Source: Halapricum salinum
Lineage (GTDB): Archaea > Halobacteriota > Halobacteria > Halobacteriales > Haloarculaceae
Assembly (NCBI RefSeq): GCF_004799665.1
Contig: NZ_CP031310.1
Span: 2,596,887 to 2,660,886, forward strand
Reading direction: 5' to 3'
Length of the DNA: 64,000 nucleotides
The translations under genes were made by a program, and so were the position numbers. A model generated the notes under the pieces. That model was not told the DNA's origin and made no database searches. It was given only the letters and a program-made list of their open reading frames with translations. Positions 1-64,000 of this stretch are shown here, piece by piece (the first letter of the stretch is position 1; each line of letters opens with the position of its first letter).

Positions 1-464
1 CCAGCGACGCGCCGGCCGGTGCGGTGTTGTGGGGCGTCGGCGACAATCCCGAGTCCTACTACCCCTACATCATCGGCGGCGGGACCGGCTTCAAGCACCT
101 CCGGGATCTGAACGTCCGGGACGCACTGGCCGAGACGGACATCAAGGACTTCCACGGGAGCCGTGACGCGATCGACCTCGAGACGCTGCTGGACGTCGAT
201 CCGGAGGTCCTCCTGCTGCGGGGCTACGAGGGCAAGACCGAAGCGGAGTTCCAGGACACCGTCGTCTCGTTCCTCGAAGACCACTCGCTTGCGAGCGCGC
301 TGACTGCCGTCCAGAACGGCGACGTCTATCGCGCTGGCGGGCTCTATCAGGGTCCGATCACGAACATGGTCCTGACCGAGCGTCTCGGCGGCGACCTCTA
401 CGATGTCGACGAGGAGCTGTTCGACCGTCAGCGCGTTGTCGACGTGGTGAACGGGGCGTTCTGA
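1..464 (+). CDS. Iron-siderophore ABC transporter substrate-binding protein, C-terminal part (5' truncated by window edge)
   Basis: The reading frame is open from the first bases of the window, so only about 154 C-terminal residues are seen; the first in-frame start-like codon (GTG at 24) is probably internal. The end closely parallels the two complete binding proteins at 3060 and 4290: the shared blocks are LLxVDPExLL, AxLTAVQNGDVYRxG, YQGPITN and the terminal FDRQRVVDVVNGAF. The family (periplasmic binding protein of the Fe3+-siderophore/B12 type, PF01497) binds ferric chelates outside the cell and delivers them to an FecCD-type permease. The next gene starts 1 nt after the stop, suggesting one transcript. 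Function is inferred by paralogy; the signal peptide lies outside the window. Confidence 0.85.
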   Translation, partial: SDAPAGAVLWGVGDNPESYYPYIIGGGTGFKHLRDLNVRDALAETDIKDFHGSRDAIDLETLLDVDPEVLLLRGYEGKTEAEFQDTVVSFLEDHSLASALTAVQNGDVYRAGGLYQGPITNMVLTERLGGDLYDVDEELFDRQRVVDVVNGAF

Positions 465-465
465 G

Positions 466-981
466 ATGGCAGCCAGCGACGGATCCGCGGACCTCGACGA
501 CCGGACCCGAGAGGCGGCCGCCGCGAGCGCGACGATCCGCCAGGCTCGCGAACGTATCGAGGCTGTCGCGGTCGATCATGGCGACTTCGGCGTCGCCTGC
601 AAGGATACCGGCTGCTCGCCTGCTCCCGTCACAGACGTGACTTTCGAGACGTTCGAGGCGGCCGAACTGGCGTGTCTCTCCGCGCGGGCCTATCGGTCGG
701 CCCTTCGACGGCTGGATCCGTCGCTGCCCGAGTACGACCTCGTCGTCTGCACGACCGACGAGGGTGCCGTCGAACAGGTGAGCGTTCGCAAGCAGACGAA
801 AGGCCGGCGCGAGAACGGCCTCCCGGAGACGAGCCAGTCGGTGACGATCTCTGGCGGCGCCACCGACGAGTGGCTCCGGGTCGAGAACGCCCCCGTCGTC
901 CACCTCAGGGGTAGTGACTCGCTGCTGGACGACGAGTTCGTCACTCGACAACTCGAATCGAAGCTCACGGAGGAATCATGA
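466..981 (+). CDS. Conserved hypothetical protein in iron-uptake locus
   Basis: A 171-residue soluble acidic protein that I do not recognise. It has no signal peptide or membrane segment. Two cysteines sit close together near residue 45 (ACKDTGCSP) and a third near residue 71, but this is too few for a clear metal-site call. It starts 1 nt after a binding-protein gene and its last 4 bases overlap the start of the FAD oxidoreductase, so the three genes look co-transcribed. A role in iron or siderophore handling is inference from position only. Confidence 0.75.
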   Translation: MAASDGSADLDDRTREAAAASATIRQARERIEAVAVDHGDFGVACKDTGCSPAPVTDVTFETFEAAELACLSARAYRSALRRLDPSLPEYDLVVCTTDEGAVEQVSVRKQTKGRRENGLPETSQSVTISGGATDEWLRVENAPVVHLRGSDSLLDDEFVTRQLESKLTEES

Positions 982-1910
982 GTGACGATCCCGAGCACGT
1001 CGATGTCGTGATCGTCGGGGGCGGCCCCGCCGGGGCTTCGGCGGCGGTGTTCACGGCGCGGTACGGCCTCGACACCCTTGTGTTCGACCGCGGCAACGCC
1101 GCTCTGGACCGATGTGGCTACCTCGAAAACTATCTCGGCTTCCCCGCTGGCGTCGAAATCGAGACCTTCCAGAAACTCATAGCCGCCCACGTCCGCGAGG
1201 CGGGCGCCGAGCGCCGCGAGGAACTGGTCGAGTCGGTCACGCGGGTCGACGGCGACGCGAGCTTTCGTATCGAGACCCAGCAAGGGACGACGGTGGGGGC
1301 CGAGGTTGTAGTCGCGGCTGCGTGGTACGACGGCTCCTACCTTTGGGGACTCGACGAGCCGTCGATGTTCGAAGAGCACGAACACCACGGCGACCTCGAA
1401 GAGCGGTTCGATCCGGACTACGCCGATTCGGACGGCCGGACGCCGATCGATGGCCTGTACGTCGCTTCACCTGCGGGTGCCCGGAGCGCACAGGCTATCG
1501 TGGCTGCCGGGAACGGTGCCCACGTCGCTCGGACGTTGATCGAGGATCGACGACGCGAGCGTGGCCTCTCCGGCGAGGTCGCACCCGAGTACGACTGGGT
1601 CCGCCCGGAGTCCGAATATGCGGGGGAGTGGGCCGACCGCGAGCGCTGGGTGGAGTGGTTCGACACCGAGATCGACAGCGAGGAGCTGAGTGAGGAGCAC
1701 CTCGCCGAGTTGCGCGAGACGTACGTCGACCGGGCGTTCGAGACGAGAGTCACGGAATCCGAGGTCGACGAACGGGCCGCACGTGGGCGCGAACGGCTGG
1801 TCGAGGTGGTCGGTGCGGAGGCGTTGCTCGACGCGATGGACGAAGAGACGATCCGCGAGTATGTCGACGAGCGGACGGCCGAGGAAGCTCCCGTCGCCGA
1901 CGGAGAGTGA
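978..1910 (+). CDS. FAD-dependent oxidoreductase, thioredoxin-reductase-like fold
   Basis: The 310-residue protein opens with a Rossmann dinucleotide motif (VVIVGGGPAGASAA, residues about 10-23), as in FAD-binding pyridine nucleotide-disulfide oxidoreductases. Near residues 160-180 it has the second FAD contact typical of the group (GLYVASPAG followed by QAIVAAGNGAHVA). The CxxC redox pair of thioredoxin reductase is absent, and the middle region is too short for a full NAD(P)H domain. The last 100 residues are charged and helical. The 4-base overlap with the upstream gene places it in the iron-uptake operon. One possibility is reduction of ferric chelates, but nothing in the sequence proves the substrate. 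Confidence 0.8.
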   Translation: MSDDPEHVDVVIVGGGPAGASAAVFTARYGLDTLVFDRGNAALDRCGYLENYLGFPAGVEIETFQKLIAAHVREAGAERREELVESVTRVDGDASFRIETQQGTTVGAEVVVAAAWYDGSYLWGLDEPSMFEEHEHHGDLEERFDPDYADSDGRTPIDGLYVASPAGARSAQAIVAAGNGAHVARTLIEDRRRERGLSGEVAPEYDWVRPESEYAGEWADRERWVEWFDTEIDSEELSEEHLAELRETYVDRAFETRVTESEVDERAARGRERLVEVVGAEALLDAMDEETIREYVDERTAEEAPVADGE

Positions 1911-1986
1911 GTACGGAATGATCGGCGCAGAGTCGACACCGGGGAACGTTATGAGGTCCCGGGCAGAACCACCTGACAGATACTTC

Positions 1987-2994
1987 ATGGGTGACTCGAG
2001 TGCTACCGACCCTTTCGATCACATCCTCGACCTGCTCGGAGACGACTCTCCGGAAGCAGCGAACGAGCGTGTAGCCACGCTCCAGAGCCAGCCAGCGGAC
2101 GATCGAAAAGCTGCCATCAGATCGCTCCAGTCAGTCGCCGAGGATCGGCCGACGTTTCTGGGGCCAATCGCACCCGCGATCGCCGAGTTTCTCGACGACG
2201 AGGAGCGATCCGTCCGTCTCGGGACAGCGAAGCTGCTGGTGGCTATCGCCGAGGCCGATTCTGCAGCCGTGAAGCCAGTCGTCCCGCCGCTCGCCGACCG
2301 CCTGGCTGATGACGAAGCGTTCTACTACGTCCGGGCGCGGGCTGCCGAGGCGCTGGGATACGTCGCCGTCGAGTACCCCGACGCTGTGACCGCGCCGGAG
2401 ATCCTGGCCGACCTTCGAATCGGGCTGGAGTTCGACGAACCCGAAACCAGGGAGAAACTCGCCAAGGCGCTCGAACACGTCGCGCTGGGCGATCCCTCGC
2501 GGCTGCGCCATCAGGTCGACCGCCTCGGCGACCATCTCGACGACGAGCCCGAACTGGTCCGCTATCATCTGACGACGGCGCTGGTCGTGATCGGGACGGC
2601 ACATCCCGAGGCCCTGAGCCCGGCCGAGCATCCCCTTCGCGAGCGTCTGGATGATGAGGTTTCGCAGATCCGGGGACGGGCGGCGTCAGCGCTGGGCCTG
2701 CTCGCGGCGGCGGACGGCACGGTCGAGGATGGCTCGCTGCGGGAGAAACTGCAGTCGCTGGCCGACGCGGCGACGGCCTTCGAGGCAGAGCGCGCGCGGT
2801 TCGCGCTGGGTGTGCTCGGTTCGGAATCCGGTACCGCCCGAGTTGTCCCGACGATCGACGAGACTTACGATGGGACCGCGGACGCCGTCGCGGACATCCG
2901 CGCTCCGGACGACGACGGGCAATGCCCACACTGTGGGCTCGAATTCCCCGAGAACGGGCCGCCGATGTGCCCGCGGTGCGGTGGGCCATACTGA
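1987..2994 (+). CDS. HEAT-repeat protein with C-terminal zinc ribbon
   Basis: The ATG at 1987 begins a 335-residue protein; an upstream in-frame extension reads through the 3' end of the oxidoreductase gene and has atypical composition, so I reject it. Residues about 10-280 are alpha-helical HEAT/Armadillo-like repeats (for example SVRLGTAKLLVAIAE, YVRARAAEALGYVA, QIRGRAASALGLLA). The end carries two CPxCG knuckles (CPHCG and CPRCG), a small zinc ribbon. HEAT proteins act as protein-binding scaffolds. It interrupts the iron locus but has its own upstream region (TATA-like GTTATGAG near 1949), so membership of the iron regulon is uncertain. Confidence 0.85.
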   Translation: MGDSSATDPFDHILDLLGDDSPEAANERVATLQSQPADDRKAAIRSLQSVAEDRPTFLGPIAPAIAEFLDDEERSVRLGTAKLLVAIAEADSAAVKPVVPPLADRLADDEAFYYVRARAAEALGYVAVEYPDAVTAPEILADLRIGLEFDEPETREKLAKALEHVALGDPSRLRHQVDRLGDHLDDEPELVRYHLTTALVVIGTAHPEALSPAEHPLRERLDDEVSQIRGRAASALGLLAAADGTVEDGSLREKLQSLADAATAFEAERARFALGVLGSESGTARVVPTIDETYDGTADAVADIRAPDDDGQCPHCGLEFPENGPPMCPRCGGPY

Positions 2995-3040
2995 CCCCCA
3001 TCATTTAGGCCCACCAAAAATTCGCAACACTCAAATATTG

Positions 3041-3054
3041 TTAGGTTGGCCTAA
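3041..3054. promoter_or_regulatory. DtxR-family iron box overlapping a leaderless promoter
   Basis: TTAGGTTGGCCTAA is a palindrome matching the DtxR/IdeR/SirR-type consensus used by iron-responsive repressors. It lies 5 nt before the ATG of the binding-protein gene at 3060, and an AT-rich TATA-like element (CAAATATTG, 3032-3040) sits about 25 nt before that ATG. A bound repressor would therefore cover the expected start of a leaderless transcript. A half site (TTTAGGCCC) lies at 3004-3012. The predicted effect is repression when iron is sufficient. Confidence 0.8.
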
Positions 3055-3059
3055 AAAGT

Positions 3060-4286
3060 ATGGCCGACGCGAATCAATCGCGAGTGGGACCGACCCGACG
3101 AGACTACGTGAAGTACGGCGGGGCCGTAATCAGTGGTGGCCTGCTGGCTGGCTGTGGGAGCGGTGGTGGCGAAGAGACGCCGACTAAGGGCGACGAGACG
3201 AGCCCCGAACCGATGGGTTCGAGTACCGAGACGCCCGTCGAGACGCCGTACTCGGTGACGATGGAGCCGACAGGGACGGTCGAGTTCGACGCGGTGCCCG
3301 AGACGTGGCTCGCCTTTCTGAGCACATACGGTGACATGGGGATCGCGCTGGGTCAGGCTGACGGCCTGCAGGGCCTGTGGAACGCCGAGAACGTGCCGGT
3401 CGAGTTCTACGACGCCTTGCCCGGCGTCGAGGTCGACCTGAGTGGCGTCACGACCATCACGGGAGAGAACGGCGTCGACACGGAGACGCTGTACGCGCTG
3501 GACTGCGACCTGCATCTGGTCGATCCCAACTGGCTCGAACTCATTGCGGACAACTGGGACGGCGACGACACCGCCGAGATCAGCGAGCAGGTCGGTCCGT
3601 TCCTCGGCAACTACATCCGCCGGCGCGGCGACGACTGGCACGACTACCCCTATTACTCGCTGTACGAGGCCTTCGAGAAGGTCGCCGCCGCGTTCAGAGA
3701 GCGCGAGCGTTTCCAGGCCCTCCGATCTGTCCACGAGGGGATGCAATCGACTATCAGCGAGCAGTTGCCAGCCACCGAGGACAGGCCGACGGTCGGACTG
3801 CTGTCGGTGAATTCGGACTTCGAGGGTGGCTCGTTCTACGTCTATCCCGTGCAGGACGGCAACAACCACAAGCAGTACCGCGATCTGGAGATGCGCGGCG
3901 CGTTCGACGAGCACATCGACGGGAGTTACGCCCAGTGGGACTACGAACAGCTGCTGGAAGTCGACCCCGACGCGATGGTCTTCCAGTACGGCTTCACCCA
4001 CGTCAGCACCGACGAGTTCGCGAACAAGGTCGCCGCGATGCGTGAGGATCCCCTCGGCGGACAGCTCAGTGCGGTCCAGAACGATCGCCTCTATCGTGGC
4101 GGCACCTCATATCAGGGTCCCGTGGTCAACTTCTTCCAGACAGAGGCGGCAGCCAAGCAGTTCTACCCCGAGGCCTTCGGGGAGTGGCCGGGCTACACGG
4201 ATGACGATAAGTACCCTGACTTTTCGGAGGATGAACAGCTGTTCGACCACCAGCGAGTCGCGGACATCATCAACGGAGCGATCTGA
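3060..4286 (+). CDS. Fe3+-siderophore ABC transporter substrate-binding lipoprotein (copy 2)
   Basis: A 408-residue protein with a Tat lipoprotein signal: twin arginines at residues 13-14 (TRRDYVKYGG), a hydrophobic stretch and a lipobox ending at Cys32 (LLAGC). A Ser/Thr/Glu-rich linker follows, then the PF01497-type binding fold. The mature protein should be lipid-anchored on the outer face of the membrane and capture ferric-siderophore complexes for the permease at 5686. It is clearly paralogous to the downstream gene (same signal, same WHDYxYYSLYEAFEKVA block near residue 190) and to the truncated gene at position 1. It starts 5 nt after an iron box, so iron-repressed leaderless expression is expected. 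The ligand is unknown. Confidence 0.92.
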   Translation: MADANQSRVGPTRRDYVKYGGAVISGGLLAGCGSGGGEETPTKGDETSPEPMGSSTETPVETPYSVTMEPTGTVEFDAVPETWLAFLSTYGDMGIALGQADGLQGLWNAENVPVEFYDALPGVEVDLSGVTTITGENGVDTETLYALDCDLHLVDPNWLELIADNWDGDDTAEISEQVGPFLGNYIRRRGDDWHDYPYYSLYEAFEKVAAAFRERERFQALRSVHEGMQSTISEQLPATEDRPTVGLLSVNSDFEGGSFYVYPVQDGNNHKQYRDLEMRGAFDEHIDGSYAQWDYEQLLEVDPDAMVFQYGFTHVSTDEFANKVAAMREDPLGGQLSAVQNDRLYRGGTSYQGPVVNFFQTEAAAKQFYPEAFGEWPGYTDDDKYPDFSEDEQLFDHQRVADIINGAI

Positions 4287-4289
4287 ACG

Positions 4290-5480
4290 ATGCACGAGAA
4301 CGACACCGACGCGATAGGCGCACCGACGCGACGAGACTACGTGAAGTTCGGCGGCGCAGTGGTCGGTGGCGGCTTGCTGGCCGGCTGTGGTAGCAGCGGC
4401 GGCGAGGAGACGCCGACCGACACCGACTCCGCACCGGGCTCGCCGACGGAGACGACGACCGAGTCGAACTCCTATTCGGTGACGATGGAGCCGGCCGGCA
4501 CAGTCGAGTTCGACTCGGTCCCGCAGTCCGTGGCACCGTTCACCGCCGACTACGTCGACATGATGGTTGCACTGGGCCACGGCGACGCGGCCGAGTCGAT
4601 CTGGTATCGGGGTCGCTACAAGACGATCCACTACGAGGAACTCGACGGCGTCTCCATCGATCTCGACTCGCTCACGCAGCTGTGGAACGACGGCGTCCCG
4701 AAAGAGCCGTTCTACGCGATGGACGCCGACCTCCATCTCATCGACCCCCACGCACTCACCGACTGGTTCCAGGTCTGGGAGCAGGACGACGTCGAGGAGA
4801 TCAGCGAGCAAGTCGCGCCGTTCGTCGGCAACGTCATCTTCAGACGGACAGACGACTGGCACGACTACCGCTACTACTCGCTGTACGAGGCCTTCGAGAA
4901 GGTCGCCGAGATCTTTCAGGAACGCGCTCGGTTCGAGGCGATCGAGTCGATGCACGACGATCTGGTCGCGACGGTCCAGTCCCGCCTACCGGCGCCGGAC
5001 GAGCACCCGAACGCCGCACTGGTCTTCGGCGGCCAAGAACCCGAGGAGTTCACCCCCTATCGCCTGTCGGGCAACGGCGCCAACAAGGAACACTTCCGGA
5101 CGCTGGGCCTCGCCGACGCCTTCTCCGGGACTGGCGTCGACGGGCTCTCGACGAGCAACTCGGGCACGATCGACTACGAGACGCTGCTGGAAGTCGATCC
5201 CGACTCGCTACTGATCCGCTATCACCGCCAGGGCCTGACGCGCCAGGCGTTCGAAGACGAGGTGGTCTCCTACATGCGAGACCACGAACTCGGAAGTCAG
5301 CTTTCGGCCGTGCAGGACGACCGCGTCTTCCGCGGCGGGCCGATCTACAGCGGACCGCTGCACAACCTGTTCATGATCGAGCGCTACGCGAAGGGGTACT
5401 TCCCCGAGGCGTTCCCCGAAAACGAACTGTTCGACCGCGACCGTCTCGCTACGATCATCACGGAGGGTGTGGACGGATGA
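4290..5480 (+). CDS. Fe3+-siderophore ABC transporter substrate-binding lipoprotein (copy 3)
   Basis: A 396-residue tandem paralogue of the preceding gene, separated from it by 3 nt. The Tat lipoprotein signal is nearly identical (TRRDYVKFGG, lipobox LLAGC with Cys33), and the block WHDYRYYSLYEAFEKVA is retained. The ligand-facing middle regions differ much more than the signal and the C-terminus, as expected if the copies bind different ferric chelates. No iron box or promoter is visible in the 3-nt gap, so it should be read from the promoter at 3041. There is no sign of frameshift or truncation. Confidence 0.92.
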   Translation: MHENDTDAIGAPTRRDYVKFGGAVVGGGLLAGCGSSGGEETPTDTDSAPGSPTETTTESNSYSVTMEPAGTVEFDSVPQSVAPFTADYVDMMVALGHGDAAESIWYRGRYKTIHYEELDGVSIDLDSLTQLWNDGVPKEPFYAMDADLHLIDPHALTDWFQVWEQDDVEEISEQVAPFVGNVIFRRTDDWHDYRYYSLYEAFEKVAEIFQERARFEAIESMHDDLVATVQSRLPAPDEHPNAALVFGGQEPEEFTPYRLSGNGANKEHFRTLGLADAFSGTGVDGLSTSNSGTIDYETLLEVDPDSLLIRYHRQGLTRQAFEDEVVSYMRDHELGSQLSAVQDDRVFRGGPIYSGPLHNLFMIERYAKGYFPEAFPENELFDRDRLATIITEGVDG

Positions 5481-5540
5481 CGTCCGAAGGCACCTGTCTC
5501 GGCAGGCTGTCGGTGCACACGGTTCGAAACGCTTTTTGAT

Positions 5541-5556
5541 TTTAGGGTAGCCTAAA
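5541..5556. promoter_or_regulatory. DtxR-family iron box upstream of the permease
   Basis: TTTAGGGTAGCCTAAA is a 16-bp palindrome with 6-bp arms (TTTAGG/CCTAAA), the same type as the box at 3041. It lies 5 nt before the ATG of the short remnant ORF at 5562, almost the same offset as in the first promoter. The T-rich segment GCTTTTTGATTT (5531-5542) is the likely TATA region. It should make the permease and ATPase iron-repressed together with the binding proteins. Confidence 0.8.
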
Positions 5557-5561
5557 GAGGT

Positions 5562-5684
5562 ATGGACGAAGAGACTGTGGCGCCGGTAGCGGCCACAGGC
5601 GACGTATTCGAAGTCGCGTCTCACAGCGGCGGACAGTCGATCGACCACCAGCGCGCGTCTGCTACCGGCAACGGAGCGGTCTGA
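5562..5684 (+). pseudogene. Remnant of a substrate-binding protein gene, 40 codons
   Basis: This short frame sits exactly where a leaderless gene would start after the iron box. Its last residues (IDHQRASATGNGAV) resemble the C-termini of the nearby binding proteins (FDHQRVADIINGAI and FDRQRVVDVVNGAF). Its stop and the start of the next gene (CTGAGATGGC) repeat the junction at 461-470. The simplest reading is a fourth binding-protein gene deleted down to its tail. It may still be translated and feed the permease start 1 nt downstream. No signal peptide or binding fold remains. Confidence 0.55.
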
Positions 5685-5685
5685 G

Positions 5686-6858
5686 ATGGCAAGCGAAGCA
5701 GCGACGGGGACCGACCGATCGAGGCTCCGAGAGGGCTTGCACTCCTGGATGGACAGCCGACTGGCAACGCTGTGTCTCGCCAGCCTCGGGATCGTTGTCG
5801 CTGGGTTGTTGATTCAGGTCCGGTACGGGCCCTACGACATGACGTTCATGCAGGCCTGGCGGGCGACGTTCAACCCGACGGTGCTGTTCAGCTGGGAGGC
5901 CTGGGACGCGTTCCTGTTCGGCGGCGATCTACCCGACGAGGTCGGTGTCGAGAGTCGGATCATCTGGACTGGCCGGCTGCCTCGCGTCTTGGTCGCCGTC
6001 CTCGTGGGGATGTGCCTGGCGATTTCGGGTGCAATCTTTCAGGCCGTCACGCGGAACGAACTCGCCAGTCCGTTCATCCTGGGCGTCTCCTCGGGGGCCG
6101 GGCTGATGATCCTCCTCACGTTGGTCTTCCTCGGCAGTGTGACGATCACCGTCCCGCTCGTCGGGATGGTACTGGGATTACAGTCGCTGCTGCCGTTGCT
6201 GGCCGCGCTCGGTGGCATCGGTGCGTTCTTGATCGTCTACGCGATCGCCTGGAAGAACGGCACTTCCCCAGTGCGGCTCGTGCTCGCGGGCGTGATCGTC
6301 GGGACCATCTTCCAGAGTCTCGAGACGGCAGTATTCATGCAGGTCGACAATGTTGCGGTCGTCCAGACGGCGATTCAGTGGACGACCGGTTCTCTGGTCG
6401 GGACTGACTGGGAGCAAGTCAGGATCGCGCTCCCGTGGACGATACTCTCGGTCGGGCTCGCACTGGTCAGCGCTCGACAGTTGAACGTCCTGTTGCTCGG
6501 CGAGAGCACCGCCAAATCCCTCGGAATGAGCGTCGAGCGGGTACGCTTCGCGTTGTCGTCGGTCGCGGTGCTGGCGGCGGCTGCGAGTATCGCCGTCGCC
6601 GGCATCGTCAGCTTCGTCGGCCTGATCGTTCCACACATGGTGCGGAATATCGTCGGGAGCGACTACCGCAAGCTGATGATCGGCTGTCTGTTCGTCGGCC
6701 CCGCGCTGATGGTCTCGGCCGACGTCATCGCTCGCCTGGGGATGTTGTTCGTCCGTGACAGTATGCGACAGTTCCCGGCGGGGATCGTCACCGGACTGCT
6801 CGGCGGGCCGTACTTCCTGTATCTGATGCGCAAACAGGAACGGATGGGTGAGATCTGA
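5686..6858 (+). CDS. Iron ABC transporter permease, FecCD/BtuC family
   Basis: The 390-residue protein has roughly ten hydrophobic segments and the FecCD family landmarks: RLPRVLVAVLVGMCLAISG near residue 100, then QAVTRNELASPFILGVSSGAG, and the cytoplasmic loop with GxVSFVGLIVPHMVRNIVGSDYRK near residue 310 that contacts the ATPase. It forms the membrane channel for ferric-siderophore import. The N-terminal 25 residues are hydrophilic. The stop codon overlaps the start of the ATPase gene by 1 base, so the two are translationally coupled. The iron box at 5541 governs this pair. Confidence 0.95.
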   Translation: MASEAATGTDRSRLREGLHSWMDSRLATLCLASLGIVVAGLLIQVRYGPYDMTFMQAWRATFNPTVLFSWEAWDAFLFGGDLPDEVGVESRIIWTGRLPRVLVAVLVGMCLAISGAIFQAVTRNELASPFILGVSSGAGLMILLTLVFLGSVTITVPLVGMVLGLQSLLPLLAALGGIGAFLIVYAIAWKNGTSPVRLVLAGVIVGTIFQSLETAVFMQVDNVAVVQTAIQWTTGSLVGTDWEQVRIALPWTILSVGLALVSARQLNVLLLGESTAKSLGMSVERVRFALSSVAVLAAAASIAVAGIVSFVGLIVPHMVRNIVGSDYRKLMIGCLFVGPALMVSADVIARLGMLFVRDSMRQFPAGIVTGLLGGPYFLYLMRKQERMGEI

Positions 6859-7760
6859 TGACCGACGACGAGACAACACGATCTGACGGCGGACTCGGAG
6901 AGACGCTGCAACGACCAGTCGACGACGCGGCTGAAGCTGCAACGGCCGGGTCGACGGACACCGCCGGCGACGCCAGCGAATTCGTCGGCGAGGATCTCGT
7001 CCTCAGTTACTCCACCTCGGACGAGCCAGTCATCGACGAGGAGTCGATCCAGGTCCCACCCGGTGAAGTGACCGCACTTGTCGGCCCGAACGGTAGCGGC
7101 AAAAGCACGCTGCTGAAAGGACTCGCGACCCAGCTTTCGCTCGACTTGGGGCGCGTCCTCATCGACGGCGAGGACATCGAGTCGCTGTCGACGAAAGAAC
7201 TGGCCCGCCAGCTCGGCCTGCTCTCTCAGGAGAACGTCTCCCCGGATAGCCTCTCCGTCGAGAAACTGGTCGAACACGGCCGCTACCCCCATCGCGGGTT
7301 CTTCGAGACGCTGACCGACGAGGATCGGGACGCGATCGAGTGGGCCATCGAGATGGCGGGCGTCGAGCACCTTCGGGATCGGCAGGTCGGCAGTCTCAGT
7401 GGCGGCCAGAAACAGCTGGTCTGGATCGCGATGGTGCTGGCCCAGGAGACCGACGTCCTCCTGCTGGACGAACCGACGACGTTCCTCGATCTGCACCACC
7501 AGCTAGAGGTGATGGAGATCGTCGAGACGTTGCGAGACGACAGCGATATCACGGTCGTCGTCGTGCTCCACGACATCGAGCAGGCGGCCCGGTACGCGGA
7601 TCACGTGGTCGCGCTGAACGACGGCGCAGTCTACGACCGCGGCTCGCCTTCGGCGGTCGTTACCGAGGAGTTGCTGGCCGACGTCTTCGAGATCGAGGCC
7701 GAGGTCGAGGTGACCGAACGCGGGCCGCGGGTCACGCCGTTGCGACCGCTACACGACTGA
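6858..7760 (+). CDS. Iron ABC transporter ATP-binding protein, FepC/BtuD type
   Basis: A 300-residue ABC ATPase with Walker A GPNGSGKS (about residues 76-83), signature LSGGQKQ (about 180), Walker B VLLLDEPT (about 201) and the switch histidine in VVLHD. It powers the permease encoded immediately upstream. Unusually, about 50 residues of acidic, threonine-rich sequence precede the ABC fold; compared with typical 260-residue FepC proteins this is an added N-terminal tail. The gene ends 12 nt before the 3' end of the convergent TPR gene. Confidence 0.95.
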   Translation: MTDDETTRSDGGLGETLQRPVDDAAEAATAGSTDTAGDASEFVGEDLVLSYSTSDEPVIDEESIQVPPGEVTALVGPNGSGKSTLLKGLATQLSLDLGRVLIDGEDIESLSTKELARQLGLLSQENVSPDSLSVEKLVEHGRYPHRGFFETLTDEDRDAIEWAIEMAGVEHLRDRQVGSLSGGQKQLVWIAMVLAQETDVLLLDEPTTFLDLHHQLEVMEIVETLRDDSDITVVVVLHDIEQAARYADHVVALNDGAVYDRGSPSAVVTEELLADVFEIEAEVEVTERGPRVTPLRPLHD

Positions 7761-7772
7761 CGCCGACACTCC

Positions 7773-10700
7773 TCAGTCTTCTCGGAGCTGTGAGGGTTCG
7801 ACCGTCTCCAGTTGCTCGTACTCGTCGCGAACGGCCGAGGCACGGTGGTTCGCGCCCGCGGCCTCGAAGCGATCGATCGCGGCCTCGAAGTGCTCGCGGG
7901 CACGTTCTCGTTCACCCCGTGTCGCGGCGAGGCGACCCCACTCGACGGAGATCCGTGCCCGTTCGACGGGGAAGGCCTCCGTCCGGAGCGACGATTCGGC
8001 GGCCGTGAGTGCGGCTTCGGCGGCGGTCAGCGATCCTCGCTCGCGTTCGATCGCCGCTCGTTCGCGGTGTGTCCGTGCCGTCGGGAACGCACCGTCAGCG
8101 ATCGATAGCGCCGACTCGAGGCTCTCTTCGGCGGCCTCGACCGCCCCACGTCGACGCCGGATCCGGGCCTGCAAAACCAGCGCCAGTGCGTGCTCACGGT
8201 CGTTACCATCCTCGGCGTGGCGTTCGATCGCACCTTCGAGACACTCGCTGGCCCGCTCGAGATCCGACGTTTCCACTGCGATCACCGCAAGTTGGTAGAG
8301 ACTAGCTGCATTGGACCCGCTCGCACCCGTCTCCTCGTGGCGGCGACGGCTCTCGCTGGCGTGCTCGCGTGCGAGTTCGAGGCTGCCCAAGCGGCGTTCG
8401 ATCCGGGCCAGTTCGATCAGCGACTCGCCGGTCTTCTGGGGATGGCCGATCTCGCGAGCCAGCGAGACAGCCGCCTCGGCCTGCTCGTGTGCCTGCGACG
8501 TCTCGCCCATTCGGAACAGTCCTCGGGCGAGGAACTGCCGGGCGTCGATTTCCAGCTGTCCGTCCCCGATCTCCGTCGCGAGCGCCAGCGCCTCCTCGGC
8601 GTGCTCGACCGCGCTCGCCGGATCGTCTGTCTCCTGTGCGAGCAGCGCGAGCGTCCGGTGGGTTGCGCCTTCGTACTGGCGCATCCCGGTCTCGCGTGCG
8701 GTCGCCAGTGCCTCGCTGACGTGCTCGCGTGCGTCCGCGAACTCGCCGCGCTCGACTTCGAGGAGTGCGCTGTTCAGTTGCATCGGCAGGGAGACCGACG
8801 GATCGTCCAGTGACTCGGCCAGCGGCTGGCCCTGCTCGAAATACCGCTCGGCCTGTTCGTAGTCGTCCTGCAGGTACGCGAGCACGCCGAGGTCCTTCAG
8901 CAGGTCGGCCTCGACGGCGGTCGCGCCGGCGTTGCGAGCCGGTTCGAGCCCGAGCAGGAACTGCTCGCGGGCCGCCGAGAGGTCCCCCCGCTCGTTGTCG
9001 ATCTGTCCGAGATTCCCACGGACGGCGGCGACGTTCCTGCGGTCGTCGACATCGTCGTACAGCTCCAGACTCCGCTGGAAGGCCTCGGCGGCGGTGTCGT
9101 ACGCCGAACGAACCCGGGCGACGACGCCCCGTTGTCGCCACAGCGCCGCCGACAGTCGCGGAGCCGAAACGGTGTCGAGGACGTCTTCGCCCGCGTCGAG
9201 CGCTGCTTCTGCTCGGTCGAGATCGCCCTCCTCGACGGCGATCGATGCCAGTTCGAGGTGTGCGCGGACGTCGGGGTCGAACGCCGCCAGATCTGCGGCC
9301 AGTTCGAGGGCTTCGTTCGCGTACTCGCGTGCGGTTTCGAACTCGCCACGCTTCCGGGCGACGCCGGCCAGCCCGAGTCGGCTCTCGGCTCTGGCCCGCT
9401 GTGCGTTTCCGTCGCCGGAGCCGAACTCCCAGAGCCGCTGGTAGGCGCGCTCGGCTCCCGAGAGATCGCCCTGCGTCTCGCGCATGACGGCTCGCGCGGC
9501 GATCCCGCGGCGCTGTGCACACTTCGTACACGCCTCGGGAATCTCGATCGCCGTCTCGTCGCCGGAGCCGAACAGCGGGGCCAGCGAGGCGTAGGCGCGC
9601 CCCACGTCGAAGATTCGGTCGACGGTGTCTTCGGCCCAGGCCGTCGGGTCACGCACGATCCGTTCGAGCAGGGGCGTCTCCTCACCGCAGCGCCGGGCCA
9701 GCGCCGCCCGTCGGTCGGGGTCGTCCGCCAGTGAGAGGAGGGCAGACACAGAGCGACCGACACGTTCGTGGGCGGCCGCCCCGCCGACCGCCTCGACGTG
9801 GTGTTCCAGAAACGTCGCAGCCCAGCTGACGTGCGGGCCCCGGAAGCGCTCGCCGTCGCCCTCGACCGGGAACAGCGCGACGCCAGTGAGTTCCTCCCGG
9901 ACTCGTCCCGGAACGTCCGACTCGACGACGTCGGCGACCACGAGCGATTCGAGGGCAGCGGATTCGATCGGTCCGCCGGCGACTTCGAGCAGGGCGATCA
10001 GGACGCCGACGTCGAGCGCCTCGGCACCCATCTCGGAGAGCCGCGCGTGGACGCGTTCGACGTCCTCTTCTAAGGTCGTCGGTGTCGACTCGTAGGCCGA
10101 CAGCGGCTCGACGTATCGCGCCAGTCGATGACAGGCCAGATAGATCGCCCCCGGTGCAGTCGGGGCATGACTGGTCGCGGAGTCGAGTAGTTCTCCGACT
10201 GGGATCTCGACGTCGGTTTCGGTCGCCTCCGTGAGTCGGTCGATCAGGCGGCGACACTCCCGCTCGTCGAAAGCGGGCATCGTCACGGTTTCGACGGCGT
10301 CACGGCGGAAGGCTTCGACCCGGGCGCTGACGCTGGCGACGAGTGGCTCCTGCCACTCCGACTCGCGGGCGTCCAGCAGGAAGACGACGTCCTCGTGGTC
10401 GGCGCAAGTTTCGAGCACCTCGAAGATTCGGCTGGCCTCCCGGCGGACGGCGTCCTCGACGACGACCAGCGTCGGTCCGGGTGCGCGTTCGATGACTCGT
10501 TCGAGTGCGCCGACGGCGTCGAACGGCTCGGGATCGGTCGCCTCGCGATAGAAGACACTTCCGTAGTCGGACTCGAGCCACTCTGTGGCGACGCGCTTGC
10601 AGAGCGTACTCTTGCCGGAGCCGGGCGGCCCGAGGACGGCCACGCTCGTCTCAGTTCGTAGCCGGTCTATCACCCGCTCGGTCAGCGAGCCCGAGTCGTC

Positions 10701-11672
10701 GAATCGATCGATCGACTGTCCGTCGAGGACCTCCGGTAGACCGAGGCCAGCCCGGTAGCTGACCGCCGGCGACAGCGGTGACCGACGATTCACGAACTGG
10801 TCGTCGAGCCTGACGAACCCCTGCGTGCGAAGCTGTGGCGGGAGACGGTCGCCAAGCAGCGACGACAGGGTCGCCGTCTCGCTGGTATCGACGAGTTCGC
10901 CCGACAGATCGGTCGCCGACGAGCGAACGCTCTCGAAGCGCTCACGAGCCCACGCCAGCGTCTCCGGGTCGGCCGACCGACAGAAGCCCCTGATCCCGGC
11001 GTCCGCGTAGGTCACGACCAGCACCTCGCTCGGCTCGCCCGACGAATCCTCGACGAGGAGCAATCCGTACGGCGGCGTCTCGCCAACGGCTGCGTCGAAC
11101 GCCGGCACGTCCGCGAGTTCGCCGAGTAGAGCCGGGAACTCGGTCTTGAGACGCGTCAGCAACGCGGACGGAGCCACGAGCGACACCGAGAGGTCGTCCC
11201 GGACGGCCCTGGCGTGGCACATCCTGAGATGTCGGCAATCGACCAGTCGAGGTAGTATCGCACGGTAGCCACCTGCGTCCTCGATTGCGTCGGCGATCGC
11301 TTCCAGCAACCGGTAACTGCCTCGTGTCTCGTGGACGTCCCCGGCGGTGAGCAGCGACGCCGGTAGATCCTCCGTCGGCGGGAGCGGTTCGAGGACGGCC
11401 CTGTTCGTGAGAATCGCGTCCGTCTCGGCCAGAAACGATCGATAGCGTGTGACTGCCAGTCGGCCGGACTGGGTCGTCACGAACCCCTGGGTCACCCGGT
11501 CGACGAACCCGGCATCACCGAGCGTACTGATCGCCCGGTCGACTGTCGACCGGGAGTGATCGAGCTGTTCGACCATATCGCGTTTGTGCAACGGCTCCCC
11601 ATCCAGCAGTTCGAGGAACTCGGCACGTTTGCCCAGCGTCTCGATCTCTGCTCTCTCCCCGAGGTACTCCAT
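7773..11672 (-). CDS. HTH-NTPase-TPR regulator-like protein (STAND-type architecture)
   Basis: A 1299-residue protein in three parts. Residues 1-85 look like a winged helix (MEQL..SRSTVDRAISTLGDAGFVDR). Around 346-353 is a Walker A site (GPPGSGKS) with a Walker B-like LVVVEDA near 402, in an AAA/STAND NTPase region. From about residue 710 to the end there are around 14 tetratricopeptide-like repeats rich in Ala/Glu (for example AREHVSEALATARETG). Just before the TPRs is a CTKC pair. The ATG at 11672 is preferred because a TATA-like TTATTGTG lies about 30 nt upstream; a start 10 codons earlier is possible. The architecture resembles MalT/STAND switches, where TPRs sense a ligand and ATP drives assembly, but the trigger and targets are unknown. 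Confidence 0.85.
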   Translation of the reverse strand: MEYLGERAEIETLGKRAEFLELLDGEPLHKRDMVEQLDHSRSTVDRAISTLGDAGFVDRVTQGFVTTQSGRLAVTRYRSFLAETDAILTNRAVLEPLPPTEDLPASLLTAGDVHETRGSYRLLEAIADAIEDAGGYRAILPRLVDCRHLRMCHARAVRDDLSVSLVAPSALLTRLKTEFPALLGELADVPAFDAAVGETPPYGLLLVEDSSGEPSEVLVVTYADAGIRGFCRSADPETLAWARERFESVRSSATDLSGELVDTSETATLSSLLGDRLPPQLRTQGFVRLDDQFVNRRSPLSPAVSYRAGLGLPEVLDGQSIDRFDDSGSLTERVIDRLRTETSVAVLGPPGSGKSTLCKRVATEWLESDYGSVFYREATDPEPFDAVGALERVIERAPGPTLVVVEDAVRREASRIFEVLETCADHEDVVFLLDARESEWQEPLVASVSARVEAFRRDAVETVTMPAFDERECRRLIDRLTEATETDVEIPVGELLDSATSHAPTAPGAIYLACHRLARYVEPLSAYESTPTTLEEDVERVHARLSEMGAEALDVGVLIALLEVAGGPIESAALESLVVADVVESDVPGRVREELTGVALFPVEGDGERFRGPHVSWAATFLEHHVEAVGGAAAHERVGRSVSALLSLADDPDRRAALARRCGEETPLLERIVRDPTAWAEDTVDRIFDVGRAYASLAPLFGSGDETAIEIPEACTKCAQRRGIAARAVMRETQGDLSGAERAYQRLWEFGSGDGNAQRARAESRLGLAGVARKRGEFETAREYANEALELAADLAAFDPDVRAHLELASIAVEEGDLDRAEAALDAGEDVLDTVSAPRLSAALWRQRGVVARVRSAYDTAAEAFQRSLELYDDVDDRRNVAAVRGNLGQIDNERGDLSAAREQFLLGLEPARNAGATAVEADLLKDLGVLAYLQDDYEQAERYFEQGQPLAESLDDPSVSLPMQLNSALLEVERGEFADAREHVSEALATARETGMRQYEGATHRTLALLAQETDDPASAVEHAEEALALATEIGDGQLEIDARQFLARGLFRMGETSQAHEQAEAAVSLAREIGHPQKTGESLIELARIERRLGSLELAREHASESRRRHEETGASGSNAASLYQLAVIAVETSDLERASECLEGAIERHAEDGNDREHALALVLQARIRRRRGAVEAAEESLESALSIADGAFPTARTHRERAAIERERGSLTAAEAALTAAESSLRTEAFPVERARISVEWGRLAATRGERERAREHFEAAIDRFEAAGANHRASAVRDEYEQLETVEPSQLRED

Positions 11673-12377
11673 CGATGGTTCTTTTCTCGCGGGTGTCCAC
11701 AATAACAGTATCGACAGCGCCGGTCGATCAAAGACCTACCTGAAATGTGAGGAGAAACGTCAGCCGGTGAGGGGGCAAGTCAGTCGGTGATCTAAGGGGG
11801 TCCCCGCCTCAAGAGATAGTTGCCCGCGAGATACGCCGTGTGGGGTGGTGCCGGACGCGTCTCCGACGGACGCGTCGACGTCACGCTCGCGTGACTCCCT
11901 CGGGTGGGGGACACGGTCAGTGCGTGGGTACCTAGATCGGACGGGACGTCTCGCGACTGCTCCGGCGTTCGCGCCGGACGGCTGGTCCCCGCGCGGTCGC
12001 TCGGCGCCCGTCCGATTTCCGCCCTGATCCCTGCTGCGTTCGGCCCTCAGCCCGTCGCCTACGCGCCATTCATACGATCTATCTGATACCTCTTCTCACG
12101 GTGTGAGGTGGTTGCTCAACCGGTGAGATAAGGCGCCTGCCGACACAACCTCACAGTGCTTGTGGACGTCGGGCGGTACTGTGGGGTGGTGGTCCTCGCG
12201 GCCTCGATCGCGAGGTTCGGCTGACCCGACGATCCACGAGTGGGAGTTCCTCACGGCCGTCGTCCGGGTTGCGTTTGCCCGGCGCTCCCGTTCGACGGCT
12301 CCGGGGAGATGGTGCCTCTGACAACACCGTCATCCCAGTTTTTTCGAAAACCAGTCGTCGCTCCGAAGAGCGCGCGA
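11673..12377. other. 700-bp intergenic region between the TPR gene and cdc48
   Basis: No convincing coding frame is seen on either strand. The first 40 bases hold the likely promoter of the minus-strand TPR gene. Two imperfect 19-base direct repeats, GTCAGTCGGTGATCTAAGG (11779-11797) and CTCAACCGGTGAGATAAGG (12115-12133, 14 of 19 matching), bracket a hairpin-rich core described separately. Conserved SRP RNA and RNase P RNA signatures were looked for and not found. Confidence 0.6.
11854..12016. ncRNA. Candidate structured RNA: consecutive and nested hairpins
   Basis: Perfect inverted repeats follow one another. GACGCGTC at 11854-11861 and 11869-11876 gives an 8-bp stem with a 7-nt loop. GTCACG/CGTGAC at 11880-11895 gives a 6-bp stem with a CTCG loop. 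A 10-bp outer stem, ATCGGACGGG (11936-11945) with CCCGTCCGAT (12007-12016), encloses TCCGGCG-TTCG-CGCCGGA (11961-11978), a 7-bp stem capped by a TTCG tetraloop. This density of stems is unusual for spacer DNA. The strand, transcription and function are unknown; GC-rich DNA gives some hairpins by chance. Confidence 0.4.
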
Positions 12378-14648
12378 TCAGTGGAACGTTCGACCGACTT
12401 CTTGTTCGTCGCTGATCTCGCTCTCACGGTGGTCGAAGCGCTCTTCGATCTTCTCGTAGCGCTCGCGCGTCTCCTCGTCGACGCTCGGGCCGACCTCGTC
12501 CATCGCGGCCTCGAAGTGCTCGCGCCCGATCCGGACGTTCCCGACGCTGTCGTCGACCTCTTCGGGAGCGACGCTGTTGATGAACTCCCGGCTGGCGGCC
12601 ATCGCAGCTTCGCGGGCGAGTGCTTCGATGTCTGCACCGACGTAGCCGTCGGTCTCCTCGGCCAGTTCGTCGAGATCGACGTCGTCGGCCAGCGGCTTGT
12701 TACGGGTGTGGACCTCGAGGATCTTCCGGCGTGCGGCCTCGTCGGGCACCGGCACGTGGACGTGGCGATCCAGTCGACCCGGCCGCAGTAGCGCCGCGTC
12801 GATCAGGTCCGGGCGGTTGGTCGTCGCGATGACCACGACGTCTTCGAGACTTTCGAGGCCGTCGAGTTCGGTCAGCAGCTGCGAGACCACGCGCTCGCCG
12901 ACACCGGAGTCGGTCGTGCCCTGGCCACGTTCGCCGGCGATCGAATCGATCTCGTCGAAGAACACGATCGTCGGGGCGTTGGCGCGGGCCTTCTCGAAGA
13001 CCTCGCGGACCCCTTTCTCGGACTCGCCGACGTACTTGTTCAGAAGTTCGGGCCCCTTGATCGAGATGAAGTTCGACTGACTCTCGTTGGCGACGGCCTT
13101 CGCCAGCAGCGTCTTCCCGGTCCCGGGCGGGCCGTACATCAGCACGCCTTTGGCGGCCTGCATGTCCATCTGCTCGAACACCTCGGGATACTCCAGGGGC
13201 CACTGGATCGTCTCACGGAGGCGCTCTTTGGTGCCTTCGAGCCCGCCGACGGAGTCCCAGGTGACGTCCGGGACTTCGACGAAGACCTCACGGAGGGCGG
13301 AGGGTTCGATTCCCTTCAGCGCCTCTTTGAAGTCGCCCTCGGTCACCGACATGGCTTCGAGGACTTCGGCGTCGATGGAGTCGGCTTCGAGGTCGATCTC
13401 CGGGCGGATGCGCCGGAGGGCGTTCATCGCCGACTCTTTGGTGAGTTGTTCGAGGTCAGCCCCGACGAAGCCGTGGGTGTTCTCGGCGTATCGGTCGAGG
13501 TCGATGTCCTCTTCGAGGGGCATTCCGCGGGTGTGGACCTGCAGAATCTCCTTGCGGCCGTTCTTGTCCGGGACGCCGATCTCGATCTCGCGATCGAAGC
13601 GGCCACCGCGGCGGAGCGCGGGGTCGATGGCGTCGACGCGGTTGGTCGCGCCGATGACGATGACGTCGCCGCGTTGGTCGAGCCCGTCCATCAGGCTCAG
13701 TAGCTGGGCGACGACGCGGCGCTCGACGTCGCCGGAGGTGTCGTCACGCTTGGGGGCGATCGAGTCGATCTCGTCGATGAAGACGATCGCGGGTGCGTTC
13801 TCCTCGGCCTCGTCGAAGATCTCCCGTAACTGCTCCTCGCTCTCGCCGTAGAACTTCGACATGATCTCGGGGCCGGAGATCGTCGTGAAGTAGGCGTCGA
13901 TCTCGTTGGCGACCGCCCGGGCCATCAGCGTCTTGCCGGTGCCCGGCGGGCCGTGCAGGAGGACGCCCTTGGGCGGCTCGATCCCTAGCTGCTGGAACAG
14001 TTCGGGGTGGCGCATCGGGAGCTCGATCATCTCCCGGACCTGTTCGAGTTCGTCGTCGAGGCCACCGATGTCCTCGTAGGTGACGCTCGGGGTCTCCCGG
14101 TCGTCCTCCGGCGCTTCGCCGGCGATCTGCTCGGCGGGCTTCTCGCTGATCTCGATCTCGGTCTGGTCGGTCACGACGACCGTGCCCTCGGGATCGGTGT
14201 CGGCGACCTTCAGCGGGATCTTCTGCCCGCCGACGTTCGAGATCGGGCCCAGCCCGAGCGAGAACGGCACGGTCTGGCCCTTCGTGATGGCCTGCCCGCT
14301 CAGTTTGTTCCGGACGTGCGGGCCGATGTTCCCCCGGATCCGGAGGTTCTGCGGGAGCGCGACCGTGATCGACTTCGCGGGCTTGACGTCGGCCTTCTCG
14401 ACCCCGATCGTGTCGTCGATCCCGACGTCAGCCTCCTGGCGCAGACGGCCGTCGATTCGGATGACACCCTCGCCGGTGTCCTCGGGGTAGCCCGGCCACA
14501 CGCGCGCCACTGCGCGACCGCCCTGGCGGCCTTCGAGGACGATGTAATCACCGTTCTCCAGATCCAACTCGTCCATCGCGGCCCGGTCGATGGCCGCCAG
14601 CCCTCGCCCCGCGTCCTTCTGCTTGAGGGGTTTGACAGTGAGTTTCAT
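12378..14648 (-). CDS. cdc48: Cdc48/p97-family AAA+ ATPase
   Basis: The 756-residue protein has the full Cdc48 layout: an N-terminal double-psi barrel/4-alpha-beta substrate domain (residues 1-190), then two AAA+ modules. Each has a Walker A GPPGTGKT and a Walker B ([14 protein letters not shown] in D1, [15 protein letters not shown] in D2), plus arginine fingers in the second region of homology. It forms a hexamer that unfolds proteins for degradation, working with the proteasome in archaea. The start overlaps the stop of the Hsp20-like gene by 4 bases, indicating coupling. The length and all motifs are normal; haloarchaea often carry several paralogues (called CdcH). Confidence 0.97.
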
Positions 14649-14875
14649 CGGCTCACCTCGACAGTGAGGACGCCATTTTTGATAAATGCACGTGCGTCCT
14701 CCCCTTCGGGCACCGTCAGATCGTACTGCTCGTCGCCTGCGACGACGATCACGGTGTCGCCGACGATCTCGGCCGAGGCCTCGGTGACGCCCAGATCCGC
14801 CGCGAGAACGAGACTCTCCTCGTACTCGTACTGGCGCACTGGAACGTCGCCGCCCAACTGTTGCGTTTCAGTCAT
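14645..14875 (-). CDS. Small Hsp20/alpha-crystallin-like protein (DUF7127-like)
   Basis: The 76-residue protein has a beta-rich pattern ending in [14 protein letters not shown], the last strands of the alpha-crystallin/CS fold. It is shorter than classical Hsp20 proteins, lacking long N- and C-terminal arms. It overlaps the cdc48 start by 4 bases and shares its promoter, near the AT-rich TATATAAATCTTT around 14900-14912. Small proteins of this type next to cdc48 are, to my recollection, common in haloarchaea. A role as cofactor or substrate adaptor for Cdc48 is inference from the coupling. Confidence 0.75.
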
Positions 14876-15014
14876 ACTAACTCAGAGTTAGCATTCTCTC
14901 TATATAAATCTTTCCACAGTGTGCGGGGGGACGGGGTGGGATTTTCGACCTTTTGGATGAATTGCGGTTCACACCGGGGAACGACTCATCTGGGTGGCCC
15001 CCGAGGGGGAAGGT

Positions 15015-15788
15015 ATGGAGGCGGTCAGCCACGACGGACGGACGACGGCGTATCGACTCGCTGGCGACCCTGTCGACGGTCGAGTGACGCTCGCGGTCCA
15101 CGGCAGCGGCGCGACCCACCGGCTATGGGCACCCCAGTACGGGCCGGACGGGCCGCGACCGTTCGCGGCCGTCGATCTGAGCGGGCACGGTGACTCTGCG
15201 GATGTCGACACAACTCCCGGGTCCGAGACGCTATCGGCCTACGTCGCGGACGTGGCGGCCGTCGCCGATGCCGTCGAGGCGGATGTTCTGGTCGGCAACT
15301 CACTGGGCGGGGCGGTGGTCCTCCAGGCGGCGCTCGACGGTGCTGTCGATCCCGCTGGTGTCGTTTTGCTGGGCAGCGGCGCGAAACTGGCTGTCCACGA
15401 CGACCTCCGTCGGTGGCTGGCCGAGGACTTCGAGCAGGCAATCGAGGCCCTCCACGGGCCGGATCGGCTCTTCCACGACGCCTCAGACCGGGTGCTCGAA
15501 CGTTCGAAGGCCCAGATGCGAGCGACTGGCCGGGGAGTCACCGAGCGGGACTTTCTCACGTGTCATCGCTTCGACGTCCGCGACCGGCTGGCGGAGGTCG
15601 AGGTCCCGCTGCTGGCGCTGGTCGGCGAGCACGATCAATTGACCCCAGTCTCCTATCACGAGTACCTGGCCGAGACCGTTCCCGACGGGCGGCTGTCGGT
15701 CGTCGAGGGAGCAGCCCATCTGGCGATGCTCGAACGGCCGCAGGTCGTGGCCGACGAGATTGCGGCATTCGCGGACGACACTCAGTAG
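15015..15788 (+). CDS. Alpha/beta-fold hydrolase
   Basis: A 257-residue hydrolase. The nucleophile elbow is GNSLGG near residue 95, the catalytic Asp is probably in ALVGEHDQLTP and the His in GAAHLAMLERP near residue 240, giving the complete triad. An oxyanion HGSG block lies near residue 30. The ATG at 15015 starts the family-typical beta-strand; the GTG at 14994 is a less likely alternative. The substrate cannot be told from sequence; similar proteins include lactonases, esterases and C-C hydrolases. It converges on panB with a 7-bp overlap of the 3' ends. Confidence 0.85.
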   Translation: MEAVSHDGRTTAYRLAGDPVDGRVTLAVHGSGATHRLWAPQYGPDGPRPFAAVDLSGHGDSADVDTTPGSETLSAYVADVAAVADAVEADVLVGNSLGGAVVLQAALDGAVDPAGVVLLGSGAKLAVHDDLRRWLAEDFEQAIEALHGPDRLFHDASDRVLERSKAQMRATGRGVTERDFLTCHRFDVRDRLAEVEVPLLALVGEHDQLTPVSYHEYLAETVPDGRLSVVEGAAHLAMLERPQVVADEIAAFADDTQ

Positions 15789-16591
15789 ATGTCGTCGACT
15801 CCGTCTTCGTGGTGGCTGTGGTCCTCGGCCGGGAATTCCCCGGACTCGACGGCCTCGACGTAGCCTTCGATGGCGTCGGTCATCTCCCCGCGGACGTCGC
15901 CGAAGGCCTTCGAGAACGGTGCGACCGACTCGGTGAGTCCGATCACTTCGTCGACGGTCAGGACCTGTCCGTCGCAGTTCGGTCCCGCGCCGATTCCGAT
16001 CGTCGGGATGTCGATCGCTTCGGTGACCTGGGCGGCGACGTTTGCGGGGATGTGTTCGAGGACGAGCGAGAACGCGCCCGCTCGCTCGTGTTTGTGCGCC
16101 AGATCGATCATCTCGCGGGCGGCGGACTGGTCGGTCCCCTGGCGGAACAGGCCGATCTCGTTTTCGTGCTGGGGCGTCAGTCCGAGGTGAGCCTGGACGG
16201 GGACGCCGATCTGGGTGAGTCGTCGGGTGAGATCGACTGTGTGCGGCCCGGATTCGAGTTTGACGGCGTCGGCGTCGGCGTCCTTGAGCATGCGGCCGCA
16301 GTTCTCGACCGCTTCGTCCTCGTCGGCCCCGAACGACAGGAACGGCATGTCCGCGATCACCATCGCGTCGTCGACGGCACGGGCGACGGCAGCTGTCGCA
16401 CTCTCGATCTGTTCGAGCGTGACCGGCAGCGTCGACTCGTAGCCCAACCGAAGGTTCCCGATCGAATCACCCACGAGCACCATGTCGACACCGACGGAAT
16501 CGACGATTTCGGCCGTCGGGGCGTCGTAGGCCGTCAACATCGTCACCGGATCGTCGCGCTCCTTCCGTTCTCTGATGTCCTTCGCGCGCAT
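15782..16591 (-). CDS. panB: 3-methyl-2-oxobutanoate hydroxymethyltransferase (ketopantoate hydroxymethyltransferase)
   Basis: The 269-residue TIM-barrel enzyme transfers a hydroxymethyl group from methylenetetrahydrofolate to 2-oxoisovalerate, the first step towards pantothenate and coenzyme A. PanB landmarks are MLTAYDAPTA near residue 18, the metal-binding VGDSIGN followed by STLPVT, the AHLGLTPQ block and IPTIGIGAGPNCDGQVL near residue 195. The ATG at 16591 gives the family's usual N-terminus (MRAKDIRERK). The C-terminus ends in an Asp/His/Glu-rich tail. It is divergent from the small membrane gene at 16674. Confidence 0.95.
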   Translation of the reverse strand: MRAKDIRERKERDDPVTMLTAYDAPTAEIVDSVGVDMVLVGDSIGNLRLGYESTLPVTLEQIESATAAVARAVDDAMVIADMPFLSFGADEDEAVENCGRMLKDADADAVKLESGPHTVDLTRRLTQIGVPVQAHLGLTPQHENEIGLFRQGTDQSAAREMIDLAHKHERAGAFSLVLEHIPANVAAQVTEAIDIPTIGIGAGPNCDGQVLTVDEVIGLTESVAPFSKAFGDVRGEMTDAIEGYVEAVESGEFPAEDHSHHEDGVDDIY

Positions 16592-16673
16592 ACGAGATGT
16601 CGCTCGCGCCACCGGAATAAACGCTCGCTCTCGAATCGAAACCGACAGGATAGCGGGGACCGCAGACTCGTCC

Positions 16674-16901
16674 ATGCCCAGCGTCGAGACGACCGATCCC
16701 GATGGCGTCGACTACGGATGGGTCATGCAGGTCACCTTCGTCGTAACCATCCTCGTCGGCGCGCCCGTCGTCGCCGTCGCGGCCATCTTTGCTGACCTCT
16801 CTTCCTGGGGCCAGCGCGCATCCTTCGCCGTCCGCGTCGGCGCAGTGGTCTGGCTGCTCACCGCGACCGGGGTCTATCTCTACGCTCGCCGTCACTCCTG
16901 A
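16674..16901 (+). CDS. Small membrane protein (DUF5822-like)
   Basis: The 75-residue protein has two hydrophobic segments (about residues 20-40 and 50-68) separated by a short charged loop, and ends in RRHS. It is divergent from panB with 82 bp between the starts. I recall similar small haloarchaeal proteins annotated as DUF5822; the assignment is from memory. No function is known. Its TGA stop overlaps the first base of an 82-bp palindromic repeat, so that element lies immediately after the coding region. Confidence 0.7.
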   Translation: MPSVETTDPDGVDYGWVMQVTFVVTILVGAPVVAVAAIFADLSSWGQRASFAVRVGAVVWLLTATGVYLYARRHS

Positions 16902-16982
16902 TAGTGATTACTGTAGCGATTTACCACTACGACCGCACGATGTCGTGCGGTCGATGTGGAACAGACCGACAGTAATCACTAT
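16901..16982 (+). repeat. 82-bp palindromic element, copy A
   Basis: The ends are perfect 14-bp inverted repeats (ATAGTGATTACTGT and its complement). The centre is an 11-bp perfect inverted repeat (CGACCGCACGA, then TG, then its complement). Two further copies of exactly 82 bp lie at 38103 and 47118, and the three align without gaps. Copy A lies between the 3' ends of two convergent genes. The flanks share TG before and GAGT after the element in all copies. Confidence 0.85.
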
Positions 16983-16992
16983 GAGTGAACCG

Positions 16993-17535
16993 CTATCGGT
17001 CCTGCGCGAGTCGGTCAGTGACCGACTGAAAATCCATTCCCGCCCGGCGTGCGGCTTCGGCGTCCGAGTCTGAATCCCCGACGAACAGCGCTCGCTCGGG
17101 GGCGACGCCGAGATCTTCGAGCGCGCGCTGCAGCGGTAACGGATGGGGTTTCATCTCCGCGACGGTGTCTCGGCCGATCACTGTCCCGACGGCGCTGTCC
17201 AGTCCGTGCACTTCGAGCGCGATCCGGCAGGCCGACTCGGCGTTCAGCGAGACGACACCAACTGGCTCAGACCGTGGCAGTTCCGCCGCCAGTGGGAGTC
17301 GGCGCGACGTCCGCGCACCCTCGCGTTCGAACTCCGCGACGCGGCCGTCCACGCTGGGGAAACACTCCGCTTCGCGCGCCCGTTCGAACATCTCCCAGAG
17401 ATCAGCCCCACTGGAATCGACGCCGCGCGCGCTGAGTACGGCCGCGACGCTCCGCGCTACTTCGGCCCAGTCGACGTCGAGTTCGACCAACGTCCCGTCC
17501 AGGTCGTAGACGACGGCGTCGTAGTCACTCTTCAC
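16993..17535 (-). CDS. HAD-superfamily hydrolase (phosphatase-like)
   Basis: The 180-residue protein shows the HAD motifs: motif I DLDGTL (residues about 11-16, nucleophile Asp), motif II Ser in VVSLNAES near residue 97, motif III Lys near EMKPHPLP at about 130, and motif IV GDSDSDAEAARRAG near 150. A helical cap lies between motifs I and II, as in phosphoglycolate-phosphatase-like enzymes. The substrate is not determinable. It is convergent with the DUF5822-like gene, with copy A of the palindromic repeat between them. Confidence 0.88.
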   Translation of the reverse strand: MKSDYDAVVYDLDGTLVELDVDWAEVARSVAAVLSARGVDSSGADLWEMFERAREAECFPSVDGRVAEFEREGARTSRRLPLAAELPRSEPVGVVSLNAESACRIALEVHGLDSAVGTVIGRDTVAEMKPHPLPLQRALEDLGVAPERALFVGDSDSDAEAARRAGMDFQSVTDRLAQDR

Positions 17536-17623
17536 GGCCGATTCTACGAGAGCGGCGCCAAAGACGTTTTGGTCGTCTCACTGGCGCGGAACAGACCTGC
17601 TGCTGTCGATCTCGGACCTGGAC

Positions 17624-18031
17624 CTACTGCTGGTCTAGTGTGTGTTCTAACTCACGGACACGGCCGTGAAGATCGCGAACGTCCTCTTCGAGAATCTTCT
17701 GGGCAGTCATCACGGCTCGGAGGTCCTCTTCGACTACGTCTCGGTTATCCAGATCCACTTCCCGAAGCGCTTCGCGAAGCTCGATCCGTGCCTCGACGGG
17801 CGTGGAGTCGTCTGCCAGGGCGTTCTGGATATCGTCCGACGTCACGGTCGGCCGAGTCTCTGACCTGTTCTCGAATAGCTCCTCGACGGTTTCGGCGATC
17901 GCGTCTCGGTCCGACCCCCGTCGTTCCGCTGACCCACCATCAGTGGCAACCGCGGTGTCTGCCCCACTGTCTGGGTCGCTCTCGTCTCTATCCCACCGGC
18001 GATCTGTGTGTGGCGTGTTGTGGACACCCAT
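17624..18031 (-). CDS. Hypothetical acidic coiled-coil protein
   Basis: A 135-residue soluble protein that I do not recognise. The first 45 residues are low-complexity and probably disordered (Asp, Ser, Gly, Arg). Residues about 65-90 are helical with charged repeats, and the C-terminal 35 residues (AVMTAQKILEEDVRDL onwards) have heptad spacing typical of a short coiled coil. It has no cysteine motif, signal peptide or membrane segment. An AT-rich stretch (AAAAATACACTTCTC on the minus strand, near 18066-18080) is a plausible promoter. Confidence 0.6.
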   Translation of the reverse strand: MGVHNTPHTDRRWDRDESDPDSGADTAVATDGGSAERRGSDRDAIAETVEELFENRSETRPTVTSDDIQNALADDSTPVEARIELREALREVDLDNRDVVEEDLRAVMTAQKILEEDVRDLHGRVRELEHTLDQQ

Positions 18032-18104
18032 GATCCCGATGGATATACACTCCAGAGCTCATTAAGAGAAGTGTATTTTTGTTGCTACATAATGTGTTAA
18101 CTAT

Positions 18105-19226
18105 TCAACAATCGTCAAGCAGTTCCCTGGCGATGACGGTCTTCTGGATCTGGGAGGTCCCCTCGTAGATGGTCGTCACCTTCGCGTCCCGATAGAAGCG
18201 CTCGACGGGGAACTCTGTCGTGTAACCGTACCCGCCGTGGAGCTGGACGGCGTCGGCTGTCACGTCGACGGCGGCCTCGCTGGCGACGTACTTCGCGACA
18301 CTGGCTTCGGTACGGACTTCGTGGTCTGCGTCGGCGCGTTCCGCCGCGTTCCAGGTCGCCTGTCGAGCACCCTCCGTCCGGGCGTGCATCTCGGCGACGG
18401 TGTGGCGGACCGACTGGATGTCGCCGATCGGCCCGCCGAACTGCTCGCGCTCGTTCACGTACTCGATGGTTTCGTCCAGCGCCGCCTGTGCGAGCCCGAC
18501 CGACTGGGCAGCGATTCCGATCCGGCCGCCGGTGAGAATCGACAGCGCCGCCGAGAGACCCCTTCCCTCCTCCGTGAGTCGATTCTCGACCGGGATCTCC
18601 ACGTCGTCGAGTTCGAGACTCGTCGTATCACTGGCCCGCAGCCCCATCTTCTGCTCGGGTTCGCCCGCTCTCAGCCCCTCGGGGTCGCCCGGCACGAGAA
18701 ACTGCGTGACTCCGGCGTCGGTTCTCGCGAAGACGACGTAGACGCCCGCTCGCTGGCCGTTGGTGATCCACTGCTTGGTTCCGTCGAGGACGTACGTGTC
18801 GCCCTCTCGAGTCGCGGTCGTCGACATCTCGGCGGGGTTCGAGCCGGCGTCGGGTTCAGAGAGGGCGAACGCGCCGACCGGCCGGCCTTCGGCCATCTCG
18901 GGCAGCCACCGCTGCCTCTGGGTCTCGGTTCCGAACTGTGCGATACACGACGTTGCGAGCGCGTGGACCGACAGCGCCGTCGCCAGCGCGAGCATGCCGT
19001 GGGCCAGCGCCTCGTTGACCAGCACGTAGGTCCGCCGGTCGACGTCGACGCCGCCGTATCGATCGGGAACTGTCAGGCCAGTCAGATCCAGTTCCGCCAG
19101 CGCGTCCCAGACGTCCTCGGGGAAGCGCTCCTCGCGGTCGGCTTCGGCCGCGACGGGCCGCACTTCCTCGCGAGCGAACTCCCGGACCGTCTCGCGGATC
19201 GCCGTCTGCTCGGCCGTGAGGTCCAT
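18105..19226 (-). CDS. Acyl-CoA dehydrogenase
   Basis: The 373-residue flavoenzyme oxidises an acyl-CoA to its 2-enoyl form in fatty- or branched-chain acid breakdown, passing electrons to ETF. Signatures are FALSEPDAGSNPAEM with KQWITNGQ (residues about 130-170), the FAD-binding IQSVRHTVAEMHA, and QLHGGYGYTTEFPVERFYRDAK. The catalytic Glu is in IYEGTSQIQ near the C-terminus. The ATG at 19226 matches the normal start (MDLTAEQ); an upstream extension is rejected. Chain-length specificity is not determinable. No other beta-oxidation genes adjoin. Confidence 0.95.
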   Translation of the reverse strand: MDLTAEQTAIRETVREFAREEVRPVAAEADREERFPEDVWDALAELDLTGLTVPDRYGGVDVDRRTYVLVNEALAHGMLALATALSVHALATSCIAQFGTETQRQRWLPEMAEGRPVGAFALSEPDAGSNPAEMSTTATREGDTYVLDGTKQWITNGQRAGVYVVFARTDAGVTQFLVPGDPEGLRAGEPEQKMGLRASDTTSLELDDVEIPVENRLTEEGRGLSAALSILTGGRIGIAAQSVGLAQAALDETIEYVNEREQFGGPIGDIQSVRHTVAEMHARTEGARQATWNAAERADADHEVRTEASVAKYVASEAAVDVTADAVQLHGGYGYTTEFPVERFYRDAKVTTIYEGTSQIQKTVIARELLDDC

Positions 19227-19337
19227 GCCCGCATACCACGCACTCGGCGCGCAAAAACCCATCCCCGACGTCGAGCTCGATCTGTGTGCTCGACGGTCGG
19301 GTAAGCCGGCGATGTTCGAGAAAAAACAGAACAGCCG

Positions 19338-19847
19338 TCAGGTCTCGGCCAGTTGGATATCGAGTCGATCCTCGAGTGCGGTGATGACAGAGCCGCCGAT
19401 CCCGGCCTGGGTAGCTCGGCCCTGTTCGACGGCGAGGATGTCGGCTTCGTCGAGTCCGAGGTCGTCGGCCAGTTCCTCGCGCTGGAGACCGGCGTCCTGG
19501 CGGGCTTCGGTCAGCCGGCGGCCGTAATCCGAGACGAGATACGGGAGCTGGTCGTCGTCGTAGTCGGCACCGTCCTCCCAGTGAGAGGGATCGCCCTGCT
19601 GAGCGTCGTGGATCTTTGCGGCGTTCTGTGCGGCCCGCTTCTTGCGGTTGACGTCGTTGCTGTCGCCGCTGTCGGTGCTGGATTCCGTCTGTCCTTTCGC
19701 GTCGTCGCGGTGTTTCGCACAGGTCGCACACACCTGGAGTTGTGCGCCGGCGATGTTGACAGTCTCCAGAGAGGAGTCGGTCGCACCGCAGAGCTCGCAG
19801 CTCCCGCCGGTGTCTCCGGACCCGCCACCGGTCGAGTATTTTGCCAT
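19338..19847 (-). CDS. Multiprotein bridging factor 1 homologue
   Basis: The 169-residue protein has an N-terminal zinc ribbon (CELCG near residue 17 and CATCAKH near 40), a charged linker, and a C-terminal Cro/C1-type helix-turn-helix (RRLTEARQDAGLQREELADDLGL, about residues 107-130). This is the archaeal MBF1 layout. MBF1 links transcription factors to TBP in eukaryotes and is tied to translation in archaea. The ATG at 19847 is preferred because it begins the conserved MAKYS segment; the in-frame upstream extension has no similarity to the family. It is divergent from tRNA-Leu. Confidence 0.9.
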   Translation of the reverse strand: MAKYSTGGGSGDTGGSCELCGATDSSLETVNIAGAQLQVCATCAKHRDDAKGQTESSTDSGDSNDVNRKKRAAQNAAKIHDAQQGDPSHWEDGADYDDDQLPYLVSDYGRRLTEARQDAGLQREELADDLGLDEADILAVEQGRATQAGIGGSVITALEDRLDIQLAET

Positions 19848-19982
19848 AGTTCGCTGTAGTGTATTGACTGTCTTGAAACAACCGCTTCTGGACAGCGATC
19901 CGACGAGCAAGCAACCGAATCGACAGCCATTTTAGTCCCCCTCCAGAACAAAATGATGCGGAAACCGCAAGAGAACGCGAGC

Positions 19983-20067
<85 letters not shown>

Positions 20068-20460
20068 TCGCTATGGCGTGAGCAAACCGCGAGCGCCTCG
20101 ATGCAAGACCGATTTGAATGAGAGAACGCCGCAGGCGTTCGCGTAGTTCAAATCCGGTCCCACGCACTCATCAGAGTGCGGGTGCACTCCCTTGGGACTG
20201 CACCCACGCATAACTTCCTACCGAAGCAACAGACGACACAGCGAGAGCCATGCTTGTCGCGGGTGCACTCCCTTGGGAGTCACGCGAGCGAAGCGAGCGT
20301 GACGTCGAGACGCCGGTGAGGAACGAACCGGCGTCTCGGAACTGCACCCACGCATAATTTCCTACTGAACCAAAGCCCCGAGAGAAGTCAGTATCCTTGT
20401 CGTGGGCGCTGTCCCGGAGGGGTCCGCCAATGACCGACCGGGTGCTCGAGAACTGAAAAT
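20068..20460. repeat. Cluster of tRNA-Leu fragments, direct repeats and hairpins
   Basis: The last 21 bases of tRNA-Leu (20047-20067) recur exactly at 20146-20166. The anticodon/variable-arm part GGGCGCTGTCCCG recurs at 20404-20416 and continues GGGGTCCGCC with one change before it. GCGGGTGCACTCCCTTGGGA occurs at 20178-20197 and 20259-20278; a 29-base segment beginning ACTGCACCCACGCATAA occurs at 20197-20225 and 20341-20369 with 2 mismatches. Between the repeats lie two hairpins: GTCACGC/GCGTGAC (20279-20303) and a 12-bp stem CGAGACGCCGGT/ACCGGCGTCTCG (20306-20338). No coding frame is convincing. The pattern suggests repeated integration and excision at the tRNA. Confidence 0.75.
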
Positions 20461-20473
20461 CAAAACACATTTG

Positions 20474-20490
20474 TAGGCGTTTTTCGCCTA
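20474..20490. terminator. Terminator-like hairpin with T-loop and A-run
   Basis: TAGGCG-TTTTT-CGCCTA is a 6-bp stem with a five-T loop, followed by AAAAAT. It lies at the end of the tRNA-fragment cluster. It could stop transcription running through from tRNA-Leu, or in the other direction. A second hairpin, AGGCACC/GGTGCCT, is at 20553-20572. Confidence 0.4.
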
Positions 20491-20579
20491 AAAATCAGGA
20501 CCGATAATTGGGGGATAATTTATTTATGCCATGTATCCTTCACCATTTGATGAGGCACCGCGCAGGGTGCCTGACTTTA

Positions 20580-20624
20580 CCCCCACCCCCCACCCCCACC
20601 CCAATACCCCCCACCCACCCCACC
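20580..20624. repeat. C-rich tract (G-quadruplex-forming on the minus strand)
   Basis: Runs of 3 to 6 cytosines are separated by single A or short AATA spacers (C5-A-C6-A-C5-A-C4, then C6-A-C3-A-C4). On the minus strand this gives enough consecutive G-runs for two quadruplexes. It lies about 75 bp before the small gene at 20697. A shorter similar tract is at 44357. Confidence 0.7.
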
Positions 20625-20696
20625 TTTCCTGCGTTTTCGACCGATCAGCGGTGAGTTCGGCGTAACATTTGAGAGAGCCACGCTCGACTCCTCAGT

Positions 20697-20894
20697 ATGA
20701 CTATCGCCGTAACTGTCCTGGCGCTTCTGACCGGAATCGCTGCTGGCGCACTGTTTCGACTGTTCCAGGTTCCGATTCCCGCCCCGCCGAATCTCGCGGG
20801 CGTCCTCGGGATCGTCGGCCTGTTTCTCGGCTACCGTCTCGTCGAGCACCTCGACGTCGGAATCGACCTCCTCGGCGTGCTCGGTATCAAGTAG
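20697..20894 (+). CDS. XapX-domain small membrane protein
   Basis: The 65-residue protein consists of two hydrophobic helices with the XapX-type sequence FRLFQVPIPAPPNLAGVLGI(V)G between them, followed by GLFLGYRLVEHL. XapX proteins are small bacterial and archaeal membrane proteins of unknown role. The ATG is preceded by a TATA-like AACATTTGAG about 30 nt upstream, consistent with a leaderless transcript. It is followed by the SNF-type transporter 86 bp downstream, with its own AT-rich spacer. Confidence 0.85.
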   Translation: MTIAVTVLALLTGIAAGALFRLFQVPIPAPPNLAGVLGIVGLFLGYRLVEHLDVGIDLLGVLGIK

Positions 20895-20980
20895 AATCGA
20901 CTCGTTCACTATTTTCCCGGGCAGATACCGGCAATAATCGACGGGTTCATTGAACCTGATCGGCAACGATGTGGTACTCT

Positions 20981-22363
20981 ATGAGTACCGGAAACGACAC
21001 ACGCGAGACGTGGTCGACGCGATTGGGATTCATCCTTGCGGCAGTCGGCAGCGCCGTCGGACTTGGGAACATCTGGCGGTTCCCCTTCCAGGTCGGCCAG
21101 GAGGGTGGTGCGGCGTTCATCGTCGTCTATCTGGCGTTCGTCCTGGTGATCGGGTTCCCGGCGATGATGGTCGAGTTCGTCGTCGGTCGCAAGACGGGAC
21201 TGAACACCGTCGGCGCCATCCGGGAGTTCGCCGGCGGGGCCTGGACGTACCTCGGTAGCCTGTTCGTCTTCATCGGCTTCGTAATCCTCGCCTACTACAG
21301 CGTGGTCGGTGGCTGGGTCCTGCGATACGTCCTCGGGAGCGTCACCGGCGGCTACGTCGGCACGACAGGTCCCGAGGAAGCGCCCGTCGCCCAGCAGTAC
21401 TTCGGCGAGATCGCGACGGGGCTCGACGCGCTGGCCTTCCACGCGTTGTTCATGCTGCTGGTCGTCGTCATCGTCGCGCTGGGCGTCAAACGCGGGATCG
21501 AACTCGGCGTGAAGATCATGGTCCCCGCGATCGCCCTGATCTTCGGCGTCCTCGCGGTCTACGCGTTCACGCTCCCGGGTGCGGCCGAGGCCTACAGCTA
21601 CTATCTCTCGCCGGATCTGGACTATCTGCTCGCCAACTGGCAGTCGATCGTCCCCGCGGCCGCCGGACAGGGTTTCTTCACGCTCTCGCTGGGGATGGGC
21701 GTGATGATCACCTACGCCTCGTACCTCTCCGAAGACGAGAACCTCGGGATCGACGGCGCGACGATCGTCGGCTTCAACACCGGCATCTCGATTCTGACCG
21801 GGCTGGTCGTCTTCCCGATTCTGTTCTCCGCGGGCGTCGACCCAGGTGAGGGCGGGGCCGGGGCGATCTTCGTCAGTGTCGCCCAGGCGCTGGGGGACAT
21901 CCAGTTCGGCTGGCTCCTCGGCGTCCTGTTCTTCGGGACGGTCGCGATCGCCGCGCTCTCCTCGGCGATCAGTCTGATCGAGGTGATCGTCTCCTACGCC
22001 ATCGACGAACTGGGCGTCACCCGCCGGCGCGCGACCGTATTGATCGGCTCGGGCATCTTCCTGCTCGGTGTGCCCGTCACTGTCGATACTGACATGGTCA
22101 CGCTATACGACATCTTCGCGGCCAAGATCCTGCTCGTCGTCGGTGGGATCCTGCTCGTGGTGCTGGTCGCCTGGCGCCACGCCGACGACGCCATCGCCGA
22201 ACTCGGCAAGGGGATCGACTCGTTCGCTGGGATCGACCGCGTCTGGCTCTGGACGGTCCGCGTTCCTGTCCTGGTCGTGCTGGTCGTCTCACTTGCCCTC
22301 GGGATCCTCGAATTCGTCTCGTTCCTCCAGGGTGACTTCGCCGACTTCCTCGCGTCGCTCTAG
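20981..22363 (+). CDS. Sodium-dependent transporter, SNF (neurotransmitter:sodium symporter) family
   Basis: The 460-residue protein starts with the SNF hallmark TRLGFILAAVGSAVGLGNIWRFPF, where helix 1 binds sodium and substrate, followed by GGAAFIVVYL. It has about eleven to twelve hydrophobic segments, as in LeuT/MhsT. It should import an amino acid or related compound with sodium, which suits a high-salt habitat. The substrate is unknown. Start choice: ATG at 20981 (MSTGNDT) is used; an in-frame ATG 4 codons upstream at 20969 is also possible. The stop overlaps the stop of a small convergent gene. Confidence 0.93.
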   Translation: MSTGNDTRETWSTRLGFILAAVGSAVGLGNIWRFPFQVGQEGGAAFIVVYLAFVLVIGFPAMMVEFVVGRKTGLNTVGAIREFAGGAWTYLGSLFVFIGFVILAYYSVVGGWVLRYVLGSVTGGYVGTTGPEEAPVAQQYFGEIATGLDALAFHALFMLLVVVIVALGVKRGIELGVKIMVPAIALIFGVLAVYAFTLPGAAEAYSYYLSPDLDYLLANWQSIVPAAAGQGFFTLSLGMGVMITYASYLSEDENLGIDGATIVGFNTGISILTGLVVFPILFSAGVDPGEGGAGAIFVSVAQALGDIQFGWLLGVLFFGTVAIAALSSAISLIEVIVSYAIDELGVTRRRATVLIGSGIFLLGVPVTVDTDMVTLYDIFAAKILLVVGGILLVVLVAWRHADDAIAELGKGIDSFAGIDRVWLWTVRVPVLVVLVVSLALGILEFVSFLQGDFADFLASL

Positions 22364-22539
22364 GTTTCGCGATCCGTCAGCACTTCCCAGCAGTCGTAGC
22401 CCAGCGCTGCCACCAAGAACCCCGCTGCAAGGGCTGACAGCCGCCGTTCTTCCCGACGGACGTTCAGGAGGACGATCACGAGTCCGACCAGAAACGTCCA
22501 GTGATCGTGCTGTCTGAGGTGGTTTCCGAGTGTACCCAT
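22360..22539 (-). CDS. Possible small membrane protein (59 residues)
   Basis: A complete frame from ATG at 22539 to TAG gives 59 residues with two hydrophobic segments (WTFLVGLVIVLLNV and LSALAAGFLVAALGY) joined by a strongly basic loop (RREERR), and an acidic end. This topology and composition look like a real small membrane protein rather than chance. The 3' end overlaps the convergent transporter's stop by 3 bases. I know of no family. The alternative is a fortuitous frame in GC-rich DNA. Confidence 0.5.
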   Translation of the reverse strand: MGTLGNHLRQHDHWTFLVGLVIVLLNVRREERRLSALAAGFLVAALGYDCWEVLTDRET

Positions 22540-22584
22540 GTGCGTGTCTCTGTGCCTTGGTCGAAAATAGTCTCTCGTTTTCTC

Positions 22585-22890
22585 GGTGAGGATGGGATTT
22601 GAACCCGACTGCGAGACTTGCTGTCGCTCGTCTCGCGTGATTCAAATTCCATCAGACGTATTCGTCGCTCGCGATTTACTCGCGACAGAAGTACGGTGGG
22701 GATGGGATTTGAACCAGAGCCAGACGTGCTCACTTCGCTGCGCGCGACTGGCAGGGCTCAAATCCATCGGACGAAATCAGCGCGGCGCGAAATTGCGCCG
22801 CGCAATTACGGTGGGGATGGGATTTGAACCACGGTCGTTCCCGTTCACTCGCTCCGCTCGTTCACCTCTCACTCCCTGATTCAAATCCCA
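22585..22890 (-). repeat. Three tandem copies of the tRNA-Ser 3' end, each forming a hairpin
   Basis: Seen on the plus strand, the block GATGGGATTTGAACC with its preceding GGTGGG occurs in units starting at 22585 (one mismatch), 22695 and 22810, then in the tRNA gene itself at 22930. Spacing is 110, 115 and 120 bp. Each unit also contains an inverted partner: GATTCAAATTCCATC (22639-22653), CTCAAATCCATC (22757-22768) and GATTCAAATCCCA (22878-22890). On the minus strand they lie downstream of tRNA-Ser. Small frames here (with GFEP-type strings) are translations of the tRNA pieces, not genes. Confidence 0.8.
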
Positions 22891-22928
22891 ATGCCACTGC
22901 TCTTCAGTCACGTCCGTTCCTTCAGAAG

Positions 22929-23012
22929 CGGTGGGGATGGGATTTGAACCCATGAGTCCGTGAGGACACCTGCTCTCAAGGCAGGCGCGTTGGGCCGCTC
23001 TGCCACCCCACC
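22929..23012 (-). tRNA. tRNA-Ser (anticodon TGA)
   Basis: An 84-nt class II tRNA on the minus strand. The acceptor GGTGGGG/CCCCACC pairs fully, with discriminator G as expected for serine. The anticodon stem CCTGC/GCAGG encloses CTTGAGA with anticodon TGA (reads UCA). The long variable arm has a GTCC/GGAC stem, and the T arm is ATGGG-TTCAAAT-CCCAT. There is no intron and CCA is not encoded. Confidence 0.95.
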
Positions 23013-23289
23013 GCAGTCGACCCTTGCGGGTCACCCATCTAATGGCTGTCGGTCTTCGGGGCGGCGACGGCCTCGGCACTCATAGGGCTCGTCACGGCCG
23101 GGTGTCGAGGCCGGCTCGGAGCGAGCGCGTCGTCATCGGCCATCTCGACGTTGACCGGTCGGCCATATGAGCACGTCGACTGGCAGAAGATATTATCATT
23201 ATAGAACACGATTGGCTGATAATGACTGTGATCGCGCGTCGAAGCGATCGAATCGGGCGGCTGACGGACACCGCTCTCGGAGGAAGGCG

Positions 23290-25146
23290 ATGAGTTCGCG
23301 ACTCGCCATCGCCGGCGTGGCGATGTTGCTGCTGTTGACCGTCGGCGCTGCGAACGTGGTGATCACGGCCGAGCGAACGGCGTTGAACGAGGAGTACGTC
23401 TCGAACACCCTCGAATCGGAGGGGGTCTACGAGTCGATGACCGACGAGGCACAAGCAACGATCCAGTCCGAGATCGAGAGCTTCTCGCCGGAGAACAGCC
23501 AGCAAGTCCCCGACGGTGTCGATTTCGCCGACCTCGACGCTCGGGCGCTGGCCGAGCGGTCCGTCCCCGAATCCTACGTCAGATCGCAGGCGAACGGGAA
23601 CATCGATCGTGTGTTCGCGTATCTCCACGGGGAGCGCTCAGAACCCGGCATCCGGATCGACACCGATCCGCTCGCAGCCAACGTCTCTGACGCCGTCTCC
23701 GAACAGGTCCAGGCCGTCGATCCAGCGGGCCTGCTGAACGACGCTTCGTTCACGATCGAAGGCTACGAAGTCGACGGTTCGCTCGCACAGGAGCTGTACC
23801 AGAGTCGGGCCAGGTACCAGGCCTATCGGAGTGACATCCGCGCTCGGACATCCGCAGCCGAGCGCGAGGAGATCAACAGTGAGGCCAAATCGGAGGCCAG
23901 CGCTCGTGCCCAGCAGGCGACCGGGCAGTACGACCAGCAGATCACGCAGGGGACGACCACGATCCAGGAGGCGGTGATCGACGGGCTCACCGACGACGAC
24001 ATGACTTACGAGGAGTTCCGGGACGCCTACGACGCGGGTCGCGCACAGATCGCAGCGGGGGCTGGACAGGCCGCAGCCAACGAGATTGACAATCAGGTTT
24101 CGACGTCGGATCTCCTCGATCCGGAACTCGAATCGACACTCCAGGACACGCGCGGGTACGTCCAGACGATAGATACACTTCAGGTCGCGCTCCCGCTCGC
24201 AGCACTGGTGTTGATCGCGCTGCTGTACGGTATCACGCGCGCCTGGCAGCCCACCGCAAACGCGACCGGGAAGGTCTTCGTGATCGCCGGGGCGGTCGCA
24301 CTCGTGGCCGTGCTCGTCCAGAGTGCGCTCCTGGGAATCGTCGAGGATCGCGTCGGGTCAGAACTCCAGACCAACGACGTCGTGGGGATGGATCTCGTGA
24401 CGAGCTTCGTCGAGGGCATCTTCGAGACGCTGACGGTCCAGTCGAGCGTACTGGTCGTGTTCGGGCTGGTCCTTCTGGGGGTGGTCTACGCGGACGAAAA
24501 CGGACATCTCGACGGTGTCAAGCGGTCGCTCGGCGTGGAGCCGTCCGCTGCAGGTGGCGCGGCAGGTCCCGCTCCGTCTCGGGCCCGTCAGCAGCAGGGC
24601 ACCCACCAGCCGCCCCGGAAACAATCCGACCCACGGCCACGACAGCCGACCGGTCGGTCGGTTGCCAGACAGGGACCCCAGAATCATCGGCCCCAGTCTG
24701 AACAGCCCTCCGAGAACACACCACAGCACAAACAGCCGGACGACCAGCAGTCGGGACCACCACAAGACGACCAGCAGTCGGGACCACCACAAGACGACCA
24801 GCAGTCGGGAGCACCGCAAGAGGGGTCGCAAACGGCTCCTTCGCGAGACGAACGAAACTCAGCCAGAGACCAACAGCCGTCAGCGGAGTCGTCGGCTCCC
24901 TCACAGGACGAGACGCAGTCGGCACCCTCACAGGGCGATCAGTCACGGCAGGGCCAGCCGACGGACGTATCTCAAGATGCGAATTCGTCGGGTGAGTCCC
25001 ATCCCGAGCAGGGCCAGGACGCGACACAGTCTCAACCACCGACTGACGAGCGTGGCGACGACGCGAGCGACCGAGACGACACAGGATCGACAGCGAGCGG
25101 CTCGCTCGACGCCTGGGAGACGACCGACGAGTCCGAAGACGAGTAG
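23290..25146 (+). CDS. Membrane protein with long disordered Gln/Pro/Ser-rich tail
   Basis: The ATG at 23290 gives 618 residues. A signal-anchor helix (about 5-25) is followed by a 270-residue extracytoplasmic helical region, then three membrane helices (about residues 300-415). The last 190 residues are a low-complexity, acidic, Gln/Pro/Ser-rich tail, expected in the cytoplasm. The tail contains a 9-residue unit (DDQQSGPPQ) repeated three times. The family is unknown to me; the single anchor, soluble part and three-helix layout are the only clues. An upstream extension to 23167 has different composition and no signal, so it is rejected. Confidence 0.75.
   Translation: MSSRLAIAGVAMLLLLTVGAANVVITAERTALNEEYVSNTLESEGVYESMTDEAQATIQSEIESFSPENSQQVPDGVDFADLDARALAERSVPESYVRSQANGNIDRVFAYLHGERSEPGIRIDTDPLAANVSDAVSEQVQAVDPAGLLNDASFTIEGYEVDGSLAQELYQSRARYQAYRSDIRARTSAAEREEINSEAKSEASARAQQATGQYDQQITQGTTTIQEAVIDGLTDDDMTYEEFRDAYDAGRAQIAAGAGQAAANEIDNQVSTSDLLDPELESTLQDTRGYVQTIDTLQVALPLAALVLIALLYGITRAWQPTANATGKVFVIAGAVALVAVLVQSALLGIVEDRVGSELQTNDVVGMDLVTSFVEGIFETLTVQSSVLVVFGLVLLGVVYADENGHLDGVKRSLGVEPSAAGGAAGPAPSRARQQQGTHQPPRKQSDPRPRQPTGRSVARQGPQNHRPQSEQPSENTPQHKQPDDQQSGPPQDDQQSGPPQDDQQSGAPQEGSQTAPSRDERNSARDQQPSAESSAPSQDETQSAPSQGDQSRQGQPTDVSQDANSSGESHPEQGQDATQSQPPTDERGDDASDRDDTGSTASGSLDAWETTDESEDE
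24739..24819 (+). repeat. 27-bp tandem repeat, three units, in-frame
   Basis: Units at 24739-24765 and 24766-24792 are identical, and 24793-24819 differs at a few positions. Each encodes DDQQSGPPQ (DDQQSGAPQ in the last). A multiple of three, the array could expand or contract without breaking the reading frame. Confidence 0.9.
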
Positions 25147-25199
25147 ACCGAATACTTCTCCGGGGTCGCGCTTTTTACGCACGGGTCCGAGGGGACAGT

Positions 25200-25661
25200 A
25201 TGGTCCGCGTGACAGGCGCGTGGTCGCACTCGGAGGCCGAGGCGTTTCTCGAGACGACGACCGTCCCGATCAGAGTGGCGTGTCACACGCCAGCGGACGG
25301 GCTATGGATGCTCTCGCTGTGGTATCGATACGACGAGGGAACAATCGCTTGCGCCACGAGCGCCGACGCCGAGATCGTCCGCTACCTCCGGAGTGATCCG
25401 AACGTCGCGTTCGAAATATCCGTCAACCAGCCACCGTACCGTGGAGTCCGTGGCGCAGGCACAGCTCGCCTCGAACCCGACGCCGAGAAGACGCTCTTGC
25501 GGGCGTTGTTCGAGCGCTACCTCGGCGGGACCGACTCCGAACTCGCAGCGACGCTGCTGGCGGATGATCGTGAGGAAGTGCGTATTCTGATCGACCCCGA
25601 GCGTCTCTACAGTTGGGACTTCAGTGGTCGTATGCCTGCGGCCGACGATCACAGCGCGTGA
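25200..25661 (+). CDS. Pyridoxamine 5'-phosphate oxidase-family protein
   Basis: The 153-residue protein has the split-barrel FMN-binding pattern: a first strand VPIRVACHTPADGLWMLSLWYRYDEGTIACAT, then PNVAFEISVNQPPYRGVRGAGTARL. The second half is helical, with a C-terminal DPERLYSWDFSGRM resembling the closing strand of the family. These proteins bind flavin or F420/heme; the actual cofactor is unknown. The ATG at 25200 follows a TATA-like CTTTTTACG by about 28 nt (leaderless). The 3' end overlaps the convergent acetyltransferase gene by 13 bp. Confidence 0.85.
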   Translation: MVRVTGAWSHSEAEAFLETTTVPIRVACHTPADGLWMLSLWYRYDEGTIACATSADAEIVRYLRSDPNVAFEISVNQPPYRGVRGAGTARLEPDAEKTLLRALFERYLGGTDSELAATLLADDREEVRILIDPERLYSWDFSGRMPAADDHSA

Positions 25662-26158
25662 AACGGGGCTGGGTGCCGAACGATCCCGCTCACCCCGTCG
25701 AGTGCGCCGGGCCAGCACGACCAGACCTGGAACGCCCCCGCCGGCGGGTCGAGATCGCTCTCGAGGCCGTATGCCGTCGCCGCCTCGAACCCGAAGCGCT
25801 CGTAGAACGCGGGATCGCCCTCCAGGACGACCGCGTCACAACCCGACCGCTTGCACGCCCGGAGCGTGGCACGGACGAGTCTCGTCCCTGTCCCTTCGTC
25901 CTGGTGCTCGGGCGCGACAGCGACCGGTCCGAGCACGGCGATCTCGACGCCCGGAGAACCGACGACCGAGGCGTTCGAGACGGCCGCGTAACCGACGACG
26001 CCGTCCTCGCGGGCGACCATCGAACACCCGGCTCGCAGATCCTCACCATCACGCAAGACTGCGGCGAGTTCCGCCTCGACCCCGTCTTCGAAGGCCGCCC
26101 GTAGCAGGCGCTCGATCGCTGGTTCGTCGTCCGGCATCGTGGGCTCGATGTCGACCAC
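25649..26158 (-). CDS. GNAT-family N-acetyltransferase
   Basis: The 169-residue protein has the GNAT core: IEPTMPDDEPAIERLLRAAF at the start, the strand AVLGPVAVAPEHQDEGTGTRLVRATL with the acetyl-CoA pyrophosphate loop (Q-x-x-G-x-G/T, about residues 85-91), and GDPAFYERFGFEAA near 115. It resembles the YhbS-like group. The start is GTG at 26158; the ATG at 26137 is an alternative. The substrate is unknown. It is convergent with the PNPOx-family gene. Confidence 0.9.
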   Translation of the reverse strand: MVDIEPTMPDDEPAIERLLRAAFEDGVEAELAAVLRDGEDLRAGCSMVAREDGVVGYAAVSNASVVGSPGVEIAVLGPVAVAPEHQDEGTGTRLVRATLRACKRSGCDAVVLEGDPAFYERFGFEAATAYGLESDLDPPAGAFQVWSCWPGALDGVSGIVRHPAPFHAL

Positions 26159-26283
26159 GTGCGTCGGTCGTCCGGGGCGGCAAAAAAACCGTCCGGAACG
26201 CAGCCCGGCTCGCTACCTGCCAGATGGCGCGTCATACAGACGAGAATGGCCTCGCGAGCGGAATACTGATTGCAGTTTCATGG

Positions 26284-26676
26284 CTACTGCTCGTCGTAGG
26301 AGACTGGCTGATAGTCGAGGACGTCGACCCCGCCCAGCGAGACTGCGTCCGGGTGGTGGTCTCCCCGTGGGTCGTGATAGCCGGCGGGTTCGAGCGTCGC
26401 CGCGACGACTGATTGCTCGTCGGTCGTCGGCCACATCGTCGCCGTGACCGACTGCTGTTCGTGGCGGGCACAGTAGACGCCGTACAGCTCCCAGGTATGG
26501 CCCTCGTAACACGACAACGCAGCGGTCACCTCGTCGCCGGCGCCGAGCGTCGCCCCACACTGCGAGCAGGCGACCGCTCCGTCGGCGAGATCGAAGTCGA
26601 CGGCGTAGCCACCGGCGACCATCCCGGTCACCGCGCGAGCGACCCTGGACTCGGCCTCGGCGGTCGACTCCGTCAT
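26284..26676 (-). CDS. Conserved hypothetical protein with putative zinc site
   Basis: A 130-residue protein. Four potential ligands lie in two pairs: C-x2-C in ACSQCGATL (about residues 37-40) and Cys56/Cys69 in ALSCYEGH and YGVYCARHE. This is consistent with a small treble-clef or ribbon. There is no signal peptide or membrane segment, and the C-terminal third is acidic. I do not recognise the family. It lies upstream, on the same strand, of the GNAT gene but with a separate spacer; its own promoter region (GTGTTCTACTCCCACATATAG near 26690-26710) is AT-rich. The ATG at 26676 begins the natural N-terminus. Confidence 0.7.
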   Translation of the reverse strand: MTESTAEAESRVARAVTGMVAGGYAVDFDLADGAVACSQCGATLGAGDEVTAALSCYEGHTWELYGVYCARHEQQSVTATMWPTTDEQSVVAATLEPAGYHDPRGDHHPDAVSLGGVDVLDYQPVSYDEQ

Positions 26677-26746
26677 TGCTGGCAACTGTGTTCTACTCCC
26701 ACATATAGCTACGCTCGACGCGACTCCCTGGCCGCTCCCAGCGGGG

Positions 26747-27796
26747 CTACTCGCCAGCCCGTTCGCGAGCGGCGGCGACCAGCAGCGGCAGCGTGATCGT
26801 CGCGTCGGCGTAGACCGAGGCGTTCCGGGCGGCCTTTTCGAGTTTGCCCCACGACCGAGCCTCGTCCAGGGTCGCGCCCGACAGGCCGCCAGTCTGGGGC
26901 GGGTCCATCGTGAGCTGGACGGCGTAGTCGTAGGCGTCTGGCGAGACCAGCATCGTCTGGAGGACGTAGTTCTTCGGGACGCCACCACCGATGACGAGTG
27001 CGCCCGCAGTGTCAGCCTCGTAGGCGAGATCGGTCAACTGCGTCATATCAGCCAGCGCGTCCAGCGAGAATTCGGAGGTCTGGTTGTACATCCAGGCCTG
27101 CAAGCCGAGAACGGAATCCTGGACGGCGGGACAGTAGATCGGGACGTCGTGCTCGGCGGCCGCGGCGGCGATCCCTGCGCCTTCGTCGATCTCTTCGCGC
27201 TCGTTGACCTCGCTGTTGGCTCGTCCGAGTTCCTCGGTGAGACGCTGGATCGAGACCAGACCTTCGTCTTCCAGCACGGGAAAGACTTCCTCGCGGAGGT
27301 GGCTCTCGAACAGTGCGAAGTACTCCTGGGGGAGATAGACGTTGTAGATCCGGTCGACCTCCTCGTCGCGCAACTGCTCGTCGTGCTCGCGTTCGGTCTT
27401 GCCCTCGGCATGGACCTGACCGTGGTGGTGCTTGCCGCCGATGGCCTCAATGGTGTCGTGGGTGAGGTTCGCGCCCGTCGTCACGAGCGCGTCGATGTGG
27501 CCGTCCCGGATCAGGTCGGCGACGATCTGTCGCATACCCGTGGGAACCATCGCACCCGCCAGTCCGACGAAAGTCGTCACGTCGTCGTCGAGCATCTCGG
27601 TATAGATGTCGACGGCCTCGTGTAAATCGGCGGCACCGACGCCGGCCTTGCCGTACTCGTCGGCGAGTTCGCCGACGGTCATGCCCGCGCGGGCCTCGGC
27701 GTGGCCGATGGGATCGTGGCTGAACGTCTCCCGGTGGGAGTCCTGGTGGCCGTGCTCGTCGCCTTCGTCTCCGCTGTGTTCGTGGTCGTCGCTCAT
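26747..27796 (-). CDS. dhs: Deoxyhypusine synthase
   Basis: The 349-residue enzyme transfers an aminobutyl group from spermidine (or agmatine in some archaea) to a lysine of initiation factor aIF5A. Family landmarks are TTGANLTHD, the NAD-binding regions including ALVIGGGVPKNY near residue 275 with the catalytic lysine, and the C-terminal GATLDEARSWGKL. The N-terminus is extended by about 35 His/Asp/Glu-rich residues. The start is the ATG at 27796; the frame stays open further upstream but this is a codon-use artefact over pdxS. It is divergent from pdxS with 117 bp between starts. Confidence 0.95.
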   Translation of the reverse strand: MSDDHEHSGDEGDEHGHQDSHRETFSHDPIGHAEARAGMTVGELADEYGKAGVGAADLHEAVDIYTEMLDDDVTTFVGLAGAMVPTGMRQIVADLIRDGHIDALVTTGANLTHDTIEAIGGKHHHGQVHAEGKTEREHDEQLRDEEVDRIYNVYLPQEYFALFESHLREEVFPVLEDEGLVSIQRLTEELGRANSEVNEREEIDEGAGIAAAAAEHDVPIYCPAVQDSVLGLQAWMYNQTSEFSLDALADMTQLTDLAYEADTAGALVIGGGVPKNYVLQTMLVSPDAYDYAVQLTMDPPQTGGLSGATLDEARSWGKLEKAARNASVYADATITLPLLVAAARERAGE

Positions 27797-27913
27797 TTGT
27801 CGAACGTGAGACGGGCAGGGTGTTGAACGCCGCGGTCTCCGAACAGGGTCGCACGTCCCTCCCGACGCCGGCCAAAGAACACGGCTAAGTGAATCCACAC
27901 CCAAGAACGCGCC

Positions 27914-28816
27914 ATGTCCGAAGATCTCGAAGACCTGAAGCGCGGGACCGAACTGGTCAAGCGCGGCTTCGCGAAGATGCAGAAAGGCGGCGTCATCATG
28001 GACGTCGTCGACCCCGAACAGGCCCGGATCGCCGAAGACGTCGGCGCGGTCGCAGTCATGAACCTCGAAGCTGTCCCGGCCGACATCCGCAAGCGCGGTG
28101 GTGTTTCCCGGATGGCCGATCCCTCGTCGCTCCAGGCCGTCATCGACGAAGTCTCGATCCCGGTGATGGGCAAGGCCCGTATCGGTCATATCAAAGAGGC
28201 CCAGATCCTCGAAGCGGCCGGTGCGGACATGGTCGACGAGAGCGAGGTCCTCACACCGGCCGACGACCGGTATCACATCGACAAGCGCGACTTCACCGCA
28301 CCGTTCGTCTGCGGCGCACGCAACCTCGGCGAAGCCCTTCGACGCATCGACGAGGGTGCGGCGATGATCCGCACCAAGGGCGAGGCCGGTACCGGCGACG
28401 TCAACCAGGCCGTCCACCACCAGCGCAACATCAAGGGCGCGATCCGCAAGCTCGAAGGCATGTCCCACGAGGAGCGCGAGAAGTGGGCCCGCGAGCACGA
28501 AGCGCCCGCCGAACTGGTCCACGAGACCGCCGACATGGGCCGGCTCCCGGTCGTCAACTTCGCGGCCGGCGGCATCGCGACGCCTGCCGACGCCGCGCTG
28601 ATGATGCACCACGGCTGTGACGGTATCTTCGTCGGCTCGGGCATCTTCGGCGCGGAGGACCCCCGCGCGATGGGGACCGCGATCGTCGAGGCCGTCAACA
28701 ACTGGGACGACCCCGAAAAGCTCGTGGAGATCTCCTCGAATATCGGCGCTGGCATGAAAGGTGACGCCAACGTCGACCTGCCTGAAGAAGAGAAGATGCA
28801 GGGTCGCGGCGTCTAG
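27914..28816 (+). CDS. pdxS: Pyridoxal 5'-phosphate synthase lyase subunit
   Basis: The 300-residue TIM-barrel protein combines ribose 5-phosphate, glyceraldehyde 3-phosphate and ammonia into PLP. Signatures are [21 protein letters not shown], the Schiff-base lysine in [11 protein letters not shown] near residue 86, the second lysine in [12 protein letters not shown] near 154, and [16 protein letters not shown] near 215. Normally it works with the glutaminase PdxT, which is not encoded next to it here. It should assemble as a dodecamer in the cytosol. The 3' end overlaps the convergent CNNM-type gene by 4 bp. Confidence 0.97.
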
Positions 28817-29877
28817 AGTTCGCGGTCCATCGGATCTTCTAATTCGCCGAGGACTTCCTCGAAGGCGTCGGTCGCCGTCAGCAGGCCGACGACGTCACCG
28901 TCGTCGAGCACCAGCGCGAGTTCCTGATTCTCGGCCTGACACTGGTCGATGAAGTCGCTGACCGAGGTGTCCGAAGCGACGGTCAGCGGCGGCGTTGCGA
29001 GCTCTTCGAAGCTCGTCTCACCGCTCTCTAGCTCGTCGAGGTTGTGCAGCACGGTCGGTGCGTAGACGATCCCGACGAACTCCTCCAGGTCGCCCTCGAC
29101 CAGCGGGAAGCGGACGTGTGGCGTCCCTTCCATGCGTTCGAGATTCTCCTCCAGACTCGCGTCCGTCGAGAGCGCGACGATATCTTCGCTTCCGACCATG
29201 ATCTCCTCGACGGCGATCTCACCGACCTCCAGCGCGTTCATGACCTCATCACGGCGCTCCTCGGAGACTTCGCCCTCCTGCAGCAGCGAGTCCATGCGGT
29301 TGCGAAGCTGGGCGCGCGATTCGATGACGTCCTCTTCGGTTTCGAGCCACGCGCCAGTCATCTCGACGCCGAAGAGTTTGAGCGTGTACTTTGCGACGGC
29401 GTCACCGAGCTTGATGATCGGCGAGATCAGGACGTAGAACCAGTGCAGCGGCGTCGCACCGTAGCGACAGACGAACCGCGAACGCTCGACACCGAGGTAA
29501 GTCGGCGTCTGCTCACCGTGGGTGAGGTGAACGAGGTTGATGATCAGATACGCGATGAACGCCCCGGCACCGACCGTCGCGAGCGTCGTCCCGGCGAACA
29601 ACGGCTCGAACAGCGCCGCCAGTGCCGGCTCGGCGACGATCCCGACGGCGATACTGGAGGCCGTGATCCCGACCTGACAGGTGGTCAGGTACAGTTCGAG
29701 TTCGTTGGTCATCTCCCAGGCCCGCTCCAGCCGGGCGTCGCCGTCGACGAACTCGTCTTCGGTGAACTGGCGGGCACGAGTCAGCGCGAACTCGATCGCG
29801 ACGAAAAAGCCGTTGGCGAGAATGAGCAACAGCCCAGCGACGAGCCGCGCGCTGATCGCGACAGTGGACATCGACAT
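28813..29877 (-). CDS. CNNM/HlyC-CorC-type membrane protein (DUF21 and CBS domains)
   Basis: The 354-residue protein begins with the DUF21 transmembrane domain ([15 protein letters not shown] near residue 22, and [17 protein letters not shown] near 115), with about four membrane segments. A CBS pair follows (about residues 210-350) with a typical [10 protein letters not shown] start. The C-terminal CorC/HlyC domain is missing, as in short family members. Relatives are linked to magnesium/cobalt efflux or Na+/Mg2+ exchange; the ion here is unknown. ATG 29877 lies about 31 nt after a TATA-like CTTAACAC; the ATG 2 codons later is also possible. Confidence 0.88.
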
Positions 29878-29983
29878 TACTACTCGGCGGATGAACGCCC
29901 CAGCGTGTTAAGGGTGGTGTACTGGACTGAGAGGGTCCTACGGCTGGTATTCCGGAAGCGTGCGAGTGGATTCTGGAAGCGTG

Positions 29984-30865
29984 TTAGGGGTGGTGAACGG
30001 TCGCACCCTGGCCGATCCGGGTCTGGTAGGCGCGGGCGTCGACGCCCTCGGCCTCGAAGGCGTCGAGCATGGCCGACGCCACGTGCTTGCGGTCGTGCTC
30101 GGGACAGACGGCCAGGATTGCCGGGCCTGCACCGCTGATCGTGACGCCCGTACTCCCGGCGTCGAGGGCCGCCTGTCGGACCTCGCTGTAGCCGTCGATC
30201 AGTTTCGCCCGTGCGGGCGTGACGACTGTGTCTTCCATCCCGCGGCCGATCAGTTCGGGGTCGTCTCGGTGCATGCCAGTCGTGAGGGTCGCCGCGTTGC
30301 CGACCGTCTCGACGAGCTGGTCGACACTGGTCTCCGTAGGGACCACGCGTCGTGCGTCCCGCGTCGAGACGACGATCTCGGGGAGACACGCGACGAGCGG
30401 GACGCTGGCGTCGACCTGCGTGACGCCGTCCGGTGTGGCGATCGTGAAACCACCGAGGATCGACGGCGCGACGTTGTCGTCGTGGGCGTCACCGGAGACG
30501 ACGGCTTCGCCTTTGGCGGCGATGGGGACCAGTTCCTTTCGGGTTTTGCCCCGGTCGTAGAGTTCGTTGAGCGCGACCGCGGCTGCGGCAGCGCTCGCCG
30601 CAGATGAGCCCAGCCCCGAGGCCGGGCGGATCCCCTTGTCTATCTTGATCCGGGCGGGGGCGTCTAGCGCTTCTGCGACCGCGCCGACCGTGTTCTTCTC
30701 GGGGTCCTCGGGGATGTACTGGCTGCCAGCACCCGTGACCTCGATCGTCGTCCGGTCGGCACGCTCGACCCGGACCACGTCGGCCGGGTGAGAGAGTGCG
30801 ACACCGAAGACGTCGAAGCCACTCCCCAGGTTGGCGCTCGTCGCGGGTGCCCGCACCGTCAGCAT
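29984..30865 (-). CDS. thrB: Homoserine kinase
   Basis: The 293-residue GHMP kinase phosphorylates homoserine in the threonine pathway. The phosphate-binding motif PASGLGSSAAS (about residues 85-95) and the N-terminal VRAPATSANLGSGFDVFG are diagnostic for ThrB. The C-terminal STGVTISGAGPAILAV is the third GHMP motif. The ATG at 30865 begins the conserved MLTVRAP; a start 9 codons earlier is unlikely. It is not clustered with other threonine genes here. The stop lies in a near-duplicate of the 21-bp sequence at 29902-29922. Confidence 0.95.
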   Translation of the reverse strand: MLTVRAPATSANLGSGFDVFGVALSHPADVVRVERADRTTIEVTGAGSQYIPEDPEKNTVGAVAEALDAPARIKIDKGIRPASGLGSSAASAAAAAVALNELYDRGKTRKELVPIAAKGEAVVSGDAHDDNVAPSILGGFTIATPDGVTQVDASVPLVACLPEIVVSTRDARRVVPTETSVDQLVETVGNAATLTTGMHRDDPELIGRGMEDTVVTPARAKLIDGYSEVRQAALDAGSTGVTISGAGPAILAVCPEHDRKHVASAMLDAFEAEGVDARAYQTRIGQGATVHHP

Positions 30866-30924
30866 ACCCCGCTGTTGCCGGAGTACCCGCAAAAAGGTAG
30901 CGGACTGCCGTTCCGCCGGCTAGG

Positions 30925-32841
30925 TCACGACTGCGGCGTACCGCCCTGTTTCGAGCCGGTTTCGAACCGGCCGAGCAGGTCTTGCAATCTTTCTGCACGA
31001 TCACGCAGCGACCCGATGCTCTCTGAAACCTCGGAGATGGTAGCTGTCTGCTGTTGTGCGGCTGCCGAGACTTCCTGTGCATTCTCGGCGGTTCCCTCGC
31101 TGCTCTCGGACACCTCTTCGACGATCGAGACCGTTTCTTCGGCGGTCGCCGCCTGCTCGTCCGCCGCTTTGCTGATCTCCTGTATGCCGTCGTCCGTCCG
31201 CTCGGCGTTGTCGGCGACGCGCTCGAACCGCTCGACGACCGCTTGCACGGACGCCACTCCCGCGTCCATGCGCTCGCTGGCTTTCCGAGCTTCCGCGACT
31301 GCAGTATCGGTCTGGGACTGGGTCTCCTCGATCAGTGATTGGATCTCGGCTGCCGACGTTCGCGTCTCCTCGGCGAGTTGCTTCACCTCGTCGGCGACGA
31401 CCGCGAACCCGTCTCCACCGGCCGCTCCTCCGGACTCGGCACGGGCGGCCTCGATGTTGGCGTTGAGCGCCAGCATGTTCGTCTGCTCTGCGACGTCGCC
31501 GATCACCTCCACAACCTCCCCTATCTCGTTCATTCGCTCGTCAAGCGCCTCGACGTCCGCGACTGTCGAGGCGAGTGACGCCTGGACCTCTTGGATGTCG
31601 TCGATAGCGTCCTGTGCCTCTGTTTCACCAGCTTCGGCAATCTCGGCGGTTTCCTGTGAGGCTGTCGCGACCGATTCCGCAGATGATGCGACTTCCTCGA
31701 CCGTCGCCGACAGGTCCTGCATCTCTCTCGCGACGTTCCCGAGCATCTCTCGCTGTTGGTCAGCCTCCCGGGAAATCGCTTGCATAGACGCGCTCACTTC
31801 GTTGCTCGCCCGCTCGACCTCTCCAATCCCGTCGGCCGCGTTCGTGCTCGCCTGGGAGACTGTCCCGGCGAAGGCCTGGATCTCCTCGACAGTCTCTTCC
31901 ATCTCGATGAGCATCTGGTTGAACGATGTCGCGATCTGGGCCATCGCCTCGCTGTCGGTCTCGGTGTCCAGCCTGACGTGCAGGTCTCCGTCGGCCGCCC
32001 GAGCCATCTCTTTGCTATAGGCGTCGGCCGTTGCTTCTAGCTGTTCGTTCAACTCCGCGAGTTCGGCTTGCCGTTTTTCCGCCTCGGCTTTGGCCTGCTC
32101 GGCCTCCTCGCGAGCCGCCTCGATCGCCGCGTTCTTCTCCTCCAGAGACGCCACTTCGGCGGTTTTCTCTTCGGCCTGTCGGAGTCGCTGTTTGGCCTGC
32201 TCGCGCGAGCGCATGATCGAGTACCAGTTGATCATCAGCGCCAGCGAGAGACAGAGCACGAAGACGGCGTGGATCACCGCCCACGACAGCGGGTTCTGTA
32301 TCGCCGCGGGGTGATTGTAGACGGCTGCCCCGCCGATCATCCCGAAGATGGCGTGTTGTGCGGCGACGTAGCCGACGCCGATCGCGAACGGGAGCCAGTC
32401 CTCGTAGACCGCGACGACGCCGAGCACGACGAAGAAGTGAAAGTGTGCCTCGATGAATCCGCCCGAGAAGTGCACCAGAATCGCCGAGGCAGACACCAGA
32501 CCCGTCGCCGCGAGACCGGTCCGCGCTCGCTGGGGCAGACGGGACCACGCGGCCAGCAACGTCAGGCCGAGCAGGACGGCTAACTCCGACAGGATATACG
32601 GCAGCGGAATCTCGGGGATCGTCGCCCCGGAGAACAGCGACTCGGTCCCCTCGAACAGCCCGAGGGCGAACAACAGCGGGACGTGTGCGAGCAGGAGATA
32701 GATGATGTTTCGGTGTCGACTCTGCCAACTCTCGTCCGGAATCGTCTGCCCGCTCGGGACGTACTCGAGAAACTCACGAAACCGCTTCAGAAACCCTCCT
32801 GTGTCCAGGGCATTCGATGGATCGACGGTCGCTTCGCTCAT
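30925..32841 (-). CDS. Methyl-accepting chemotaxis transducer with multi-span membrane sensor
   Basis: The 638-residue protein has about six N-terminal membrane helices (residues 45-210), a charged coiled coil (QAKQRLRQAEEKTAEV, about 215-280), a HAMP-like segment, and a C-terminal MCP signalling domain. The tip contains EQTNMLALNANIEAARAES and FAVVADEVKQLAEE, which bind CheA and CheW. The membrane part has His-rich ILVHFSGGFIEAHFHFFVVL, a pattern of MASE-like or haem/metal-sensing modules. It probably senses a signal within or across the membrane, but the ligand is unknown. No chemotaxis genes adjoin. The start is ATG at 32841. Confidence 0.93.
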   Translation of the reverse strand: MSEATVDPSNALDTGGFLKRFREFLEYVPSGQTIPDESWQSRHRNIIYLLLAHVPLLFALGLFEGTESLFSGATIPEIPLPYILSELAVLLGLTLLAAWSRLPQRARTGLAATGLVSASAILVHFSGGFIEAHFHFFVVLGVVAVYEDWLPFAIGVGYVAAQHAIFGMIGGAAVYNHPAAIQNPLSWAVIHAVFVLCLSLALMINWYSIMRSREQAKQRLRQAEEKTAEVASLEEKNAAIEAAREEAEQAKAEAEKRQAELAELNEQLEATADAYSKEMARAADGDLHVRLDTETDSEAMAQIATSFNQMLIEMEETVEEIQAFAGTVSQASTNAADGIGEVERASNEVSASMQAISREADQQREMLGNVAREMQDLSATVEEVASSAESVATASQETAEIAEAGETEAQDAIDDIQEVQASLASTVADVEALDERMNEIGEVVEVIGDVAEQTNMLALNANIEAARAESGGAAGGDGFAVVADEVKQLAEETRTSAAEIQSLIEETQSQTDTAVAEARKASERMDAGVASVQAVVERFERVADNAERTDDGIQEISKAADEQAATAEETVSIVEEVSESSEGTAENAQEVSAAAQQQTATISEVSESIGSLRDRAERLQDLLGRFETGSKQGGTPQS

Positions 32842-32946
32842 AGGTGCTCCAGACAATACCTGAGAAAAAGCGTTCGCTTCCCGCTATCAAACGTAGTAAC
32901 GGAATCGAATGAAAAGGTCTATTCGCGCGACAGCGAAAGCCTGGGT

Positions 32947-34266
32947 ATGATCGGCGTCGTCGGTGGCGGGATCGCCGGCCTCGCGGCCGCCTACCGTCTC
33001 CAGCAACGCGGCCACGAGGTACAGGTGTTCGAAGCCAGTGAGGGCCTCGGTGGCCTCGCTGCGACCTACGAGACCGCCGGCGACCGCATCGAGAAGTTCT
33101 ATCATCACCTCTCGAAGTCCGAGGAGACGATCCTCGAACTCGCCGCAGAGCTGGAAATCGACGTCGAGTGGCGCTACAAGTCCGACGCCTTCTACGTCGA
33201 GGGGACGGTCCACCCGATGGACAAACCCTGGGAGATCCTGGCCTATCCCTATCTCAGTTTCTACGACAAGTTCCGCCTGGGGATGCTCGTCAGCGAGATC
33301 GACGTCCGCGGGTGGAAACCTCGCACCGACACCTACGACAATCTGGAGGACTTCGAGGACGTCCCGATCAAGGACTTCCTGCTCGAACACACCACTCAGG
33401 GCGTCTACGAGTACTTCTGGGAACCACTGCTCGACGCGAAGTTCGGTTCGCGCAAAGAGGACGTCTCCGCCGCGTGGCTGCTCGGTCGGATCAAGTTCCG
33501 CGGCGAGCGCGACCTGCTGAAAGGCGAGCAGCTGGGCTACGTCGAGGGTTCGCTCGGACGGTTGCTCGACGCGCTCGTCGAGGCCGTCGGCCGCGAGCAC
33601 ATCACGACCGGCGCTCGGGTGACGGAACTCGACACCGCCGGCGGGGCGGTCCAGTCGCTGACTGTCGAGACCGACGCGGACGAGGGTGACGGGGCTGCGA
33701 CGACGACCCACGACGTCGACGCCGCGATCGTCGCAGCCATGCCGAACGTCCTCGAAGATCTGACCGGGTATCCCTGCGAGATCGACTTCCAGGGCACGAT
33801 CTGCTCGGTGCTCTCGCTGGATCAATCGCTGACCGACACCTACTGGCTCAACCTCATCGACGACGCGCCCTTCGGCGTGCTCATCGAGCACACCAACTTC
33901 GTCCCCGAGGAGCGCTACGGCGGCGAACACCTCTACTATCTCGCCAGCTACGTTCAGGACTACGAGGAAGCGTTGTGGAAGCGCTCGAACGACGAGGTCG
34001 AACAGCTGTGGCTCGACGGCGTGGCCGACCTCTTCCCGAAATTTGATCGCGAATCGGTCAACTGGATCGAGACGGCCAGAAACCCCAGAACCGCACCCAT
34101 CTACGAGCGCGGCTATCTCGACATGGTGGTGCCCTACGATCTGACCGAGGAAGTCGCAGACGGTATCTACTACGCCGGGATGGCCTCGCGGGCGCAGTAC
34201 CCCGAGCGTTCGCTCGACGGTGGGATCGAGGCCGGCTACGCCTGTGCGGACCTGATTAGCGAGTGA
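32947..34266 (+). CDS. FAD-dependent oxidoreductase, protoporphyrinogen-oxidase/desaturase-like
   Basis: The 439-residue flavoprotein opens with MIGVVGGGIAGLAAAYRLQQRGHEVQVFEASEGLGG, a full FAD Rossmann motif. The C-terminal FAD motif is YYAGMASRAQYPERSLDGGIEAGYACA. The middle region resembles amine oxidase/phytoene desaturase/HemY proteins. The substrate is unknown; archaea use such enzymes in carotenoid, lipid or sugar modification (for example the UDP-galactopyranose mutase-like group). The ATG at 32947 is preferred because the Rossmann fold starts there and an upstream extension runs over the chemoreceptor's promoter. Confidence 0.88.
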   Translation: MIGVVGGGIAGLAAAYRLQQRGHEVQVFEASEGLGGLAATYETAGDRIEKFYHHLSKSEETILELAAELEIDVEWRYKSDAFYVEGTVHPMDKPWEILAYPYLSFYDKFRLGMLVSEIDVRGWKPRTDTYDNLEDFEDVPIKDFLLEHTTQGVYEYFWEPLLDAKFGSRKEDVSAAWLLGRIKFRGERDLLKGEQLGYVEGSLGRLLDALVEAVGREHITTGARVTELDTAGGAVQSLTVETDADEGDGAATTTHDVDAAIVAAMPNVLEDLTGYPCEIDFQGTICSVLSLDQSLTDTYWLNLIDDAPFGVLIEHTNFVPEERYGGEHLYYLASYVQDYEEALWKRSNDEVEQLWLDGVADLFPKFDRESVNWIETARNPRTAPIYERGYLDMVVPYDLTEEVADGIYYAGMASRAQYPERSLDGGIEAGYACADLISE

Positions 34267-34281
34267 GGCCGCGGCTGGGAC

Positions 34282-34755
34282 TCACCGCGATTGTCGCCTG
34301 ACGGCCAGCCGAAGCCGGGCTTTTCCGAGTGCGTACCAGCGTCGGTAGGTCAGGAGGTACGCCATCGTCGCCGTCATCAGATAGAGGACCACACGCTCGG
34401 TGGCAATCTGCCACGACGCCGTCGTGATACCGAAATTACCCCACAGCACCCATCCGACCACGACGAATCCCACGGTCGTCACTATCCCGAAGGCGAACAG
34501 GTGGTCTCTGATCGCTGGCCGATACCGCAGGATCAGAGCCGTCATCACGACCGAGAATCCTCCGAACCACGCGAATGCACTGTCGAACCCGATTCCTGGG
34601 GTCGCCTGCAAGACGAGCCAGACCGGGTAGCAGGCAAGCGTCACGCCGAGCCACGTCGCCTGGAGTCGGTCGAGTTTGCCCAGCCCGTTTCCCATACTCT
34701 CTTTGAAACTCCGCCAGGGCCTGGGGCGCTCCTCGGGATCAGCCACTCGTCTCAC
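34282..34755 (-). CDS. Membrane protein of unknown function (cassette 1, third gene)
   Basis: The 157-residue protein has four predicted membrane helices (for example WLGVTLACYPVWLVLQ and HLFAFGIVTTVGFVVVGWVLWG) and basic ends (RLAVRRQSR). It starts with GTG at 34755, overlapping the end of the preceding membrane-protein gene by 17 bp, so the three cassette-1 genes are probably translated together. I find no known family. It is the only cassette with a third gene. Confidence 0.7.
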   Translation of the reverse strand: MRRVADPEERPRPWRSFKESMGNGLGKLDRLQATWLGVTLACYPVWLVLQATPGIGFDSAFAWFGGFSVVMTALILRYRPAIRDHLFAFGIVTTVGFVVVGWVLWGNFGITTASWQIATERVVLYLMTATMAYLLTYRRWYALGKARLRLAVRRQSR

Positions 34756-35158
34756 CTGCCGACTCGTCGCTGCTCGTGGCCCACTCGGCTGCGAGCCAGC
34801 CGAGCGCGGCGGCGGCGACGGTCACACTCGCGAGTTCAGCCACCGCGAGTGTCGACAGCTTGAGTTCGGACTCGAACCCGACGAACGCGTTGTACCCGAG
34901 CCCGTAGAGAATCGAGCCGAAGATGCCAGCGAGGAGGATGCGCGTCCCAGGGTGGTCGGTCCAGAGTACGAGTGCAGTCGCGACAAGCACACCGGCTGCG
35001 ACTGCGCCAGTGAGTACCTGCCAGTCCGGTACACCGATCAGGTTCCTGTTGAGCAGTGGCGGCAATGCATAGAGACTGAACAACAGGACGCCGCCGAGCG
35101 GATACGCCCACTGCTTGATCGGGCTCGTTCTTCCCGGTGGATCGAGTTCTCGTCTCAT
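34739..35158 (-). CDS. Small four-helix membrane protein (cassette 1)
   Basis: The 139-residue protein carries about four hydrophobic segments, with the last one (VAELASVTVAAAALGWLAAEWA) followed by an acidic Ser/Asp/Glu tail. It is similar in size and topology to the products at 36440 and 38936, each encoded just after a beta-propeller gene. ATG 35158 overlaps the propeller gene's stop by 4 bp (ATGA). It may anchor or assist the exported propeller protein; this is inference from the triple association. An N-terminal extension into the propeller gene is rejected. Confidence 0.75.
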   Translation of the reverse strand: MRRELDPPGRTSPIKQWAYPLGGVLLFSLYALPPLLNRNLIGVPDWQVLTGAVAAGVLVATALVLWTDHPGTRILLAGIFGSILYGLGYNAFVGFESELKLSTLAVAELASVTVAAAALGWLAAEWATSSDESAGETSG

Positions 35159-36372
35159 CGGTGTGCGTAGAGTGTGGCCTCGTCTTCGTGGTTCGTGAAA
35201 CTGTACACCTGTCCGCCGGCGGCGATCACGGTTCGCGGAAGATTCTCGCCGGCTGGCTGACTCCTCCCGAGGTCGTCTCCACTGTCGGGGTCGACGACGA
35301 GCATACCACCCCGAACTGGAACATACAGTGCCGACTCGGTCAGGACGAGCCCCCAGTGGCCAGCCTGTTCGATCGTCTGTTCCCACTGTTTGTCTCCCGT
35401 CTCGGCGTCGAGAGCGAGGAGACGAACTGCACCGGGATTGGTCAACGAGTCACGATCCTTGAGATAGACGCACTCCCCGTCAGTGGCGACCTGTGCAATG
35501 TTATTGAATTTCAGATCGACCGACCACGCGAGTGTTTCGGTCGCCGTATCGAGGGCTTTGAACACGTAGTCGTCGGTCGTGCCGTAGATGAAATCCCCGC
35601 GCGCCGCAACTACCCGAGGTCTGTGCGCACCTCCCCATATATGGTCTGTATGGCGCCACTTCTCCTGACCGCTGTGTGGATCGATACCGGCTATGATCTC
35701 GTGAAACCCCTCATCATATCTCTTACACGCGAGCGTATCCTCGACCACGAGCGTCGGCCTCCAGCAGCGGCGTTGCCACTCTCTCCCGCCGGTCTCCGCA
35801 TCGAGACCGATGGTTTCCTCGTCTCCACCACAGATCACTGTCGCCCCGGCGACCGATAGTACTGATGAGATCCCGCTGCGCGCCCAGCGGATCGCTCCAG
35901 TGGCGGCGTCGAGTGCGTACAGCTCCTTGTGTTCTCTCCCACAATCATCGGCTATCTCACACTCGGCCGACCCTGTCGAGCAGACGTACAGCCGGTCCCG
36001 CCAGAGCGCGACTTCCTCGGGCGTTCGGTTCGCTGGGAGCGACTGTGACCAGCGACGCGCTCCGTCCTCGGCCGCGTACGCGCTGACGCGATCGGTGGAC
36101 ACGTAGACCGTGTCTTCTGAAGCGACGAGGAAGCCGTATCCCGATCCAACCGTCTGTTCCCAGGCGACGGTCGGATCAGTCGTTGGACCGTCGCTGGTCG
36201 GCTGATACCCGCTTCGCTGTGGCGTCCGCCCGGCCATCGGCCACCGCCCGGGCGGGACCGACGCACTCAAACTGGCGTCGACGCCGAACCGACTCGGATC
36301 GAGGAAGGCGCCTACTGCGGCACTGCCCACCCCCAGCAAACCCAGCACCTGACGACGTGTCGCCTGTTGCAC
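35155..36372 (-). CDS. Tat-exported PQQ-like beta-propeller protein (cassette 1)
   Basis: The 405-residue protein starts MQQATRRQVLG, a Tat signal with twin arginine and hydrophobic core (residues 6-22), and no lipobox. After the signal comes the shared segment WPMAGRTPQRSGYQP (about 43-57), then seven or eight PQQ/WD-like blades with W-x-x blade ends (GARRWSQ, GAIRWAR, GREWQRR, GQEKWRH, DKQWEQT). BamB-like propellers mediate protein-protein contacts or hold quinone cofactors; cofactor binding is not shown. It has two Cys pairs (CSTGSAEC and DDC). The start codon is GTG, placed about 27 nt after a GGTATTTGTC element. Confidence 0.88.
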   Translation of the reverse strand: MQQATRRQVLGLLGVGSAAVGAFLDPSRFGVDASLSASVPPGRWPMAGRTPQRSGYQPTSDGPTTDPTVAWEQTVGSGYGFLVASEDTVYVSTDRVSAYAAEDGARRWSQSLPANRTPEEVALWRDRLYVCSTGSAECEIADDCGREHKELYALDAATGAIRWARSGISSVLSVAGATVICGGDEETIGLDAETGGREWQRRCWRPTLVVEDTLACKRYDEGFHEIIAGIDPHSGQEKWRHTDHIWGGAHRPRVVAARGDFIYGTTDDYVFKALDTATETLAWSVDLKFNNIAQVATDGECVYLKDRDSLTNPGAVRLLALDAETGDKQWEQTIEQAGHWGLVLTESALYVPVRGGMLVVDPDSGDDLGRSQPAGENLPRTVIAAGGQVYSFTNHEDEATLYAHR

Positions 36373-36392
36373 ACCTGCTGGTACTTAAGCTA

Positions 36393-36404
36393 CTGACAAA
36401 TACC
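36393..36404 (-). promoter_or_regulatory. Promoter element of propeller cassette 1
   Basis: The minus strand reads GGTATTTGTCAG, with its AT core about 27 nt before the GTG start at 36372. The same GTATTT core occurs at the equivalent place in cassettes 2 and 3. This is the TATA position of a leaderless haloarchaeal transcript. Confidence 0.6.
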
Positions 36405-36439
36405 TTCTGAACAAATGTGGTGTGCTCTCGGACGCGATC

Positions 36440-36883
36440 CTACGTCTCGGTCTCCTCGGTGGACTCGCTCCCGTTGATGTCAGCAGCGAGTAACCCGATC
36501 GCGAGCGAGCCGACGGTGAGGCCACCGCGGTCGGCCAGCGTGAGCATCGAGCCTTCCAGGTCGAGCGCCGGGGAGATGACGACCATGCCGACGAGCAGGT
36601 AGACTCCCGAGGCGACCAGCGCCGTGACGACCATCGTGGCAGTGTAGTCTGCCCTGGGATACAGCACGACAGCGGCTGTCGTGACGAGGGCGACCCCCGC
36701 CACACTTGCGAACGGCAGCCACTCCGGCCCGGCGATCACCAGGCGGCTGACCAACGGCGTGACTGCGACTGCGCCGAACAGCGCGGTCGCGGCGAGGAGT
36801 GCGACGATTTTGAGGTACGGACCGCTATTAGCCGGACTCGAAGGTCGCGCTCTCGACGGTATGCCGCTTCCTTCCGGCCTCAT
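36440..36883 (-). CDS. Small four-helix membrane protein (cassette 2)
   Basis: A 147-residue protein with four hydrophobic segments (for example LKIVALLAATALFGAVAVTPL and MVVTALVASGVYLLVGMVVISPAL) and an acidic C-terminal tail (ESTEETET). Its ATG overlaps the propeller gene's stop by 4 bp. It resembles the cassette 1 and 3 membrane proteins in size, helix count and tail, suggesting a paralogous family that works with the propeller proteins. No known domain is recognised. Confidence 0.72.
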   Translation of the reverse strand: MRPEGSGIPSRARPSSPANSGPYLKIVALLAATALFGAVAVTPLVSRLVIAGPEWLPFASVAGVALVTTAAVVLYPRADYTATMVVTALVASGVYLLVGMVVISPALDLEGSMLTLADRGGLTVGSLAIGLLAADINGSESTEETET

Positions 36884-38040
36884 CGGTACGCCACCGCCGT
36901 CGCCGTATCGACGTAGAACACCTGTCCACCCGCGACGAGCAGCTGTCCATTTGCCTGCCGTTCGGATAGGTCCCCGGAATACAGCGAGAAACGCCGCAGC
37001 TCCCGGCCAGTGGCCGGACTGAGTGCGGCGAACCCGTCCTCGGTACTGACGTAGAGTGCGTCGTCGGTGACGGCAGGTTTGACCGTCCGGCTGATACCCT
37101 CGACGGACTGTCTCCATCGAAGCTGTCCCGTCTCCGCCTCGACGGCCAGTACCTCCTCGTCGAGACCTGTAAAGTAGACCTGCTCGCCATCGGTCGCCAC
37201 CGGCATCGATTGCTCGTACTCTCGATCGAAGCGCTCGGCCCACAGCACCGAATTCGACGCTGTATCGAAGGCTGTGAACTTCTCCAGGCCACTGTAGACG
37301 ACCCCGTCGTGAACCGCGATGTCACGCTCGGGATCGTCGGTGATCCACTCGGCCGTCCACTCGATCGACTCCGTCGTCGGGTCGATGCCCACGATGGTTG
37401 TAGAGAACTCACCTGTCTGGAAACCGACCATCTCGCCGGTGGCGAGAACCGGATCGTCGTAGTCCGAGACCCTCCAGCGCGTTGCACCCGTCTTCGCGTC
37501 GAGACCGACCGTTCCCCTGCGCTGGCCCCGGCAGATGACCGTCCGCCCGGCGACGAACGCGACCTCTATTCGGGACTCCCGGTGTGCCCACTCGATCGTT
37601 CCCGAATCCGTGTCGATCGCGTACACTCTCTCACCGTCGGCGACGTAGAGCGTTTCGTTCCAGCACACGTGAGTCAATCCGATACTCTCTGTCGTAAGTG
37701 GCTCCGCCCATCGGGTCGATCCATCGGCTGTCGACAGCGCCGTCGGCCCAGTGATCGCCAGCGTGTCTTCGGTGGCGACCGTCGTTCCCTCGTGAAAGAT
37801 TCCGAGGAGGTCGTAGACGTCCCGTTCCCACACCATCTCGTGCTCCTCAGGCGGGCCAGCCGACTCCGGCTGGTACCCGCTTCGCTGTGGCGTCCGACCC
37901 TGCATTGGCCACTGTCCTGATGGAACCGCCGCATCGAGGTCTTCTGCGGCCCCGGTACGGCCCGGCGAGATGTAGGCACTCACACCGATGCCGGCCACCC
38001 CGACTGACCCAAGAAAGGCCCGCCGGCTCGACTGCTGCAT
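36880..38040 (-). CDS. Tat-exported PQQ-like beta-propeller protein (cassette 2)
   Basis: With the start at 38040 the protein is 386 residues and begins MQQSSRRAFLG, nearly the same Tat signal as cassette 1. An ATG 4 codons earlier (38052) exists, but it lies only about 16 nt after the GTATTTGTC element, whereas 38040 is at the normal leaderless distance. The shared WPMQGRTPQRSGYQP segment follows the signal, then blades ending in TRWAEP, IEWAHR, TRWRVS, IEWTAE, LRWRQS. It is mature in the extracytoplasmic space. Ligand and partners are unknown. Confidence 0.87.
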   Translation of the reverse strand: MQQSSRRAFLGSVGVAGIGVSAYISPGRTGAAEDLDAAVPSGQWPMQGRTPQRSGYQPESAGPPEEHEMVWERDVYDLLGIFHEGTTVATEDTLAITGPTALSTADGSTRWAEPLTTESIGLTHVCWNETLYVADGERVYAIDTDSGTIEWAHRESRIEVAFVAGRTVICRGQRRGTVGLDAKTGATRWRVSDYDDPVLATGEMVGFQTGEFSTTIVGIDPTTESIEWTAEWITDDPERDIAVHDGVVYSGLEKFTAFDTASNSVLWAERFDREYEQSMPVATDGEQVYFTGLDEEVLAVEAETGQLRWRQSVEGISRTVKPAVTDDALYVSTEDGFAALSPATGRELRRFSLYSGDLSERQANGQLLVAGGQVFYVDTATAVAYR

Positions 38041-38060
38041 GGTCGAAGCCATTCAACCAT

Positions 38061-38074
38061 CAGACAAATACTTT
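38061..38074 (-). promoter_or_regulatory. Promoter element of propeller cassette 2
   Basis: The minus strand reads AAAGTATTTGTCTG. The core has short palindromic arms, ACAAA-GTA-TTTGT, like the longer palindrome of cassette 3. Its centre is about 27 nt before the ATG at 38040, supporting that start. Confidence 0.6.
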
Positions 38075-38102
38075 GTGAAATGAACGGTCACGACGATCAC
38101 TC

Positions 38103-38184
38103 ATAGTGATTATTGTAGGTCTGTTGCGGATCGACCGCCCGACTGCGGGCAGTCGTACCGGTAAATCGCTACAATAATTACTAT
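38103..38184 (-). repeat. 82-bp palindromic element, copy B
   Basis: Exactly 82 bp, in the opposite orientation to copies A and C. The end repeats match over 16 bp with one mismatch; the inner stem has one mismatch or wobble. Compared with A, positions 11 and 72 change together from C:G to T:A. It lies in the divergent promoter region between propeller cassette 2 and the lipoprotein gene at 38241. Confidence 0.85.
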
Positions 38185-38240
38185 CAAACCCCCGTTTGAG
38201 GTATCGATAGCTACCTCGTCGCTCCCGCCAGTGGAGTAGT

Positions 38241-38939
38241 ATGCACCGACGAACGCTACTCGTCTCTCTCGGTGGACTGGCTGTGACCGCGACCGCTGGC
38301 TGTATGAGCGCTGGCGGTGACGACTCGACACCGACCGACGACGACAATTCGACGCCCGACGATCAGCCGGGGAGTTCCGGCCTGCCGACCGACGACGGGG
38401 ACGACGGCGGTATCCGCCCGGCCGACGGCGTGACTCCCGAACCGATGCCGGTCGACATTTCGGATGTCTCGTGTCCGACCGTTCGCGAAGACGCCGACCT
38501 GCGCGTCTGCTCGACGACGACCGATCTCGACGACGCCGATATCGCGCTCGTTCCACCTCGCCCGCCGCTGTTCGAGCCGACGACTGGCGACGACGATGTC
38601 GAAGTCTTCGAGATCGAACTCCGCAATCAGTCCGACGCTACCTTTGGATTCAATCCCTACGACTGGTCGCTGAAGCGCCACACCGGGGATGGCTGGGCGC
38701 ACGTCGCCCCCGAGATGACGCCCGAGCCCTGGATGCGACTCGAACCCGGCGACTCCTACACCTATGGACTGGCGGTCGAATCCGTCCCGACGGAGCGGGT
38801 CGACGGCTCCCGCCGGATCGTGCAGGATCTGGATAGTGGCACGTACGCACTCGTGGTCGACGGCATGCTCGAACGCGGCGACGGCGGCGAGCGCGTCGAG
38901 TGTGCCGCGGTGTTCGTGGTCGAACGATCCGACGCCTAA
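38241..38939 (+). CDS. Tat lipoprotein of unknown function
   Basis: The 232-residue protein has a short signal (MHRRTLLVSLGGLAVTATAGC) with twin Arg at 3-4 and lipobox Cys21, then a 45-residue Asp/Thr/Pro-rich linker, as is usual for haloarchaeal surface lipoproteins. The remaining part is beta-rich with conserved-looking NQSDATFGFNPYDWSLKRHTGDGWAHVAP, which resembles an immunoglobulin-like fold. Two Cys in the mature part (SCPTVRED, RVCSTT) could form a disulphide. It is divergent from cassette 2 and convergent (4-bp overlap) with the cassette 3 membrane gene. No function can be assigned. Confidence 0.82.
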   Translation: MHRRTLLVSLGGLAVTATAGCMSAGGDDSTPTDDDNSTPDDQPGSSGLPTDDGDDGGIRPADGVTPEPMPVDISDVSCPTVREDADLRVCSTTTDLDDADIALVPPRPPLFEPTTGDDDVEVFEIELRNQSDATFGFNPYDWSLKRHTGDGWAHVAPEMTPEPWMRLEPGDSYTYGLAVESVPTERVDGSRRIVQDLDSGTYALVVDGMLERGDGGERVECAAVFVVERSDA

Positions 38940-39373
38940 GAGTCTAGATCGTCGGTCAGATGCCAGGCTGCCCCGAGAGATAGTGCGGCCGCACCAGCCG
39001 AAATTAGCGCCACCTCGACGGCGGCGGCCGGCGAGCCTCGGACTACTGGCAATGGATCGAACATGACGAACTGAATCGCGAACGTCAACGGTGTCGCGAC
39101 GAGGACGTAAGTGATCGATCTGATGGCGTGTGCTCGACTCCGCCAGCACCGGAACGCGAGCGGGACGACCAGGCCCACGAGTGCTCCTGTCTGAAGCGGG
39201 ACGTACTCGCCGTGCGTCTGGAGTCCCACCTCGATCACTGGTGGAAACGCTACCATGCCATAGAACGGTGCGAGACAGACGGCGATCACCGTCTCGGGGT
39301 TGATCGACCCGAGTCTGTTCGCGACTCTGTCGACCGTGCTCGTTTCGTCCGTGGATGATCGTTCCGTGGTCAT
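38936..39373 (-). CDS. Small four-helix membrane protein (cassette 3)
   Basis: A 145-residue protein with four hydrophobic segments (ETVIAVCLAPFYGMVAF, QTGALVGLVVPLAF, SITYVLVATPLTFAIQF, EVALISAGAAALSLGAAWHL) and an acidic tail (TDDLDS). Its ATG at 39373 overlaps the stop of the propeller gene by 4 bp. Size, topology and position match the cassette 1 and 2 membrane proteins. The direct partner is expected to be the propeller encoded upstream; this is inference. Confidence 0.72.
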   Translation of the reverse strand: MTTERSSTDETSTVDRVANRLGSINPETVIAVCLAPFYGMVAFPPVIEVGLQTHGEYVPLQTGALVGLVVPLAFRCWRSRAHAIRSITYVLVATPLTFAIQFVMFDPLPVVRGSPAAAVEVALISAGAAALSLGAAWHLTDDLDS

Positions 39374-40653
39374 GAATATGCGGTGAGTCTGCCGCCGGAC
39401 ACATAGTAGAGCGCCCCATCTGCGATGGACGGCGGAATCGCCCATCGCTGGTCTGTCCGTGGTGGCCTGCCGATTCGTGATCGCTTCTGTCCCGAGTGGA
39501 TGTCGATGACGACCAGTCCCTGTTCTGTCGGCACGTACACTGCCGTGTCTGTGATTGCTGGGTTGGTGACGACCGGCGAGACGGACGTCTGCCACAGTTG
39601 TGTCCCGAGGCTCTCCTCAGTCGGTCTGACGACGGGAAACGCCGTCACGCGTTCCTCGGTACAGACGAACCAGTGGTCGTCATCAGTGACGACGACCGGT
39701 CGGCTGTGTTCGAAATCCGTCTGCAACGACTGATACTCGCCTGATCGGAGATCGACGACGACGAGGTCGTCTCCCGATCTTGTCAGTATTTCGAACAACC
39801 CGAGTCCTGACGACGTAATCGTCGCGGTGAGGACATCGCTGCTTCCGAGCGCGATATCAGCGTCAGAGATGGACTCGCTCGACACCATGTTCCAGTCGTA
39901 GCTGTCCATTTCGAGAGTGAACTTGCGTGCGTCTGGCCCAGCGTAGACAGTGGGGTTGTATCCAATGGTACCGGTTGTTTCGAGGATGTTCCCCGTCGTC
40001 ACGTCTAAGAGTCCAGCGTCGTAGTCGGCCGGACCATTGTTAAAAAGCACAGCGTCGCCGAGCAGCGCCTGCCCACTGACTCCAGGTACCGCCCAGTTCA
40101 TCGTCCCCGATTGGGCTTGGACTGCATACAACACCGGGAATTGTTCCGTCCCGCCGGTGACGAATACCTGGCCATCGCGACACGCGAGCCATCCGACCCA
40201 GTTACTGAACGATGCACCCTCGATTGCTATCGGTTCGTCGCCGAAGCGACTGCGATATTGCCGGACTGCCGGCGGCGGGGTCACCTTCGGCGGTCGAAAC
40301 TGCCACTGCTCGCGCCCGCTGTCGCGGTCGAGTGCGACCAGTGCGTCCGACTCCAGCACGTAGACGTGTCGTTGATCGACCGAGAGACACATCGTCTCCG
40401 GGAGACGGACGTCTGCCCTGTCGAACTCTACCTGCCACTGCCTGGTCGGATCCGCCGCCAACCCACCACTGCCAGGCGCGTAACCGCTTCGGCGGGGATC
40501 ACGACCGCGCTCCTGCCACGTTCCCTCGGGAACGGACGTCTCCAGCGAGGGGGTCTCGGAAAACAGCCCCCCTGGTCCCAGCGCTTCGCTGGCGGCGAGA
40601 CTCCCCACGCCGCCCAGCCCCGCGAGGACCTCCCGTCGACTAAATTGTCGCAC
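39370..40653 (-). CDS. Tat-exported PQQ-like beta-propeller protein (cassette 3)
   Basis: The 427-residue protein starts with GTG at 40653 (MRQFSRREVLAGLGGVGSLA), a Tat signal with twin Arg at 6-7. The post-signal segment WQERGRDPRRSGYAP corresponds to the WPMxGRTPQRSGYQP of the other two. Blade ends are REQWQFR, TMNWAVP and TQLWQTS. It is the most diverged of the three propellers. Upstream is a 21-bp perfect palindrome that overlaps the TATA position. It may be a sensory or scaffold propeller; PQQ binding is not demonstrated. Confidence 0.86.
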   Translation of the reverse strand: MRQFSRREVLAGLGGVGSLAASEALGPGGLFSETPSLETSVPEGTWQERGRDPRRSGYAPGSGGLAADPTRQWQVEFDRADVRLPETMCLSVDQRHVYVLESDALVALDRDSGREQWQFRPPKVTPPPAVRQYRSRFGDEPIAIEGASFSNWVGWLACRDGQVFVTGGTEQFPVLYAVQAQSGTMNWAVPGVSGQALLGDAVLFNNGPADYDAGLLDVTTGNILETTGTIGYNPTVYAGPDARKFTLEMDSYDWNMVSSESISDADIALGSSDVLTATITSSGLGLFEILTRSGDDLVVVDLRSGEYQSLQTDFEHSRPVVVTDDDHWFVCTEERVTAFPVVRPTEESLGTQLWQTSVSPVVTNPAITDTAVYVPTEQGLVVIDIHSGQKRSRIGRPPRTDQRWAIPPSIADGALYYVSGGRLTAYS

Positions 40654-40672
40654 TACCGCGAGTTCAATTACC

Positions 40673-40693
40673 GATCAAAAATACTTTTTGATC
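40673..40693 (-). promoter_or_regulatory. Palindromic promoter element of propeller cassette 3
   Basis: Two perfect 9-bp arms, GATCAAAAA and TTTTTGATC, flank the 3-nt centre GTA. Its AT core is about 28 nt before the GTG start, so it occupies the TATA region. The GTATTT core is shared with cassettes 1 and 2. It could be a repressor or activator operator. Confidence 0.6.
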
Positions 40694-40718
40694 TATATAT
40701 CGGCTGTGGTCGCGTCGA

Positions 40719-41312
40719 TTACCCTTCGATCTTGTTTTCGTCCACACCCGGCGCGTCTTCGACGTCGACTTCCTCGGGCTCCTCGCCGCCGCCGACCACC
40801 AGCTCGCCGTCGCCGGTCTCGACGTAGACGTCGTCGGCGAACCCGCCCTCGGCGTAGGGGTGCTCGGGTTCCTCCAGTTTCTCGGGGGTCGACGGCGCGG
40901 ACGGGAGGCCGTCTTCGGGGTGGAACTCACCCAGCGGGTAGTCGATGGTGATCCCGTGGGCCTCGAAGAACTCGCCGTAGCGCTCGTAGTGGTCGTCGAG
41001 TTCGTCGCTGGGGAACTCCATCATCTCTGTCCAGCCGTGGTTGTAGAAGGCGAAGTTGGCCTGGATGTGCGTGATCTCGCGGGCTTCAGCCTCGGGGAAC
41101 CCCTCCTGCAGGGCGGCAACGTAGGTGTCCATCGTCGCGTCGAAGAAACCGTCGAGGTACTCGCGGCGTTCGTCCTCGTGGCCCTCGTCGGCCTTGTCGA
41201 GAAAGACGCCCGTGTGGAGGTCGACCAGTTTATCGTTGACGCGCTGGCCGACGACTGGCATGGTCAGTGCCTGTTTGGCGGCCCAGTGGCGGACGTTCTG
41301 GCGGATCTTCAT
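40719..41312 (-). CDS. Conserved haloarchaeal protein (DUF6149-like)
   Basis: The 197-residue protein begins MKIRQNVRHWAAKQAL and is mostly helical up to about residue 120 (VNDKLVDLHTGVFLDKADEGH, ARE-ITHIQANFAFYNHGWTEMMEFP), then acidic and disordered. From memory it belongs to the haloarchaeal DUF6149 group; this needs a profile search. There is no signal peptide or membrane segment. The C-terminal 45 residues are low-complexity Glu/Asp/Gly. It stands alone, divergent from the gene at 41446. No function is known. Confidence 0.75.
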   Translation of the reverse strand: MKIRQNVRHWAAKQALTMPVVGQRVNDKLVDLHTGVFLDKADEGHEDERREYLDGFFDATMDTYVAALQEGFPEAEAREITHIQANFAFYNHGWTEMMEFPSDELDDHYERYGEFFEAHGITIDYPLGEFHPEDGLPSAPSTPEKLEEPEHPYAEGGFADDVYVETGDGELVVGGGEEPEEVDVEDAPGVDENKIEG

Positions 41313-41445
41313 GGTGATCGCTTTTGGGCCTCACGCCTCTTGAACGCAGTGATAGCGCCGACCGCGTGGCTCGGCAAACCCAGACGTATCTCTTCGGGGA
41401 TGTGTCGGGTACCTTTATGTACTGGAAGTGTGATGAAACCCGTGT

Positions 41446-42102
41446 ATGTCCGAAGAGAACGATCCGAATGGCGGTAACGAGGGGCAACAGGGCGGACAAC
41501 CGCAGGGGGGCCAGGCCCCACAGGGCGGCCAGCCACAGGGGGGCCAGGCAGCGCCGCAGGGTGGTCAGGCGCCACCGCAGGGTGGACAAGCGCCGCCGCA
41601 GGGTGGCCCGGGCGGCCAGGCCTACGGACAGGGCCAGCAGCCGGTCAACCAGGGGCCGGGGCTTGCGGATAAGTTGCAGCGACCTGAGGTGAAGAGCCAG
41701 ATCATCAGTGGAGTTGGATTGTTCGCAGCAGTCGGGGTCGGTCTATTGTTCGTCAATTTCCTTCCGAGTGTGATTGCAGATGAAGGTCTGAGCTTTACCT
41801 TCGGTGGTGCATTTGTAACTCTCGGTGCTGGGCCGCTCGTAGCGCTGCTCGTTGGACGTGAGTTCGGCCGTCTGGATGTCGAACAGAATGTGGCACTTGC
41901 AGCGTCTTATCTCTCTTCTGTTGGGGGATACCTGGCGATGGGATTCCTGGGCTTGCTCGGAACCGAGATGGCTGACACTCCGGGGGCTACTACGCGAGCC
42001 TTCCTCGCGAGCTTTGGAGACCTCATCTTGCCCCTGATCTTCGCCGCACTGGCTGTCGGGATCACTGCTGTCGTCGCCACGTATCTCGAACGGAACTACT
42101 GA
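41446..42102 (+). CDS. Membrane protein with Gly/Gln-rich N-terminal repeats
   Basis: The 218-residue protein has a 70-residue low-complexity N-terminus built from repeated QGGQ(A)P(Q) units, most likely cytoplasmic and disordered, followed by four to five membrane helices (for example ISGVGLFAAVGVGLLFVNFLP and LPLIFAALAVGITAVVATYL). The DNA repeats are short and imperfect (CAGGG-TGG type units of 9 to 15 bp), so strand slippage is likely. The coding region after about 41700 has noticeably lower GC than its surroundings. I know no family with this layout beyond similar haloarchaeal proteins. Confidence 0.7.
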   Translation: MSEENDPNGGNEGQQGGQPQGGQAPQGGQPQGGQAAPQGGQAPPQGGQAPPQGGPGGQAYGQGQQPVNQGPGLADKLQRPEVKSQIISGVGLFAAVGVGLLFVNFLPSVIADEGLSFTFGGAFVTLGAGPLVALLVGREFGRLDVEQNVALAASYLSSVGGYLAMGFLGLLGTEMADTPGATTRAFLASFGDLILPLIFAALAVGITAVVATYLERNY

Positions 42103-42141
42103 CGCAGAAGCTATTTTTCACTGCCCGCCGACCCACCAGCT

Positions 42142-43245
42142 ATGCCACTTGCAGTCGGAATGCTCGGCTATCGGTTCATGGGTCGCGCACACGCAAACGC
42201 ACTCGCTCGCCTGCCGATGTTCTTCCCCGACGCGCCCGCCGTCGAGCGTGACGTCCTGATCGGCCGGGACGAACAGGCACTCGCCGGGGCCGCCGACCAG
42301 CTCGGCTTCGCGCGGACGGCGACTGACTGGCGCGACGTCGTCGAAGAAGTCGACGTCTTCTACAACCTCGGGCCGAACCACCTCCACGCCGAGCCCTCCA
42401 TCGCGGCACTCGAAGCCGGCGTGCCAGTGCTCTGTGAGAAGCCGCTGGCCGCTGACGACGAGGCTGCCGCCCGGATGGCCGACGCCGCCGCCGCGGCCGA
42501 CGTGCCGACGGCGACGGCGTTCAACTACCGCTTCGTCCCGGCGATCCAGTACGCGAGGGAGTTGATCGAGGCCGGCGAACTCGGCGAGATCCATCACTTC
42601 CGCGGGCGCTACCTCCAGGACTGGCTGGTCGATCCCGAGGCGCCCTGGAGCTGGCGGCTCGACGCCGACCTCGCGGGCTCGGGAGCACTCGGGGATCTGG
42701 GCGCGCACACGATCGACCTCGCGCGGTATCTCGTCGGCGATATCGCGGAGTTGAGCGGGCACCTCCACCGGTTCGTCGACGAGCGGCCCACACCAGATGG
42801 CGACGAGACCCGGGAAGTGACCGTCGACGACGCCTACAGCGCGCAAGCGACCTTCGCAAACGGTGCGATGGGGACGTTCGAGGCCTCGCGGTTCGCGACG
42901 GGCCACAAGAACGACCACACGATCGAGATTCACGGCTCGAAAGGGAGTCTGCGATTCGGTCTGGAGCGGTTGAACGAACTCGAAGTCAAGTTCGAGGGCG
43001 ACCGCGGGTATCAGACGATTCTCGTGACCGACGAGGACGATCCCTATGGCGGGAGGTGGTGGCCGCCGGGACACGTCCTCGGGTGGGAACACACCTTCGT
43101 CCACGAGAACTACGAGTTCCTCAGCGCGGTCGCCGAGGGCGACGAGTACGAACCGAATTTCCAGGATGGGCTGGCTGTCCAGCGTATTCTCGCGGCGATC
43201 GAAGAGAGCGACGAGCAGGGGCAGCGAGTCGACCTGGAGTCGTAG
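42142..43245 (+). CDS. Gfo/Idh/MocA-family oxidoreductase
   Basis: The 367-residue protein has an N-terminal NAD(P)-binding Rossmann fold (VGMLGYRFMGRAHANALARLP, where the usual GxGxxG is GYRFMG), then EKPLAADDEAAARMADAA with the catalytic Lys of the EKP motif near residue 100. A C-terminal alpha/beta domain follows (GDLGAHTIDLARYLVGDI near 185). The family oxidises sugars or related polyols; GxHxxDL is typical of glucose-fructose or inositol dehydrogenase-like members. The substrate is unknown. The frame is intact and the start is the ATG preceded by CAGCT. Confidence 0.9.
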   Translation: MPLAVGMLGYRFMGRAHANALARLPMFFPDAPAVERDVLIGRDEQALAGAADQLGFARTATDWRDVVEEVDVFYNLGPNHLHAEPSIAALEAGVPVLCEKPLAADDEAAARMADAAAAADVPTATAFNYRFVPAIQYARELIEAGELGEIHHFRGRYLQDWLVDPEAPWSWRLDADLAGSGALGDLGAHTIDLARYLVGDIAELSGHLHRFVDERPTPDGDETREVTVDDAYSAQATFANGAMGTFEASRFATGHKNDHTIEIHGSKGSLRFGLERLNELEVKFEGDRGYQTILVTDEDDPYGGRWWPPGHVLGWEHTFVHENYEFLSAVAEGDEYEPNFQDGLAVQRILAAIEESDEQGQRVDLES

Positions 43246-43542
43246 TCAGTACCGGAAGAGCCCGTCTTCAGGCCCTGGCGGAGCTGTCGCGTAGTAGTAG
43301 CCGGCGCTCGCGACGTGGACGAGGAGTCCAGTGACGCCGATCCTGGCGAGGAGGTCACCGCCGGGGTCGAAGCGATCGGCGACCAGGATCGCGACGACCG
43401 GGTTGAGACCGATCATGAAGCCGGCGAAGCCGACGATGATTCCGACGAGCGAGATCGCGCGCAGCGAGCCGGCGACGCGGGCGTCCGCGTGCATCTCGGA
43501 CAGTTTCTCCCACAGAAGTCGTTTGTATCGATCCCAGCCCAT
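43246..43542 (-). CDS. Small membrane protein, hypothetical
   Basis: The 98-residue protein has a basic N-terminus (MGWDRYKRLLWEKL), two hydrophobic segments (ISLVGIIVGFAGFMIGLNPVVAILV and IGVTGLLVHVASAGYYYAT) and a short tail. It is convergent with the Gfo/Idh gene, whose stop is at the adjacent base. The pattern is typical of small haloarchaeal membrane proteins of unknown role. No family is recognised. Confidence 0.62.
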   Translation of the reverse strand: MGWDRYKRLLWEKLSEMHADARVAGSLRAISLVGIIVGFAGFMIGLNPVVAILVADRFDPGGDLLARIGVTGLLVHVASAGYYYATAPPGPEDGLFRY

Positions 43543-43594
43543 CAGGAATCTCTCAAACTTCTATACGGTTTCGGCCCTGAAATACTGTCGGGCG

Positions 43595-44215
43595 TTACTC
43601 GCCGTGCATCTGGACAATCTCGACCAGCGAGTATATCGGAACGCCGTCGATGTCTTCGGCACCGCGCTTGTCCGTGAGGACGACTGCCGCCTCGGGCGTG
43701 CCGCCGCGCTCACGGATGCTCTCGATGGTCTCGCGCATCGTCTGGCCGGTGTCGATGTTGTCGTCGACGATGTAGCAGTTTTGGCCCTCGATCGACGCGA
43801 AGTTCCGCGAGAACGACCCGCTACCGTCGGCGGCGTCGTCGTTCCACTGGTATTTGCTCGGGAGGTAGACGCTGATGTCGGTCTCCAGTTCGCGGGAGAT
43901 GACTGTCGCAAGCGGCGCGCCGGACTTGCCGATCCCGACTGTGAGATCGACGTCGTGGTCGTCGTCGGACAGCAGGTCGGCCATCGCGATGCCGACGTGA
44001 GTCAGGCGATTGCTGTCGCTACCGATGGCGCTCCAGTCGACGTGGACGTCCGCCGGACTCGTCGTCGTGTCTTTCTCGCTGCCGCGCCCGCTCTGTTCGA
44101 CCAGCCAGCTCGCCGTCTCCCGGGAGACGTTCAGCTCGTCGGCGATCTCGCCCTTCGAGAGCCCGCGGTCCGTCAGCTCACCCGCACTGTCGATGAGTTC
44201 GTCGGTCGACTTCAT
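43595..44215 (-). CDS. gfcR: Transcriptional regulator GfcR (phosphoribosyltransferase-like)
   Basis: The 206-residue protein fuses an N-terminal HTH (LSKGEIADELNVSRETASWLVEQ, residues about 19-42) to an orotate-phosphoribosyltransferase-like domain with the PRPP loop YIVDDNIDTGQT near residue 150. This is the architecture of GfcR, the haloarchaeal activator of glucose and fructose breakdown genes; the PRT fold is used as a ligand sensor rather than as an enzyme. A TATA-like GTTTTATTCC lies about 30 nt before the start. It is a local orphan; its targets would be elsewhere in the genome. Confidence 0.9.
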   Translation of the reverse strand: MKSTDELIDSAGELTDRGLSKGEIADELNVSRETASWLVEQSGRGSEKDTTTSPADVHVDWSAIGSDSNRLTHVGIAMADLLSDDDHDVDLTVGIGKSGAPLATVISRELETDISVYLPSKYQWNDDAADGSGSFSRNFASIEGQNCYIVDDNIDTGQTMRETIESIRERGGTPEAAVVLTDKRGAEDIDGVPIYSLVEIVQMHGE

Positions 44216-44356
44216 TCACTCTCCCGATTCGAGCGCCGGGAATAAAACCACCGGTGATCCGACGACGTGAGATCGAAAAACGTTTTACTATCTGTGTTGT
44301 TAACTCAGGTAGCCCGTCGGCACACCGTCGTGATGTCTTTATCCACGTGCGACGGG

Positions 44357-44377
44357 CCACCCCCCACCCCCCACCCC
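44357..44377. repeat. Short C-rich tract (G-runs on the minus strand)
   Basis: Runs of C (2, 6, 6, 4) are separated by single A. This gives three long G-runs on the minus strand, just upstream of gfcR and downstream of the MscS-like gene. It is similar to the longer tract at 20580. The surrounding 280 bp holds only the gfcR promoter and no gene. Confidence 0.6.
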
Positions 44378-44496
44378 ATTCGATACACCCTTTCGGTGTG
44401 ACCTACGATCCGTTAGTTGATCGTCCGCGCTGTGTCTTCGATGCTGTGAGCACGGGACGACAGTCACAAAGATAGCATCGTCTCCAGCGGACTGAT

Positions 44497-45363
44497 CTAC
44501 TGGGATCGTTCGACAGTAACGTCCCCGGAAAGCTCTTGCATATTCGCCGGCGCGACGGTCACGCCGGCCGCGGCGAGGGTGTCCTTCGCACGCGAGGCGA
44601 AGTCGGTCCTGACTGCGAGGATGTCGGTCTCGGCTGGATCGACGACCCAGAATCTCACGACCAGCTCGACGGCTGACTCACCGAGGCGCTCGACGTGGAC
44701 GGCCGGGGCCGGTTTGGCGAGGATCCGGTCGTCTTCGACGGCGGCCTCCCGGAGTAGCGCCGTGACCTGGGGAATGTCCTCGTCGTAGGCGACGACGAGC
44801 GACTCGTTGACGCGGTAGCGGACGCCGTCGTAGGGGTGGACGACTGGCTTCGTACTGAGGTCGTTGTTCGGGACGGTCACGATCTCGTTGTCGGGCGTGC
44901 GAACGCGGGTCGTCCGGAGGCCGATCTTGACGACCGTGCCGCCGCGGCCGCTCCACTCGATGTAGTCGCCGACGTTGAAGTTCGCGTCGAGGACGAGGAA
45001 GATCCCGCTGACCAGATTGCTGATGACGTCCTGGCCGGCGACGCCGATCGCCAGCGTGATCGCCGCGACGACGATAGCCGAACCCGAGAGGTAGCTACCG
45101 AACCCGGCGGCGGCGATGGCGACCGGGAACGCGACGACGGCGAAGACGACGCGGAGGTAGAGGTCCACCGCCTCGACCAGCGTCGGATTGTTCGCGTTGC
45201 GCAACTGGACGACCCGGCGGGCCGGCGGGACGACGAGGAAGCGACCGGCGAGATAGACCAGCCCGAACGTACAGATGAACAGTCCGACTCGAAGCAGCCA
45301 CCGTTCCGTGTCCGGATTCAGCGCCGGCACCTGCGCCAGAGTCGTCAGTAGATCGACGTGCAT
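44497..45363 (-). CDS. Small-conductance mechanosensitive channel, MscS family
   Basis: The 288-residue protein has three membrane helices and the pore helix (AIVVAAITLAIGVAGQDVISNLVSGIFLVLDANFNVGDYI, about residues 105-145), then the MscS beta domain with GTVVKIGLRTTRVRTPDNEIVTVPNN near 150. The C-terminal cage follows. The channel releases solutes on hypo-osmotic shock, which matters for halophiles. The ATG at 45363 is chosen since it starts the first helix; an upstream extension is charged and atypical. It is divergent from the aspartoacylase-like gene. Confidence 0.93.
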   Translation of the reverse strand: MHVDLLTTLAQVPALNPDTERWLLRVGLFICTFGLVYLAGRFLVVPPARRVVQLRNANNPTLVEAVDLYLRVVFAVVAFPVAIAAAGFGSYLSGSAIVVAAITLAIGVAGQDVISNLVSGIFLVLDANFNVGDYIEWSGRGGTVVKIGLRTTRVRTPDNEIVTVPNNDLSTKPVVHPYDGVRYRVNESLVVAYDEDIPQVTALLREAAVEDDRILAKPAPAVHVERLGESAVELVVRFWVVDPAETDILAVRTDFASRAKDTLAAAGVTVAPANMQELSGDVTVERSQ

Positions 45364-45473
45364 ACCGGACGCTCGGCTGGCGAGCGTGTAAAGCTCCGGT
45401 CGGATTTCGACCGGCGTTCGCGAGTGGACCCAGAGCACACAGCATAAGTAGGCCACTCTCTAATACCGGCCAA

Positions 45474-46262
45474 ATGCGGATCGAACAGGTCGGTGACGGC
45501 GATCCCGAGATCGCTGTCGTCGCAGCAGTTCACGGTGACGAACCCTGCGGCGTCCGCGGGATCGAGCGACTGCTCGACGCCCAGCCGGACTTCGAGCGGG
45601 CGGCGAAACTGATCGTCGCCAACGAGGAGGCGCTGGCGGCCGAGAAGCGGTATCTCGACGAAGACCTCAACCGGGCGTTCCCCGGTGATCCGAACGGCGA
45701 GACGCACGAATCACGGCTGGCGGCCGAACTGACCGGCGAACTCGAGGGCTGTACGACGCTGGCGCTGCACTCGACCCAGTCGTACGAACACCCCTTTGCC
45801 ATCGTCCGGGAGGCCACTGGCGTCCCGCTGGAACTGGCAAGTCAACTCGACGTCGCGGCCGTCGTCGAGACGGGACCGTTCGACGACGGCCGGCTGTTCG
45901 AGTCGGTGACGCAGCTGGTCGAGGTCGAGTGTGGCTATCAGGGGTCGGATCGGGCCGCCGACAACGCAGCGCGACTGATCCGGGAGTTCCTCCGGGCGAC
46001 GGGCGTGCTCGCCGACGAGCCGCCGCTGGACCCCCGGGAGCATCCGGTCTTCCGGCTCGACGACGTCGTGCCGAAGTCCGAGGCCGAGGAGTACGAGGTG
46101 TTCGTCACCAACTTCGAGCGCGTCGAAGCGGGCGACCCCTTCGCCGCGGTCGACGGCGAGTACGTCATCGCCGACGAGGAGTTCTATCCCGTCTTGCTGT
46201 CGGCCTACGGCTACGAGGACGTCTTCGGCTACACTGCCAAGAAACGCGACGTCTCGGTCTGA
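45474..46262 (+). CDS. Succinylglutamate desuccinylase/aspartoacylase-family zinc hydrolase
   Basis: The 262-residue protein shows the zinc site AAVHGDEPCG (HxxE, residues about 20-28) and the downstream ligand region LALHSTQSYEHPFAI near 100, with the Asp/Asn-Arg substrate contact in DLNRAFPGD near 65. The family cleaves N-acyl amino acids, such as N-acetylaspartate or succinylglutamate. The C-terminal region is beta-rich and acidic. The exact substrate is unknown, and no arginine-degradation genes adjoin. The start is the ATG after a TATA-like CTAATACCGG by about 20 nt. Confidence 0.9.
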   Translation: MRIEQVGDGDPEIAVVAAVHGDEPCGVRGIERLLDAQPDFERAAKLIVANEEALAAEKRYLDEDLNRAFPGDPNGETHESRLAAELTGELEGCTTLALHSTQSYEHPFAIVREATGVPLELASQLDVAAVVETGPFDDGRLFESVTQLVEVECGYQGSDRAADNAARLIREFLRATGVLADEPPLDPREHPVFRLDDVVPKSEAEEYEVFVTNFERVEAGDPFAAVDGEYVIADEEFYPVLLSAYGYEDVFGYTAKKRDVSV

Positions 46263-46388
46263 GCGCCTTCGATTACGAGTCGAATGTACTCATCCAGGCT
46301 TTCGAAGACGACACACTGTCAGCTAGTGCGCGGAAGAAGGCGTGACAGGTGGCGATCTGGTCCGCAGCGACCTACTGCTGGGCCTCTC

Positions 46389-47048
46389 TCAACGTGGGGT
46401 CCGCCACGAGGCGAGTAACCCACCGATGCCGCCCAGCACGACGGGATAGACGATCCCCATAAGCCCGATCGCCAGTAGAGATTCTGGACTCATAGACACT
46501 TCATACGATGTATTGGGCCCGTATGCTGCGGTGAAAAGTAGTATCCCGATTCCGGTGAGTGGCAGATATCCGACAACGATAGTCCCACCGGCTATGGCGT
46601 TTCCCGTACGGGTCGTCCGTCGGTCAGCAAACAGTGCGGTGACATATCCGGCACCGACGAGTATCAGCACTGGAATCAGGAACCAGACTACGGCTGGGAT
46701 CGTAAGATTGCTCGTTTCCAACAGGATATTCGCTGTCGCCGACCCCGTCTCGTACCCTTTTTCCGGGACGACTATCTCGACGAAGTGGGTATTGTAGAAT
46801 ACCCATCCGGCGAGATCAGTATCGCTACCCGCTATCTGCGGGTATTTGAGAAACAGTGCGATAACGTCCAGATCGATCTGCCAGGGGGTGCTAAACGTAT
46901 TCGAAACGTCAGAGCTCACTTCATACTGGACGAGGAGAAACGTGAGTATGTACCCGAGAACGTATGCCCCCACCCCGAGCAAAGCCCCTCTAACCAGGCG
47001 GTGTCGCTCACGTAACCGACGCTGCATCGTGTGTTGCGTTTCGGACAT
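46389..47048 (-). CDS. Haloarchaeal multi-span membrane protein, hypothetical
   Basis: The 219-residue protein has about five hydrophobic segments with a long polar loop (residues about 45-105) between the first two, and a basic N-terminus (RRLRERHRLVRGALLG). Codon use has lower GC than the neighbourhood (many A/T third positions), unlike the genes around it, which may indicate a more recent arrival. I do not recognise a domain. Copy C of the 82-bp palindrome lies 70 bp upstream. Confidence 0.68.
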   Translation of the reverse strand: MSETQHTMQRRLRERHRLVRGALLGVGAYVLGYILTFLLVQYEVSSDVSNTFSTPWQIDLDVIALFLKYPQIAGSDTDLAGWVFYNTHFVEIVVPEKGYETGSATANILLETSNLTIPAVVWFLIPVLILVGAGYVTALFADRRTTRTGNAIAGGTIVVGYLPLTGIGILLFTAAYGPNTSYEVSMSPESLLAIGLMGIVYPVVLGGIGGLLASWRTPR

Positions 47049-47117
47049 CGAATACCCTTACGTCTCTCAAACTATGCAAATATGTTTCGATATATACATC
47101 ACTTCCAGTCGTGTGTG

Positions 47118-47199
47118 ATAGTCATTACTGTAGCGATTTACCGCTACGACCGCCCGGAGTCGGGCGGTCGATGTGGGACAGACCTACAGTAATCACTAT
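47118..47199 (+). repeat. 82-bp palindromic element, copy C
   Basis: Exactly 82 bp; 74 positions match copy A without gaps. The outer inverted repeat is 16 bp with one mismatch, the inner a perfect 10-bp stem (CGACCGCCCG and its complement) with loop GAGT. Relative to A, positions 37 and 46 change together from A:T to C:G. It lies between the start of the membrane-protein gene at 47048 and the lipoprotein remnant at 47305. Confidence 0.85.
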
Positions 47200-47304
47200 G
47201 AGTCGTTTCCCAGGCTCTCCCTGGCAGTCTGGGATATGTTGGTCTGACTAATATTCCTGATGACCAGCAGACACTTGCGGGTGTACCGAGCACGTCACGG
47301 TACC

Positions 47305-47496
47305 ATGCCCGACTGCGCCCGCAGAGATGTCCTCCGTGTGGACCTGCTCAGCAGTGCGATCACACTCGCCGGCTGTCGCTCACGGGCGGACTCCGACGGG
47401 ACGGCGACCACGCAGACGATATCGAACGCGACGGCGACCGTGATCGATCAGACCGACGACGGCCTCCGAGTCGGGGTTCGACGACCCTACCTGTAA
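47305..47496 (+). pseudogene. Truncated Tat lipoprotein gene
   Basis: The 63-residue frame begins with a recognisable Tat lipoprotein signal (ARRDVLRVDLLSSAITLAGC), a Thr/Ser-rich linker and then stops after VRRPYL, where the left end of the TnpB element begins. Haloarchaeal lipoproteins normally continue for 100 or more residues. The sequence after the element's right end (49200 onward) has no obvious continuation. Interpretation: an intact lipoprotein gene was cut by the insertion and its 3' part lost or decayed. Confidence 0.55.
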
Positions 47497-47610
47497 CAGC
47501 GAGAGAGTCCCGCCCTTCCCGTGAGCGACGAGTGTTCCGACGCTCTGTCGGAACCGAGGACTGAACAGGGCGGGCGTGAATCGCGTAAGCTCCGGTGAGA
47601 AACCGCCGTG

Positions 47611-47754
47611 TTACTGCTGGTCTTGAGTCTCCAACGTTTCGAGTCCCGTTTCCAGCACCTCAATATACGCTTCATCGAGCGATAGGTCGTTTGCTTCGGC
47701 GTAGTCTTTCACCCGTCCGTGTAGCCCATGCGAAATATCTATTGCTGGTCGCAT
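47611..47754 (-). CDS. Small ribbon-helix-helix-like protein inside the TnpB element
   Basis: The 47-residue frame ([20 protein letters not shown] start) looks like an Arc/CopG ribbon-helix-helix unit: a short strand (AIDIS), helix A ([13 protein letters not shown]), turn, helix B ([17 protein letters not shown]). It is divergent from tnpB, with 47 bp between the starts, so it could regulate tnpB or act as an antitoxin-like repressor. It is too small to be proven real by composition alone. Confidence 0.55.
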
Positions 47755-47801
47755 TGTCTCATAGGACTTATTTGACACAGGGACGTGAAAACAATTGTGG
47801 C

Positions 47802-49142
<1,341 letters not shown>

Positions 49143-49168
49143 ACCGACTGAGACTCCCACGGAGGAAA

Positions 49169-49188
49169 CCCCGGCGTTCGCGCCGGGG
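49169..49188 (+). other. Right-end hairpin of the TnpB element (omega-RNA 3' region)
   Basis: CCCCGGCG-TTCG-CGCCGGGG is an 8-bp perfect stem with a TTCG loop, 27 bases after the tnpB stop. In related elements the guide RNA scaffold ends near the right-end hairpin, with the guide read from the flanking DNA after GGATGTCA-like sequence. The guide here would begin around 49198. Confidence 0.55.
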
Positions 49189-49309
49189 AGGATGTCATTC
49201 GTATACGACAAACAGCGGGAGTGTCGCCGACACCGCGACACGCGCAACGTACCTAGTCGAGGTCGGTCGTGCGGATCGGCTGTCAGGCGAGAGCGTCGAT
49301 CCCTGTTGA

Positions 49310-49762
49310 CTAGGCGTCCTTCGGCGGCGCGAACTCCACGAGCGTCAGCTCCCGATCGAGCATACAGTAGTCGTGGGGTGGCTCGCCCAGGACCTCGTCG
49401 ATCGTGTACTGTTCGTCGAACTCGGCCCCGGCGGGCTCACAGTACTCGTGGCTCGGACACTCGGTGTAGGGACAGGGTCCGGGGAGCGTGGCTTTGCTGC
49501 CGGCGTAGGCTCCTTTGCTCGCGACGTTGGCCTGGATCGGCGCGGGCTCGACGTCGACTGCCTGGACGCCGGTATCGTGGACGCCACAGTCGAGGACGCT
49601 CGCGTTCTCCCGAACCGCGGCCACGCGATACTTGCGCCCCTCGGTGAGATTAAGGCACTGATCGCGGTAGGGACAGCCCTCACAGGCGTCGGCCGGGCCC
49701 TGATAGACGAAGGTCTGGCCGACCTCGGCTAACCGAGTGCCGATAAGCGTGAGTTGGGTCAT
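49310..49762 (-). CDS. UPF0179 family protein
   Basis: The 150-residue protein has eight or more cysteines in pairs: CEGCPYRDQC near residue 28-37, CGVHDTG, and CPYTECPSHEYCEPAG near 97-109, then a late DYCML. The layout matches UPF0179, an archaeal family of unknown function proposed to bind metal or an Fe-S cluster. It begins MTQLTLIGTRLAEVG, as in relatives. It is upstream of and on the same strand as nothing obvious; the next minus-strand gene starts beyond it at 50179. Function is unknown. Confidence 0.88.
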   Translation of the reverse strand: MTQLTLIGTRLAEVGQTFVYQGPADACEGCPYRDQCLNLTEGRKYRVAAVRENASVLDCGVHDTGVQAVDVEPAPIQANVASKGAYAGSKATLPGPCPYTECPSHEYCEPAGAEFDEQYTIDEVLGEPPHDYCMLDRELTLVEFAPPKDA

Positions 49763-49789
49763 TGGAAGGGAGTTGCGCGTCGAGCCGGA

Positions 49790-50179
49790 TTAAGCTTCCC
49801 GACCAGTCAGTTCGTCCAGCCGATCCAGATACGCCTCCCGGGGCACCTGATAGCAGTCGCGGTAGTCGTACTCGCCCGCCGCAAATTCATCCGCAATCTG
49901 GTGGGCACCCTCGATTGCCCCTTCGCGATTGTCGTAGCGCTGGCGGGGCCCGGAGACGTCGGGTTCGAGCGACAGCGTCACGAACCAGGGATCGTCCGGG
50001 TGCGGGCGATTACGCCCCGGTCGACGGTCACGCTGGCCTTTCGTCAGAAAGATCGTCGGGAGACACGGCGGTGGAAACTGCTCGCTGTCGAAGACGTCCG
50101 GGCGATAGACCAACACGACCTTCGTGCGCTCGTCGCTCCAGACCTCCCAGCCGGCGGGGAGTCGATCCTCGATGTCCAT
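49790..50179 (-). CDS. Conserved haloarchaeal protein (DUF5820-like)
   Basis: The 129-residue protein is soluble and acidic, with WxVWSDERTKVVLVYRPDVFDSEQFPPPCLPTIFLT near the start and WFVTLSLEPDV in the middle, a block pattern I recall from haloarchaeal DUF5820 proteins. The ATG at 50179 is chosen (MDIEDRLPAGW); an ATG 2 codons earlier at 50185 is equally possible. It lies 27 bp upstream of the UPF0179 gene on the same strand, so both may be one transcript. No function is known. Confidence 0.75.
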   Translation of the reverse strand: MDIEDRLPAGWEVWSDERTKVVLVYRPDVFDSEQFPPPCLPTIFLTKGQRDRRPGRNRPHPDDPWFVTLSLEPDVSGPRQRYDNREGAIEGAHQIADEFAAGEYDYRDCYQVPREAYLDRLDELTGREA

Positions 50180-50185
50180 ACCCAC

Positions 50186-50605
50186 AACTCATCTGCCACG
50201 GAGAAGAACGAACCGATCCAGTCAGTACCACCGATTATCCAACCCTATTTAAAATATCTCGAACGGGGGAATCTGCCCGTCTCTGCCTGAGTTAGGCTCG
50301 CGGACGATGTATCGGGGTTTTTCGAGCGATTCGGTCACAGACTCGACCCATATCAGGGGAGTGCTTAAGTATCTGGAAACACCTTAGTTATTATAGTATC
50401 GGTGGCTGCGTCACTCGATACCACGCCACACAAAGCGGTCCCCGCGCGGGGAATGTGATACGCACCACATGACACAGAAAACCACAGTCGCGCTCGGTCG
50501 ACGGTACCCCTCCACAGACCGGGCGACGGTGGCGTCCGACGCACGTACCCGACCACGGCAGCCGCTGGCGCAAGCCGGTGCTGTCCTCACCCCGTTCGTG
50601 ATAGC
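50186..50605. other. Promoter and leader region of the prkA operon
   Basis: About 420 bp without a convincing gene. The minus-strand gene at 50179 should start from AT-rich ATTTTAAATAGG near 50245-50260. For the plus-strand operon two TATA-like candidates are TTAAGTATC (50365-50373) and TTATTATAG (50388-50396), leaving a leader of roughly 190-215 nt before the ATG at 50606. The TTAAGTATC element is shared with the region at 58408. Confidence 0.5.
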
Positions 50606-52678
50606 ATGACAAGCAATCCAGACACTCTGGCAGAACTGAGCGACGACTACCGGGCTTCGATCCCATCAGACCTCCGTGAGCACCACGACTTCGACTGGTA
50701 CCTCGACCAGTTGTACGACGAACCGACCATCGCCCGCAACGCCCACCAGCGCGTGGCGGACATGTTCGACTTCTACGGAACTGAGTACGACGAGGACGCC
50801 GGCCTCGTCGAGTACAAACTCGCCTCCGAAGACCCGATTAACGACGGCGAGAACACCTTCTACGGCCAGGTGATCCACGAGTCGATCCACGAGTTCGTCA
50901 ACAAAGTCAAGAGCGGCGCTCGCGGGCTCGGCCCCCAGAAGCGGATCAAACTCTTACTGGGTCCTGTGGGCTCCGGGAAGTCCGACTTCGACCGACAGGT
51001 CAGGCGGTACTTCGAGGACTACACCCGCCGCGACGAGGGGCGGATGTACACCTTCCGCTGGACGAACCTCTGTGACGTCATCCCGGATCAGGATCCGTCC
51101 GACGACACCGTTCGCTCGCCGATGAACCAGGACCCGCTCGTGTTGATCCCCGAAGCCCAGCGCGAGCGCGTCCTCGACGACATCAACGAGATCCTCGATG
51201 CGCCCTACACCATCCGCAACGAGCAGAGCCTCGACCCGGCCAGCGAGTTCTACATGGATCGGCTGCTGGCCTATTACGACGATGACCTCGAAACGGTGCT
51301 GGAAGATCACATCGAGATCGTCCGACTGGTCGCCGACGAGAACATGCGCCAGTCGATCGAGACCTTCGAACCCAAAGACAAGAAAAACCAGGACGAGACC
51401 GAACTGACCGGCGACGTCAACTACTCGAAGATCGCCATCTACGGCGAGAGCGACCCCCGAGCGTTCGACTACTCGGGGGCGTTCTGTAACGCAAACCGCG
51501 GTATCTTCTCGGGCGAGGAACTGCTCAAACTCCAGCGGGAGTTCCTCTACGACTTCCTGCACGCGACCCAGGAGCAGACGATCAAGCCCAAGAACAATCC
51601 CCGGATCGACATCGACCAGGTGATCGTCGGCCGGACGAACATGCCCGAGTACAAGGACAAGAAGGGCGACGAGAAGATGGAAGCGTTCAACGACCGGACG
51701 AAACGGATCGATTTCCCCTACGTTCTGGGCTACGAAGACGAGGCGAAGATCTACCGGAAGATGCTCAGAAACGCCGATCTGCCGGACATCCAGGTCGAGC
51801 CCCACACCCTGGAGATGGCGGGCCTGTTCGGCGTGCTGACCCGCATCGAGGAACCCGACGCGGGGACGATCGATCTCGTCCAGAAAGCCAAAGCATACAA
51901 CGGCGAGATCGACGAGACCGACGACATCGACGTCAAGAAGCTCCGTGAGGAGGGCGACACCACCGCCGAGATCGGCGAAGGGATGGAAGGTGTGAGTCCG
52001 CGGTTCATCGGCGACGAGATCGCCGAGGCGATCATGGACTCGATGCACCGCGGCCGCGGGTTCCTCTCGCCGCTGACGACGTTCAACCACCTCGAAGAGA
52101 ACCTCGAAAACCACGGCTCGATCCCCGAAGACCGCTTCGAGACCTACTACCGCTACCTCGAACTCGTTCGAGAGGAGTACAAAGATCGGGCCATCGAGGA
52201 CGTCCGCCACGCGCTGGCGTACGACGTCGACGAGATCCAGCGCCAGGGCGAGAAGTACATGGACCACGTCATGGCCTACATCGACGACGACACCGTCGAA
52301 GACGAGATCACGGGTCGCGAGCAGGAGCCCGACGAGCAGTTCCTTCGAAGTGTGGAGGAGAAATTGAATCTGCCCGAAGACCGCAAGGACGACTTCCGCC
52401 AGGAGGTCGCTAACTGGGTCTCCCGTCGTGCTCGCGAGGGATCGAGCTTCGATCCACAGGACAACGACCGTCTGCGCCGGGCGCTGGAACGCAAGCTCTG
52501 GGAGGACAAGAAGCACAACATCAACTTCTCGGCGCTGGTCTCCAGCGGCGACATGGACGACGACGAGCGCAACGCCTGGATCGACGCCCTCACTGATCAG
52601 GGCTACAGCGAGGACGGGGCCAAGGAGGTGCTCGAATTCGCCGGTGCCGAAGTCGCCAAAAGCGAGATGGAAGACTAA
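50606..52678 (+). CDS. prkA: PrkA-family serine protein kinase, first copy
   Basis: The 690-residue protein has an AAA+-type PrkA ATPase domain with Walker A GPVGSGKS (about residues 119-126) and Walker B-like features around LVLIPEAQRE, then the C-terminal PrkA kinase-like domain. In bacteria PrkA is a stress/stationary-phase protein made with YeaH/SpoVR, and has been linked to protein-kinase and AAA+ protease activities. The stop overlaps the next start by 1 base. The protein is soluble and highly acidic. Operon order is PrkA, second PrkA, YeaH, SpoVR. Confidence 0.93.
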   Translation: MTSNPDTLAELSDDYRASIPSDLREHHDFDWYLDQLYDEPTIARNAHQRVADMFDFYGTEYDEDAGLVEYKLASEDPINDGENTFYGQVIHESIHEFVNKVKSGARGLGPQKRIKLLLGPVGSGKSDFDRQVRRYFEDYTRRDEGRMYTFRWTNLCDVIPDQDPSDDTVRSPMNQDPLVLIPEAQRERVLDDINEILDAPYTIRNEQSLDPASEFYMDRLLAYYDDDLETVLEDHIEIVRLVADENMRQSIETFEPKDKKNQDETELTGDVNYSKIAIYGESDPRAFDYSGAFCNANRGIFSGEELLKLQREFLYDFLHATQEQTIKPKNNPRIDIDQVIVGRTNMPEYKDKKGDEKMEAFNDRTKRIDFPYVLGYEDEAKIYRKMLRNADLPDIQVEPHTLEMAGLFGVLTRIEEPDAGTIDLVQKAKAYNGEIDETDDIDVKKLREEGDTTAEIGEGMEGVSPRFIGDEIAEAIMDSMHRGRGFLSPLTTFNHLEENLENHGSIPEDRFETYYRYLELVREEYKDRAIEDVRHALAYDVDEIQRQGEKYMDHVMAYIDDDTVEDEITGREQEPDEQFLRSVEEKLNLPEDRKDDFRQEVANWVSRRAREGSSFDPQDNDRLRRALERKLWEDKKHNINFSALVSSGDMDDDERNAWIDALTDQGYSEDGAKEVLEFAGAEVAKSEMED

Positions 52679-54957
52679 TGTCCGGCAAGGACTACATCAC
52701 TGCGGCGGATCGGGAACTCGACGCGACCTATCAGGAGCCGATGTCGCTCTCCCAGTACGTCGATCTGATCCTGGATCGACCGAATCTCGCGGCCCACGCC
52801 TCGAAGTACCTGTTGAGTGCGATCGAAGCCGCCGACACTCGCACTGTCATCGAGGAAGGCGAGGAGAAAGAGCGCTATCGCTTCTTCGACGACCTGCACA
52901 ACGACGGCGAACACGCTATCCTCGGCAACACGGAGGTACTGAACGCGTTCGTCGACGACCTGCGCTCGATCGCGGCCCGCCGGGGCAAAGAGGAGAAGAT
53001 CGTCTGGCTCGACGGGCCGACTGCCACCGGAAAATCCGAACTCAAGCGCTGTCTGATCAACGGCCTGCGAGCCTACTCGAAGACTGACGAGGGCCGCCGG
53101 TACACCGTCGAGTGGAACGTCGCCGGTGCTGGCGAACAGTCGAGTGCTCTCACCTACGGCGACGAGCCGCTCAGCGACGAGGACGACTGGTATCAGAGCC
53201 CGGTGCAAGCCCACCCGCTGACGGTGTTTCCCGAGGCGGTTCGCGAGGACGTCCTCGCGGCGGTCAACGACCGGCTGGACGACTACGTCCCGATCCACGT
53301 CGACGGCCGACTCGATCCGTTCTCCCGTGAGGCCTACGACTACCTCGAAGAGCAGTACCGCCGCCAGGGTGTCGAGGACCTGTTCTCCGCGGTCACGAGC
53401 CCGAAACACCTCCGCGTGAAGAACTACGTCGTCGACGTCGGACAGGGAATCGGCGTCCTCCACAGCGAGGACGAAGGCTCGCCGAAGGAACGACTGGTCG
53501 GCTCGTGGATGGCCGGCATGCTCCGAGAACTCGACTCCCGCGGGCGCAAGAACCCCCAGGCCTTTTCCTACGACGGCGTGCTCAGCCAGGGCAACGGCCT
53601 GCTGACCATCGTCGAGGACGCCGCCCAGCACGCCGATCTCCTCCAGAAGCTGTTGAACGTGCCCGACGAGGGTTCTGTCAAGCTGGATAAGGGAATCGGG
53701 ATGGACGTCGACACCCAGATGATCATCATCTCGAACCCTGACCTCGAAGCGACGCTGAATCAGCACGCCGAACGTGAGGGACAGGACCCGCTGAAGGCGC
53801 TGAAGCGACGGCTCAACAAACACGAGTTCACCTACCTGACGAATCTCTCGCTGGAAGCCCAGTTGCTCCGGCGAGAGCTGACCAACGATACCACCGTGTG
53901 GGAGGCTGACTCCTGGACGGACCTGGACGAGCGGATCCGCGAGCCGATCACGATCCGTGTCCGGGGCGAGGAGGGCGTCCGCGAGCGCGAACTCGCGCCT
54001 CACGCTATCGAGGCGGCGGCGCTGTACGATGTCGTGACGCGCCTGGATAGCAACGACCTGCCAGCCGACCTCGATCTCGTCGAGAAGGCGCTGCTGTTCG
54101 ACCGGGGCTATCTGCAGGACGGCGACGAACGCCGCGACGTCGAGGACTTCGAGTTCGGCGCGACGACCGCCGACGGCGAACACGGCATCCCCGTCACGTT
54201 CACCCGGGACGTGATCGCCGACCTCCTTCACGAGGAGACCGACCGCCATCACGCCGACCTGCCCGTCGAGGACGTCATCATGCCCCGGGACGTGCTCGAC
54301 GCGATGGCCGACGACCTCGCGAGCGCCCCCGTCTTCTCGAAAGGCGAGGCAGCGGAGTTCGAAGAACGCGTCGTCCCCGTCAAGAGTCACATCTTCGACC
54401 GACAGGAGGCGGACGTCCTCGCCGCGCTGATGCGCGAGAAGCGCGTCGACCAGTCCACAGTCGAGGAGTACATCGAACACGTCTACGCGTGGGCGACCGA
54501 CGAGCAGATCGAGAACGCACGGGGGGAGTACGTCGACCCCGACCCGCTGAAGATGAAGATCTTCGAGATCGAACACCTGGGACGGTTCGGCGAGGCAGAC
54601 TACCACGGTGAAGACCCCACGAAAGACGTCGAACAGTTCCGGACGGACAAGATCATCACTGCGCTCAATCGCTTCGCCTGGCACAACCGCGACGAGGAGT
54701 TCCGGGTCAGTGACGTCAATCCCAAGGAGATCCCCGTGATCCAGACCGTGCTCGGCAGCCACGACTGGAACGACGTCGAGCGAACCTTCGAGGACTTCGA
54801 TCCGAGCCAGTGGGACAGCCCGCCAGCCAACACCGAAACCGCCCGGCTCAAGACCCAGACCATCGAGAACATGATGGAGCTGTTCGACTACAGCGAGGCC
54901 GCCGCCGAACTGACCAGCCGGCACGTCATGGGACAGGTGAGCTACCGATGGGACTGA
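52678..54957 (+). CDS. PrkA-family protein, second diverged copy
   Basis: The 759-residue paralogue has a variant Walker A GPTATGKS (about residues 114-121), with two central residues differing from the first copy's GSG. Blocks [16 protein letters not shown] and [13 protein letters not shown] replace the usual GRTN-type segment. The regions are alignable to PrkA but strongly diverged, including a longer middle. Two adjacent, coupled copies suggest a hetero-oligomer. The end overlaps the YeaH-type gene by 10 bp. A frame open on the opposite strand over most of this gene is not real. Confidence 0.9.
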
Positions 54958-56255
54958 GAGACGACCTCGATCGCTACCGAGAAGTCGGTGAACAGCGCCG
55001 TCAGGATCTCGCGGAGTTCATCCAGTACGGCGACCTCGGGAAGTCCAGAGCGGACTCGGTCCGAATCCCGATCAAGATCGTCGACCTCCCGGAGTTCGCC
55101 TACGACCGGCGCGACCAGGGCGGCGTCGGCCAGGGAGAGGGCGCCGAGGAGGGCGACCCCGTCGGCCAGCCCCAGCCCGGCGACGGCGACGAGGACGGCG
55201 AGCCCGGCGAGGAAGGTGGCGAGCACGAGTACTACGAGATGGACCCCGAGGAGTTCGCCCAGGAACTCGACGAACAGCTCGGTCTGGACCTCGACCCCAA
55301 GGGCAAGAAGGTCATCGAGGAGACCGAGGGCGACTTCACGGACATCACCCGGACTGGGCCGTCCTCGACGCTGGACTTCGAGCGGCTGTTCAAGGAGGGC
55401 CTGAAGCGCAAGATGGCGATGGACTTCGACGAGGACTACGTCCGTGAAGCACTCCGCGTCGAGGGCTGGGGTCCGGCGACGGTCTACGAGTGGGCCCGCG
55501 GCGAGAACATCCCCGTCTCCCGGGCCTGGATCGAGGACGCCTACGAGGACATCCCAGCCGACGAGCGCGCCCGCTGGGGCTCCATCGAGGAGATGCAGGA
55601 CGAGGTCGAGCACGAGTCTGCTGCCCAGCGAATCCGCCGGGAAGGGATCGACGAGATCCCCTTCCGGCGTGAGGACGAGCGCTATCGCTACCCGGAGATC
55701 ATCGAAGAGAAAGAGAAGAACGTCGTGGTGGTCAACATCCGCGACGTCTCCGGGAGTATGCGCCAGAAGAAGCGCGAACTGGTCGAGCGGACGTTCACGC
55801 CGCTCGACTGGTATCTCCAGGGCAAGTACGACAACGCCGAGTTCGTCTACATCGCCCACGACGCCGACGCCTGGCGCGTCGAGCGCGAGGAGTTCTTCGG
55901 CATCCGCTCCGGTGGCGGCACGCGTATCTCCAGCGCTTACGAGGTCGCCAAGGAAGCGCTCGAGGAGTATCCCTGGAGCGAGTGGAACCGCTACGTCTTC
56001 GCGGCGGGCGACAGCGAGAACTCCTCGAACGACACCGAAGACAAGGTGATCCCGCTGATGGAGGCGATTCCGGCGAACCTCCACGCGTACGTCGAGACCC
56101 AACCCAGCGGCAACGCCATCAACGCGACCCACGCCGAGGAGGTCGAACGGCACTTCAGGGACGCCGACGACGTGGCCGTGGCGTACGTCAACGGCCCCGG
56201 AGACGTCGTCGACGCCATCTACGAGATCCTCAGCACCGAGGAGGACCAGACATGA
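54948..56255 (+). CDS. YeaH/YhbH family protein (DUF444) with VWA domain
   Basis: The 435-residue protein has an N-terminal helical part, an acidic Gly/Glu/Asp-rich linker (about residues 60-100), and a von Willebrand A fold with MIDAS motif [14 protein letters not shown] near residue 265. In bacteria YeaH is expressed together with PrkA and SpoVR. The VWA fold with AAA+ partners suggests a metal-dependent adaptor. The ATG at 54948 overlaps the second PrkA gene by 10 bp; upstream in-frame sequence is coding for PrkA in another frame. Confidence 0.92.
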
Positions 56256-58285
56256 TCGACGACCGCATCGAAGCCCAGCGTATCGCTGCCGACCTCGAAC
56301 AGCCAGTCGCGAAAGCCAACGAACTGGCGGAAAAACTGGGACTGACGCCCTATCCCGTCAACTACTGGATCGTCGACTACGACGAGATGAACGAACTCAT
56401 CGCCTACGGCGGCTTCCAGCAGCGCTACCCCCACTGGCGCTGGGGGATGCAGTACGACCGCCAGCGAAAGCAGAGCCAGTTCCTCGGGGGAAAGGCCTTC
56501 GAGATCGTCAACAACGACAATCCCGCCCACGCGTTCCTGCAGGAGTCCAACACCCTCGCAGATCAGAAGGCAGTCATCACCCACGTCGAGGCCCATAGCG
56601 ACTTCTTCGCGAACAACGAGTGGTTCGGCCTCTTCACCGGCCGAGAGGAAGCCCCGGGCGAACGGAGCGAGGTTCCGATGGAGGCGGGGCCGGACGCCGC
56701 CGGGATGCTCGCACGCCACGCCGAGACGATCCAGGAGTACATGCAGGATCCCGAGATCGACCGCAGCGAGGTCGAGAAGTGGATCGACCACGTGCTCTGT
56801 CTCGAAGACAATATCGACCAGCACCAGCCCTACTCGCCGGTCGATATCGACGACGAGGTCGAGGATCTCGATACGGCCGACGTCGCAGACCAGCTCGGCG
56901 ACCTCGATCTCTCCGAAGAGGTCCAGCGGCAGGTGTTCGACGAGGAGTGGCTCGACTCCCAGGCCGAGGACGGCGAGTCCGTTTCGTTCCCGGATAGCCC
57001 CGAAAAAGACGTGCTGGGGTTCCTCCGGAAGTACGGCAAGCAGTACGACATCGACGCGGAGAAAGCCGTCGAGATGGCTGACTGGCAGCGGGAGGTCCTC
57101 GAGATCCTCCGTCGGGAGGCCTACTACTTCGCCCCCCAGAAGATGACGAAGGTGATGAACGAAGGGTGGGCAAGCTACTGGGAATCGGTCATGATGGTCG
57201 GCGAGGCGTTCGCAGCCGACGACGAGTTCGTCACTTACGCCGACCATATGTCGAAAGTCCTCGGATCGGGCGGGCTGAATCCCTACAGCCTGGGACTCGC
57301 ACTCTGGCAGTACGTCGAGAACAGCGAGAATCGGCGGGAGGTCGTCGAACGACTCCTGCGGGTCGAGGGAATCACCTGGCGTAACTTCCACGAGACCATC
57401 GACTTCGAGACCGTTCGAGCGACACTGGAACCGCCAGACTGGCTCGTCGACGTCCCGGGTCATCTCGACGACCTCGAGCCGGAGGATTCCCGGGTGGATG
57501 CCGATGCGCTGGCCGCGGCCCGCGCTGGCGAGTTCGACGTCGAGACCTACCCCTGGCAGCTACTCAGCTACGAGGGACTGGTCGAGCGCCACTACTCGCT
57601 GACCAAGCCACAGAATCGGGGATTCCTCGCCCGTATCAGCCTGAACGAACTCGAACGGATCAGCCGCTATCTCTTCGACGACAGCCGCTACGAGAGCGTC
57701 GAAGACGCGCTTGCGGACGTCGAGTACGCCCGCGGCTGGGATCGGATGCGCGAGATCCGACAGAGCCACAACGACGTCACGTTCCTCGATTCGTTCCTGA
57801 CTCAGGAGTTCGTCGACGAGAACGACTACTTCGCCTACGAGCACTCCCAGAAGAGCGGCGACTACCGTGTCTCCTCGACTGACTACGAGGACGTCAAGAA
57901 GAAGCTCATGCTGCAGTTCACCAACTTCGGCAAACCAACCGTGGTCGTCGAGGACGGCAACTTCGACAACGCCGGGGAACTCCTGCTCGCCCACCGCTAC
58001 AACGGTGTCATGCTCGACGTCGGCCAGGCCAGGGAGGTGCTCAAGCGGGCGTTCGAACTCTGGGGTCGTCCCGTCAACCTCCACACGATCGTCAAAGAGT
58101 ACGACGAACAGGATCTGGAGGTCGCCCGCCGCCGCGACCGCGAACCCGAGCCCACGGAAGTCGGCAAGCGCCTGCGATACGACGGCGCACAGGTCACTAT
58201 CGAGGACATCCCCTGGACCGAGGTCGAACACCTCGCGGCCACGGACGTGGACTACGACACGAAACCCGAAGACTGGCTGGCGTGA
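56252..58285 (+). CDS. SpoVR family protein
   Basis: The 677-residue protein carries the SpoVR landmarks: [37 protein letters not shown] near the start, [33 protein letters not shown] in the middle, and [20 protein letters not shown] segments. The C-terminal region has a lengthened acidic part (about 190-230). Named for a Bacillus spore-cortex protein, the family is widespread in non-sporulating organisms with PrkA and YeaH. Biochemical function is unknown. It starts by ATGA overlap with YeaH and is followed by a terminator-like hairpin. Confidence 0.95.
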
Positions 58286-58302
58286 TTGACGACGATCGTC
58301 AA
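58286..58302 (+). terminator. Terminator-like hairpin after SpoVR
   Basis: TTGACGA-CGA-TCGTCAA is a 7-bp perfect stem directly after the SpoVR stop codon, followed by AATTCC. It marks the end of the four-gene prkA operon. The next 230 bp hold a TATA-like TTAAGTATC at 58408-58416 and no gene. Confidence 0.5.
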
Positions 58303-58537
58303 AATTCCAACCAGTTTTCGTTTCGTACCCTCGAAGACAAATTCTACCGAGAGGCTCTGAAATCCGAACGAGCGGCGTTTTCAGGATCGCTAACCACACT
58401 CGGTACTTTAAGTATCCGTAGCTGGAAGCGAAGGTCGAACGCGCGAAAGACGCGTGGACAGTGGATCCAGCCCCTCCAAAGTAGGTGGGAAGAGGCGGTG
58501 CTTGCGCACTCGTTGTATCGGATCCATGGAGACAATC

Positions 58538-59143
58538 ATGTCAGAGAAAAAGATAGAACTCAATCGACGGCGAGTACTGGGCGGAATGGCAACACTGGGC
58601 GTCGCGGCGGCCGCGGCCGGCGCAGGGACGTACGCAGCGTTCACCGACAGCGAATCGAGCGAGAACAATCAGGTCTCGGCGGGGACGTTGGATCTGACCT
58701 TCGGCGGAAGTGACGGTCCGGTCGAGGCCGTTTCGATTTCGAATGCGGTTCCTGGCGATTCAGACACTGGGACGCTCACGCTGAGCAACGATGGGAGTGT
58801 CAACGGGACTCTCGATATCGGCGTCGCTGGCGTAACATCTTCCGGCGGCGCCAATCCCGATCCTGAGGACCAGACCGCCTCCGAGGATACTGGGGCTGCA
58901 CTGGAAGAGGCAGTCGACCTCACGATCACGCTCCAACCGGGTTCGGGCTCGACGACTGTCTACGATGGGACGGTTGCGAACCTTTCGACTGGCAGCCTCC
59001 AGAGTGGAATCCCCCTCGACTCGAGTACTAGCAAGGATATCGAGATCCAGTACACGGTCAACCCCAAGAGCGGGCAAGCGGATAACGATATCCAGGGTGA
59101 CACGCTAACCGTCAACTTCGACTTCACGCTGACCCAGGCCTAG
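58538..59143 (+). CDS. SipW-dependent-type secreted protein (TasA/camelysin-like), first copy
   Basis: The 201-residue protein starts with an Arg-rich signal (ELNRRRVLGGMATLGVAAAAAGAGTYAAFTDSE); the AxxAxF(T/S)DSE cleavage block is that of SipW-dependent TasA/CalY-like proteins. The mature part is beta-rich with T/S/D-rich strands (SAGTLDLTFGG, GDSDTGTLTLSNDGS). TasA forms biofilm fibres in Bacillus; in archaea related proteins build extracellular filaments, but fibre formation here is inference. GGAG 7 nt before 58538 supports this start over the ATG at 58526. The signal peptidase two genes downstream is its likely processing enzyme. Confidence 0.85.
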   Translation: MSEKKIELNRRRVLGGMATLGVAAAAAGAGTYAAFTDSESSENNQVSAGTLDLTFGGSDGPVEAVSISNAVPGDSDTGTLTLSNDGSVNGTLDIGVAGVTSSGGANPDPEDQTASEDTGAALEEAVDLTITLQPGSGSTTVYDGTVANLSTGSLQSGIPLDSSTSKDIEIQYTVNPKSGQADNDIQGDTLTVNFDFTLTQA

Positions 59144-59192
59144 GGACTCGCTGACAGGCCGATTCGCGGGACGACCAGTCGCGAGACCTAGC

Positions 59193-59780
59193 ATGGGAGA
59201 TCGGATTCGACTCACTCGGCGGCGGTTGCTCGGCGCGGCCCTAGCCACGGGTGTGGCCGGCGCTGGGACGGGTGCCGGAACGATGGCCGCCTTCTCGGAC
59301 TCGGAGTCGAGTTCGAACAACAGCGTTCAGGCCGGGACGCTCGATCTGACGCTCGACGGATCGAGTCAGACCGTCACGTTTCTCGACGTGATGGGTGCAG
59401 AGCCGGGCGACTCGGGCCAGTCGTCGGTCACGCTCGGAAACACCGGCTCGGTCGCGGGCGTCCCCGAGGTCGAGGTCGCCGCGATCCGGTCGACCGAAAA
59501 CGGCTACTACGGGAAGGAAAACGGCCAGGACGGCTCGCCTAGCGACGGCGAACTCGACGAACACCTCGAACTTCGGGCCTCGCTCGACGGGACGACAATC
59601 CTCTCGCGGACGACAGCAGACAGTCTCAGCGTGGGTGACAGCTATACTGCCTCGTCGACGATCGGCGGTGGCGGGTCGAGCACGTTCACGATCGAGTGGT
59701 GGTTGCCCAGCGACACGAGCGATCTGGCACAGAGCGACGGCTTCGAGTTCGACCTCACCTTCAGGCTTCAACAAGCATGA
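59193..59780 (+). CDS. SipW-dependent-type secreted protein, second copy
   Basis: The 195-residue paralogue has the same signal pattern (LTRRRLLGAALATG, then TMAAFSDSESSSNNSVQAGTLDLTLDG) and beta-rich mature part ending QSDGFEFDLTFRLQQA. It diverges from the first copy in the middle (EHLELRASLDG, TIEWWLPSDT). Its ATG follows the first gene by 49 bp and its stop overlaps the signal peptidase start by 4 bp. It likely co-assembles with the first copy. The convergent protein at 61407 shares its mature-domain pattern (QSDSLTLNATFQV). Confidence 0.85.
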   Translation: MGDRIRLTRRRLLGAALATGVAGAGTGAGTMAAFSDSESSSNNSVQAGTLDLTLDGSSQTVTFLDVMGAEPGDSGQSSVTLGNTGSVAGVPEVEVAAIRSTENGYYGKENGQDGSPSDGELDEHLELRASLDGTTILSRTTADSLSVGDSYTASSTIGGGGSSTFTIEWWLPSDTSDLAQSDGFEFDLTFRLQQA

Positions 59781-60370
59781 CCGGAATAGCCGAACGCTTC
59801 AGTGCGATCGACTGGCGGCGGGCCGCGACGCTCGCTGCTATCGTGGCGTTCGTCTTCGTCCTGGGTGTGTTCGTCGTCGCCGCCGTCCCGCAGCTCGTCG
59901 GGGCCGATCACAGCTTCGTCGTCCAGTCCGACAGTATGTCGCCGGCGATCGACGCCGGCGCGGTCGTCTTCGTCAGCGACGTTCCAGCCGACGAGATTTC
60001 GGATGGCGACGTGATCACCTATCGAGACAGCGGTCCAGACGGCGAGACCAGACGTGTGACCCACCGTGTGATCGCCGTCGAGCGAGCCGACGGCCAGCCA
60101 CAGTTCCAGACGAAAGGCGACGCCAACGAGGATCCCGACCCCGGGCGCGTCAGCGCCAGCCAGGTCGTCGGTGTGGTCAACTTCGATCTCCCACTGGTCG
60201 GCTACGTGCTGTCGATACTTCGGTCGCCGATGGGGATCGTCGCACTGGTCGTGATCCCTGCGATCGCACTTGGGCTCTCGGAGTTGCGGGCACTGCTCGG
60301 CGCTGTGCGGGCGGACGGAGACGACGAGCTTGAGGAAACTGACTCCGAGCACACGGAGGGCGAACCGTGA
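59777..60370 (+). CDS. Signal peptidase I (ER/archaeal type), SipW-like
   Basis: The 197-residue membrane enzyme has an N-terminal helix, then the Ser catalytic box QSDSMSPAI near residue 55, the general base region with His in RVTHRVIAV near 96 (His in place of Lys, as in archaeal/eukaryotic/SipW types), GDANEDPDP near 118 and a C-terminal membrane helix pair. Lying between its putative substrates and overlapping both by 4 bp, it is probably dedicated to them, as SipW is to TasA and TapA. The tail is acidic. General secretory signal peptidase is the alternative. Confidence 0.9.
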   Translation: MTGIAERFSAIDWRRAATLAAIVAFVFVLGVFVVAAVPQLVGADHSFVVQSDSMSPAIDAGAVVFVSDVPADEISDGDVITYRDSGPDGETRRVTHRVIAVERADGQPQFQTKGDANEDPDPGRVSASQVVGVVNFDLPLVGYVLSILRSPMGIVALVVIPAIALGLSELRALLGAVRADGDDELEETDSEHTEGEP

Positions 60371-61383
60371 CGCCGAGTCGATTCTGGGCGTTTGTGCTGG
60401 TGATAGGCGTTGCGCTAGTCGCCGCAGCGACGCTCGCCGGGGGCGCGACGACCCAGGCTGCCTTCGTCGACGACGAACTCGGCGACGGGTCGGTGACGGC
60501 CGCCGCATCGTTCGACCGGGGACCGCCCGGACCCCGAGCCTACGACGACGCCAACGGTAACGGGCAGTGGGACCAGGGCGAGACGACGTACACCGAGAGT
60601 GATCTCTATTCGTTTGACGACTCCTCGGCAAACCTCGTCGTCCCGTCGGATGTCGGGACGGTCAACAACTCCGGTAGCATCGATATCACGGCGGGCAGTC
60701 TCACTGCCGAGACGAGCTTTCAATCGGACTCCGGTAGCGTCTCGCTTTCGGCGACCGATGGGGACGCGGATCTGGGTGGCCAAAACGTGCTCGCAGCCGG
60801 GAGAGCCGACGTGTCGGCTACTGGCACGGCCACCGTCGACGGTGCCGCCGTTATCGGTGTCTTCGGCGATTCGAGTGTCACCGGCAAGTCCGTCTCCGCG
60901 CGAAACGCGAACGTCGTCTCGTACTTCGGAACGACAACGCTGTCGGCCCGGGAACGTGGCGGCGGCCCGCTCGACGCGACGAACGCCACACTCCAGAGCC
61001 GGTATGGCGGCGATATCGTGCTGGAGTCCAGCGGCGACATGCGGCTCGAAAACGCCGAGATTCAGGCACCGTACGGTGACATAACGGCCGATCTCCAGCG
61101 TGGTGGTCGGACGCTATTCGTCGACGGCGCGTCGATCGACGACGCCGACGCCGACAATACGCTCGTCTACACTCCGCGAGGGACGACCGTCGACGGAACA
61201 CCAGCTGCAGGGTCGGTCAGTGCCAGGTCGGGCCGAGGCGGTGGTCGTCCGAACACGACAAATCAGGCTGGGACTCCCGGCTCGACGTGGGGTTCTGACA
61301 GACCATCGCCCGAGAGGCCGGAACGACCGATCAACTGGGAGGCCATCGCCGGGGAGCTCGGCATTTCGCTGTCGTCGGACTGA
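60367..61383 (+). CDS. Secreted repetitive beta-structured protein (SipW-module member)
   Basis: The 338-residue protein begins with a signal helix (FWAFVLVIGVALVAAATLAGG, then TTQAAFVDDEL similar to the A-x-F-x-D cleavage site). Near residue 60 it has DANGNGQWDQGE, a calcium-binding EF-hand/dockerin-like loop. The central 180 residues repeat short beta strands (NNSGSIDITAG, SDSGSVSLSATDG, DSSVTGKSVSA), suggesting a beta helix. The C-terminus is a Gly/Arg/Pro-rich linker. Its start overlaps the peptidase stop by 4 bp. It may be a matrix or adhesin component; no enzyme motif is seen. Confidence 0.72.
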   Translation: MTPSRFWAFVLVIGVALVAAATLAGGATTQAAFVDDELGDGSVTAAASFDRGPPGPRAYDDANGNGQWDQGETTYTESDLYSFDDSSANLVVPSDVGTVNNSGSIDITAGSLTAETSFQSDSGSVSLSATDGDADLGGQNVLAAGRADVSATGTATVDGAAVIGVFGDSSVTGKSVSARNANVVSYFGTTTLSARERGGGPLDATNATLQSRYGGDIVLESSGDMRLENAEIQAPYGDITADLQRGGRTLFVDGASIDDADADNTLVYTPRGTTVDGTPAAGSVSARSGRGGGRPNTTNQAGTPGSTWGSDRPSPERPERPINWEAIAGELGISLSSD

Positions 61384-61406
61384 TCGTGACGTCGAGACCA
61401 GGCTGA

Positions 61407-62030
61407 TTACTCGTCGTTCGCACGGACCTGGAAGGTCGCGTTCAGCGTGAGCGAGTCGCTCTGGACGACGTTACCGGTGTCTTCTGGGAGTACCCACTCG
61501 AATTGCAGTCGCGTCTGGTTCCCTGGGTCGAGACTGACTGCTCGGGAACTGTTCTCGCCCACGACGTCCGAGAGTGGCCGCGGACCGTCGCCCGTCCCGT
61601 ACAGCGCGACCGTCGTTCCGTTCGTCGTCTGGAATTGCAGTCTGACGAGTAGGTGCTCGGCGAGTTCGCCGCTGTCCGTCGAATTGTCGACTTCGACTTC
61701 CGGGCCTACCAGGCCGTTCTCGCGCTGGGTCAGCGCCGTTTCTGCGATCGTGAGTGTTCCGGGGTCGGCCCCGCTGTTTCGGAGGACGACCGTCCGCGAG
61801 CCGTCGGAGTTCGGTGTGATGTTGCTAGCGTTCAACAGCCGGGTGTTCGAGTCCGCCACCAGCGAGACGTTCACCGTCTCGTTTGCGGTCGGAGTCTGAA
61901 CGCCCGGCTGGTCGTCGTCACCGTCGAACACGAACGACCCGATCCCGGCCCCGGCGAGCGCCAGCACGACGACCAGTAACAGGACGAGCAGCCGGCGCCG
62001 ATCCCTGAACCACCCTTCCGGGTCGCTCAT
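61407..62030 (-). CDS. Membrane-anchored relative of the SipW-type secreted proteins
   Basis: The 207-residue protein has a basic N-terminus (FRDRRRLL), one membrane helix (residues about 14-35), then an Asp/Thr-rich linker and a beta-rich domain with features of the upstream secreted proteins: RTVVLRNSGADPGTL, ELAEHLLVRL and QSDSLTLNATFQVRAN. It is convergent with the module, not in it. Because the anchor lacks the A-x-F-(T/S)-D block it is probably not cleaved, and could anchor filaments or receive subunits; that is inference. Confidence 0.72.
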   Translation of the reverse strand: MSDPEGWFRDRRRLLVLLLVVVLALAGAGIGSFVFDGDDDQPGVQTPTANETVNVSLVADSNTRLLNASNITPNSDGSRTVVLRNSGADPGTLTIAETALTQRENGLVGPEVEVDNSTDSGELAEHLLVRLQFQTTNGTTVALYGTGDGPRPLSDVVGENSSRAVSLDPGNQTRLQFEWVLPEDTGNVVQSDSLTLNATFQVRANDE

Positions 62031-62340
62031 CGTCGATCACCTTCGCGTGGTGATTTCGGCCCCATGACCACCATTGCTCCTACTTGCCGTCGCTGCGTCT
62101 AAATATGTACTGACTGGCCGCTGCGACACTCTTTCTCTCGACTCCATTCTAGATTCCGATATTGAAAATAGATATTCACTCACCCCCCACTCGGATATAT
62201 TGCGTATTTCCTCTCTCAACGCCTCAGTTATATTTATTTCTGTCTTAGGCCTACTGTGTATATTGGCCCTGGGAATCCAATTTTCAGTATCGATAATCAC
62301 AACGGGCGTTATTTATGTACGCCGGTTGGATATACTGTCA
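62031..62340. other. AT-rich intergenic region before a membrane-protein gene
   Basis: From about 62130 to 62335 the base composition is far more AT-rich than the rest of the window. The frame of the downstream gene stays open through it, but codon use and low hydrophobic regularity do not support an N-terminal extension. A TATA-like TTATTTATG at 62309-62317 lies about 27 nt before the ATG at 62341. On the minus side the promoter of the gene ending at 61407 lies near 62040-62060. Confidence 0.5.
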
Positions 62341-62706
62341 ATGGAGGCAGCCGAGGCCGAGTGGTTGACGCTAGAGCGGTCACCCTTCGACGTCGACTCG
62401 TTGTGGACGGTGTGGCTGGTGGCGCTGGCGACCTATGGGGTCGGGGACGTGGTGACGACCATCGCAATCGTCTGGTTCATGCCACTGTATGCCGAGGCGA
62501 ACCCACTGATCCAGTTCGCCGTCGAGATCTTCGGCGGCGGCGGATTCCTGGCACTCAAACTGCTGGTGTTTTACGCGGTCCTCGGAATCAGTCTCTGGGC
62601 CGGTCTCCCCGAGCGTGACCGGCTGATGTTCTACGGCCCGCCACTGGTACTGGCTGTTGTCGGTGTACTCGTCACCGCGAACAACCTCGCGCTGATGTTT
62701 GCCTGA
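62341..62706 (+). CDS. Membrane protein, hypothetical (four helices)
   Basis: The 121-residue protein has four hydrophobic segments (WTVWLVALATYGVGDVVTTIAIVWF, FLALKLLVFYAVLGISLWAG, YGPPLVLAVVGVLVTANNLALMF among them) and short polar loops. The tail end has NNLALMFA. I know no function. The start is the ATG at 62341, supported by the TATA-like element 27 nt upstream. The 3' end precedes the convergent universal stress protein by 13 bp. Confidence 0.75.
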   Translation: MEAAEAEWLTLERSPFDVDSLWTVWLVALATYGVGDVVTTIAIVWFMPLYAEANPLIQFAVEIFGGGGFLALKLLVFYAVLGISLWAGLPERDRLMFYGPPLVLAVVGVLVTANNLALMFA

Positions 62707-62719
62707 GGCGAGACCGCCA

Positions 62720-63286
62720 CTAGTCGTCGTTCGAGCGGACCGAGATGACCGGGCAGTCGACCGACCGGAGGATCTGCTGGGAGACGCTTCCGAACACCGC
62801 CTGCTGGGCCGGTGACCGGTCTCGCCCGCCGATGACCACGAAATCCGGACTGACTTCTTCAATCATCTCGACGATCGCGTCGGCCGGATCGCCGATCGCT
62901 CCTCGAATCTCCGTGTCGATTCCTCGATCTTCGAGCGCCGCCGTCAGATCACGAACCAGTGTCTTCTGCCCGATGATCCGTGCGGCCGCGTCGCCGGGTG
63001 ACAGCGCCGACTGTTCGCGCTCGAATTCCGAGGCCGTCACCGATTCTCCGCCCACGCTCACGTGCAGTGACCCCGTCTCTGGCCGTCCCGTCACCCCCGA
63101 CCGGCCACTCCGGTCGACGTGCTCGGCAATCGTGTCGACTGCCCGCTCGTACTCACCTTCTGTCAGCACGTGGCCGAGCGTCACTCTCGCCGTTCTATCC
63201 CCGATGACTGTCGTGGCCGTCTCCGCGAACGCTTCGATTCTGTCGCTGTCTTCCGCACCTACTGCCAGGAGTAGCTCTAGCGCCAT
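62720..63286 (-). CDS. Universal stress protein-family protein
   Basis: The 188-residue protein has the USP Rossmann-like fold: MALELLLAVGAEDSDRIEAFAETA at the start, then PDFVVIGGRDRSPAQQAVFGSVSQQILRSVDCPVISVR at the end, in which G-x2-G-x9-G-S is the ATP-binding signature. The middle insert (about residues 55-90) is acidic and variable. USP proteins bind ATP or AMP and act in stress response. The ATG at 63286 begins the natural N-terminus; extension to the window's right is rejected. Confidence 0.9.
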   Translation of the reverse strand: MALELLLAVGAEDSDRIEAFAETATTVIGDRTARVTLGHVLTEGEYERAVDTIAEHVDRSGRSGVTGRPETGSLHVSVGGESVTASEFEREQSALSPGDAAARIIGQKTLVRDLTAALEDRGIDTEIRGAIGDPADAIVEMIEEVSPDFVVIGGRDRSPAQQAVFGSVSQQILRSVDCPVISVRSNDD

Positions 63287-63377
63287 ACCTATAGTTAGAC
63301 GCGTTCGCCCATAGTGTTTGACCATCGGTACCAAGACTCGCGAAAGAGTCGAGAGAGTCTGTGCCGGACGACGTACT

Positions 63378-63761
63378 ATGCCGACAGTCTCCGTTTCGAC
63401 GAGCGAGCACCTGGAGGTTCGAGACGTTACCGAAGAAGTAACAGCGCTCCTTCCGGAAGACGCCGACGGTGTCGCGACGGTATTCGTCCGACACACGACC
63501 GCCGGGGTCACCGTCAACGAGGCCGAATCTCGACTCCTGGGCGATCTCTCAGATGCTCTCGACGGTCTCGTGCCCGACGACGGATGGGCCCACGACGAGA
63601 TCGACGACAACGCCGACAGCCACGTCCGCGCGATGCTCGTCGGCCCGAGCGTGACTGTTCCTGTCAGCGACGGCCAGCCGGATCTGGGGGCGTGGCAGTC
63701 GATCCTCTTGGTCGAGTGTGACGGCCCGCGGACGCGGACGCTACAGGTCTGTCCACACTAA
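63378..63761 (+). CDS. YjbQ family protein (UPF0047)
   Basis: The 127-residue protein carries the YjbQ motifs: ATVFVRHTTAGVTVNEAE near residue 36 (with the conserved His), DNADSHVRAMLVGPSVTVPV near 80, and GAWQSILLVECDGPRTRTLQV near 105. The family forms trimers; some members show thiamine-phosphate synthase activity. The ATG at 63378 fits the natural N-terminus (MPTVSVSTSEH). It is divergent from the USP gene. The specific function here is not determined. Confidence 0.92.
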   Translation: MPTVSVSTSEHLEVRDVTEEVTALLPEDADGVATVFVRHTTAGVTVNEAESRLLGDLSDALDGLVPDDGWAHDEIDDNADSHVRAMLVGPSVTVPVSDGQPDLGAWQSILLVECDGPRTRTLQVCPH

Positions 63762-63796
63762 CTGTTGTCACTGCGCTGGGGCTGTAGCCGACTCGA

Positions 63797-64000
63797 TCAC
63801 TCCTCGATTTCGATCCCGGCTCGGCTGCGATAGGAGTCGAAGGTGCTAGGATCGCCGGTGATGATCTCTCCCAGCGACACTTGATAGGGGGTGATGGTGT
63901 AGTCGCCGCCTGGCGCCTGGGGCTGGGTCGGCTCGGGGACGAACGCCCGGTTGTTGTCGACGCCGACGATGGTGTGATACTCCACAGGGGAGTTGCCGTA
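63797..64000 (-). CDS. C-terminal part of an unidentified protein (truncated by window edge)
   Basis: The minus-strand frame is open to the end of the window; the GTG at 63985 is probably internal, with YGNSP before it. About 67 C-terminal residues are visible (VGVDNNRAFVPEPTQPQAPGG, then YTITPYQVSLGEIITGDPSTFDSY). The Pro/Gln-rich linker and beta-like end suggest a multi-domain or secreted protein, but no family can be assigned from this piece. Confidence 0.6.
   Translation of the reverse strand, partial: YGNSPVEYHTIVGVDNNRAFVPEPTQPQAPGGDYTITPYQVSLGEIITGDPSTFDSYRSRAGIEIEE

Follow-up and report, generated by a model that had tools for sequence, protein, structure and literature searches.

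An 80-bp gene-less fold-back element of haloarchaea, probably mobilised in trans by an IS630-type transposase and often located at stop codons

The repeat described here is an 80-bp, gene-less fold-back element that is very probably moved in trans by an IS630-type transposase and that often lands on stop codons. The element is a mobile MITE; from comparison of its ends and target with those of complete transposons, we infer its mobilisation by an IS630 enzyme. The kind, an IS630 MITE, is already known, and the 3-bp TNA duplication, the stop-codon niche and the co-evolving arms are new to us. These results clearly identify a repeat found very commonly in haloarchaeal genomes and absent from Rfam, link it to a transposase family whose 3-bp target is unusual, and show that the stop codon is a tolerated landing site. 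Furthermore, the paired arm changes make the switching of helper transposases by concerted end change directly testable.

Three copies in the Halapricum salinum window

The window, by which we mean the whole stretch of 64,000 nucleotides analysed from Halapricum salinum, contains three copies of the element, at the places and in the orientations given by an earlier, sequence-only reading. They align without gaps. Copy A occupies positions 16902-16981 (+) and copy C positions 47119-47198 (+), both delimited by alignment and pooled boundaries, and copy B was located by alignment at 38104-38183 (-). The reported match of copies A and C at 74 of 82 positions was borne out, with 8 of 82 positions differing; the reported length of 82 bp is corrected to 80 bp, one base of each flanking 3-bp duplication having been included. 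The TG before and GAGT after all copies were likewise observed, and they represent a TGA duplication on both sides together with a preferred G beside the target. These duplicated triplets lie at 16899-16901 and 16982-16984 (+) for copy A, at 38184-38186 (5' side of the element) and 38101-38103 (3' side) on the minus strand for copy B, and at 47116-47118 and 47199-47201 (+) for copy C. The left triplet of copy A doubles as the stop codon of a 75-aa ORF (16674-16901, +), and copy B sits between the divergent genes 36880-38052 (-) and 38241-38939 (+).

Within copy A, structure counts define a left terminal arm of 15 bp (16902-16916), which pairs with the right terminal arm (16967-16981); in this copy, element positions 14/67 carry A and G. 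Between the arms lie the conserved unpaired left loop CGATTTA (16917-16923), which together with the next bases matches the TTTRCC motif of IS630 ends, a central hairpin (16930-16953) with a 10-bp stem, CGACCGCACG / CGTGCGGTCG, and a 4-nt loop, and the conserved unpaired right loop AACAGAC (16960-16966), all on the plus strand. The element has the general form TAGTG...CACTA, with TA at its start and at its end and 15-bp terminal arms of the end type TAGTGATTACTGTAGC, and is exactly 80 bp long in 165 of 171 pooled well-ended copies from the own genome and relatives. It is short and non-coding, without an ORF, and carries terminal inverted repeats (TIRs), as a MITE does.

Two other features were observed in the window. 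A gene for TnpB, of the RNA-guided endonuclease family, is located at 47595-49142 (+), about 400 bp downstream of copy C, and an sR-tMet C/D box RNA was identified at 23069-23141 (-), near tRNA-Ser(tga) at 22928-23012.

Copy number and distribution

A covariance model identified the element at about 51 distinct places in the H. salinum genome (about 30 with blastn), which excludes a chance origin of three copies of 80 bp or more at 84-91% identity. Among 242 genomes of the haloarchaeal class, 109 were matched by the covariance model of the 80-bp family, and the listed matches are full length. This search, proposed with the sequence-only reading, returned further copies in both the own genome and its relatives, and their paired positions co-vary and do not change independently. 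In the genome collection, the copies, mostly from the archaeon QH_10_67_22 (G030), show a median nearest-neighbour identity of 97.5% among distinct sequences. Many dispersed copies and recent mobility, both characteristic of MITEs, are seen in these 51 places and in this level of identity.

The element was matched neither in Rfam nor in phage records. In viral contigs, the exact 25-base left arm gave 0 matches and the 15-base TIR gave unspecific ones. In the part of the literature covered, no paper was found that describes the present 80-bp haloarchaeal element.

Insertion footprint and target choice

A direct TNA repeat flanks 151 of the 171 pooled copies, as TGA/TGA in 80 cases, TCA/TCA in 66 and TTA or TAA in 5. 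With T and A nearly fixed, this amounts to agreement at the middle base, for which 45% would be expected of independent flanks (binomial tail 3e-32). The extended target preference is GWC-TSA-GWC, the triplet being mostly TGA or TCA.

Comparison of orthologous loci with and without the element, another check put forward earlier, revealed the insertion footprint to be a 3-bp TNA duplication. One copy is nested in a 107-bp repeat, other members of which continue gapless across the insertion point; the filled copy has TGA and the empty members have CGA. Additionally, three filled/empty orthologous pairs were identified on the plasmids of Halomicrobium LC1Hm and H. mukohataei. Two of them are clean, and the third (LC1Hm 17147) is less so, with TAA opposite TGA. 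An example from these plasmids is ...gagatcaacTGA[element]TGAcgccg versus ...gagatcaacTGAcgccg. The empty alleles carry a single triplet, and target duplication and empty sites together are the mark of a MITE. A TA-only duplication, with boundaries read as TNATA..., was considered and rejected, the empty sites being without the extra TA. In orthologous GH2 genes of the two Halomicrobium plasmids, one and the same stop codon is occupied in each strain by an element from a different family (L300 16544-16628 and L301 4599-4683), which fits a strict target choice.

These footprints bear directly on the structured regulatory unit that had been offered as the alternative to a mobile element. According to this explanation, the repeat would be a structured RNA or transcription signal, such as a terminator or 3'-UTR hairpin, that multiplied through ordinary duplication and was retained for its role in gene regulation. 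A conserved, covarying fold and the many copies that lie directly behind a stop codon or between convergent genes agree with such a role, but the precise 3-bp duplications and the empty sites show transposition; moreover, copies occur in either orientation and also between divergent genes (copy B), have no T-run and no Rfam match, and form just one pair at a shared position in related species. We consider the regulatory explanation highly improbable, and it is not needed to explain the element.

Position at stop codons

Of the copies, 140 had sufficient flanking sequence; in 61 of these the duplicated triplet falls exactly on a predicted stop codon, in 62 it lies elsewhere in intergenic DNA and in 17 it is within a gene, compared with 145, 440 and 873, respectively, of 1458 matched control TSA sites, the genes being called with a simple caller made for this analysis. 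The stop-codon excess is significant overall (p 9e-22) and among non-genic sites (1e-7); it falls to an odds ratio of only 1.8 (p 0.011) when the strictest non-genic control is applied. Target sequence and the loss of harmful insertions account for most of the bias, and a modest excess remains. In the annotated Halomicrobium plasmids, the triplet is the deposited stop codon at 5 of 9 copies, as in the CDS 11720-12940 with its duplication at 12938-12940. Since TSA is TGA when read on one strand, and insertion leaves a full triplet ahead of the element, the stop codon is regained and the gene remains whole.

Folded form and covariation

The fold comprises the pairs 1-15/66-80, 23-26/55-58 and 29-38/43-52, which enclose the CGATTTA and AACAGAC strands and a 4-base loop of variable sequence. 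Across 25 copies from the own genome, standard pairs make up 92.8% of pair cells, and changes on both sides were observed in 13 of 29 pairs and 51 cells. The own-genome covariation score is 0.225, against 0.114 for a shuffled control, which does not correct for relatedness and so lends support that is not final, and at most 0.093 for a slid control, which does preserve relatedness. Independent relatives show 14 pairs with both-side changes and a score of 0.252 (0.118 after shuffling). Paired changes are most evident at 9/72 and 10/71 in the arms, at 25/56 and 26/55 in the middle stem and at 36/45 in the inner stem. Both compensatory pairs named in the earlier reading are real, its 11/72 and 37/46 being element pairs 10/71 and 36/45. 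The view that the folded form is maintained is thus supported statistically, by covariation far above the shuffled and slid controls. Arm sequences drift and the fold persists. The comparison of orthologous copies for compensation after insertion offered a single usable pair in related species.

The arms could also co-vary solely via template switching in a near-palindrome, one arm serving as template for the other, with no selection acting on the fold. Such an explanation is compatible with the identity as a MITE and concerns solely the cause of the arm covariation. It is suggested by single copies with several paired changes at once, such as that at 2841011 in H. salinum (TGGTGGGTACTG / CAGTACCCACCA), yet free copying should also turn the loop into a perfect palindrome, whereas CGATTTA and AACAGAC still face each other as an asymmetric internal loop in almost every copy. 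We regard template switching as the sole cause as possible but rather doubtful.

IS630-type transposons with matching ends

Haloarchaeal transposons of the IS630 family (1.04-1.15 kb, DDE_3), identified outside the genus through DDE_3 matches, have matching ends and a TNA duplication. The search for a transposase with matching ends, also proposed earlier, led to an IS630-type enzyme in other haloarchaea, and not in the own genome or the other genomes of the genus that were covered. One genome (G150) contains a 1142-bp transposon with the ends TACGGTCGTGC...TTTTTACTGG and TGA duplications. These ends match the 107-bp sister family described below, and relatives of the transposon across haloarchaea have ends such as TAGTGATTAAG...CTTTGCCAGT. 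When IS630 transposons were picked regardless of their flanks, 21 of 27 had identical TNA triplets, and T?A was present on the left in 26 of 27. The 80-bp element and the IS630 transposons have in common the end features TA-S-K-G... and TTTRCC at positions 19-24, and all 30 profiled IS630 ends share T1, A2 and G5 as well as T20, T21 and C23. On the IS630-end profile, the own-genome arms score far above shuffles at positions 1-9 and 17-27; positions 10-16 of the IS630 ends are unlike the element. Furthermore, an intact 340-aa IS630 transposase (NF033545, 241 bits) was identified in another genome (G016) within a 1114-bp TCA-flanked element (C30), an end of which agrees with the 78-bp sister family at 19 of 24 positions, a level reached by 0 of 20000 shuffles.

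The 80-bp element thus has IS630-like ends, except at positions 10-16, and shares its duplication with the parent type. Classical IS630 duplicates TA (ISY100; PMC2170065), whereas the duplication here is TNA. We file the element as an IS630-MITE variant, since the IS630-annotated transposons of this subgroup share the TNA deviation. The TNA transposons are either a subgroup of IS630 whose target is 3 bp long or a sister group annotated as IS630.

A parent transposase in the own genome, usual for a MITE and not strictly defining, was not found: H. salinum (G000) has no PF13358 match, and G000-G005 gave no match to the IS630 query. One of these genomes, G003, is Halapricum hydrolyticum, with 100% identity over a 3-kb locus. 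No IS630 transposase of the TNA type was detected in the copy-rich genomes G028, G099 and G030, no partner transposase with the exact TIR TAGTGATTACTGTA was found, and lone ends in five genomes had no distant partner end. Two candidate long elements of the own genus that shared the TIR were rejected: in G002, the one of 1.49 kb is a 78-bp copy interrupted by an IS4/ISH8-type insertion, and the one of 1.19 kb is an 80-bp copy into which a different kind of IS630 has inserted. IS4/IS5-type transposases (PF01609, PF13586) were also discarded as movers, none lying within a TNA/TA element in five genomes. Separately, two single long transposase-like proteins were observed in the own genome (L309 1297-3162, 621 aa; L314 1327-3003, 558 aa), with weak DDE_Tnp_1 similarity and no evident element ends; they are possibly domesticated.

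The abundance of near-identical copies in G000, G005, G028, G099 and G030, where no IS630 transposase of the TNA type is detectable, and the drift of the arms around a constant fold would also agree with a mobile element whose mover is a non-IS630 enzyme recognising the folded strand (cf. the 'enigmatic' SMR of Haloquadratum), the likeness to IS630 ends being convergent or mere common descent. Against it stand the TNA duplication common to the IS630 transposons, the end motif shared with them at equal spacing, and the 19 of 24 positions that the sister 78-bp family has in common with an intact IS630 end, and we judge such a mover to be improbable.

Under the preferred explanation, mobilisation by an IS630-type enzyme, the transposase would bind the arms, excise the element and join it to a TNA target, by a route like the IS630/Tc1 pathway but with a 3-bp stagger. 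The arms may change pairwise because both ends must suit one transposase, because arm is repaired from arm in the folded strand, or both, and the central hairpin pairs may be retained by selection on the fold or by the same arm-to-arm copying. Insertion on a stop codon would duplicate the TGA triplet, restore the stop and leave the host gene unharmed. The own-genome copies may now be stranded, or mobile only upon arrival of a transposase gene.

Comparison with known elements

REP/BIME sequences are dispersed imperfect palindromes, often located behind genes, and in this they resemble the 80-bp element. The latter has a target duplication and DDE-type ends, and by these it is set apart from REP/BIME with RAYT (Y1 HUH). 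Of the two mobile identities offered by the sequence-only reading, MITE is upheld by 3-bp duplications, empty sites and an IS630-type parent, and REP-like is not supported, in view of the true duplication and the DDE/IS630-like ends.

RUP of Streptococcus pneumoniae is an IS630/Tc1-mariner MITE paired with IS630-Spn1 (PMC2229807). It shares with the 80-bp element a size of ~80-110 bp, the absence of a gene, TIRs starting with TA, a proposed IS630 mobilisation in trans and many intergenic copies. The 80-bp element differs in duplicating TNA instead of TA, in folding over its whole length with a covarying central hairpin, in its strong presence at stop codons and in having a host without the parent.

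SMR-A/B of Haloquadratum walsbyi were reported to be without target duplications and to have unrelated TIRs (PMC3119063). They are likewise haloarchaeal, 80-110 bp long, with TIRs, no ORF and no evident parent, and the two elements found at a single Halomicrobium stop codon recall their 'switch repeats', which occupy identical positions. By the published description, the 80-bp element is not an SMR, having a TNA duplication and an IS630 link. PATEs are palindrome-associated, IS605-derived and without TIRs or target duplications (PMC3119063); they are also haloarchaeal, short, palindromic and devoid of a transposase. The TIRs and target duplication distinguish the 80-bp element from them, and an IS200/605-type identity (as in PATEs, with no TIR, no duplication and subterminal hairpins) was rejected for this reason.

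Among archaeal MITEs, Kamoun et al. 2013 described an 89-bp IS630 MITE in Methanosarcina mazei (DR 0, 5 copies), and archaeal MITEs without found parents were also reported (PMC3852290). The M. mazei MITE resembles the 80-bp element in its IS630 link, archaeal host, similar size and similarity to the IS restricted to the ends. The MITE table of PMC3852290 contains no haloarchaeal IS630 MITE.

Sister families and related fold-backs

The TIR rule TSATASKGNYKRCTGTA revealed sister families, 78 and 107 bp long, that have other arms but likewise duplicate TNA; its reversed control pattern gave no sister families. Covariance-model sequences from other families share the loop motifs and have different arms. 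A related type with TA flanks also exists. Tentatively, we suggest that a fold-back clan may span the haloarchaeal families, keeping one architecture and core hairpin with arms rewritten pairwise as they track different IS630 transposases. Such a clan might survive via harmless landing on TGA stop codons, and the folded strand may be the recognised or repaired form.

Several other fold-backs were observed. A second one of ~78 bp (TAGTAACAATTG...GGCTACTA), with an apparent TA duplication, is nested in a copy in the own genome near 1393926 (L017/L037), and a fold-back similar to this type adjoins a 78-bp element in L214. Forms of the type TAGTAGCG...CGCTACTA are present in L370, L373 and L385. 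The 107-bp element at L089 1191-1412 is split by a palindromic repeat of ~109 bp (TCCACTCGGACACG...) that looks TA-duplicated. Finally, a palindrome of only 40 bp, TAGTGATTCCTGTAGCGATTTACCGCTACAGGAATCACTA, flanked by TCA duplications, was identified in the own genome at 206500-206539 (L036); this minimal form is possibly the smallest that is mobile.
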